NCBI GenBank assembly: GCA_003222155.1
Contig: QHUU01000076.1
Coordinates: forward strand, 1 to 34,799
Direction of reading: 5' to 3'
DNA length: 34,799 bases
Source of the DNA: Gemmatimonadota bacterium
GTDB taxonomy: Bacteria; Gemmatimonadota; Gemmatimonadetes; Gemmatimonadales; GWC2-71-9
Shown here: positions 1-34,799 of the stretch, piece by piece
How positions within the stretch are numbered: the stretch's first letter is position 1
How the letters are laid out: every line of letters begins with the position of its first letter
Notes under the pieces: generated by a model
Seen by the model: the letters and a program-made list of their open reading frames with translations, nothing else
Databases searched by the model: none
Told to the model about the DNA's origin: nothing
Position numbers and translations under genes: made by a program

Positions 1-490
1 TCGCGATCTCGTCGTCGGTCGGCTCGCGCCCGAGCTCCTGGGACAGATAGGTCTCGGTGCGGCTCATGCGGATCAGCTGCGAGTTCTGATTCAGCGGAAT
101 GCGCACGCTGCGGGTCTGCTCGGCGAGCGCCTTCAACACCGCCTGCCGCACCCACCACACCGCGTACGAGATGAACTTCACGCCTTGATCCGGATCGAAC
201 TTCTTGACCGCTTTGAGGAGCCCCTCGTTCCCGATCGCCACCAGCTCGGAGAGGTCGAGACCGTGACCCTGATATTTCTTGACGTAGGAAATGACGAAGC
301 GGAGGTTGGCGGTGACGAGCCGCTCGGCGGCTTTTTCATCGCCCCGCTGTACCCGTCGCGCGAGTCTGCGTTCTTCAGCGGGATCTTTGATGAGGGGGAG
401 CTTCTGGATGTCCTGCAGGTACTGGTCGAAGGCGCCGGAAGGATTGGTTCGAAAGAACGCCTTGGCCTTGCCTCCGTTCGACCGCACCAT
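1..490 (-). CDS. rpoD: RNA polymerase sigma factor, RpoD/SigA-like (5' part, runs off window)
   Basis: Directs RNA polymerase to promoters. The first 163 codons are present and the 3' part is cut by the window edge. The ATG at 488-490 has a GGAG about 10 bases upstream. The reading starts MVRSNGGKAKAFF, then a short region 1.2 (FDQYLQDIQKLPLI) and a full region 2 with NLRFVISYVKKYQ, the core-binding and -10 helix segment GNEGLLKAVKKFDPDQGVKF, and SYAVWWVRQAVLKAL. It continues into region 3 (RIPLNQNSQLIRM, ELGREPTDDEIA). There is no long acidic region 1.1, so this is a short primary or group 2 sigma factor; which of the two cannot be decided without the rest of the genome. aroB lies upstream on the same strand, separated by 278 bases holding its own promoter. 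Confidence 0.93.
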   Translation of the reverse strand, partial: MVRSNGGKAKAFFRTNPSGAFDQYLQDIQKLPLIKDPAEERRLARRVQRGDEKAAERLVTANLRFVISYVKKYQGHGLDLSELVAIGNEGLLKAVKKFDPDQGVKFISYAVWWVRQAVLKALAEQTRSVRIPLNQNSQLIRMSRTETYLSQELGREPTDDEIA

Positions 491-552
491 AGCTAGGGCT
501 CCGACGGTGGAGACTAATGTTGAGCCAGTGGAAAACTCTATGAACGGCGCCC

Positions 553-581
553 AATATAGGAATCGCCTGCGAATGGTGCAA
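553..581 (-). promoter_or_regulatory. Candidate sigma-70-type promoter of the sigma-factor gene
   Basis: On the minus strand the -35-like TTGCAC (576-581) is followed after exactly 17 bases by the -10-like TATATT (553-558), which matches 5 of 6 consensus positions. Transcription would begin near 546, leaving a leader of about 55 bases before the ATG at 490. The -10 and spacing are good; the -35 is only a half match. Confidence 0.55.
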
Positions 582-591
582 ATGTACTCAT

Positions 592-733
592 TTTTCCACA
601 TCACAAATTGTTAGCCTGTCGCACGACTGCCCCGTTTGTCCACTATCCACATGGCGTGTGGAGAAATGGATGTTGACGCGCCGTTGACGCGGGACGGTGC
701 GGCATGTGGAGACGTGCAGAGTAATGTGGGAAG
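592..733. promoter_or_regulatory. Cluster of DnaA-box-like TCCACA sites
   Basis: TTTTCCACA at 592-600 fits the relaxed DnaA box TTWTNCACA fully. CTATCCACA at 643-651 and, on the other strand, TTCTCCACA at 657-665 each miss one base. GTCTCCACA (705-713, minus) and CTTCCCACA (725-733, minus) are weaker. Five related sites within 142 bases of a GC-rich genome are unlikely to be random, but binding by DnaA is inference. They sit directly upstream of the sigma promoter. Confidence 0.35.
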
Positions 734-768
734 TTGTTGACGCACTTGTAATTAGTCTCACCCTGCGA

Positions 769-1869
769 TTAGCGCCCTGCGAGCACGTCGCGCACCACCC
801 CCTCCGGCGCGGTCACCGTCCAACTGCTGCCGTCGGCGTGCATGCGCCCCACCGCCTCCGGTAGTGCGAACCGCACCGTTCCGGCGCGCGCCTTTTTGTC
901 CAGCTGCATCGTGGCGAGCAGGCCGTCCGCGGTCGCGCTTTCGGGGAGCTCGCGAGGGAGACCGTAGCGCTCCAGCAGCTTGCGAATCCGATCGGCGGTT
1001 CCCGCTGCGGCGATCCCGAGCACCTCGGCGAGCCGCGCTTCGTACGCCATGCCGATCGCCACGGCCTCGCCGTGCAGCACGGCGAACTTCACGGTCGCCT
1101 CGACCGCGTGCGCCACGGTGTGACCGAAGTTGAGGATCGCGCGACGGCCGGTCTCACGCTCGTCCGCCGCGACCACGCCCGCCTTGATCTCCACGGAGCG
1201 CCGCACCAGCTGCTCGAGGGCATCGGGCTGCCGCGTCGTCACGGCGTCGTGCTCGCGCTCCAGGAATGCGAAGTAGTCGGGGTCGGCGATCGCGCCGTGC
1301 TTGACCGCTTCCGCGACCCCCGCGGCGAGCTGCGGCGCCGGCAGGGTAGCGAGCAGGTCCAGGTCGGCGACGACGAGACGGGGTTGGTGAAAAGCGCCCA
1401 GCAGGTTCTTGCCGGCGGGGACGTCGACACCGGTCTTGCCGCCGATCGACGAGTCGATCATCGCGAGCAGCGTCGTGGGTGCCTGGACGTAGGGAACGCC
1501 CCGCAGGTACGTGGCCGCGACGAACCCCGCCACGTCGCCCACGACGCCTCCCCCGAGCGCCAGCACGGCGCTGTCGCGCCCGAACTGCGCCGCGAGCAGG
1601 CGATCCGAGAGCGCGGCCCATGTCTCCCGCGTCTTGTTCCATTCTCCCGCGGGGAATTGGAACAGGTCGGCGTGCAGCTTGGCGTCGCGCAGCGCGGTCA
1701 CCAGCCGCTCCCCGCACAGCGTCGCGACGTGCGAGTCGGTGATCACGGCGTAGCGGGCGGCGGGACAGGCAGCCTGGACGAGCGCCGGGAGCCGCCCGCC
1801 GAGCCCCCGGCCGATGACGATATCGTAGGACGCGTCGCGCTGCTCCGCGATGGCGACGCGGACCGTCAC
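769..1869 (-). CDS. aroB: 3-dehydroquinate synthase
   Basis: Second step of the shikimate pathway: converts DAHP to 3-dehydroquinate using NAD+ and a divalent metal, in the cytosol. The 366-residue product has the usual family length. It shows the glycine-rich NAD site GGGVVGDVAGFVAATYLRG, the substrate segment MIDSSIGGKTGVD, the metal-ligand segment EAVKHGAI and the second metal site NFGHTVAHAVE and HGEAVAIGM. The GTG start at 1867-1869 overlaps the TGA of the upstream adenosyltransferase gene as GTGA; a longer reading to 2019 would only add arginine-rich antisense-like residues. It is translationally coupled to that gene although the two functions are unrelated. Confidence 0.96.
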   Translation of the reverse strand: MTVRVAIAEQRDASYDIVIGRGLGGRLPALVQAACPAARYAVITDSHVATLCGERLVTALRDAKLHADLFQFPAGEWNKTRETWAALSDRLLAAQFGRDSAVLALGGGVVGDVAGFVAATYLRGVPYVQAPTTLLAMIDSSIGGKTGVDVPAGKNLLGAFHQPRLVVADLDLLATLPAPQLAAGVAEAVKHGAIADPDYFAFLEREHDAVTTRQPDALEQLVRRSVEIKAGVVAADERETGRRAILNFGHTVAHAVEATVKFAVLHGEAVAIGMAYEARLAEVLGIAAAGTADRIRKLLERYGLPRELPESATADGLLATMQLDKKARAGTVRFALPEAVGRMHADGSSWTVTAPEGVVRDVLAGR

Positions 1870-2417
1870 CACTTGACGTCGGGGCGCCCGGCGTGCGCGT
1901 TGGCAGCGCGCGCGAGGACGAACAGAAGATCCGACAGACGGTTCAGATACCGCAGGATCGCGGGATTGATCTGCTCGTGGCGCGCCAGGGCGACGACGGC
2001 GCGCTCGGCCCGACGACACACCGTCCGCCCCAGGTGCAGCGCGGCGGCCTTGGGCGCTCCGCCCGGAAGAATGAAGTTCTTGAGCGGCTCGAGCCGCGAT
2101 TCGTGACCGTCAATGACATCCTCGAGCGCCGCGATGTCCGAGTCGCCGATGGCCGCGCCGCTCCGCGAGAGCGCTTTGCGCAGGTTGTCGGGATCCGGCG
2201 TCGCGAGCTCGGCCCCGACGGTGAACAGGCCGCGCTGGATGGTCTGGAGCAGGGAATCTGCGAACTCCGCAGGGTCGAGTGTGCGCGCCAGCCCGAGCGC
2301 CGCGTTCAACTCATCCACCTCACCGTACGCCGCGACCCGGAGACTGTCCTTGGGCGTCCGGCCTCCCCCAAACAGGCCCGTTTCTCCTCCGTCCCCGGTC
2401 TTCGTGTAAATCTTCAA
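1866..2417 (-). CDS. Cob(I)alamin adenosyltransferase, PduO type
   Basis: Transfers the adenosyl group of ATP to cob(I)alamin to form adenosylcobalamin in the cytosol. The 183-residue product begins LKIYTKTGDGGETGLFGGG, the P-loop-like ATP site that opens the PduO-type family, and later has ALGLARTLD and a C-terminal RAERAVVALARHEQ...YLNRLSDLLFVLARAAN, where the family's conserved Arg and Asn ligands lie. I chose the TTG at 2415-2417 because a strong purine-rich ribosome site (GGGAGGGGAG) ends about 4 bases before it and homologues begin at this methionine; an ATG at 2465 would add 16 residues. It is divergent from the reductase gene at 2464, with only 46 bases between the starts and no cobalamin riboswitch. 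Confidence 0.92.
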   Translation of the reverse strand: MKIYTKTGDGGETGLFGGGRTPKDSLRVAAYGEVDELNAALGLARTLDPAEFADSLLQTIQRGLFTVGAELATPDPDNLRKALSRSGAAIGDSDIAALEDVIDGHESRLEPLKNFILPGGAPKAAALHLGRTVCRRAERAVVALARHEQINPAILRYLNRLSDLLFVLARAANAHAGRPDVKW

Positions 2418-2463
2418 CCGCTCCCCTCCCTTCTCTCCGGGGCTTCCGTTACGATTGAAGCCC

Positions 2464-3486
2464 ATGCAGGACGTCAAAGATATCACCATAATCGGCGCCG
2501 GCCCGACCGGGTTGTTCGGCGCGTTTTACGCCGGGATGCGCGGGGCATCCTGCCGCCTGATCGACAACCTCGACCAGGTGGGCGGGCAACTCACCGCGCT
2601 CTATCCCGAGAAATACATCTTCGACGTGGCCGGCTTTCCGAAGGTCCTCGCCAAAGACCTCGTGAAGGGCATGGCCGAGCAGGCGTTCCAGTTCAAGCAG
2701 CCGGTCCACCTCGGCGAGAACGTGCTGGGCCTGAAGCGCGACTCGGAGAACGGCAAGCCGGCCTTCACGGTGGTGACGGAGCGGGACGAGTACCCGTCGC
2801 GCACGGTGCTGATCGCGGGGGGCATCGGCGCCTTCACGCCCCGCAAGCTGCCGCTCAAGGACGTGGACCGCTGGTACGGAAAAGGGCTGCACGATCGCGT
2901 GCTGGATCCGAAGCTGTTCAGCGGCAAGCGGGTCTTGCTCGTCGGGGGCGGTGACTCGGCGTTCGACTGGGCCGTGAACCTGCAGGGGATCGCGCGCTCC
3001 ATCGTCATGATCCACCGCCGCGACGGCTTCCGCGCGCACGCCGCGACGGTACGTCAGGTGCAGGCGCTGTGCGCGGCGGGCAAAATGGAGCTCCGTACGT
3101 TCTGGGAGCTGAAAATGATCCACGGCGCGGACGTGATCGATTCCGTGACCATCTACAACAGCAAGACCAAAGTCGAGGAGCGCCTCGCGGTCGACAGTGT
3201 GATCCCGCAGCTGGGCTTCATCTCCTCACTCGGGGCCATCGCGCAGTGGGGGCTCGACATCGAGAAAGGCGAGATCAAGGTCTCGCAGACGATGGCGACC
3301 AACCTGCCGGGTGTGTTCGCCGCCGGGGACATCACCACCTATCCCGGCAAGCTCAAGCTGATCGCGACCGGCGCCGCCGAGGCGGCCATCGCCGTCAACC
3401 ACGCGGTGCACTTCATCAATCCCGCGGCGAAGGTCGAGCCCGGGCACTCCTCGAACATGGCGCTGTTCGGGCAGACGGAAGACTGA
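2464..3486 (+). CDS. Ferredoxin/flavodoxin--NADP+ reductase, thioredoxin-reductase-like
   Basis: FAD enzyme that passes electrons between NADPH and ferredoxin or flavodoxin. The 340-residue product has the N-terminal FAD dinucleotide site IIGAGPTGLFGAFYAGMRG (about residues 8-26), VGGQLTALYPEKYIFDVAGFP typical of this subgroup, an NADP site LLVGGGDSAFDWAVNL (about 160-175), and the C-terminal FAD segment GVFAAGDITTYPGK. The redox CxxC pair of true thioredoxin reductases is absent, which separates it from TrxB and fits the YumC-type FNR. The ATG at 2464 is preferred over the in-frame TTG at 2455; no strong ribosome site precedes either. Its stop abuts the convergent dacB stop with no spacer. 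Confidence 0.93.
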   Translation: MQDVKDITIIGAGPTGLFGAFYAGMRGASCRLIDNLDQVGGQLTALYPEKYIFDVAGFPKVLAKDLVKGMAEQAFQFKQPVHLGENVLGLKRDSENGKPAFTVVTERDEYPSRTVLIAGGIGAFTPRKLPLKDVDRWYGKGLHDRVLDPKLFSGKRVLLVGGGDSAFDWAVNLQGIARSIVMIHRRDGFRAHAATVRQVQALCAAGKMELRTFWELKMIHGADVIDSVTIYNSKTKVEERLAVDSVIPQLGFISSLGAIAQWGLDIEKGEIKVSQTMATNLPGVFAAGDITTYPGKLKLIATGAAEAAIAVNHAVHFINPAAKVEPGHSSNMALFGQTED

Positions 3487-5001
3487 TTACTTCGTCTTCC
3501 CAATTTCGACGACTACCGAATCGATTTGCGCCAGCATCTGGGCAGACGGCACCGCGTGCCCGTTCGCCTGGACGCTGAACGTGACGGTCCGACCGTTCGG
3601 CTGCTCGATGTAGCCCGACAGGCTGTTGACGCGGTCGATACTGCCGGTCTTGGCGATTACGCGGCCTTCCAGGGGCGTGCCGACGAAGCGTTTGAGGAGC
3701 GAGCCCGGTTGTCCGGCGTGCGGCAGCGCGGCCACGAACGCCGCTCCCTTGGGATGGCGATGCATGTAGGCCAGCAGCTGCGCGAACGCATGCGGGGTGA
3801 CCAGGTTGCCGGCGGCGAGCCCCGACCCGTCCTCGAGCGCGACAGCGGTCGAGTCGATCTTCACCGAATCGATCAGGAAGCGGCGCTCCACGTCGAGCCC
3901 CGCCGCCCAGCTGCCCTCCCCTTTGATCTCACGACCCAGCACCTTGAGCAGCATCTCGGCGAACCAGTTCTGACTGGTATTGAGGATCGGGAAGAGGACA
4001 TCGGGCAGCGGTCGCCCGCGGTATTCGACGAGCGGGGAGCCGCAGCACCGGGCCGCCCGGTAGGCGAGCGAATCCGTCGTGCCCGTCGCCCCGCCCGCCA
4101 CCGCGACGCCCTTGCGGCCGAGCGAGGTCGCGAGGGCCCGCGCGGCGTAGAGATTCGGGTCCGGGACCGCGACGCTCTCCACCGACGGCTTCCTGCCGAG
4201 TGCGACCGTCCCCTCCGCCCGGATGCCCCATCCTCCGCCGCTGCGAAAGAAGTTGTCGCCGATGGTGGACGTCGAGTCCGCGGCCACGGTGCGGGCCCGG
4301 TTCTCGAACGTGATGAGCCCCAGGTCGGGTGACCAGGTGATCACGGGGGGCGCGTCCACGCCCGGCCCGGGCGCGATGTGGAAGTCCACGCTGTTGTCGT
4401 GGAACCCGAGGCCGGACACCGGCGCTGCGTACCACCACGTCAGGTCCCACGCGTTCCAGCCGTAGTGAATCAGGGTCGGCTCGAAATACGATCCGTCGCC
4501 CACCAGCTTTCCCGTGATGCGCCGGATGCCGCGGGCGCCCACGGAGTCGGCGATGGCGTCGATGGCGGTGAACGCCGAATCGCACGCGCCGGGGGCGAGC
4601 GTATCGACGGAGAAGCACCGCTCGGACCAGGTGGGATCGCCCCGCCCGTAGAGGATCAGGTCACCGTACAACACGCCGCTCTCCACCCGCCCGTTCACGT
4701 ACAGGCTGGTGGTCACGCGATAGTCCACCGGCAGCAACACGGCCGCGGCCGCGGTGACCACGAGCTTCGTGTTGCTCGCCGGCACGGAGAAATGATCGGC
4801 GTTGCGCCGGTACAGGACCCGGCCGCGATCGTCCACGACGTAGAGCCCCCAGGTGGCGCGGTCGAACGGCGGGGCGTCGATCAGTTGCGCCAGCCGGTGC
4901 TCCAGAGAGCCGCGCAGCGCCACGGTACGCGGTCGCGTAGTGGACGACTGCGCCGCGACGCTCGAGCTAATCGTAAGCGATGCGAGGATCAGCTTTCGCA
5001 T
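3487..5001 (-). CDS. dacB: D-alanyl-D-alanine carboxypeptidase/endopeptidase, PBP4 (peptidase S13) family
   Basis: Periplasmic serine enzyme that trims D-Ala or cuts cross-links in peptidoglycan. The 504 residues begin with a signal peptide (MRKLILASLTISSSVAAQ, cleavage likely after residue 17). The three penicillin-binding motifs are visible: SNTK at 76-79 with the nucleophilic serine, SQN at 343-345, and KTG at 451-453. The long stretch between the first and second motifs is the insertion typical of S13 enzymes. The ATG at 4999-5001 lies inside the end of the upstream permease gene (35-base overlap), so it is probably translated from the same message as the binding protein and permease. A link to import of released peptides is inference from that overlap. 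Confidence 0.94.
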   Translation of the reverse strand: MRKLILASLTISSSVAAQSSTTRPRTVALRGSLEHRLAQLIDAPPFDRATWGLYVVDDRGRVLYRRNADHFSVPASNTKLVVTAAAAVLLPVDYRVTTSLYVNGRVESGVLYGDLILYGRGDPTWSERCFSVDTLAPGACDSAFTAIDAIADSVGARGIRRITGKLVGDGSYFEPTLIHYGWNAWDLTWWYAAPVSGLGFHDNSVDFHIAPGPGVDAPPVITWSPDLGLITFENRARTVAADSTSTIGDNFFRSGGGWGIRAEGTVALGRKPSVESVAVPDPNLYAARALATSLGRKGVAVAGGATGTTDSLAYRAARCCGSPLVEYRGRPLPDVLFPILNTSQNWFAEMLLKVLGREIKGEGSWAAGLDVERRFLIDSVKIDSTAVALEDGSGLAAGNLVTPHAFAQLLAYMHRHPKGAAFVAALPHAGQPGSLLKRFVGTPLEGRVIAKTGSIDRVNSLSGYIEQPNGRTVTFSVQANGHAVPSAQMLAQIDSVVVEIGKTK

Positions 5002-5884
5002 AGAGGAGATCCGTCCCCAGGTTGACCAGCACGAACACGATGGACATGAACAGAATACTTCCCTGGATCGCGGGCAGGTCGCGCTTCTCGATCGCCGTGA
5101 GCACGTAGCGCCCCAGACCCGGCCACCCGAAGATCGTCTCGGTGAGAATGCTGCCGGTCAAATAGCTCCCCGTGTCGAGACCCAACACGGTGATCACCGG
5201 GATCAGCGCGTTGCGCAGCCCGTGGCGCAGCACCACGGCCGCCTCGCTCAGACCCTTCGCCCGCGCTGTGCGCACGAAATCGCTCGACAGCACGTCGAGC
5301 ATGGCCGCGCGCGTGATGCGCGACAGAAAAGCGATCGAGCGCATCCCGAGCGTGAGCGCCGGCAGGACGAGGTACGCGAGGCCGCCCGAGCCGGACGGGG
5401 GCAGCCAGTGCAGCCCCAGCGCGAACACGAGGATCAGGAGCAGCCCCACCCAGTACACGGGGAACGACACGCCGACATACGACACCAGCATGGCGAGGCG
5501 GTCGAACGCGCCCCCCGGCCGCACCGCCGACAACGCTCCCAACGTGATGCCGCACAGCGCCGCGACGAGCATCGCGGCCAAGGCGAGCTGCACCGTCTTG
5601 GGGAAGCGCTCCTCCAGGTCCCGGGTGATCGGTCGCTGCGTGATGTAGGAGCGCCCGAAGTCGCCGCGCAGCACGCCCCAGAGATAGTGCCCGAACTGCG
5701 CCGGGAGCGGATCGTCGAGGTGCAGCTCGGCGCGCAGCCGCGCGATCGTGGCCGAGTCGGCGCGCTCGCCCACCATCGCGGCGACGGGATCGCCCGGTGC
5801 GACGTTCAGCAGCAGAAACGCGACGACCAGCACGCCGAACAGCGTCGGCAGCGTCATGAGCAGGCGGCGCCCCGCCAGCCGCAT
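4967..5884 (-). CDS. Peptide/dipeptide-type ABC transporter permease, DppB family
   Basis: Inner-membrane subunit of an ABC importer for peptides or similar solutes. The 305-residue protein begins MRLAGRRLLMTLPTLFGVLVVAFLLLNVAPGDP, the usual opening of DppB/OppB permeases, has six hydrophobic segments, and carries the ATPase-contact (EAA) loop near residue 200-230: DFVRTARAKGLSEAAVVLRHGLRNALIPV. It ends with TDLLYAKADPRIAY, the family C-terminus. The ATG at 5882-5884 overlaps the stop of the binding-protein gene as ATGA. No DppC partner or ATPase follows; dacB takes that place, so the complete transporter must use subunits encoded elsewhere. Confidence 0.93.
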   Translation of the reverse strand: MRLAGRRLLMTLPTLFGVLVVAFLLLNVAPGDPVAAMVGERADSATIARLRAELHLDDPLPAQFGHYLWGVLRGDFGRSYITQRPITRDLEERFPKTVQLALAAMLVAALCGITLGALSAVRPGGAFDRLAMLVSYVGVSFPVYWVGLLLILVFALGLHWLPPSGSGGLAYLVLPALTLGMRSIAFLSRITRAAMLDVLSSDFVRTARAKGLSEAAVVLRHGLRNALIPVITVLGLDTGSYLTGSILTETIFGWPGLGRYVLTAIEKRDLPAIQGSILFMSIVFVLVNLGTDLLYAKADPRIAYD

Positions 5885-7452
5885 CACCGCCCCCCGCCCC
5901 CCAGGCGCGCGTGGGTCCAGCGCTGTCCGTTGAAGATGACCGGCAGGTCCCACCCGCTGAGGTCGGGCCGGTGGGCCCACAGGTCCTTTGGGAACCAGAG
6001 GTAGAGCCACGGCGCAGCCGCGTACACGCGGTCGTCGATTCGCCGGTACAGCGCCGTGCGGACGGCCTCGTCCGCAGTGCGACGGGCGGCGAGAATCAGC
6101 GAGTCCGTTACCGCGTCCGCGTAGAACGCATAGTTGCCGCCCGGCCCGAAACTGCCGGAATAGAAGAGAGGATAGAGGAAGTTGTCGGCGTCGGGATAGT
6201 CGGCCCACCAGTCGAGGATCACCATGTCGGCCTGACCGTTGCGGGCGGCCTCACGCTGGCTGGAGGCGTCGCGCTCGACCAGCTCCACCCGCACGCCCAC
6301 GGCGGCGAGCTGGGACTGGATCGCCTGGGCCGCGCGCGACAGCTCGACGTTGGCCGCCGTGCGCCACAGCTGCAGGTCGATGCCCGTGGTGTATCCGGCC
6401 TGGGCGAGCAGCCGCCGCGCCGCGGCCGGATCGTAGCCGTACGCGGGCCGCGTGGTGTCGCTTCCGGCCAGCGCCGGCGGGATCGCCCCGCGTGCCCGGA
6501 TGCCGCGCCCGCCGTACACCGTGGCGAGGATCTCCGGGACGTTCACCGCCTGGTTGATGGCCCGGCGCACGCGCACGTCGGAGAGCGGCCCGCGCCGGTT
6601 GTTGAGCGCGACGTATACCACGCGCAGCGCCGGCTTCTCCACCAGCCAGTGAGGGTGCTGCGCGCGCCACCGCGCCGTCTCGCCGAACGGCACCTCGATC
6701 ACGCTCAGCCGGCCCGCCTCGAACTCGGCGGCCCGGGTGAGCGGCTCGGGGATGATGCGCACGATGAGCGTGTCGGCGAGCGGGGCGCCACCCCAGTAGT
6801 CGGGATTGCGCGCGAACGTGAGCGCATCGTCGTGCTGCCACGCCACGAACCGCCACGGGCCCGTGCCGATCGGTGGCTCCCCCGGCTCCGCGGGCGGGGG
6901 CGGGGGCGGGGGCGGGGGCACCACACTCGCGACCGGCATGGCGAGAAACTTGGGAAAAATGGCGAGCGGCTCGGTGAGCGTGATGGCTACGCCTGAGTCG
7001 CCCACGAGCGTCACGCCGGTGACGTCGCCGGCGCGCCCCGCCGCGTACGCCTCCGCCCCGGCGATCGGGTAGAGCGGCCAGGGGCGGCCGCCCTTGGTCC
7101 CCGGCGCGAGCACCCGCAAGAAGCTCGCGCGCACCGCCCCGGCGGTGAGCGGCGTCCCGTTGTGGAACTTGACGCCCGCTCGCAGGTGAAACACGTAGCG
7201 TCGACCGTCGCGCGACGCGGTCCAGCGATCTGCCAGCGCGGGCTCGAGCCGGCCGTCGGGATCGAACCGCGTCAACCCGTCGAAGGCCAGCGTCACCATC
7301 TCGCCGCTGGGCACGTCGGTCGAGAGCGCGGGATCGAGCGAGCGCGGGTCGTACGACTCGTAGTAGACCAGCCCGGCGCGCCCGGCCGCCGCGCGACCGC
7401 ATGCGACGGCCGCAACGAGGGTGGTGTGGAGGAGGATGGAGCGCGCGCGCAT
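5884..7452 (-). CDS. ABC transporter substrate-binding protein, family 5 (DppA/OppA-like), probable lipoprotein
   Basis: Extracytoplasmic receptor that captures peptides or related solutes for the permease encoded just downstream. The 522-residue product has a hydrophobic N-terminus ending in a weak lipobox (LVAAVAC, Cys at about 18), then the family signature region SLDPALSTDVPSGEMVTLAFDGL and GRRYVFHLRAGVKFHNGTPL. The ligand-binding lobe includes VRRAINQAVNVPEIL and the C-terminal WADYPDADNFLYPLF. Oddly, residues around 177-185 form a run of nine prolines encoded by a (GGGGGC)4 tract, in a linker that is short and ordinary in relatives. The gene is divergent from the TamA-like gene across a 73-base spacer. 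Confidence 0.93.
   Translation of the reverse strand: MRARSILLHTTLVAAVACGRAAAGRAGLVYYESYDPRSLDPALSTDVPSGEMVTLAFDGLTRFDPDGRLEPALADRWTASRDGRRYVFHLRAGVKFHNGTPLTAGAVRASFLRVLAPGTKGGRPWPLYPIAGAEAYAAGRAGDVTGVTLVGDSGVAITLTEPLAIFPKFLAMPVASVVPPPPPPPPPAEPGEPPIGTGPWRFVAWQHDDALTFARNPDYWGGAPLADTLIVRIIPEPLTRAAEFEAGRLSVIEVPFGETARWRAQHPHWLVEKPALRVVYVALNNRRGPLSDVRVRRAINQAVNVPEILATVYGGRGIRARGAIPPALAGSDTTRPAYGYDPAAARRLLAQAGYTTGIDLQLWRTAANVELSRAAQAIQSQLAAVGVRVELVERDASSQREAARNGQADMVILDWWADYPDADNFLYPLFYSGSFGPGGNYAFYADAVTDSLILAARRTADEAVRTALYRRIDDRVYAAAPWLYLWFPKDLWAHRPDLSGWDLPVIFNGQRWTHARLGGGGR
6892..6918 (+). repeat. (GGGGGC)n hexanucleotide tract, predicted G-quadruplex
   Basis: On the plus strand a GGG run is followed by four G5 runs (6896-6900, 6902-6906, 6908-6912, 6914-6918) each separated by a single C. 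Four G5 runs with one-base loops is a textbook G-quadruplex pattern, here on the template strand of the binding-protein gene. The six-base unit codes Pro-Pro, so copy number can change without frameshift. Confidence 0.85.
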
Positions 7453-7525
7453 GGGGTCGAGTGTCGAAAAGGTTGACAGTGTGGCGGGAGCGAGCCAACA
7501 TAGGGAGGCAGCCCGACCGCGTCAA
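7453..7525. promoter_or_regulatory. Divergent promoter spacer between ABC binding protein and TamA-like gene
   Basis: The plus strand carries a perfect -35 word TTGACA at 7473-7478. Eighteen bases further on AACATA/CATAGG (about 7497-7503) is a poor -10. A purine-rich AGGGAGG at 7502-7508 follows. The layout suits a promoter for the rightward tamA-tamB run, but the -10 is weak and no clear leftward promoter was found. Confidence 0.35.
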
Positions 7526-9646
7526 TTGCGTGCGTCTCTTCCGGTCCTCGTCGTCGCCGTATTCGCGGCGGCTCGCCTCGCCGCGCAGCAGGAGCCGCAG
7601 CGGGTAGTCCGCGGGCTTTCCTTCGAGGGTAATCACGCGATCGACCACTACACGCTGAGTGCCGCGATCGCGACCACCAATTCGAGCACTTTCGCGACCA
7701 GCCCCTTTCTCCGCTGGCTCGGGCTCGGGGAGAAACGACCCTTCAACGAGCTCGAGTTCCGGCGCGACGTGGTGCGCCTGCTGCTGCTGTACCGTCAGAG
7801 CGGCTACATGAACGCCGTGATCGACACCGTCGTGCTCCGTGCAGCGCGGGACGTGTATGTGAAGTTCCGGATCTACGAGGGTGACCCGGTGCGCCTCACC
7901 AGGCTCGACATTCTGGGGGTCGACTCGATCCTTGACGTGCCGCCCCTGAAACGCGCGCTGCCGCTCCAGGTCGGGGACCCGTTCAACCGAGCGCTGTTCC
8001 AGGCGTCGGCCGACACGATCGTGGGCCGGCTCAGGAACCGCGGGTACCCCTACGCCGACGTGTTGCGGAGCTACGACGTGGACGCGGCGGCGCTCCGGGC
8101 GGTCGCCGCGCTCGAGGGTGTGCCGGGGCGCCGCATGCGGGTGGGCGAGGTGATCATCACGGGTGCCGGTCAGGTCGACACGGGCAGCGTGCGGCGGATG
8201 CTCTCGGTGCGGCCGGGGGACTGGTTTCGGCAGGATCAGCTGTACCTGACGCAACGCGACCTGTACGGCTTGGGGATGTTCCGCTCGGTGAACGTGGTGC
8301 TGGCCGACACGGTGGCGGGGGCAGGCGGCGACTCCACGGTGCGGGTGATCGTGCGTGTGGCCGAGGCGCCGCTGCGCCGCATCCGGATCGGGGCGGGGTA
8401 CGGCTCGCTCGACTGTTTCCGCGTGCAGAGCGGCTGGACGGCCTACGATTTCCTCGGCGGCGCGCGCTCGCTCGACCTCACGGGGCAGTTCTCCAAGCTC
8501 GGCGTCGGCATTCCCGCCGATGCCGGGTTCAAGCAGAACGTGTGCCACCCGCTGCACGACGATGCGACGTCCGACACCGTCAACTACAACGCCACCCTGT
8601 CGTTGCGCCAGCCGGCGTTTCTCTCGCCGCGCCACACCGCGAGCGTGGCGCTGTTTACCGAGCGGCGCTCGGAGTTCAAGGCATACACGCGCCAGGCGGT
8701 GGGCGCGAATCTGGCCGTGACGTTCAACGCCCGCCGCAACATTCCCATCACGCTCGGCTACAGCTATTCGGTGGGGCGGACGACCGCCGATCCGGCGGTC
8801 TACTGCCAGCTGTTCCGCTTGTGCGACGCGTCGGAGCAGGCGTTCCTCGCCAACCGGCGGCGGTTCGGGGCCGTGACGATCTCCGGAGTGCGGAACCAGA
8901 CGAACTCGGTGCTCGATCCGACGGTGGGCGGTGTCGTCACCGCGACGTTGACTCACTCATCGCGGCTCGTCGGCTCGGACACGCTGTACGAGTTCAACCG
9001 CGGGCAACTCGAGGTGTCACGTTACTATCCCATCGGCCGGCGTGGGGCGTTTGCCTGGCGCGTGCTGGGGGGGACGATCCTGCCGGCGCGGCGCATCAGC
9101 TTCGCCGGCCAGAGCGTCAGGTTCGTGCCGCCGGATCAGCGGTTCTATGGCGGGGGTCCCAACTCGGTGCGCGGGTACGCCCGCAACGAGCTTGGTCCGC
9201 GCGTGTACGTCACGGACTCGATCGAGGTCAATGGCACCGATACGACCTACCGCAACCTCCAGGCGTCAGCCACCGGCGGCAACGCGATCTTCGCGGCGAA
9301 CGTCGAGTTCCGATTCCCGACACCGCTGTTCCCCGATCGCATGCGCGTGGCGGTGTTCGCGGATGTCGGGCAGGTGTGGGAGCGGGAGGATCCGACGGTC
9401 CGCGGGGTGCGATTCACGCCGGGCCTCGGTGTGCGGTTCGTGACGCCTCTCGGGCCGGTACGGCTCGACGCCGCCTATAGCGGCTATCCCGCCGAGGCGG
9501 GAGTGCTCTACCTGCTTAACCGGGCGAACAACAGTCTCACCGCCGTCACCGACTCGGCGGGGAACCCCGTGCCGGTCCATCCGTCGTTGCCTGGCGGATT
9601 CTGGCAGCGGGTCGTGGTGCAGTTCGCCGTGGGCCAGGCGTTCTGA
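7526..9646 (+). CDS. tamA: Outer-membrane assembly protein of the BamA/TamA (Omp85) superfamily, TamA-like
   Basis: Outer-membrane beta-barrel protein that helps insert other envelope proteins or lipids. About 706 residues: signal peptide (LRASLPVLVVAVFAAARLAAQ), then three POTRA-like units opening at VVRGLSFEGNHAI, VRLTRLDILGVDSI and MRVGEVIITGAGQV, and a barrel from roughly residue 300. Loop 6 carries the VRGYARNE motif (the VRG[FY] element of Omp85 proteins), and the chain ends in phenylalanine (VVQFAVGQAF) as a beta-signal should. Three POTRAs and the tamB-like gene directly downstream (TGATG, 1-base overlap) favour TamA over five-POTRA BamA. The start is uncertain: TTG at 7526 just before the signal peptide is preferred; ORF extension to 7421 would run into the divergent gene. 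Confidence 0.87.
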   Translation: MRASLPVLVVAVFAAARLAAQQEPQRVVRGLSFEGNHAIDHYTLSAAIATTNSSTFATSPFLRWLGLGEKRPFNELEFRRDVVRLLLLYRQSGYMNAVIDTVVLRAARDVYVKFRIYEGDPVRLTRLDILGVDSILDVPPLKRALPLQVGDPFNRALFQASADTIVGRLRNRGYPYADVLRSYDVDAAALRAVAALEGVPGRRMRVGEVIITGAGQVDTGSVRRMLSVRPGDWFRQDQLYLTQRDLYGLGMFRSVNVVLADTVAGAGGDSTVRVIVRVAEAPLRRIRIGAGYGSLDCFRVQSGWTAYDFLGGARSLDLTGQFSKLGVGIPADAGFKQNVCHPLHDDATSDTVNYNATLSLRQPAFLSPRHTASVALFTERRSEFKAYTRQAVGANLAVTFNARRNIPITLGYSYSVGRTTADPAVYCQLFRLCDASEQAFLANRRRFGAVTISGVRNQTNSVLDPTVGGVVTATLTHSSRLVGSDTLYEFNRGQLEVSRYYPIGRRGAFAWRVLGGTILPARRISFAGQSVRFVPPDQRFYGGGPNSVRGYARNELGPRVYVTDSIEVNGTDTTYRNLQASATGGNAIFAANVEFRFPTPLFPDRMRVAVFADVGQVWEREDPTVRGVRFTPGLGVRFVTPLGPVRLDAAYSGYPAEAGVLYLLNRANNSLTAVTDSAGNPVPVHPSLPGGFWQRVVVQFAVGQAF

Positions 9647-12600
9647 TGGTCCGCCGCTCGCTCGGGGTCGCGCTGTGGATGGTCGCGGGGCTGCTCGCCT
9701 GCTTCCTGGGAGCGCTCGCCTCGCTCGTGGGCACGGATGCAGGACGCGCGCTGCTCACACGCGTGACGGCGGGAGCCCTGCACCAGGTGTTCACGGGCAC
9801 GATCGAGATCGGCGACGTCGGCGGCTCACTGCTCACCGGCCTCACCTTCTCCCAGGTCCGGCTGTTCGACGCCGACACGACACTGGTCGCCTGGCTGCCG
9901 CGCGCCGACGTGAGCTATAACCCGTTCGATTTCGCGGCAGGGCGGGCGGTGCTGTTCGAGTTCGACTTGCGCCGGCCCGTGATCAACATCGTGCAGCACC
10001 CGAGCGGGCGGCTGAACATCGAGGAGCTGTTGCGTCTGGGCGGGCCGGACACGGGCAAGCACGGGCCGCCGGCGCTCATCCTGCTCCGGAACGTGCGCAT
10101 CACGGACGGCAGCGTGACGCTGCGACTGCAGGCGCGCCACGCCGAGCCCGGCGATTCGGCGCTCGAGATCGTCGGCGGCGGCCCGAACGGGCGGCTGCGG
10201 GTGCGGCGCTTCGAGCATCTGGACGCGCACCTCGCGGCCCTGCAGGTCTCCTCGCCGCGCGAGCGCGGCATCCGCATCGACGTCTCGCGGCTCGCGTTCG
10301 AGAGCACCGACCCGGCGGTGCGGCTCGTCGACGTCGCCGGCCGGCTCCGGGTGATCGGCGACTCGATGGAGGTGCGGCTCGCGCGCGTGCAGCTGCCCGC
10401 GTCCGCGCTGCGGGACGCCCATGGCGCCGTCCGCTGGCCGCACGGCAAGCTGCTCTTCGATCTCCGGCTGCGCGCCGACTCGGCGACGCTCGGCGATTTC
10501 CCGTTCATCGATCGCCGGTTCACCGGCCCGCCCGCTACCGGGGTGCTGTCGGGGGACGTGCGCCTGCGCTCACACGGGAGCCGGGTCTTGGAGGTGGGAG
10601 TGGATGGGTTGGGCCTGGCGTTCGCGGGGGGCACGGTCGCCGGCCGCGTCACCGCCTTGAGCGTCGCGGACTCCGGGCTGGTGGCGCTGCGCGACGCCGA
10701 TCTGGACGCCCACGACTTCGACCTCGAATTCGCCCGGCCCTTTCTCGACGCCCTGCCCTTTGCCGGACGGGTCACCGGGCGCACTGTCGCCACGGGGCCG
10801 CTCACGGCCCTCGCCCTGGAGACCGACTGGTCGTTCCGTGACTCGCTCGTGCCGGCGTGGCCGGAGTCGCGGGTGCGAGGCAAAGGTGAGGTGAACCTCA
10901 AAGCGGCCGACGGCATCCGGTTCCAGCCGTTCGCCGTCGAGGCGGCGAGCGTCGACCTGGGCACGCTGGCCCGACTGGCGCCGGCGGTGCGCCTCCACGG
11001 CACGCTCCTGGCCAACGGGAGCCTCGCGGGGCCGCTCAAGAACGCGCAGTTCAGCGGCACACTCGAGCATCGGGACGGCGATCGGCCGCCGAGCCACCTC
11101 ACGGGCGCCGTGCGCCTCGATACGCGCGGCCAGGTGCTCGGCATCTACACCGACGTGACGGCGGACTCGCTCTCCTTCGACGGTCTCAAGGGCAGCTTTC
11201 CCACGCTGCCGCTGCGAGGAGCCGCGTCCGGGCCCGTGAGACTGGCGGGCCCGCTCGACGCGCTCGAGACCCACGCCGAGTTGCACGCTGGTGGCGAAGG
11301 AGGCGACGTGCGCGTCGACGGCGTGTTGATGGTCGATCTCCCGCACTATGGCGCGCGCGAGTTCGAGGTGGCGACGCGGGACGTTGATCTCGCGCACTGG
11401 CTCACCGGCGCCCCGCCCTCGCGCCTCGGCTTCACCGTCCGCGGCGCCCTGACGGGTGACAGCGGCGTCGCGCCCAGCGGCGCCGTGACCGCGACGCTCG
11501 GGCCGTCGCTGTTCGCCGGCGCGGGGCTCGACTCGGGCGCCGTACGCCTGCGCCTCGCCGACCGCCGCGTGTACGTCGACTCGCTGCTCCTGTCGCAACC
11601 CGGGCTCGTCGCCACCGGGTCCGGCTCGCTCGGCTGGACGCGCGGCACGAGCGGCCAGCTGGCGCTCGATTTCGACGCCGACAGCCTGAGCGCCATCGAT
11701 TCCCTGGTGAGCTGGCTCGCCGGGAGCGCCGCCGCGGCGCGCGCCGACCCCGACCCGCCGATTCGGCCGCTCGCGGGCTCGGCCCGGTTGGTCGCGACGC
11801 TCGGGGGCTCGCTCGACTCGCTCGGCGTCGAGGTGCGCGCCAGCGTCGAGCGGGTGGCGTGGCGCGGTTGGCAGGTCCCCGCCGGCCGCGCGCGCCTCCA
11901 ATGGCGCCCCGGTCCCACGCCCGCGTTCGCGCTGGAGGCGACGCTCGACTCCCTCGCCTACGGCACGCTCGGGTTCTCGGGGGCGGCGGCGACGGGGCGC
12001 GGGACGCTGGACTCGCTCACGTGGTTCGCGCGCTCCCGCATGGGCGGCGGCGGCGCCTTCCTCGCCGGCGGGCGCTTCGCCCGCCGCACGGACTCCGCGG
12101 GTGGCGCCGTGCTCGCCGTGGGTCTCGACTCGCTGGCCGTGCAGCTGCCGGGCGACGTGTGGGTACTTGAGCGGCCGACGCAGCTCAGCGTGACCGATTC
12201 GGCCGCTCGCGTGAGCCACCTGGTGCTGCAGAGCGTGTACGGGTCGGGCAAGCTCGCGCTCGAGGGGGACCTCCCCACGCACGGCCGGGCCGACGCCCAC
12301 CTGCAGCTCGAGGGCTTTCCGCTGGCGGGCGTGTATGCGCTGCTCGAGCGGGACACCGCGGGCGTCGGCGGGTCGGTCACCGCGACCGCCGGCCTCTCGG
12401 GGAGCCGGGCCAATCCGGTGTCGAGCGGCGCGTTCTCGCTCTCCAACGGACGGCTCGGCGAGTTCCGCGCCCCGTTCGTCGACGGCACCTTCGAGTACCG
12501 CGACCGCCGGCTGCGGACCGCCCTGCACCTCTGGCGCTCGGGGCAGCAGATCCTCGACGTGCAGGCATTTCTGCCGCTGGACCTCGCCCTCACGCGCGTG

Positions 12601-14064
12601 GAGCATCGTCAGCTCCCCGACACGCTGTCGGTGCGCGCCTCGGCGGACAGCGTGGATCTGTCGGTGCTCGAAGCGCTCACGCCGGCCGTGCGCCAGGTGA
12701 CCGGGGTGTTCTCGACCGACCTGGGGATCGCCGGCACGTGGGACGCCCCCCGGCTGCGCGGCGCGCTGCAGATCGCCGACGCCGCTGCGACGATTCCGAC
12801 ACTGAACGTCCGCTACGAAAACGTGAACGGCCGGCTGGCGCTCTCGGGCGACACGATCGCCGTCCAGTCGCTCTCGGCGTCGAGTGAGCGGGGCCGGGCC
12901 GACGTATCCGGCGTCGTGCGGCTCGAGCGGCTCACGCATCCCGTGCTCGACTTGCGCATCGCGGCCGACCAGTTCAAGGCCCTGGACCTGAAGAACAACC
13001 TGACGATCACGGCAAGCGGGCGGCTCACGCTCCGCGGCCCGGTGTTCGGCGCCTCGCTCACCGGCCAGGTCAATGTGACGTCCGGTGCGCTCTATTTCGC
13101 GGACCTGGTGCAGAAACGCATCGTGAACCTGGACGAGCTCGCCGACACGTCGCTCGTGTCGCTCATCGAGCAGCAACAGCTCGGCCCGGAGTTCCAGAAC
13201 GTCTTCCTCGACAGCCTGCGGATCGACGATCTGGCGCTCGAGATGGGAAGCGACGTCTGGCTGCGCTCGAACGAGGCCAACATTCAGCTGGCCGGATCGG
13301 TGCGGCTCACGAAGCGGCGCAATCTGTACCTCGTGAGCGGCACGCTGCAGGCCGTGCGCGGTACCTACCGCCTCAAGGTCGGGCCCGTGTCGCGCGAATT
13401 CGTCGTGTCGCAGGGAACGGTGCACTATTTCGGTACGCCGGATCAGGACGCGGCGCTCGACATCGAGGCGAAGCACGTGGTCCATCCCGTGCCCACGCCC
13501 GGGTTCCCCAACGAAGACATCAGCGTCGTGGCGCACATCACGGGCACGCTGCTCGTGCCCAAGGTCACCCTCGCCGCCGAGAAACAGGACCTGTCGCAGA
13601 CGGAGCTGATCTCGCTGCTGCTGTTCGGCAAGCGCAGCGTGGACCTGGCGGGCGATCAGGGCGGCATCGCGGATCAGCGGGCCGTAATACAGAGCGCGTT
13701 CTCGGTCCTGTCGGGTGAGATCGAGCAGACGATCGTGTCCGGCGGCGTGCCCGTCGACTACGTCGAGATCCAACCCGGCGGCGGAGGGCAGGGAACCCCG
13801 TTGTCGAGCTTGCAACTCGCCGTGGGGCGACAGCTCGGTCCCAAGACGTTTCTGGTGGTGAACGCCGGCTACTGCCAGGGGGGCCAAGGTGGCGTGCAGA
13901 ACCTGCTCGGCCTGTCGCTGCAGTTCCGCATCAGCCCCGAGTGGCGCACCGAGGCGAGCTTCGCGCCCGTGCAGACCTGCCTGCCCGACGCCTCGGGCGG
14001 CGGGCAGGCGACGACCGTGCCGCGTCAGGTGGGGCTGGACCTGTTCTGGGAGCGGCGCTACTAG
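9646..14064 (+). CDS. tamB: Translocation and assembly module protein TamB-like (AsmA/DUF490 superfamily)
   Basis: Very long periplasm-spanning protein anchored in the inner membrane, thought in this family to bridge to the outer membrane and to carry phospholipids or assist barrel assembly. The 1472 residues begin with one membrane helix (LGVALWMVAGLLACFLGALASLV), then a long stretch of beta-rich repeats with recurring patterns such as LSLDG, VRLAG and SGTLEH. The C-terminal DUF490-type domain (about residues 1100-1472) includes VSGTLQAVRGTYRLK, LLLFGKRSVDL and a closing strand, DLFWERRY, ending in an aromatic residue. Overlap with the TamA-like stop by one base implies coupled translation. 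A long reverse-strand ORF across it is a codon-bias shadow. Confidence 0.9.
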   Translation: MVRRSLGVALWMVAGLLACFLGALASLVGTDAGRALLTRVTAGALHQVFTGTIEIGDVGGSLLTGLTFSQVRLFDADTTLVAWLPRADVSYNPFDFAAGRAVLFEFDLRRPVINIVQHPSGRLNIEELLRLGGPDTGKHGPPALILLRNVRITDGSVTLRLQARHAEPGDSALEIVGGGPNGRLRVRRFEHLDAHLAALQVSSPRERGIRIDVSRLAFESTDPAVRLVDVAGRLRVIGDSMEVRLARVQLPASALRDAHGAVRWPHGKLLFDLRLRADSATLGDFPFIDRRFTGPPATGVLSGDVRLRSHGSRVLEVGVDGLGLAFAGGTVAGRVTALSVADSGLVALRDADLDAHDFDLEFARPFLDALPFAGRVTGRTVATGPLTALALETDWSFRDSLVPAWPESRVRGKGEVNLKAADGIRFQPFAVEAASVDLGTLARLAPAVRLHGTLLANGSLAGPLKNAQFSGTLEHRDGDRPPSHLTGAVRLDTRGQVLGIYTDVTADSLSFDGLKGSFPTLPLRGAASGPVRLAGPLDALETHAELHAGGEGGDVRVDGVLMVDLPHYGAREFEVATRDVDLAHWLTGAPPSRLGFTVRGALTGDSGVAPSGAVTATLGPSLFAGAGLDSGAVRLRLADRRVYVDSLLLSQPGLVATGSGSLGWTRGTSGQLALDFDADSLSAIDSLVSWLAGSAAAARADPDPPIRPLAGSARLVATLGGSLDSLGVEVRASVERVAWRGWQVPAGRARLQWRPGPTPAFALEATLDSLAYGTLGFSGAAATGRGTLDSLTWFARSRMGGGGAFLAGGRFARRTDSAGGAVLAVGLDSLAVQLPGDVWVLERPTQLSVTDSAARVSHLVLQSVYGSGKLALEGDLPTHGRADAHLQLEGFPLAGVYALLERDTAGVGGSVTATAGLSGSRANPVSSGAFSLSNGRLGEFRAPFVDGTFEYRDRRLRTALHLWRSGQQILDVQAFLPLDLALTRVEHRQLPDTLSVRASADSVDLSVLEALTPAVRQVTGVFSTDLGIAGTWDAPRLRGALQIADAAATIPTLNVRYENVNGRLALSGDTIAVQSLSASSERGRADVSGVVRLERLTHPVLDLRIAADQFKALDLKNNLTITASGRLTLRGPVFGASLTGQVNVTSGALYFADLVQKRIVNLDELADTSLVSLIEQQQLGPEFQNVFLDSLRIDDLALEMGSDVWLRSNEANIQLAGSVRLTKRRNLYLVSGTLQAVRGTYRLKVGPVSREFVVSQGTVHYFGTPDQDAALDIEAKHVVHPVPTPGFPNEDISVVAHITGTLLVPKVTLAAEKQDLSQTELISLLLFGKRSVDLAGDQGGIADQRAVIQSAFSVLSGEIEQTIVSGGVPVDYVEIQPGGGGQGTPLSSLQLAVGRQLGPKTFLVVNAGYCQGGQGGVQNLLGLSLQFRISPEWRTEASFAPVQTCLPDASGGGQATTVPRQVGLDLFWERRY

Positions 14065-14066
14065 CC

Positions 14067-14993
14067 ATGACGCGGGCCCTGCTCATCGCCAACCCGGCGG
14101 CGGCGCGCACCGACGCACGGGCGGTGACGGCGATCCGCGACACGCTGCGGCGCGGCGGCTGGACCGTCGAGGTGCGCGCCACGGCGCAGGCGGGGGATGC
14201 GCGCCGCTTCGCGCGCGAGGCGGTCGAGCAGCGCTTCGACGCGCTGGTGTGCTACGGCGGGGACGGCACGGCGATGGAGATCGCCGCCGGGGCGGTGGAC
14301 GGCGGCATCCCGCTCGGCCTCGTCCCGGGCGGCACAGGCAACCTGCTGGCGGGGAACCTGCGGCTGCCGCGGGACGCGGCGGCGGCGGCGCACGTGATTC
14401 TCGCCGGCCAGACGGCGGCGATCGACTTGGGTACTGTGGAGCGCCCCGACGGCACGCATTACTTCGCGGTGTGCAGCGGCACCGGGTTCGACGCCCGTCT
14501 CATGGCCCGCACGGGGGCGGCCGAGAAGCGCCGCTGGAAGATGGCCGCCTATGTGATGCACGCCTTCGCGACCCTCCCCGACGTGACGAGCCCGCTCCAT
14601 CGCGTGACGGTGGACGGCGTGGCGCACGAGCTGCCGGCGGCGATGGTGCTGGTGGCGAACTGCGGCGAGCTGGTGCCCCCCTTCCTGCGGCTGCGCGACA
14701 ACGTCGCCCCGGACGACGGCTGGCTCGACGTGCTGGTGCTCCGGGCTGAGGGCGCACTGGAGAGCCTCCGCGCGTTCTACGAGCTGCTGCGGCGACCGCG
14801 CAATGGCGCGCGGCGGCTGTGGTTCGGCCGCGGCCGTACGGTGCGCGTGGACGTGCTCGAGGGCCCGCCGCGGCCGATGCAGCTCGACGGCGAGCCCGCG
14901 GGGAACGCTCCGTTCGAGGCCCGGCTGCTGCCGCGCGCCTTGCGGGTGATCGTGGATCCCCGCACGGTGCCGCTCGGAAAGCGTCATGCCTGA
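14067..14993 (+). CDS. Diacylglycerol kinase-family lipid kinase (YegS/BmrU-like)
   Basis: Predicted ATP-dependent kinase of diacylglycerol or a related lipid, acting at the membrane. The 308-residue product begins MTRALLIANPAAART and shows the nucleotide motif CYGGDGTAMEIAAG (about 66-79) and LVPGGTGNLLAGNL (about 87-100), both hallmarks of the DAGK catalytic domain, followed by the C-terminal beta-sandwich with VANCGELVPPFL and QLDGEPAGNAPFEARLLP. The ATG at 14067 lies two bases after the tamB stop, and an earlier reading to 13941 is discarded. It overlaps the following regulator gene by 8 bases. The lipid substrate cannot be inferred; its place after tamA-tamB hints at envelope lipid metabolism. 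Confidence 0.9.
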   Translation: MTRALLIANPAAARTDARAVTAIRDTLRRGGWTVEVRATAQAGDARRFAREAVEQRFDALVCYGGDGTAMEIAAGAVDGGIPLGLVPGGTGNLLAGNLRLPRDAAAAAHVILAGQTAAIDLGTVERPDGTHYFAVCSGTGFDARLMARTGAAEKRRWKMAAYVMHAFATLPDVTSPLHRVTVDGVAHELPAAMVLVANCGELVPPFLRLRDNVAPDDGWLDVLVLRAEGALESLRAFYELLRRPRNGARRLWFGRGRTVRVDVLEGPPRPMQLDGEPAGNAPFEARLLPRALRVIVDPRTVPLGKRHA

Positions 14994-16329
14994 CAGCGTG
15001 CTCCTGATCGACGACGACGCGGATGTGTTGCGCGCGGTCGGCGATTACTTCGACCGCATCGGCTACGAGGTGGGCCGGGCGGCGACCGCTCAGACGGGGT
15101 TCGAGGCGTTCGACCGGCTCCGTCCCGACGTGGTGATTCTCGACTTGCATCTGCCCGACGTGGGCGGCCTCGAGGTGCTGGAGCGGCTCCGCTCGCAGGG
15201 TGGCTCGGTGATCTTGCTCACGGGCCAAGGGGACATCGAAACGGCCGTGCGGGCGATGCAGCTCGGCGCCGAGCACTTCCTCACGAAGCCGGTCGATCTG
15301 AACCACCTCGCGGCCGCAACGGCGCGGGTGTCCGAGAAAATCCGCCTGGTGCGCCAGAACGCGAGGCTGCGCGCGCGCGAGCACGAGGGTGAGGGGCTCG
15401 AGTCGCTGGGCGCGTCGCCGGCGATGCGCGAGCTGGGACGCCAGATCGAGCTGCTCGCGGCGAGCGAGCGCTCCACGGTGCTGCTCACGGGCGAGAGCGG
15501 CACGGGCAAGGGCTGGGTGGCGCGCATCATCCATCATCTCTCGCCGCGCGCCAGCGGTCCGTTCGTCGAGGTGAACTGCGGCGGCCTCTCGGCCACGTTC
15601 CTCGAGTCGGAGCTGTTCGGGCACGAGAAGGGCGCCTTCACCGATGCCAAGGAGCGCCGCCAGGGCCTGTTCGAGCTCGCCGACCGCGGCACCATCTTCC
15701 TCGATGAAATCGGTGATCTCGCGCCCGAGCTGCAGCCCAAGCTCCTGAAAGTGCTCGAGACCAAGACGTTCCGGCGTCTGGGCGGCAGCCGCGAGATCAC
15801 GGTGGAGGTTCGCCTCGTCGCGGCCACCAATCGCGATCTCGTGGCGGATGTGCGCGCCGGCCGATTCCGCGAGGACCTGTACTACCGCTTGAGCGTCATG
15901 CCGCTGCGCTTGCCCGCCGTGCGCGAGCGGTCCCGCGACGACCGGCTCGCTCTCCTGACCCGCATCCTGGCCGACTTCGCCCCGCAGATGCCCGGCTGCC
16001 CCAGCGCCTGCAGCGCGGAGACGCTGGACCGCCTGCTCTCCGCCCCCTGGCCCGGCAACGTGCGCGAGATGCGCAACGTGGTCGAGCGCGCCATGATCCT
16101 GGCCAGGGGCGCGGCGCAGCTCGGCGTGGAGCATCTTCCGGCGGACCTGCGCAAGGGCGCGGGCGGGGACAAGCGCCACCAGCCGCAGGCGCTCGCGGAC
16201 GTGGAGCGCGTGCACATCGAGAAAACCCTCAAGTTCCACGGCGGCAACCGCACCCGGGCCGCCCTGGAGCTCGGCATTTCGCGCGCGACGCTGATCAATA
16301 AGATTAAGGTGTACGGGCTCGACATCTGA
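14986..16329 (+). CDS. Sigma-54-dependent response regulator, NtrC family (REC-AAA+-Fis)
   Basis: Two-component transcription activator. Of 447 residues, the receiver domain covers about 1-120, with acidic pocket DDDAD, phospho-acceptor D53 in VVILDLHLPDVG, T79 and K101. The AAA+ domain has Walker A GESGTGKG (169-176), Walker B TIFLDEIGDL (about 236-245) and the arginine-finger region NVREMRNVVERAM. The C-terminus is a Fis-type helix-turn-helix (GGNRTRAALELGISRATLINKI). The sigma-54 contact loop reads GAFTDA (216-221) rather than the canonical GAFTGA; this is a known natural variant, so function is probably kept. No histidine kinase is adjacent, so its signal is unknown. The 8-base overlap with the lipid kinase gene suggests coupling. 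Confidence 0.94.
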   Translation: MPDSVLLIDDDADVLRAVGDYFDRIGYEVGRAATAQTGFEAFDRLRPDVVILDLHLPDVGGLEVLERLRSQGGSVILLTGQGDIETAVRAMQLGAEHFLTKPVDLNHLAAATARVSEKIRLVRQNARLRAREHEGEGLESLGASPAMRELGRQIELLAASERSTVLLTGESGTGKGWVARIIHHLSPRASGPFVEVNCGGLSATFLESELFGHEKGAFTDAKERRQGLFELADRGTIFLDEIGDLAPELQPKLLKVLETKTFRRLGGSREITVEVRLVAATNRDLVADVRAGRFREDLYYRLSVMPLRLPAVRERSRDDRLALLTRILADFAPQMPGCPSACSAETLDRLLSAPWPGNVREMRNVVERAMILARGAAQLGVEHLPADLRKGAGGDKRHQPQALADVERVHIEKTLKFHGGNRTRAALELGISRATLINKIKVYGLDI

Positions 16330-16336
16330 GGCGACC

Positions 16337-16525
16337 ATGACCGACAAGCCGAAACTGATGGAGCACGATGCGATGGTGTGCCGCTACTGCGGCAATGAAG
16401 AGCGTGCCTCGGAGGGATACCCCTGCGCGGACTGCGGGACGTTCATCTGTCTCATCTGCTCGTTCCGCGGGATCACGCGCTGCAAGACGTGCGAGGAGAA
16501 GGCGAAGGCGGCGAAGCAGGCCTAG
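16337..16525 (+). CDS. Small eight-cysteine zinc-ribbon-like protein, unknown function
   Basis: 62 residues with eight cysteines in four CxxC pairs: C15/C18, C30/C33, C38/C41 and C49/C52, the spacing expected of a protein binding two zinc ions, possibly cross-braced. The N-terminus is polar and the C-terminus is a short lysine/alanine tail. The ATG follows the NtrC-type gene by 7 bases and a GAGGCGA ribosome site overlaps that gap, so the two are likely co-transcribed. It could bind nucleic acid or protein; nothing in the sequence decides which. Its stop overlaps the convergent response-regulator stop by two bases. Confidence 0.8.
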   Translation: MTDKPKLMEHDAMVCRYCGNEERASEGYPCADCGTFICLICSFRGITRCKTCEEKAKAAKQA

Positions 16526-17142
16526 CTCCCACCCCGCCGCTTTCGAATCTCCCGCTGCACGTCGTCGGGCGAGGTCCCGAGCTCCTTCGCGAGCTTCTGC
16601 ACGGCGTCGCCCACCCCCGCCCAGTCGCCCGCGGCCGCTAGCGCGGCGAGGGCGATGTCTTCCACGACGGTCGTCCGCTCCTCCAGGTCGCGGGTCCGCA
16701 CGGCGACTTCACGCGCCAGCCACTGCTCCAGCTCGCGCCGGTCGACCTCGAGCTGCCGCTGCCGCAATGCGCCCTGCAACGACAGCTCCAGCTCGTCCAG
16801 GTCGACGGGCTTGATGAGGTAATCGTACGCGCCCAGCTTCAGACACTCGATCGCGGTCCGTGGCTCGTCGATCGCCGTCAACATGATGATGGCGAGGTCG
16901 GAATCGGCGGCCAGCGCCTTGGGCACGAGCTCCACGCCGCTCATGTTCGGCATGCGGATGTCCGAGAGCATCACCTGCGGCTGCTCGGCCGCCTGGCGAT
17001 CGAGCGCCTCCGCACCGCTCGACGCCTGCAGCACGCGGTAGCCGAGCCGGGTCAGAAACCGGTGGAGCGCCTGGCGGATGCCGTCTTCATCGTCGACCAC
17101 CAGCACCGTGGTCGGCTGGTCTTGCGGTTGGGGATTGGGCAT
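16522..17142 (-). CDS. Response regulator with receiver domain and helical C-terminal tail
   Basis: 206 residues. The receiver domain (about 9-125) has the acidic pair in VLVVDDEDG, phospho-acceptor D61 in MLSDIRMPNMSG, T89 in IIMLTAIDE and K111 in LIKPVDLDE. The rest is mostly helical: a charged coiled-coil-like segment (RRELEQWLAREVAVRTRDLEER shortened here to its gist) and a tail LGTSPDDVQREIRKRRGG. No known DNA-binding or enzymatic output domain is recognised. The linker resembles those preceding HD-GYP outputs, but no HD-GYP domain follows. It is convergent with the zinc protein gene and divergent from the P1 peptidase gene, and no kinase is next to it. Confidence 0.9.
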   Translation of the reverse strand: MPNPQPQDQPTTVLVVDDEDGIRQALHRFLTRLGYRVLQASSGAEALDRQAAEQPQVMLSDIRMPNMSGVELVPKALAADSDLAIIMLTAIDEPRTAIECLKLGAYDYLIKPVDLDELELSLQGALRQRQLEVDRRELEQWLAREVAVRTRDLEERTTVVEDIALAALAAAGDWAGVGDAVQKLAKELGTSPDDVQREIRKRRGGS

Positions 17143-17198
17143 GCGCTAACGTATGTACCCTCCACAAGGCCAGCAAGCCGAGCTATCTTCGCGCTCCC
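17143..17198. promoter_or_regulatory. Short divergent promoter region with near-leaderless layout
   Basis: On the minus strand TTGCTG, a 17-base spacer and TACGTT end only 5 bases before the response-regulator ATG (17142). On the plus strand TATCTT (17184-17189) ends 9 bases before the P1 peptidase ATG (17199). Neither gene has a visible Shine-Dalgarno site in this 56-base gap, so leaderless or very short leaders are plausible. Confidence 0.35.
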
Positions 17199-18176
17199 AT
17201 GACGTCGGCCGATCCCGCCAGCATCAGCGCCGTCCCCGGACTCACCGTGGGTCACTGGACCGACCTGCCGCGGGCGACCGGGTGCACCGTGGTGCTCGCG
17301 CCCGAGCGCGGGATGCGCGCGGCCGGCGCGGTGCGCGGCCGCGCCACCGGCACGCGCGAGCTCGACGCCCTCAACCCGCGCCACCTGGTGAGCCATATCG
17401 ACGCGATCCTGCTCACCGGCGGCTCGGCGTACGGACTCGGAGCCGCCGACGGCGTCATGCGCTGGCTGCGCGAGCGGCGCCGCGGCCTGCCGCTCGGGCC
17501 GGCGGGGGTCGTCCCGATCGTGCCGACCGCCGTGATTTTCGACTTCGACCTGGCGCCGGGCGGTAAGGCGGACCGTTGGCCGACCGCGGACGACGCGTAT
17601 CGCGCGTGCGGCGTGGCGTCCGCCGACGTCCTCGAGGGGACGGTCGGCGCGGGCACGGGCGCGACGGTGGGCAAGGCGCTGGGGCCGCGCCGCGCGATGA
17701 AGGGCGGTGTGGGGACGTGGGCGGCGCGCGGTGGAGACATTGTGGTGGGGGCGCTCGTGGTGCTGAACGCGGTGGGCAACATCCTCGACGGAACGGGGTC
17801 GATCGTCGCGGGCGCGCGCGGCCCGGACGGTCGGTTCGCGGACGCGCTCGAGTATTTCGCCGGGGGCGGCGCCCCGTTCGGCCGCGCCAACACGACCCTC
17901 GCGGTCGTGGCGACCAACGCCACGCTCGATCGCACGGCGCTCGAGAGCCTGGCCCATGCGGCGGGAGACGCGCTCGCCCGCCGCATCGTTCCCTACGGCA
18001 CCCTGTTCGACGGCGACGTCGTCTTCGCCGTGAGCACCGCCGCGGCCACGCCCGCCACGCCGCTCCAGGCGGAGGCGCTGGCCGCGCTGGCGGTCCCGGT
18101 GGCGGTGGAGCGCGCGGTGCGGCTGGCGCGCGGTCTCGGGGACGTGCCGGGATTGGCCGACGGCTCCAAGCCGTGA
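17199..18176 (+). CDS. P1 family peptidase (DmpA/aminopeptidase-D-esterase type)
   Basis: Self-processing N-terminal-nucleophile hydrolase; relatives release N-terminal amino acids, often with D- or beta-residue tolerance. The 325 residues begin with the family opening ISAVPGLTVGHWTD, followed by GCTVVLAPE, LLTGGSAYGLGAADGVMRWL and the segment GNILDGTGSIVAGAR. The expected autocleavage site lies in GRANTTLAVVATNATL, with T232 the likely new N-terminal nucleophile. Length is normal. The stop overlaps the next start as GTGA. Its partner is a peptidoglycan endopeptidase gene, which suggests the pair degrades cell-wall peptides (inference from context). Confidence 0.92.
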   Translation: MTSADPASISAVPGLTVGHWTDLPRATGCTVVLAPERGMRAAGAVRGRATGTRELDALNPRHLVSHIDAILLTGGSAYGLGAADGVMRWLRERRRGLPLGPAGVVPIVPTAVIFDFDLAPGGKADRWPTADDAYRACGVASADVLEGTVGAGTGATVGKALGPRRAMKGGVGTWAARGGDIVVGALVVLNAVGNILDGTGSIVAGARGPDGRFADALEYFAGGGAPFGRANTTLAVVATNATLDRTALESLAHAAGDALARRIVPYGTLFDGDVVFAVSTAAATPATPLQAEALAALAVPVAVERAVRLARGLGDVPGLADGSKP

Positions 18177-19186
18177 CCGATCGCCTGGAGCGCGACGTCG
18201 GAGACGTCGCGCGCAAGTGGGTGCCCGATGCTCGGCTGGGCGTGCTCGAGGTGGCCGTCCAGCCGGCCGCGCTCACCGGCTGTACCACGAGTCGCGACGC
18301 CCTGGAGGAGTTGCATCGCATCGCTGCCGCGGCGCGCCGCGCGGCCGACATCCGCCTCCTGCCCGACGCGTCGGTGCGCGACGAGCCCGCCGCGGTGACG
18401 ACGGCCGCCGTCGCGCCGCTGCTGCGGGAGCCGCGCACCGCGGCCGACCGTGTCAGCGAAGTGCTGCATGGCGAGCCGCTGGCGCTGCTCGAGCGGCGCG
18501 ACGGGACATGGCTGCGCGTGCGCGCGCCCGACGGCTACCACGGTTGGCTGCACGCGGGCTACGTGCGGACCGGTACCGACGACTGGGCGGAGGACTGGAC
18601 TACGCGCGCCACGGCGCGATCGCTTGGCGCAGAGCTCAAGTTCGAAGATCGGCGCTTCCGCCTGGCCGTGGGGGCGCGCCTCGTGCTGCGGCGTGACGGG
18701 CTGGTAGACACCGCGGACGGGCGGTCGTGGAGCGTCGTGTGGGGCGTGGTGCGGTCCGACGCGGAGTACCGGGCCGAAGCGCGGCTCGTCGCCGCCCCGG
18801 AGTGGGCGCAGCGCTGGTTCTCCGGCGCCCCCTACCTGTGGGGGGGACGCACCGAATGGGGCGTGGATTGTTCGGGGCTGGTCCAGGCGACGTACGCGGC
18901 CCGGGGCATCAGCCTGCCGCGCGACAGCGATCAACAGGCGCTCGCTGGCCGCGCGGTAGCGATCGACGCCGCCGGCGCCGGATACAGCGCGGGAGACATT
19001 CTCTGCTTCGCGGACGGGCGGCGCATTTCTCACGTGGCGCTGTGGGCGGGGAGCGGTCACGTCGTGCACTCGGCGCTGTCGCGCGGAGGCGTGGCATCGG
19101 ACGACCTGTTCGCGCACACGCCCGCCGCCGGGCGGTTGCGGGACATGCTCGTCGCCGTGCGGCGCCCCGAGACTTCGCGGGGCTGA
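18173..19186 (+). CDS. SH3-like/NlpC-P60 peptidase (gamma-D-glutamyl endopeptidase type)
   Basis: Cysteine peptidase expected to cut the D-Glu to diamino-acid bond of peptidoglycan peptides, as YkfC-type enzymes do. The 337-residue product has a leading domain (1-70), an SH3b-like domain (about 75-135, SEVLHGEPLALLERRDGTW and GYHGWLHAGYV), a second SH3-like stretch, and a C-terminal NlpC/P60 domain. The catalytic cysteine is C233 (WGVDCSGLVQATY), with H287 (RISHVALWAG) and H299 (HVVHSAL) completing the site. There is no signal peptide, so a cytoplasmic recycling role is likely. The GTG start at 18173 overlaps the P1 peptidase stop; longer readings back to 17576 are antisense-like. Confidence 0.9.
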   Translation: MTDRLERDVGDVARKWVPDARLGVLEVAVQPAALTGCTTSRDALEELHRIAAAARRAADIRLLPDASVRDEPAAVTTAAVAPLLREPRTAADRVSEVLHGEPLALLERRDGTWLRVRAPDGYHGWLHAGYVRTGTDDWAEDWTTRATARSLGAELKFEDRRFRLAVGARLVLRRDGLVDTADGRSWSVVWGVVRSDAEYRAEARLVAAPEWAQRWFSGAPYLWGGRTEWGVDCSGLVQATYAARGISLPRDSDQQALAGRAVAIDAAGAGYSAGDILCFADGRRISHVALWAGSGHVVHSALSRGGVASDDLFAHTPAAGRLRDMLVAVRRPETSRG

Positions 19187-19191
19187 CCGGG

Positions 19192-19203
19192 TATTTTTCG
19201 GGC
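19192..19203 (+). promoter_or_regulatory. Possible leaderless promoter -10 ahead of the HAD gene
   Basis: TATTTT at 19192-19197 ends 6 bases before the ATG at 19204, the distance at which a -10 element drives leaderless transcripts in lineages that use them. No Shine-Dalgarno motif occurs in the 17 bases after the upstream stop, and no convincing -35 was found. Confidence 0.3.
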
Positions 19204-19905
19204 ATGAAGCTCGTCCTCTTCGACATCGACGGCACCCTCCTCTGGACCGACGGCGCCGGGCGGCGGGCGATTCACCGCGCGCTCGTCGACGAGGCGGGCA
19301 CCGCGGGGCCGATCGAGCGCTACCGGTTCGACGGGAAGACCGATCCGCAGATCGTGCGCGACCTGCTCTCGCTGGCGGGCCATCCGGCGGCGGAGGATGC
19401 GAGCCGCATCGACGCGGTGTGCCGCCGCTACGTGGAGCACCTGCGCGCCGAGCTCGCCAACCCCGCCCAGACGACCAAGCTCATGCCGGGGACGCGGCAG
19501 CTGCTCGATGCCCTCGAGCCGCACGAGGCGCAGCAGCGCGCGCTCGTGGGACTGTTGACTGGAAACGTCGCGCCCGGCGCGGCGCTGAAGCTGCGCTCGG
19601 CCGGGCTCGACCCGGCGCGCTTCCGGGTCGGTGCCTACGGCTCCGATTCCGCGCGGCGGGCGGACCTGCCGGCGGTTGCGGCACAACGCGCGGCCGAGCT
19701 CACCCGCCGCCCGTTCGCGGGCGCGGACGTGATCGTAATCGGGGACACGCCGGACGACGTCGCGTGCGGCCGGCCGATCGGCGCGCGCAGTCTGGCCGTC
19801 GCCACCGGCTCCTACGACGTCGCGGCCCTGCGCGCGGCCGGCGCCGCGTACGTGTTCGCGACGCTCGCCGACACGGCCGCGGTGCTCGACGCCATCTTCG
19901 CGTGA
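19204..19905 (+). CDS. HAD-superfamily hydrolase, phosphoglycolate-phosphatase-like
   Basis: Predicted small-molecule phosphatase of the haloacid dehalogenase superfamily, cytosolic. The 233-residue product shows motif I FDIDGTLL at residues 5-12 (nucleophilic and acid/base aspartates), motif II in GLLTGN, a motif III lysine/arginine region after GLDPARFR, and motif IV IGDTPDDVACG. A helical cap lies between motifs I and II (RYRFDGKTDPQIVRDLL). Substrate is unknown; the cap resembles phosphoglycolate or pyrophosphate phosphatases. The stop overlaps the following GTG start as GTGA, so the gene is coupled to the CYTH gene. Confidence 0.9.
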   Translation: MKLVLFDIDGTLLWTDGAGRRAIHRALVDEAGTAGPIERYRFDGKTDPQIVRDLLSLAGHPAAEDASRIDAVCRRYVEHLRAELANPAQTTKLMPGTRQLLDALEPHEAQQRALVGLLTGNVAPGAALKLRSAGLDPARFRVGAYGSDSARRADLPAVAAQRAAELTRRPFAGADVIVIGDTPDDVACGRPIGARSLAVATGSYDVAALRAAGAAYVFATLADTAAVLDAIFA

Positions 19906-20486
19906 GCCGGTCCGCTCCCCCGGCCGTAGACGAGCTCGAGGTCAAGGCGCGGGTCGAGGATCCCGACGCGTTGCGCGCGGCGCTGATGCGCGCCGGCGCG
20001 ATCCTCGAGTTCCGGGGTGACATGCTCGACCGGCGGTTCGACCGCGACGCCGCTCCCACCCTTGCGGAGCGCGACGAGGTACTGCGGCTGCGGGTGTACC
20101 GGCAGCCCGACGGCGCGACGGCGTACGGCGTGCTCGGCTGGAAAGGGCCGCACTCGAAGCACCGGCGCTACCGTCGCCGCGCCGAAGCCGAGGCGCGAGT
20201 CGGCGATCCGGAAGGCGTCGTGGCCATTCTCGAGCGGCTCGGCTTCGCCGTGTCGCTGCGCATCGATCGGCGGGTCGAGGTCTACCGCCTGGGGGAAGCG
20301 GTGCTGCGGCTCGAGTGGTATCCCGACATGGACGTCCTGCTCGAGGTGGAAGGCGAGCCGGCCGACATCGAGCGGGCGATTGCGGCCACCGGTCTCGGGC
20401 GCGCGAGCTTCCTCGCGGAGTCGCTGCCGTACTTCGTCGCTGCCTTCGAGCGCCGCACCGGCCGCGCCGCCCTGCTGGCACGATGA
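19902..20486 (+). CDS. CYTH-domain protein (class IV adenylate cyclase/triphosphate tunnel family)
   Basis: The 194-residue product contains the signature ExExK near its start (DELEVKARV), basic and acidic strands lining a triphosphate tunnel (EVLRLRVYR, YGVLGWKGPHSK, RRVEVYRLGEAVLRLEW, MDVLLEVEGE) and a C-terminal helix typical of the AF1879-like class. Such proteins hydrolyse or cyclise triphosphates (ATP to cAMP, ThTP, or polyphosphate) with two metal ions; the exact reaction cannot be told here. The GTG start at 19902 overlaps the HAD gene stop and the stop overlaps the next ATG (ATGA), placing it firmly in the run that ends with acpS. Confidence 0.87.
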   Translation: MSRSAPPAVDELEVKARVEDPDALRAALMRAGAILEFRGDMLDRRFDRDAAPTLAERDEVLRLRVYRQPDGATAYGVLGWKGPHSKHRRYRRRAEAEARVGDPEGVVAILERLGFAVSLRIDRRVEVYRLGEAVLRLEWYPDMDVLLEVEGEPADIERAIAATGLGRASFLAESLPYFVAAFERRTGRAALLAR

Positions 20487-21217
20487 GCCCGGGTGTGAAG
20501 ATCCCGATGCCGCTGCGCGTCCCGGAGCTCGCGTCTTCGCTCGGGCGCCTGCTGGTACCGCGTCGTCTGGAAGAGCCGTGGGTGCCGCTCGACGACCTCC
20601 GCGAAGACCTGGCGACGAGCGTGATGGAGCTGGCAGGCCAGGCACGGGCCGCCGCGGGGCGCGAGGAGCGTGACCGAGTGCTCGAGGCCGTGAGCCGCCG
20701 CGCGTGGCTGGCGGCGTGGGAAGCCGCGGTGCGGCAGGCGGCGGAGCGCGTGACGGCCGCGCTCGACGGGGAAATCGAGCGCGCGGCGCGGCGCGTCCGG
20801 ATGCCGGCACGCCAGCGGCGCCGGCGGCAGCTCACAGGGTCCGAAAAGCGCGCGATCGCCGCCCGCCTCGCCGCCGGCGGCGAGGCGTTCGTGGCCGCCG
20901 TCGACGCCCTCGACGGCGCGGGCCTCCTGGCTCGCGACGCGGGCGTTCTGGACAAAACGCTGCACGCCGAATGGCAAGACGCGCTGCGGGCGGCGGCGCG
21001 GCGCCTCGAGGCGGCATGGCTCGCACTCGAGACGGCCGTAGCCGAGGAGCGGCGACGCTGGGCGGTCGAGACCGACGCCATCGCCCGGTGGCGACCATCT
21101 CTCTGGCCCGTGATCGTTGCGTGGACGCCGCTCGCGGCCGGGCTGATTTGGCTGGGGCTGGTCCTGGGCGGCTACGTTCCCGCCCCGGCATGGCTCGCGG
21201 CACGGCTCGGCTTCTGA
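20483..21217 (+). CDS. Unrecognised protein with helical charged body and C-terminal membrane helix
   Basis: I do not recognise this 244-residue protein. It has a short N-terminal part (MSPGVKIPMPLRVPELA), a long arginine/alanine/glutamate-rich region (about 45-195) predicted to be helical and possibly coiled-coil, and one hydrophobic segment near the C-terminus (LWPVIVAWTPLAAGLIWLGL, roughly 207-226) followed by a short tail. It has no signal peptide. It is probably a tail-anchored inner-membrane protein. The ATG overlaps the CYTH gene stop as ATGA, and its end overlaps acpS by 28 bases. It has nearby company in lipid/ACP metabolism, but a role there is only a guess. Confidence 0.75.
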   Translation: MSPGVKIPMPLRVPELASSLGRLLVPRRLEEPWVPLDDLREDLATSVMELAGQARAAAGREERDRVLEAVSRRAWLAAWEAAVRQAAERVTAALDGEIERAARRVRMPARQRRRRQLTGSEKRAIAARLAAGGEAFVAAVDALDGAGLLARDAGVLDKTLHAEWQDALRAAARRLEAAWLALETAVAEERRRWAVETDAIARWRPSLWPVIVAWTPLAAGLIWLGLVLGGYVPAPAWLAARLGF

Positions 21218-21600
21218 GCGCGATCGGCGTCGGCGTCGACCTCGTGGAAGTGTCGCGCGTCGCGGCAATCATCGCCGACAAGGGCGCGCGCGTGTTCCAG
21301 CGCCTGCTCACCCGTGATGAGCGCGCGTACTGCGAGAGTCGACCCGACCCCGCGACCCACGTCGCCGTACGGCTCGCGGCCAAGGAGGCGGTCTACAAGG
21401 CGCTGCAGGGCAGCGCGGCGGCGCGCGGCATCGGCTGGCGGGAGATCGAGATCACGCGGGCCCCCGACGGCCGGCCCGACGTGCGGCTCAGCGGCACCGC
21501 GGCCGCGCGGGCGCGCGAGCTCGGCGTGGGACGCGTGCTGCTGTCGCTCTCCCACACTCACCAGGCGGCTGTCGCGGTTGTTGTGCTGGAGCGTGTGTGA
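21190..21600 (+). CDS. acpS: Holo-[acyl-carrier-protein] synthase
   Basis: Transfers 4'-phosphopantetheine from CoA to a serine of acyl carrier protein, required for fatty acid synthesis. The 136-residue product has the hallmark opening IGVGVDLVEVSRVAAII with the metal-binding Asp, FQRLLTRDERAYC, and the second signature RLAAKEAVYKALQG (metal-binding Glu and catalytic Lys), with LSLSHTHQAAVAVVVLE at the end. The ATG at 21190 is the first usable start and adds about 9 residues to the typical N-terminus; the gene overlaps the preceding one by 28 bases. It is the last gene of the run. Confidence 0.94.
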   Translation: MARGTARLLSAIGVGVDLVEVSRVAAIIADKGARVFQRLLTRDERAYCESRPDPATHVAVRLAAKEAVYKALQGSAAARGIGWREIEITRAPDGRPDVRLSGTAAARARELGVGRVLLSLSHTHQAAVAVVVLERV

Positions 21601-21609
21601 CGTTTTGCC

Positions 21610-21638
21610 TTGCATTCCCGACAAAATCACTCTAGTAT
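21610..21638 (+). promoter_or_regulatory. Candidate promoter of the cytochrome c-FTR1 gene
   Basis: TTGCAT (21610-21615), a 17-base spacer and TAGTAT (21633-21638) lie in an A+T-richer gap after acpS. Predicted start of transcription is about 21645, leaving a leader of only about 9 bases before the TTG at 21654. No Shine-Dalgarno site is visible. Confidence 0.45.
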
Positions 21639-21653
21639 TGAAATTCCCCCTTC

Positions 21654-23750
21654 TTGAGAACCGTTCCCATCTACCGTAAGTCCCTCGTCGGCTTGCTGTT
21701 GGGCACCTGCATCGTGGCGCCTGCCGGGGCGCAGGCGATGGATTCGCTGGCGGTGGCCCGGCGCATCGTGGCCGCGGCCTCGCTCGCTGCCAAGGAGTAC
21801 GCCATCGGCGTTGCGCCCCGCGGGGGCCAGGTGACCAATCCCGAGGAGGTCTCGGAGGCGAAGCAGTTTCTCGACCAGGCGCGACTCGACGTCGGGTCGC
21901 TTCCTCGGGCGGTGCGGGCGACTGCCGACTCCGATCTCGCGGCGCTGCGCGCCATGCTCGACCGGGCGGCGCCGCCGGACTCGGTCGCGGCGCGGGCCGC
22001 GCTGCTCGCGCAGCGCATTGCCACCGTCGTGGGAGGCGCGCTCGAAACCTTCCCGGCGCGCCCGCCGTCGCTGGTGCGCGGCGCGGCCGTCTACCAGGAG
22101 CAGTGCGCGCAGTGTCACGGTGCCACCGGGCGGGGTGACGGGCCGAAGGCGAAGCACCTGCAGGGTCCGCCGCCCGCGAGCCTCGCGGACCGGGAGGGGA
22201 TGAGCACGGTCTCTCCGGTGGACGTGTACCGCAAGCTCACGATCGGGGTGGCGGGCACGGCGATGCCGCAGTTCGAGGAGACGCTTTCGCCCGAGGACCG
22301 CTGGGCCGCGGCCACGTACGTGGCGACGCTGCGCGCCGACGAGGGGCTGGTCCGCGAGGGCGAGGGGCGATACGCCACGACGTGCGCGTCGTGCCACGGA
22401 GCCACCGGCGGCGGCGACGGTCCGCTCGCCGCCACGCTCTCGGTCCGGCCGCCCGCGCCGCGCGACCTCGCCGTGCAAGGCCGATTCACCGACCGCGAGC
22501 TGGAGGGGCTCATTCTGCGGGGCCGGCCGGGGACGGCGATGCCCGGTTTTGCACGCACCCTCGATCCCGGGGACGCGGCCAAGATCGTGGCGTTCCTGCG
22601 CGTGCTCCCCACGGCCGAGCGGCAGAAGTACGAGGCGTCCCCCGCGGCCGCCACGTTCTCCGTGGTGCGCCGCCAGCTCGACTCGGGCGTCGCGCTCCGC
22701 TCCGACAAGATCGCGTTCGACGCCTACCTCACCTTCGAACAGGTGGAGACGAAGGTGCGGGTGAAGAACCCCGCCCTCGCGAGCGAGCTCGAGCAGGCGT
22801 TCACGCTGCTGCGCGCCCGGACCGCGGCCGGCGCCGGCCCGGACGAGCTGGGGGCGATCCACGCCCGGCTGCTCGCGGATCTGGAGCGCGCCGAGCGGCT
22901 CGTCGCCGACCAGAGCTCGGGCGCCGGCCTGTTCGCGCAATCGTTCGTGCTGCTGTTGCGGGAAGGCTTCGAGGCGATCCTCATCGTCGCGGCGCTGATG
23001 GCGTTTCTCTCGAAGGCCGGCGCCGTCGAGCGCCGGCGTCACGTCGCCCGAGGCGCCTGGGCCGCGGTCGCCGCGAGCGCCGCCACGGCGGTGGTGATCG
23101 AGCTGCTGTTCGAGATCACGCCCGGCCAGCGGGAGGCGCTCGAGGGCGGCACCATGCTCCTCGCGACCGCCGTGCTTTTCTACGTCAGCTATTGGCTGCT
23201 CTCGAAGATCGAAGTCGCCAAGTGGAATGCCTTCGTGAAGGGTCGGATGGAGGATGCACTGTCGACCGGCTCGGGGTTCGCGCTCTCGTCGGTGGCCTTC
23301 CTCGCGGTGTATCGGGAGGGCTTCGAGACCATCCTGTTCTACAAGGCGCTGCTCTCCTCGGCGGGATCGACCAGCGCCGCCGGAGTGGCGGGGGTCATGG
23401 CCGGAATCGCCACGGGCGCGCTGGCATTGGTGATGGTCTACGTGGCGGTCTCCCGCTTCGGGATGAAGGTGCCGCTCAAGCCGTTCTTCGCGGTCACGAG
23501 CGCGATGCTCTACTACATGGCGTTCGTGTTCGCGGGGAAGGGGATCGCGGACCTGCAGGAGTCCGGGCTGGTGCGGGTGAGCGTGGTCCAATGGGCGCCC
23601 CGCATCCCGGTGCTCGGCATCTATCCGACCGTGCAATCGCTGGCGCTCCAGCTGCTGCTCCTCGTGCTGCTGCTGGTGGCCGTGCTGTGGCTGCAGCGGA
23701 ACCGCTTCGGCGGAGCGGGGGGGGACCGCCGCCGGCCGTCCTTCCCGTAG
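21654..23750 (+). CDS. Dihaem cytochrome c-FTR1 iron permease fusion
   Basis: Predicted envelope iron importer in which two cytochrome c domains could handle electrons for Fe oxidation before uptake. The 698 residues have a signal peptide (LVGLLLGTCIVAPAGAQA), an N-terminal helical region, haem sites CAQCH (151-155) with Met ligand in GTAMPQF (about 204) and CASCH (244-248) with GTAMPGF (about 296), a helical linker, and a seven-helix FTR1 permease with the two iron motifs REGFE at 436-440 and 554-558. The TTG at 21654 is the only start ahead of the signal peptide. A G8 run codes its cytoplasmic tail at 23717-23724. Cytochrome c/FTR1 proteins are known; the substrate and electron acceptor here are inferred. 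Confidence 0.92.
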   Translation: MRTVPIYRKSLVGLLLGTCIVAPAGAQAMDSLAVARRIVAAASLAAKEYAIGVAPRGGQVTNPEEVSEAKQFLDQARLDVGSLPRAVRATADSDLAALRAMLDRAAPPDSVAARAALLAQRIATVVGGALETFPARPPSLVRGAAVYQEQCAQCHGATGRGDGPKAKHLQGPPPASLADREGMSTVSPVDVYRKLTIGVAGTAMPQFEETLSPEDRWAAATYVATLRADEGLVREGEGRYATTCASCHGATGGGDGPLAATLSVRPPAPRDLAVQGRFTDRELEGLILRGRPGTAMPGFARTLDPGDAAKIVAFLRVLPTAERQKYEASPAAATFSVVRRQLDSGVALRSDKIAFDAYLTFEQVETKVRVKNPALASELEQAFTLLRARTAAGAGPDELGAIHARLLADLERAERLVADQSSGAGLFAQSFVLLLREGFEAILIVAALMAFLSKAGAVERRRHVARGAWAAVAASAATAVVIELLFEITPGQREALEGGTMLLATAVLFYVSYWLLSKIEVAKWNAFVKGRMEDALSTGSGFALSSVAFLAVYREGFETILFYKALLSSAGSTSAAGVAGVMAGIATGALALVMVYVAVSRFGMKVPLKPFFAVTSAMLYYMAFVFAGKGIADLQESGLVRVSVVQWAPRIPVLGIYPTVQSLALQLLLLVLLLVAVLWLQRNRFGGAGGDRRRPSFP

Positions 23751-23757
23751 GCCGCAA

Positions 23758-24645
23758 CTACCGCATGGCCTGGGCCTGGGGCTGCGGCTTGAGTGCGGGA
23801 GGCACGGCGACGGTTGCGGGCTCGGGCGAGCGCAGCCGCTGCATCACCCATATCCCCGTGGCGACGAGCAGCAGGCTCGTCACCTGTGCCAGCGTGAACG
23901 GTCCCAGCAGCCGATCGTCCTTGGCGCGCACGATCTCCACCAGGAACCGCTCCGTCCCGGCCAGGACGAGATAGACGCCGAAGCGCCAGCCCGTCCCGTG
24001 CCGGTGGTCCCGCAAACGCCATAACCAGGCAAACGCCAGCAGCATCAGCGTCGTCTCGTAGATCTGCGTCGGGTGCACCGCCACGACCTGCATGGGATCG
24101 GTACCGGGGGGGAAGCGCACGTGCATGTTGCTCAGCTCCGCCACCGTGGTGGGCGGGAGGCCGCGGGGGAACTTCATCGCCCAGGGCAGGGTCGACGGGA
24201 TGCCGTAGTCGTCGTTGACGAGGAAGCACCCGACCCGTCCCAGCCCGTAGCCGAGGGCGAGGGGGGCGGCCGTGAGTTCCATCGTCCAGCGGGCGGGCAC
24301 GCGTTTCCACCACCCGGTCGCGAGCACTGCGGCCACGCCGCCGAGAAAGCCCCCGTACCAGACGAACCCGCCGCGCCGCAGCAGCGCTTCCCATTCGCCC
24401 GTGAGTAACACGTACCAGATCTTCGCTCCCACGATGCCGCCGAGCACGGCGGCGAACACGACGTCGGCCGCGTACTCCTCGGCCATCCCGCGGCGCCGCA
24501 GGTCGACCTGGATCGCCCACCCCGCCATGAGGAAGGCCACCATCATCATCAGCCCGTATCCCGTGACCTGAAGGGGACCCAGGTGGATGAACAGGATGTC
24601 GATCCGGGGCAGCGGGATCGTGAAGCCGAAGGGATAAATCGTCAT
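23758..24645 (-). CDS. lgt: Prolipoprotein diacylglyceryl transferase
   Basis: Inner-membrane enzyme that attaches diacylglycerol to the lipobox cysteine of prolipoproteins. The 295 residues contain about seven membrane helices, the catalytic signature region GYGLGRVGCFLVNDDYG (the conserved Arg and Asn of Lgt are present, with Cys in the usual aromatic position), the HPTQIYE segment and a C-terminal helix LVEIVRAKDDR. The stop lies 7 bases from the convergent FTR1 stop. The ATG at 24643-24645 overlaps the tsaD stop as ATGA, so it is the last gene of the housekeeping run. Confidence 0.93.
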   Translation of the reverse strand: MTIYPFGFTIPLPRIDILFIHLGPLQVTGYGLMMMVAFLMAGWAIQVDLRRRGMAEEYAADVVFAAVLGGIVGAKIWYVLLTGEWEALLRRGGFVWYGGFLGGVAAVLATGWWKRVPARWTMELTAAPLALGYGLGRVGCFLVNDDYGIPSTLPWAMKFPRGLPPTTVAELSNMHVRFPPGTDPMQVVAVHPTQIYETTLMLLAFAWLWRLRDHRHGTGWRFGVYLVLAGTERFLVEIVRAKDDRLLGPFTLAQVTSLLLVATGIWVMQRLRSPEPATVAVPPALKPQPQAQAMR

Positions 24646-25694
24646 GAGTGGGCCGCGCCGAGGGTGGTGGGTGCCGGCTCCAGGCCGGGCAGCGGGAGGT
24701 CCGCCCGGGCGTCCAGCGTCCAGTCGCTGCGCTCGCCCAGGCCGAGGCGGTACCAGCCGGCACGGGCGATCATGGCGGCGTTGTCGGCGTTCAGCCGTGG
24801 GCTCGCGACGGCCACGCGGGCGAGCCCTCCGTCCGAGAGGCGCCGGGCGGCGAGGTCCGCGAGCGCCCGGCTGCACGCCACGCCGCCGCCCAGCACGGCG
24901 GTACGGTGGCCCGTGGCGCGGACCGCACGCTCGAGCTTGGCGACCAGCACGTCGAGCACCGCGTCCTGGAAGGCGCGGGCGAGATGCGCACGGTCGCGCT
25001 CGAGATCGTCGCTCGCGCGCACGGCGCGCAGCACCGCGGTCTTCAGACCGGAGAACGAGAACTCGTAGCCTTCGTCCCGCATCGGACGCGGAAACGAGAA
25101 GCGGGTGGGATCGCCCTGAGCCGCGAGCCGCTCGATCGCCGCGCCGCCCGGGTACCCCAGGCCCAAGAGCGTCGCCACTTTGTCGAACGCCTCGCCGGCC
25201 GCGTCGTCGCGGGTCGCGCCCAGCAGGCGGTAACGCCCCCAGGCGGGAACATCGAGCAGCAGCGTGTGACCCCCGGAAACGAGCAACGCGACGAACGGCG
25301 GCGCGAGGTCCGGGTCTTCCACGAGCGGCGCGAAGAGATGGCCTTCCATGTGATGGACGCCGATCAGCACGCGGTCGCCGGCGTAGGCCAGCGCCTTGGC
25401 GTAGACCACGCCCACCAGCAGGGCGCCGACGAGCCCCGGGCCCTGCGTCACGGCGACGGCGTCCACCGCGCTCCACCCGATGCCGGCCTCGGCGAGCGCG
25501 CGGTCCACGACCGCCGGCAGCGCCGCCAGATGTGCCCGGCTCGCGAGCTCCGGCACCACGCCCCCGAACACGCGGTGCACGTCCTGCGACAGGATCACGA
25601 GCCCGGCGAGCTCGGGACGTCGGCGCTCGCCCACCAGCACCGCGGCCGAGGTCTCGTCGCACGACGTCTCGATCCCGAGGACGACGTCAGCCAC
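24642..25694 (-). CDS. tsaD: tRNA N6-adenosine threonylcarbamoyltransferase
   Basis: Adds threonylcarbamoyl to A37 of ANN-decoding tRNAs (t6A), with TsaB, TsaE and TsaC encoded elsewhere. The 350-residue product begins VLGIETSCDETSAAVL, the ASKHA phosphate-1 motif, has the metal-binding HHMEGH, LLVSGGHTLLL, the GYPGGAAIERLA loop and GGGVACSRALADLAA near the end. The length is normal. The start overlaps the ybbR-type gene by 8 bases. Confidence 0.96.
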   Translation of the reverse strand: MADVVLGIETSCDETSAAVLVGERRRPELAGLVILSQDVHRVFGGVVPELASRAHLAALPAVVDRALAEAGIGWSAVDAVAVTQGPGLVGALLVGVVYAKALAYAGDRVLIGVHHMEGHLFAPLVEDPDLAPPFVALLVSGGHTLLLDVPAWGRYRLLGATRDDAAGEAFDKVATLLGLGYPGGAAIERLAAQGDPTRFSFPRPMRDEGYEFSFSGLKTAVLRAVRASDDLERDRAHLARAFQDAVLDVLVAKLERAVRATGHRTAVLGGGVACSRALADLAARRLSDGGLARVAVASPRLNADNAAMIARAGWYRLGLGERSDWTLDARADLPLPGLEPAPTTLGAAHS

Positions 25695-26622
25695 GGCCGG
25701 TCTTCCGTCTGAGGGAGACGGAGTCGGGCACGGCGTGTGCGACGATGCCGGGAGGCGCGCTGACCGTGAGGCGGGCGTAGCCGCCCGGGCCGGCCTTGCC
25801 CACGAGGTGCGCCACCACCCGCACGCTGTCGCGGGTCAGGGTGTTCACCCGCGATTCGGGGCCCCGCACCGTCACCCCCACGCGCTCGACCGAGAGCAGG
25901 AACCCCGTGAAGCCCGACGCCGCGGTCGTGATCGGGACGCCCGAGAGCGAGCGCTCGACGATAGCGGTCACCTCGCCCGCCATGCGCACCTCTTTGGGCG
26001 CGATGCGCACGATGCCGAGCGGGGCCGTATCGAGCGGGACGGTGCGGAAGAAGGGGCCGTTCACGCTGGAGATGACGATCGGCAGCGTGGTCACCGAGTC
26101 GATCAGGGCCAGGCTCTTCTCCGGGCCGATGACGCGCGCCATGCTCGGCGTGATGGACAGCCCTCGCATCACGTACCCCGACTCGGCCTCGACCCGCACC
26201 CGCGCCACGATCCGTACGTCCTTGTGCACGACCGAATCCAGCACGACCTCGACGTCGCGCGGCCGGATGTCGGCCACCTGGACGTCGCTGCCCTTGGGGA
26301 GCTCGACGTCGGTCGGCTGCAGCTGTACGCGCCACGCCGATGCCGAGAAGGTGTCGGGGATGACCTTGCGGATCACGCGCGGGAAGGTGCGGAGCTTGAG
26401 GATCTCACTGCCCTTCCCCGTGATGACCACGGTCACGCCCGCGGGTTGCTGGCGCACGCTGCGTCCGGGCGGGACGACGACGGCGAGCCGCATGGCGAAG
26501 CTCTGCGCCAGCGGCTGCTGCGCCGCGACCGCCACGTACAACATGGCGGCGAAGAAGCCGGCCGCCAGCTTGATCGGCCAGTTGCGCACGAACAGCTGCG
26601 CCAGGCTAGCGCGAACGCTCAT
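25687..26622 (-). CDS. YbbR-domain membrane protein (CdaR-like)
   Basis: 311 residues with one N-terminal membrane helix (PIKLAAGFFAAMLYVAVAAQQ) and an extracytoplasmic part made of YbbR-type repeats: VTVVITGKGSEILKL, VELPKGSDVQVADIRPRDVEVVLDSVV, and segments such as ITPSMARVIGPEKSLALIDSV and VGVTVRGPESRVNTLTRDSVRVVAHL. CdaR-type proteins often regulate the diadenylate cyclase CdaA, encoded next door in many bacteria. No cyclase gene is adjacent here, so that partnership is uncertain. The start overlaps the tlpA-type gene by 17 bases. Confidence 0.85.
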   Translation of the reverse strand: MSVRASLAQLFVRNWPIKLAAGFFAAMLYVAVAAQQPLAQSFAMRLAVVVPPGRSVRQQPAGVTVVITGKGSEILKLRTFPRVIRKVIPDTFSASAWRVQLQPTDVELPKGSDVQVADIRPRDVEVVLDSVVHKDVRIVARVRVEAESGYVMRGLSITPSMARVIGPEKSLALIDSVTTLPIVISSVNGPFFRTVPLDTAPLGIVRIAPKEVRMAGEVTAIVERSLSGVPITTAASGFTGFLLSVERVGVTVRGPESRVNTLTRDSVRVVAHLVGKAGPGGYARLTVSAPPGIVAHAVPDSVSLRRKTGRG

Positions 26623-27148
26623 CCATGAGCCGCCCGATGAGAGTTTCGTTGACCGGGCTGTCCCACTCGGAGGGCCCGATCACCTTCTTGATGATCACGC
26701 CGTCGGGGCTGATGACCCAGGTCTCCGGGACGCCAGTCGCCTGGTACGCTTGCTTCATCGCCCCCGTCTGGTCGTGCAGGATGTCGAAGGTGAGCCCCAG
26801 GTCGCGCGCGAACGCGGCGACGACCGAGTCCCCGTCCTCGTCGATGCTCACCGCCACGACCGCGAAGCCGCTACTCCCGAGTTTGCGCGACAGCCGTTCG
26901 AGCGACGGCATCTCGACCCGGCACGGCTCGCACCACGTCGCCCAGAGATTCAGGAGCACCACCCGGCCGCGATAGTCGGCGAGCGTGGCGGGGCGCCCCG
27001 TGGCCAGGTTCCGGGCGTGGAAGTCCGGCGCGCGCGATCCGACGCCGAGCAGGTCGATCTGGGGACGGATCTTCACTGCCAGGGCGGTCCCGAACAGCAG
27101 CGTCATGGCGACGCCGACCGCGAACGCCCGGCGCCGCATGTCGCTCAT
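26606..27148 (-). CDS. TlpA/ResA-like membrane-anchored thiol-disulfide oxidoreductase
   Basis: Periplasmic thioredoxin-fold protein, likely reducing disulfides during envelope protein or cytochrome c maturation. The 180 residues have an N-terminal signal-anchor (RRRAFAVGVAMTLLFGTALAV), then APDFHARNL, and the redox motif WATWCEPC (WCxxC) followed by VEMPSLERLSRKL and the cis-proline-type segment YQATGVPETWVIS. The ATG at 27146-27148 overlaps the rpe stop as ATGA; a second ATG at 27139 is possible. Its link to the cytochrome c fusion gene 3 kb away is only suggestive. Confidence 0.9.
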   Translation of the reverse strand: MSDMRRRAFAVGVAMTLLFGTALAVKIRPQIDLLGVGSRAPDFHARNLATGRPATLADYRGRVVLLNLWATWCEPCRVEMPSLERLSRKLGSSGFAVVAVSIDEDGDSVVAAFARDLGLTFDILHDQTGAMKQAYQATGVPETWVISPDGVIIKKVIGPSEWDSPVNETLIGRLMDERSR

Positions 27149-27825
27149 ACCGTCACCAGGCAGCGGCGCTTCAGGTCCCGCACCTCGCGCGCCGGGTCGG
27201 GGCTCGCGAAAATCGCGTTCCCTACGACGAACGTGTCGGCGCCCGCCGCGTGCGCCGTGGCGATGGTCTGCGCGGTGACGCCGCCGTCCACCTCGAGGAG
27301 CGCGCCCGACCCGTGCGTCGTGAGCAGCTCGCGCGCGCGGCGGATCTTGTCGTCCGAGGAGGCGAGATACGACTGGCCCCCGAACCCGGGGTTCACGGTC
27401 ATCACGAGCAGCAGATCCAGGTCGGCGATCACCTCTTCGGCGAGCGCGAGCGGGGAGCCGGGGTTGAGCGCCAGTCCCGCGAGCATGCCGCGGCTCCGCG
27501 CCGCGGCCAGCTGGCGCTGGACGTGCACCGTCGCCTCGGGGTGGAACGTGAACACCGACGCGCCCGCCGCCGCGAAGGGCTCGAGGTAGCGCTCCGGCTC
27601 GAGCACCATCAGGTGCACGTCGATCGGCTTGTCCGTGAGCCGGCGCAGTGCTTCGATCATGTTGGCACCGAACGTGAGATTCGGCACGAACCGTCCGTCC
27701 ATCACGTCGACGTGCAGCCAATCGGCGCCCGCCGCCAGTACCTGACTCACCTGCTCCGCGAGGCGCGTGAGATCGGCCGACAAGACGCTGGGCGCGATGC
27801 GGATGCCGTTCATTCTTTTGATCAT
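27145..27825 (-). CDS. rpe: Ribulose-phosphate 3-epimerase
   Basis: Interconverts ribulose 5-phosphate and xylulose 5-phosphate in the pentose phosphate pathway. The 226-residue TIM barrel begins IRIAPSVLSADLTRLAEQV and carries the metal-site and phosphate motifs LHVDVMDGRFVPNLTFG, DVHLMVLEPERY, FHPEATVHVQ, LVMTVNPGFGGQSY, LEVDGGVTAQTI and VVGNAIF. The ATG at 27825 overlaps the PASTA gene stop by one base; ATG at 27813 is an alternative nearer the family start. Confidence 0.96.
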   Translation of the reverse strand: MIKRMNGIRIAPSVLSADLTRLAEQVSQVLAAGADWLHVDVMDGRFVPNLTFGANMIEALRRLTDKPIDVHLMVLEPERYLEPFAAAGASVFTFHPEATVHVQRQLAAARSRGMLAGLALNPGSPLALAEEVIADLDLLLVMTVNPGFGGQSYLASSDDKIRRARELLTTHGSGALLEVDGGVTAQTIATAHAAGADTFVVGNAIFASPDPAREVRDLKRRCLVTV

Positions 27826-28595
27826 CACGGGCTCCGGGCCACGACGACGTCCACCACGGTGCCGGGGGCGGCCAGGGTGCCCGCCGCCGGCCGCTGCGCG
27901 ATCACGGTGCCCGGCGTCGCGTCGCCCGAGCGACGCCGCGTCACGGTACCCAGCGCGAGGCCCTCCTGCTCCAGACGGGTGCGCGCATCCGCCTGCGACA
28001 GGCCGAGCAGGCCCGGCACGGCGATGGTCGGGGCGCCCCGGCTCACGACCACCGTCACCGGCGCCCCAGGGGCCAGGAGCGTCGTGGCGGCCGGTCGGGT
28101 GAGCATCGTCACTCCGGGGGCCGCCGCGGCCTGCACCGACTCCACCTGCGCCACGGTGAGCCCGGCCGCGACGATCAGCTGCTGCGCCAGCGGTCCATCC
28201 AGTCCGGCCACGTGCGGTACCGGAATCTTGGGGGGACCGTCGCTCGACACCAGGGTCACCCGCAGCCCCGCCGGCGCGCTCACGCCGGGGGGCGGGTCCT
28301 GCCAGATGATGCTGCCCTGCGGGGCGCTGGGGTGCGACTGCGAGCCGCCGTCCTGCACCTGCAGGCCCGCCTTGCGGAGCGCGGCCGAGGCCTCCTGCAG
28401 CGACAGACCCAGCACGCGCGGGACCACGTCGTGTCCGTGCAGGATGGGGGCGGGAAAGAGAACGAGGTACGCCGTCAGATACCCTGCCACGATGGCTCCG
28501 ACGAGGGCGAGTCCCCAGCGTCGCGCCCCGGACAGGTCGCCGAGCGCGGGCAGCTTCCATGCCTGCAGCGGCGGGACGTGGCGGCGGAGCTGCAT
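27825..28595 (-). CDS. Membrane-anchored three-PASTA-domain protein
   Basis: 256 residues: a short cytoplasmic N-terminus, one membrane helix (WGLALVGAIVAGYLTAYLVLF, about 27-47) and three outward-facing PASTA domains (about 55-120, 123-190 and 192-256), each with the pattern VP.v.G.s..eA...L...GL and a closing ...PGT.V.vvvs. PASTA domains bind muropeptides or beta-lactams in PBPs and PknB-type kinases, but no kinase or transpeptidase domain is present, so this is a stand-alone sensor or scaffold. The ATG at 28595 overlaps the rsmB stop by one base. Confidence 0.88.
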   Translation of the reverse strand: MQLRRHVPPLQAWKLPALGDLSGARRWGLALVGAIVAGYLTAYLVLFPAPILHGHDVVPRVLGLSLQEASAALRKAGLQVQDGGSQSHPSAPQGSIIWQDPPPGVSAPAGLRVTLVSSDGPPKIPVPHVAGLDGPLAQQLIVAAGLTVAQVESVQAAAAPGVTMLTRPAATTLLAPGAPVTVVVSRGAPTIAVPGLLGLSQADARTRLEQEGLALGTVTRRRSGDATPGTVIAQRPAAGTLAAPGTVVDVVVARSP

Positions 28596-29839
28596 CAGGG
28601 CGTCCGCGCGAAGCGCGCCGCGTATGCACCGTCGATTCCGTCGCGCTGTGGAAGGCACCGCAGGTCGCCGTCCGGAGTGAGCAGGGCGGCCGGCACCGCG
28701 GCCGGCACGGGCGCGCGCACGAACGCGGGGTGGGAGGCGAGGAACTCGGTCACGATGTCGTGGTTCTCCTCCGGCTCGAGCGAGCAGGTACTGTAGACGA
28801 GCAATCCCCCAGGACCGACGAGTGTTGCGGCGGCCGCGAGCAGCGCCCGCTGCCGCCGGGCGGCGTGTACGATCGTGCGCGGCGTGATCCGCCAGCGGGC
28901 GTCCGGATGCCGGGCCATGGTGCCGGTGGCGGTGCACGGGGCGTCCACCAACACGGCGGACACGGTTCCCGGCGCGAACGGTGCCGACAGAAGATCGGCG
29001 ACCGTCACCCGAATCGCCACTCCCGCACGTCGCGTCGTCTCGGCCAGCCGGCGGATGCGCTCCGGCCGGGCGTCCCCCGCCACCACTCGAGCCCCGTCCC
29101 GCTCCAGCATCACGGCCTTGCCGCCCGGGGCGGCACAGGCATCGTACACGAGCGCTCCCGACGGGATCGCGGCGTAGCGGCACACGAGGGCGTGGGCGGG
29201 GTCCTGGACGATAAAGCCGCCTTCCGCGTAGCCCGGCAACCGCGAGGGGTTTGGGACTCGGGGTTCGGGGCTCGGGATCAAGCGCACTCCCGCTCCGAAT
29301 GGCGCCTCTGTTACACCGAAGCCCGCGTCCCGGAGCCGCGAGGCGAGCTCTGAGATGCTCCAGCGGACAGGCTGCAGGGTGAGGGGCGGCTTGGCGTCGT
29401 TCCACGCGATGAGCCGGTGGGTGTCCTCGAGCCCGAACTGGCGACGCCATCGCTCGAAAAGCCAGCGGGGGTGGGTATCGCCCGAATCCCGGGCCCCGAG
29501 CCCCGAGCCCCGTTGCAGTTTCCGCAGCGCCTGGTTCACGTACCTCGCCGCCGCTTCCCCCGCCGCTTCCCTCGCCAGCTCCACGCTGGTGGCGACCGCC
29601 GCGTAGGCCGGCACGCGGGCCAGGGCGGCGAGCTGGTAGGCACCAAGACGGAGGACATCGTGCAGGCGGGGGTCGGTGTGGCGCAGCCGCAGTCGGCGGT
29701 CGAGATCCGCCTGGCCCCGCAGCACGCCGGCGGCGAGCTCGTAAGCGAGCCGGCGGTCGCGCCCGGGGAGCGTGGGGAGCACCCGGTCCCGCGCCGCTTG
29801 GAACGTGCCGCCGGAGCGCACCGCCTGGAGGATGTGCAA
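28595..29839 (-). CDS. rsmB: 16S rRNA (cytosine-967-C5)-methyltransferase
   Basis: Methylates C967 of 16S rRNA. The 414-residue product has an N-terminal NusB-like RNA-binding domain (about 1-130) and a Rossmann methyltransferase domain with SAM motif VYDACAAPGGKA (232-242), and the two catalytic cysteines C302 (DAPCTATGT) and C352 (VYSTCSLEPEEN). Two peptide segments, residues about 111-121 and 189-200, are encoded by degenerate 7-base repeats and sit at places where the family is variable in length. The TTG at 29839 lacks a ribosome site; an in-frame ATT at 29872, with GAAGGA upstream, would restore the usual ARRAAL start. It follows thiG. Confidence 0.93.
   Translation of the reverse strand: MHILQAVRSGGTFQAARDRVLPTLPGRDRRLAYELAAGVLRGQADLDRRLRLRHTDPRLHDVLRLGAYQLAALARVPAYAAVATSVELAREAAGEAAARYVNQALRKLQRGSGLGARDSGDTHPRWLFERWRRQFGLEDTHRLIAWNDAKPPLTLQPVRWSISELASRLRDAGFGVTEAPFGAGVRLIPSPEPRVPNPSRLPGYAEGGFIVQDPAHALVCRYAAIPSGALVYDACAAPGGKAVMLERDGARVVAGDARPERIRRLAETTRRAGVAIRVTVADLLSAPFAPGTVSAVLVDAPCTATGTMARHPDARWRITPRTIVHAARRQRALLAAAATLVGPGGLLVYSTCSLEPEENHDIVTEFLASHPAFVRAPVPAAVPAALLTPDGDLRCLPQRDGIDGAYAARFARTP
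29246..29280. repeat. Degenerate heptanucleotide tandem repeat A inside rsmB
   Basis: Five consecutive 7-base units on the plus strand, consensus GGGGYTC: GGGGTTT, GGGACTC, GGGGTTC, GGGGCTC, GGGATCA, in perfect 7-base phase. It is read on the minus strand as proline-rich peptide (residues about 189-200 of RsmB). The G-runs could also form a quadruplex on the plus strand. Confidence 0.8.
29481..29512. repeat. Degenerate heptanucleotide tandem repeat B inside rsmB, inverted to A
   Basis: Four and a half 7-base units on the plus strand: CCCGAAT, CCCGGGC, CCCGAGC, CCCGAGC, CCCG. Its reverse complement is the GGGGCTC family of repeat A, so A and B are an inverted pair about 200 bases apart. It codes a glycine/serine/arginine segment (residues about 111-121) of RsmB. 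Confidence 0.8.
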
Positions 29840-29867
29840 CGCCGCGCGCCGGGCGGCGGTGGCGTCC

Positions 29868-30665
29868 CTAATCCAGCATTCCTTCGAGCGGCGACGACGG
29901 CACGGCGACCTCGCGCTTCGGCATGCGGCCCGCGAGGTAGGCCGTCCGGCCGGCCTCGACGGCCAGCCGCATCGCGTGCGCCATGCCCACGGGGTCTCGC
30001 GCCGCCGCCAGTGCGGTGTTCATGAGGATGCCGTCCACGCCCTGCTCCATCGTCACGCACGCATCCGACGCGGTCCCGACGCCGGCGTCCACCACGACCG
30101 GGACCGTGAGCCGGCGCTTGATCGTCCGGACGCCGTACGGATTCAGGAGCCCGAGCCCGCTGCCGATCGGCGATGCCAGGGGCATCACGGCGGCGCAGCC
30201 AGCGTCCTCGAGGCGCAGCGCGGTGACGAGATCCTCGTTGGTATAGGCCAGCACTTTGAAGCCGTCCTTGACCAGGGTGCGCGCCGCGTCCAGCAGACCC
30301 TGGACGTCGGGGAGCAGCGTCTCCTGGTCGCCGATTACCTCGAGCTTGACGAACTCGTTGAACCCGGCTTCGCGCGCCAGGCGGGCGTAGCGCACGGCGT
30401 CGTCGGCCGTGAAGCAGCCCGCCGTGTTCGCGAGCAGGAAATACCGGTTCGGATCGAGGTGGTGCAGGATCCCCGTCTCTTTCGAGCGATCGAGGTCCAC
30501 GCGACGCACCGCCACGGTCACGACTTCCGCGCCCGCGGCCTCGATGGCGCGAGCCATCGTCTCATTGTCGCGATACTTGCCCGTGCCCACCATGAGGCGC
30601 GAGTGGAGCGTGCGGCCGCCCACGACGAACGGTGTGTCCCGGACGGTGTCTACGGCGATGGTCAT
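29868..30665 (-). CDS. thiG: Thiazole synthase
   Basis: Builds the thiazole phosphate moiety of thiamine from deoxyxylulose phosphate, a glycine-derived imine and ThiS thiocarboxylate. The 265 residues show the family segments TLHSRLMVGTGKYRDNE, the Schiff-base lysine region NEFVKLEVIGDQETLLPD, LVKDGFKVLAYTNEDLV, and the phosphate site VPVVVDAGVGTASDACVTMEQGVDGILMN cut here to its motifs. The ATG at 30665 lies 5 bases after the thiS stop. No thiF, thiH/thiO or thiC gene is in the window. Confidence 0.95.
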   Translation of the reverse strand: MTIAVDTVRDTPFVVGGRTLHSRLMVGTGKYRDNETMARAIEAAGAEVVTVAVRRVDLDRSKETGILHHLDPNRYFLLANTAGCFTADDAVRYARLAREAGFNEFVKLEVIGDQETLLPDVQGLLDAARTLVKDGFKVLAYTNEDLVTALRLEDAGCAAVMPLASPIGSGLGLLNPYGVRTIKRRLTVPVVVDAGVGTASDACVTMEQGVDGILMNTALAAARDPVGMAHAMRLAVEAGRTAYLAGRMPKREVAVPSSPLEGMLD

Positions 30666-30670
30666 GCGTG

Positions 30671-30883
30671 TCAGCCCCCTCCCACGAAATGCACCAGCTC
30701 GATCGCGTCGCCCGCGGCGACCGTCACGTCGCCCAGCCTGGGGCGCCGCACGATCGCGCGGTTGTGCTCGACGACGACGGCGCGGGGGTCGAGCTCGAGT
30801 GAGCGGAGCAGCTCGAGCAGCGTGGCGCCGCGCGCCACCATTCGGGGCTCCCCGTTCACCATCACGTCGATCGAATCGTTCAC
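30671..30883 (-). CDS. thiS: Sulfur carrier protein ThiS
   Basis: Ubiquitin-fold sulfur carrier for thiazole formation. The 70 residues (NDSIDVMVNGEPRMV, LLELLRSLELDPRAVVVEHNRAIV, IELVHFVGGG) end in the Gly-Gly-Gly tail whose terminal glycine becomes the thiocarboxylate. The GTG at 30881-30883 overlaps the preceding stop as GTGA; homologues would also fit an ATG 7 codons later. Confidence 0.93.
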   Translation of the reverse strand: MNDSIDVMVNGEPRMVARGATLLELLRSLELDPRAVVVEHNRAIVRRPRLGDVTVAAGDAIELVHFVGGG

Positions 30884-31506
30884 GACTGCCACTCCTCGAG
30901 CATCTGTCGCGCCGCGTCCGCCGGGGCGGGCGCATCCCACAGCGCCCGGATCGCCGCGACGCCGTACGCGCCCGCCCGCCGCACCTCGGCTGCCCGCTGG
31001 GGCGTCACGCCGCCGATCGCGATCACCGGGAGGCCCAGGCTGACAATCGGCTCGAGCCGCGCGAGTCCCAGGGGCTCGCGGTCGGGATGCGTGGCGGTGC
31101 GGTACAGCGGTCCTACTAAAAGATAGTCGGCTCCGCCGGCGCGCGCGGCTTCCGCTTCGGCCAAGTCGTGCACCGACTTGCCGATCCACCACCGGGGTTC
31201 GAGCCGGCGGGCGTCCTGCGGATCGAGACTCGCGAGGCCGAGCTGAACGCCCGCGGCTCCGACAGCGAGCGCCACGTCGAGGCGGTCGTTGACGAACAGG
31301 CGGGCGGGCCGGCAGGCGGACAGGCGGACGGCGAGCTCGTGATGCTCGAGGCCGGAGAGGACGCGGCCGCGCGCGTGCAGGGCGAGGCGCTCGGCGCCGC
31401 CTGCCGCCAGCGCTCGGGCGACGTCGTCCATGTCGGGCCTGCGGGCGATACGCTCGTCGGTGATGGCGTGCAGCCGCGGCAGCGCACCCCCCCCCGTTCG
31501 CGTCAC
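30880..31506 (-). CDS. ThiE/TenI family protein, probably thiazole tautomerase-like
   Basis: 208-residue TIM barrel of the thiamine phosphate synthase/TenI superfamily. It has LHAITDERI at the start, LFVNDRLDVALAVGAAGVQLGLASL, IGKSVHDLAEAEAA, LLVGPLYRTATHPDREPLG and PVIAIGGVTPQRAAEV. True ThiE proteins usually read GVHLGQ(D/E)D in the metal-binding segment; here it is GVQLGLASL, lacking that acidic residue, which resembles the tautomerase TenI. Adjacent ThiS and ThiG fit a tautomerase role, but ThiE activity is not excluded. The GTG at 31506 overlaps the fmt stop (GTGA). A G9 run spans codons 4-7. Confidence 0.85.
   Translation of the reverse strand: MTRTGGGALPRLHAITDERIARRPDMDDVARALAAGGAERLALHARGRVLSGLEHHELAVRLSACRPARLFVNDRLDVALAVGAAGVQLGLASLDPQDARRLEPRWWIGKSVHDLAEAEAARAGGADYLLVGPLYRTATHPDREPLGLARLEPIVSLGLPVIAIGGVTPQRAAEVRRAGAYGVAAIRALWDAPAPADAARQMLEEWQS
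31487..31495 (-). repeat. G9 homopolymer at the 5' end of the ThiE/TenI gene
   Basis: Nine consecutive C on the plus strand (G9 in the coding strand) span codons 4-7 of the gene. A one-base slip would shift the frame just after the start and abolish the protein, and may affect coupling to thiS and thiG downstream. Confidence 0.9.
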
Positions 31507-32426
31507 GTGAACCGCTGGCCCGTCCGCACTCCGCGCCCGCGCAGCCACTCGGCGGCGGCCATGCGCGGCTTGCCGGCCGGCTGGACTTCTTCCACCGCCA
31601 CCGCGCCTCGGGCCGTCGTGATGCGTAATTCGTCATCCGTCGTCCGTACCTCTCCGGGGGCACCCCGATCCTCCACGACGCGAGCGCCGAACAGCTTTAC
31701 CTCGCGACCGTCCAGCTCGGTCCACGCGCCGGGTTTGGGATCGAGGCCGCGGATCACGCGGGCCACTCGCTCGGCGGGCTCTCCCCACGGGATCCGCGCC
31801 GTCTCACGGGTGAGCTTGGGGGCATAGGTGGCGCGCGTGTGGTCCTGGGGCCGCGCCTTGAGGCCATCGGTCTCGATCAGCGCCAGGGCCTCGACGAGCG
31901 CCTGCGCCCCCATTTCCGAGAGGTGCTCGGACAGCTCGCCGCCCGTGGCCTCCGGGTCGACGTGGTGCGGGATCTGATGGAGGATCGGGCCCGAGTCGAG
32001 TCCCGCGTCCATGAGCATGATTGTGACGCCGGTCTGCTCGAGACCGTTCAAGATGGCCCATTCGACGGGGGCCGCGCCGCGCAGCTCCGGGAGAAGCGAT
32101 GGATGGACGTTGAGCATGCCGCGGCGCGGCACCGCGAGCAGGTCGGGCTTGAGGATGTGTCCGTAGGCGACCACCACACCCACGTCGGGGGCCAGGGCGC
32201 GCACCCGGGCGACGAACTCGGGGTCGGAGGGCCGCACCGGCTGGAGCACCGGCACGCCCTCCGCCTCGGCGGCCAGCTTCACGGGCGGCGCCACGGCGGT
32301 CGAGCGCGAGCGCCCCTGCGGCTTGTCGGGCTGCGTGACCGCCGCGACGACGTCGAAGCCCTCGCCCAGCAGCGCCTCGAGCGGCGGGACCGCGAACTCG
32401 GGCGTTCCGAAGAAGACGACGCGCAC
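31503..32426 (-). CDS. fmt: Methionyl-tRNA formyltransferase
   Basis: Formylates the initiator Met-tRNA. The 307-residue product has the Rossmann opening RVVFFGTPEFAVPPLEALL, the formyl-folate loop GRSRSTAVAPPVKLAAE, the catalytic Asn-His-Asp set (LNVHPSLLPELRGAAPVEWAIL and the Asp of MDAGLDSGPIL), and the OB-like C-terminal domain ending LRGRGVRTGQRFT. The GTG at 32424-32426 directly follows the def stop. Residues coded by 31621-31648 are a 7-base repeat tract in the C-terminal domain. Confidence 0.96.
   Translation of the reverse strand: MRVVFFGTPEFAVPPLEALLGEGFDVVAAVTQPDKPQGRSRSTAVAPPVKLAAEAEGVPVLQPVRPSDPEFVARVRALAPDVGVVVAYGHILKPDLLAVPRRGMLNVHPSLLPELRGAAPVEWAILNGLEQTGVTIMLMDAGLDSGPILHQIPHHVDPEATGGELSEHLSEMGAQALVEALALIETDGLKARPQDHTRATYAPKLTRETARIPWGEPAERVARVIRGLDPKPGAWTELDGREVKLFGARVVEDRGAPGEVRTTDDELRITTARGAVAVEEVQPAGKPRMAAAEWLRGRGVRTGQRFT
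31621..31648. repeat. Short heptanucleotide tract inside fmt (weak)
   Basis: Four consecutive 7-base units on the plus strand, ATGCGTA, ATTCGTC, ATCCGTC, GTCCGTA, share the pattern [AG]TNCGT[AC]. Unlike the rsmB and tgt tracts, the coded segment (VRTTDDELRITT) does not lengthen Fmt relative to E. coli Fmt as I remember it, so it may have replaced existing sequence or be chance. Confidence 0.5.
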
Positions 32427-32975
32427 CTAGAGCTCTCCCGCCGGCTCCGGCGTGACCTCCTTCAGGTACCCCGACTGTCCCTTCCGCGCTTTCTTCCATT
32501 TGGCCAGCAGCAGGCCGCGCTTCACGGCGCTGAGATGGTCGAGGAACAGCACACCGTCGAGGTGATCGATCTCGTGCTGCACGGCCCGCGCCTTGAAGCC
32601 CGACAGCTCGGTGCGGTAGGGCCGGCCGTCCCGGCCCAGCGCTTCGAGCGTCACGGTGAGGGCGCGCTCGACGTCGCCGTAGATATCGGGGATCGAGAGA
32701 CAGCCCTCTTCCGCCGTCTCGCGCTCGTCCGATGCTGTGACGATCCGCGGATTGACGAGGACCAGTGGTGGGGGATCGTCCTCGCCGACATCCACCACGG
32801 CCACGCGGCGCGCGATGCCGACCTGATTGGCGGCGAGGCCCACGCCCTTGGCCGCCCGCATGGTGTCCAACAGGTCGTCCACCAGCTCGCGTACCGCGTC
32901 GTCGACGGCGGCGACGGGCGCCGCGCGTTGCCGCAGCACCGGCGAGCCGAGCAGGTGGAGCTTGCGGACCGTCAC
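32427..32975 (-). CDS. def: Peptide deformylase
   Basis: Removes the N-formyl group from nascent proteins. The 182 residues carry all three metallo-active motifs: GVGLAANQVG (about 45-54), EGCLSIP (about 88-94) with the metal-binding Cys, and QHEIDHLDG (about 132-140) with two His ligands and the catalytic Glu. The C-terminus is extended and basic, followed by acidic residues (WKKARKGQSGYLKEVTPEPAGEL). The GTG at 32973-32975 overlaps the yajC stop as GTGA. Confidence 0.97.
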   Translation of the reverse strand: MTVRKLHLLGSPVLRQRAAPVAAVDDAVRELVDDLLDTMRAAKGVGLAANQVGIARRVAVVDVGEDDPPPLVLVNPRIVTASDERETAEEGCLSIPDIYGDVERALTVTLEALGRDGRPYRTELSGFKARAVQHEIDHLDGVLFLDHLSAVKRGLLLAKWKKARKGQSGYLKEVTPEPAGEL

Positions 32976-33307
32976 TGGGACTTGGCTTCGATCGACCGGT
33001 TGAGGATGTTCGCGATGTTGGTGCGCATCACCACGACCCGCGACTCGCCGCTCTTCACGGTCACTTCGTCGTCCTTCAGATGCACGACCTCGCCGATGAT
33101 GCCGCCCGAGGTCACGACTTTGTCGCCGCGCTGCAGCGAGGCGAGCAGCTGGCGGTGGCGCTCCTGCTGCTTGCGCTGGGGTCGGATGAGCATGACGTAG
33201 AAGATCGCGATCAGCGCGGCGATCTGGACCAGGAAAATGGTGAGCCCGCCCGAGGCGTTCTGGCCCGAGGGGGCGAAGAGCAGCGCCAGCATGGGGTGCG
33301 CGGTCAT
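32972..33307 (-). CDS. yajC: Sec translocon accessory protein YajC
   Basis: Single-pass inner-membrane partner of SecDF/SecYEG. The 111-residue product has one helix (LTIFLVQIAALIAIFYVMLI, about 22-41), then RPQRKQQERHRQLLASLQRGD and VVTSGGIIGEVVHLKDDEVTVK, the conserved family stretch. The ATG at 33305-33307 overlaps the tgt stop as ATGA. The secD and secF genes do not follow; def does. Confidence 0.96.
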   Translation of the reverse strand: MTAHPMLALLFAPSGQNASGGLTIFLVQIAALIAIFYVMLIRPQRKQQERHRQLLASLQRGDKVVTSGGIIGEVVHLKDDEVTVKSGESRVVVMRTNIANILNRSIEAKSQ

Positions 33308-34590
33308 GCGGATCCCGATCGCAGGTAGCGGCGGCGCCAGGCATCGGTCCACGGGCCGAAGGCGTTTCGCCGGATCGCGGCCCGCATGTCCTCCGCGAGC
33401 CGGATCAGGTAGCGGACGTTGTGCAGCGACAAGAGTCTCAGGCCGAGCAGCTCTTCCGCCACGAACAGGTGCCGAAGGTAGCCCCGCGAGAACGTGGTGC
33501 ACGCCTCGCAGTCGCACGAGTCGTCGAGCGGCCGCGGGTCCTCGCGGTGCTCGGCGTTGCGAATGTTCACGGGGCCGTCGGGCGTGAAGGCCGAGCCGTT
33601 CCGCCCGTTGCGGGTCGGCGCCACGCAGTCGAACAGATCCACCCCGCGCTCCACCGCCGCCACCAGGTCTTCGGGAAACCCCACGCCCATAAGATAACGC
33701 GGCAGGGCGGGGGGGAGCCGCGGCGCGAGCGCGTCGAGCATCGCGTACATCGCGGCCTTGGGCTCGCCCACCGAGAGGCCGCCGATCGCCACGCCGGTCC
33801 AGTCGCCGAGATCCAGGATGCGTCGGAGACCCTCCGTCCGGAGCGGCACACGCGTGCCGCCTTGCAGGATGGGCCAGAGCGTCTGGTTGCACGAGGCCAC
33901 GACGCCATGTTCCAAGGAAGGCTCGGCATCGCTCGCGGAACGTGGCGTCGTGGCGTCGTGTGACGCCTTCAGCTCCTCGTGCCGTCTCCCGCACCGCTCC
34001 AACCATCTCAGCGTTCGCTCGAGGGCGTCCCTGGCCACGCTCTCGTCCGCCCCTCCCGGCACCACGTGGTCGAACGCCATCGCGACGTCGGCCCCCAGGG
34101 TCCACTGGATCTCCGTGGCGCGCTCGGGCGTGAGCCTGCGACGGCCACCGTCCACGTGGCTCTGGAACTCGACGCCGTCGTCGTCCACGCGCCGGAAGCC
34201 CTCGAGCGAGAACACCTGGAACCCGCCCGAGTCCGTGAGCAGCGGCCGGGCCCAACCCATGAAGCGGTGCAGCCCGCCGAGCTTGGCCACCACCTGCTCG
34301 CCCGGGCGCACGTGCAGGTGATAGGCGTTCGCGAGCACGAGCGTCGCGCCCGCGGCGCGGAGGTCGTTGGGCGAAAGCGCCCGCACGGTCCCCTGGGTCC
34401 CGACCGGCATGAAGACCGGGGTCTCGACGCTACCGTGCGGGAGAGTGAGGGAGCCGGCGCGGGCGGCACCGGATGTCGCGTCGATCGTGAAGTCGAACAC
34501 GCGCGGATCAACGCGGAACGCGGAAGTCGGAACGCGGAACAGGCGCTCGTCCTTCTGTTCCGCATTCCACGTTCCGCGTTCCACGTTCAC
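33304..34590 (-). CDS. tgt: Queuine/7-aminomethyl-7-deazaguanine tRNA-ribosyltransferase with repeat-coded N-terminus and insertion
   Basis: Exchanges G34 of GUN tRNAs for preQ1. The family domain starts at [16 protein letters not shown]. It shows [13 protein letters not shown] (catalytic Asp about 120), QGGTR, GGLSVGE, the nucleophilic Asp in [14 protein letters not shown] (about 321) and the zinc site CDCEAC...H. Two unusual parts: an N-terminal ~30 residues coded by an inverted heptad repeat (34510-34587), and an insertion of about 25 residues (about 207-233) coded by a second palindrome. The GTG at 34588-34590 overlaps the queA stop (GTGA), as other starts here do; GTG at 34500 would give a normal N-terminus of 398 residues without the palindrome. 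Confidence 0.93.
33898..33952. repeat. Palindrome within tgt coding the internal insertion
   Basis: Left arm CACGACGCCATGTTCC (33898-33913) and right arm GGAACGTGGCGTCGTG (33937-33952) match in reverse complement at 15 of 16 bases with a 23-base loop. A second, tandem copy of GTGGCGTC and a small hairpin (GGCGTC/GACGCC) follow to 33967. It is read in frame as part of an insertion of about 25 residues compared with usual Tgt. Confidence 0.85.
34510..34587. repeat. Heptad-based inverted repeat at the tgt 5' end
   Basis: Two arms of 33 bases (34555-34587 and 34510-34542) separated by 12 bases pair at about 28 of 33 positions. Each arm is a run of 7-base units of the GGAACGC type (for example GGAACGC, GGAACGT, GGAATGC, GGAACAG on the coding strand). 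It spans from the queA stop to just before the second possible tgt start. Confidence 0.85.
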
Positions 34591-34799
34591 ACGATCGCCA
34601 TCGCATCGCCGTAGCTGTAGAACCGATACCGTTGCTCAATGGCTTCCCCGTAGGCTCGCATGACCCGCTCATAGCCCCCGAACGCGCACACCAACATTAG
34701 CAGGGTCGAGCGCGGCAGGTGGAAGTTCGTGAGCAGCCGGTCGACCGCGCGGAACGAGTACGGGGGATGAATGAAGAGCTGGGTCTCACCGGCGCCCGG
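34587..34799 (-). CDS. queA: S-adenosylmethionine:tRNA ribosyltransferase-isomerase (3' end)
   Basis: Makes epoxyqueuosine in tRNA from SAM. Only the last 70 residues are in the window: the segment [38 protein letters not shown], and the ending [15 protein letters not shown], which is the typical QueA C-terminus. The gene runs off the right edge. Its TGA (34587-34589) overlaps the first possible tgt GTG. Confidence 0.95.

Follow-up and report, generated by a model that had tools for sequence, protein, structure and literature searches.

GGGNATC heptamer (G-quadruplex) repeats have been described in Xanthomonas and Nostoc (Rehm et al. 2015, PMC4692102). Those of Xanthomonas show a preference for four units, form 70-75 convergent pairs, occupy conserved sites and are located near stop codons (PMC4692102). 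In Geobacter metallireducens, paired tandem 7- and 8-mers and H4 elements are interpreted as regulator binding sites in the parts of the study that deal with them (PMC2700814), and repeats of the heptamer TAACTGA are known elsewhere (PMC4679880).

The repeats analysed here, found in a Gemmatimonadota bacterium and its relatives, are similar to those of Xanthomonas: they are tandem G-rich heptamers of about four units, arranged as convergent inverted pairs and placed just past stop codons between co-directional genes, at positions conserved between sister genomes. However, GGGNATC is not among the words found here (GGGRYTC, GGAACGC, GGGAAAC and others), so the repeats are of the same kind and not of the same family. 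Besides, there are many word classes per genome, both arms of a pair switch word together, and roughly half of the sequence in arrays is coding, whereas 7-11% of the Xanthomonas repeats are intragenic (PMC4692102). A single word was searched in that work, so switching would have gone unseen. The Geobacter repeats are alike in having tandem units of 7/8 nt, pairs on opposite strands, variable distance between them and both intergenic and intragenic locations; the sections devoted to them contain no cross-species comparison of words, unlike the present analysis (PMC2700814). No report of coordinated word switching or turnover was found in the open-access papers searched.

The STRR of cyanobacteria, with which the tracts of this locus had been compared in a preliminary description, are also degenerate tandem heptamers. 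The comparison holds for the general kind of bacterial heptamer repeat, but the words differ, the relation is one of analogy only, and the Xanthomonas GGGAATC repeats and the Geobacter 7-/8-mers are closer. Vioque is said to have reported in 1997 an STRR heptanucleotide repeat in a functional RNA gene, rnpB. In-frame palindromic DNA is tolerated in surface loops of housekeeping proteins in the case of the Rickettsia palindromic elements. This tolerance is shared by the elements described here, whereas those of Rickettsia are dispersed with a fixed sequence and lack word-changing heptamer arrays.

The window, which is the whole stretch of 34,799 nucleotides analysed, contains an element within the rsmB gene:

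28595..29839, minus strand: rsmB open reading frame (16S rRNA m5C methyltransferase), holding both arms
29246..29276, plus strand: arm A, (GGGRYTC)4.4
29277..29480, minus strand: 'loop' of the element, 204 bp of conserved rsmB coding sequence separating the two arms
29481..29512, minus strand: arm B, (GGGRYTC)4.6 as read on this strand

Five perfect-phase units had been claimed at 29246-29280; there are 4.4 good units up to 29276 (GGGGTTT GGGACTC GGGGTTC GGGGCTC GGG), and the fifth, GGGATCA, is degenerate. The four to five complementary units claimed at 29481-29512 correspond to 4.6 units (CCCGAAT CCCGGGC CCCGAGC CCCGAGC CCCG). In the sense strand of rsmB, arm B is the 5' G-rich arm and encodes RGSGLGARDSG, in the linker that follows the NusB-like domain, and arm A is the 3' C-rich arm and encodes ...PSPEPRVPNPS, in the loop preceding LPGYAEGG. 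Both regions differ in length among relatives, which agrees with the preliminary description of tracts on opposite strands in variable-length regions of a housekeeping gene. The two arms pair with each other in the predicted RNA of 281 nt. The tracts were rightly seen as non-random and on opposite strands, but they are not two independent tracts: they are the two arms of one dispersed inverted-repeat element with about four tandem heptamers per arm, and their words change together. A 12-mer repeat (CCGCCGCTTCCC, 2.4 copies) is found near arm B, at 29548-29576.

A second element (34510-34588) lies between queA and tgt:

34510..34542, plus strand: arm 1, GGAACGC GGAAGTC GGAACGC GGAACAG
34543..34554, no strand: loop, 12 nt
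34555..34588, minus strand: arm 2, same word as arm 1 on the minus strand

The outer end of arm 2 overlaps the queA stop codon (34587-34589). The longest tgt open reading frame (33304-34590) begins within the repeat element, and the true start is probably near 34499. In the same queA-tgt region, positions 34278-34799 overlap another contig of the assembly (C44, stretch L398) at 88% identity; this probably reflects a co-binned relative or a duplicated region. The Rfam search of the window gave no match.

To place these elements in their genomic context, 712,577 bases (70% G+C) of the 3.45 Mb genome of the window (G000) were scanned for arrays by scoring self-matches at a fixed lag against a threshold, with a third-order Markov sequence as control. 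At this threshold 60 arrays of period 7 were detected, compared with 1 in the control and with 2-11 for each of the periods 4-6, 8-13, 15 and 16 (period 14, a multiple of 7, gave 26). Chance or composition as the source of the arrays is ruled out by these counts, and the alternative considered in the preliminary description, that such tracts are no commoner than in a shuffled genome, does not hold. In 20 stretches from relatives, partly picked around array hits, 56 period-7 arrays were found. The word classes in the genome of the window include GGGRYTC, GGAACGC, GGGAAAC, GGGACGR, GGGATGC and GGTGCGC.

The arrays share a common anatomy. Among the pairs of arrays within 700 bp of each other, 42 of 47 combine inverted orientation with a shared unit class. 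The G-rich arm comes first in 15 of 16 adjacent inverted pairs of this genome, in 19 of 21 from relatives and, among the matches listed, in 33 of 35 from 80 named contigs, mostly of Xanthomonadales, Acidobacteria and Planctomycetes. This gives 67 of 72 adjacent inverted pairs, the named-contig part being among the matches listed; the remainder are ties, cross-element pairings or odd words. Since an inverted pair reads alike on both strands, the G-first order belongs to the element itself. Arm lengths cluster around 31 nt, with few above 38 nt, which corresponds to a preference for about four units per arm; short arrays are clipped by the detection threshold. The predicted hairpins are strong (z -7.5 and -8.9), and no U-run was seen by eye behind the right arms inspected.

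Several intergenic GGGRYTC pairs (L039, L043, L115, L116 and L122) have a TGCAC core in common in their loops. Three GGTGCGC elements (L048:8049-8109, L050:461-517 and L051:5349-5447) share the loop motif TC-CGGAGGCA and resemble dispersed copies, one of them with a longer loop. The loop lengths of the intergenic GGAACGC/GGATTGC elements cluster near 12, 19-20, 27, 34-37, 43-44 and 52, in steps of about 7-8.

Arrays favour intergenic sites and yet are common in genes: with a simple codon-usage gene finder, 53% of array positions are coding, versus 92% genome-wide. The location in a coding region, presented as notable in the preliminary description, is real but not exceptional, as there are dozens more. 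Between genes, arrays occur in 16 of the 129 tandem regions, in 1 of the 22 convergent ones and in 1 of the 62 divergent ones. Within genes the pairs are mostly in protein loops or linkers (RsmB, PdhC/E2, MutL and GpmI), and the hosts recognised by eye from the sequence also include a MiaB/MtaB-like protein and an OdhA/Kgd-type fusion. In PdhC/E2 the arms lie on either side of the E3-binding domain. The GpmI element has been gained or lost, the same site being empty in some congeners. The OdhA/Kgd-type fusion gene (L063:10668-14291) contains two heptamer pairs, GGGACGG and GGGRYTC, about 700 bp apart. The MtaB/MiaB-like loop (L188-L195; the copy in the genome of the window is at C17:15866-15936) is a hotspot of unrelated hairpins: one species has a heptamer pair there, another has a GTAGGGGCG...CGCCCCTAC palindrome, and others have CCCCCTCTCC...GGAGAGGGGG palindromes.

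In 11 relatives rsmB has matching arms at the same pair of sites, with a word that differs between species (GGGRYTC, GGGAAAC, GGGATGC or GGGAGC):

GGGRYTC: genome of the window (G000), G006
GGGAAAC/GGGAAGC: G001, G002, G007
GGGATGC: G005
GGGAGC types: G004, G009, G024
GGGATG types: G019

The left arm of rsmB scores on average 18.8 against its own right arm and 9.4 against those of other species (permutation p 5e-5, n=12). Own-arm matching was also found in E2 (p 0.0036) and mutL (p 0.0008), and was not significant in gpmI (p 0.24, n=5). These permutations ignore relatedness, so the result leans on the comparison of sister genomes: G000 and G001 are sisters in a five-protein tree, and yet they have different words in rsmB, mutL and gpmI. 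The order of units is not mirrored between arms (score 1358, versus 1356 for shuffled units), so there is no direct trace of recent in-register copying between arms, and this candidate was set aside. Arm mismatches show no preference for G-U over A-C (55 vs 66), so that base-level selection for RNA pairing is not visible, and this candidate was also set aside.

The sister genomes offer the clearest view of the change of words. Three-unit patterns of GGAACGC match 29 times in G000 and 3 times in G001, whereas those of GGATTGC match 4 and 55 times, respectively. Orthologous sites were mapped by their flanks, which are about 89-93% identical, and 23 intergenic sites have GGAACGC in G000 and GGATTGC in G001, with few exceptions; one of the 23 is possibly counted twice because of the C44 overlap mentioned above. 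The stretches of G001 were picked around GGATTGC matches, which biases the proportion of switched sites, the whole-genome counts being unbiased. At the mapped sites the word is replaced unit by unit, in place and in both arms, with the layout unchanged. Identity along the heptad is 0.88-0.92 for GGA, drops to 0.11 and 0.13 at the two bases of the word, and is 0.83 and 0.77 for the rest, versus 0.89 in the flanks. Irregular units, such as GGAAGTC opposite GGATTTC, are shared in place (6 vs 1.8 in non-orthologous arms, p 0.0018), and the loops between arms, though diverged, are orthologous (0 of 2000 permutations). Arms have therefore been rewritten in place, and whole-element replacement is rejected as the cause of the switch.

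Outside arrays, isolated words are similarly dense in both sisters (CGGAACG 314 vs 265 per Mb and CGGATTG 93 vs 113 per Mb), while array words do differ (133:3 vs 4:196). This argues against a general mutational bias, which was rejected, and against an uptake-sequence drive. The change of word is confined to arrays, positions and intervening sequence being inherited vertically, and it is concerted inside single arms, from one arm to its partner and among dispersed elements. Many sites, and both members of a pair, have their word overwritten, for which ordinary point mutation is not easily sufficient. In genomes with both words, 31 AC- or TT-word pairs were counted and not one couples the two, although G006 has an AC pair and a TT pair no more than 900 bp apart. 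Mixed-word arms are virtually absent (5 of 419, and none of those in this genus is convincing).

Concerted evolution driven by template switching is the best mechanism that can be proposed, although we put it forward tentatively, as somewhat short of an even chance. Slippage by 7 would homogenise the units within one arm. Foldback template switching during replication would then copy one arm onto its inverted partner, the G-rich 5' arm being used for copying when the polymerase encounters the G-rich template of the second arm. Such switching would explain why the arms match and why their order is always G-first. Rarer in-phase switches between elements, guided by the GG/CGG recurring every 7 bases, may spread the dominant word through the genome. 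Selection would leave elements mainly where the harm is small: in loops or linkers of proteins, and downstream of stop codons where neighbouring genes run in the same direction. Template-switch mutations are known to create and maintain hairpins, and foldback switching in which the two sides of a stem are rewritten has been described (PMC8794818). In those cases, as would be the case here, one event can rewrite one side of the stem from the other, with coordinated changes and with 5' and 3' arms that are asymmetric in bases; however, they concern RNA genes with short stems, whereas the present arms are tandem repeats up to about 200 nt apart with a word dominant genome-wide (PMC8794818). The main weakness of the template-switch chain is the missing intermediates: a stepwise spread should leave some mixed-word arms, and their near-absence counts against it. 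So do the unmirrored order of units in the arms, the demanding exchange between elements just about 70% alike over 30 nt, and the fact that the GG-only words GGAACGC and GGATTGC, weak predicted formers of G-quadruplexes, are also G-first. The period of 7 is left unaccounted for.

The main rival is a fast-evolving, sequence-specific reader, so that the elements would be selected hairpins or binding sites in which paired arms with a given word are needed and the word tracks the drifting reader. This is rather unlikely, about one chance in four in our judgement. It accounts for pair layouts and positions that are conserved while words change, for arms clustering around 31 nt, for words dominant across the genome, for the strong predicted hairpins and for the placement past stop codons seen in the tandem intergenic regions. 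But it fits poorly with the lack of G-U preference in mismatches, the empty GpmI site in some congeners, the isolated words left unaffected, and a set of unrelated housekeeping genes as hosts, in which the arms enclose up to about 200 nt of conserved coding sequence. Moreover, both changes per unit, in more than 100 units from 23 sites, would all have to be selected. With similar reserve, as a doubtful but not negligible reading, a trans-acting word-specific system, either rewriting or reading, may keep arms and dispersed sites in one current word and overwrite them in place in each species, coding sequence included. Mobile hairpin elements carrying different words could instead replace one another or insert repeatedly at the same permissive sites. 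The gain or loss at GpmI, the unrelated palindromes that occupy the MtaB loop in species other than the one with the heptamer pair, the loops common to some intergenic elements (TGCAC; TCCGGAGGCA) and the Y1-type transposases of 6 of 10 genus genomes would agree with this. The orthologous loops and conserved irregular units speak against it, as do the rsmB and E2 arms, which flank conserved coding sequence. Moreover, no Y1_Tnp (RAYT) match was found in G002, G007 and G008, all array carriers and two of them more than 90% complete, so Y1 transposases do not track arrays and dependence on RAYT is not supported. Mobile elements, which we consider improbable, are largely refuted for word switching and may explain the first origin of the elements.

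Less probable still is a template-copying enzyme (telomerase-like or DGR-like) that would write the word from an RNA, a change of template switching the whole genome. The single dominant word per genome, the G-strand 3' ends of both arms facing inward and the similar arm lengths would be expected from such a writer. Against it, irregular units persist in place, and no RVT_1 reverse transcriptase match was obtained in 25 genomes, with control genomes positive, a search that one divergent enzyme could escape. Marginally lower on the scale is the idea that the word serves as a signal for DNA uptake, with a dialect that tracks the receptor. Neisseriaceae DUS dialects are alike in being a genome-wide short-word dialect with a conserved core (PMC3630211), but here arrayed words change and isolated ones do not. 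Isolated words are not enriched in the dialect of the species, and DNA uptake sequences were rejected on this ground.

Heptamer arrays have hitherto been treated as products of slippage or as quadruplex sites. Here, pairs of arrays keep their position and their pairing while the word is replaced between close species, housekeeping coding regions included. They constitute a natural experiment on the concerted evolution of very short dispersed repeats, of 31 nt, on which ordinary homologous recombination should work poorly. They also carry a warning: matches between hairpin arms, usually taken as proof of a selected RNA structure, can arise without detectable selection for base-level pairing. 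As the words label each rewriting event visibly, the question of why heptamers are special in bacteria becomes testable.
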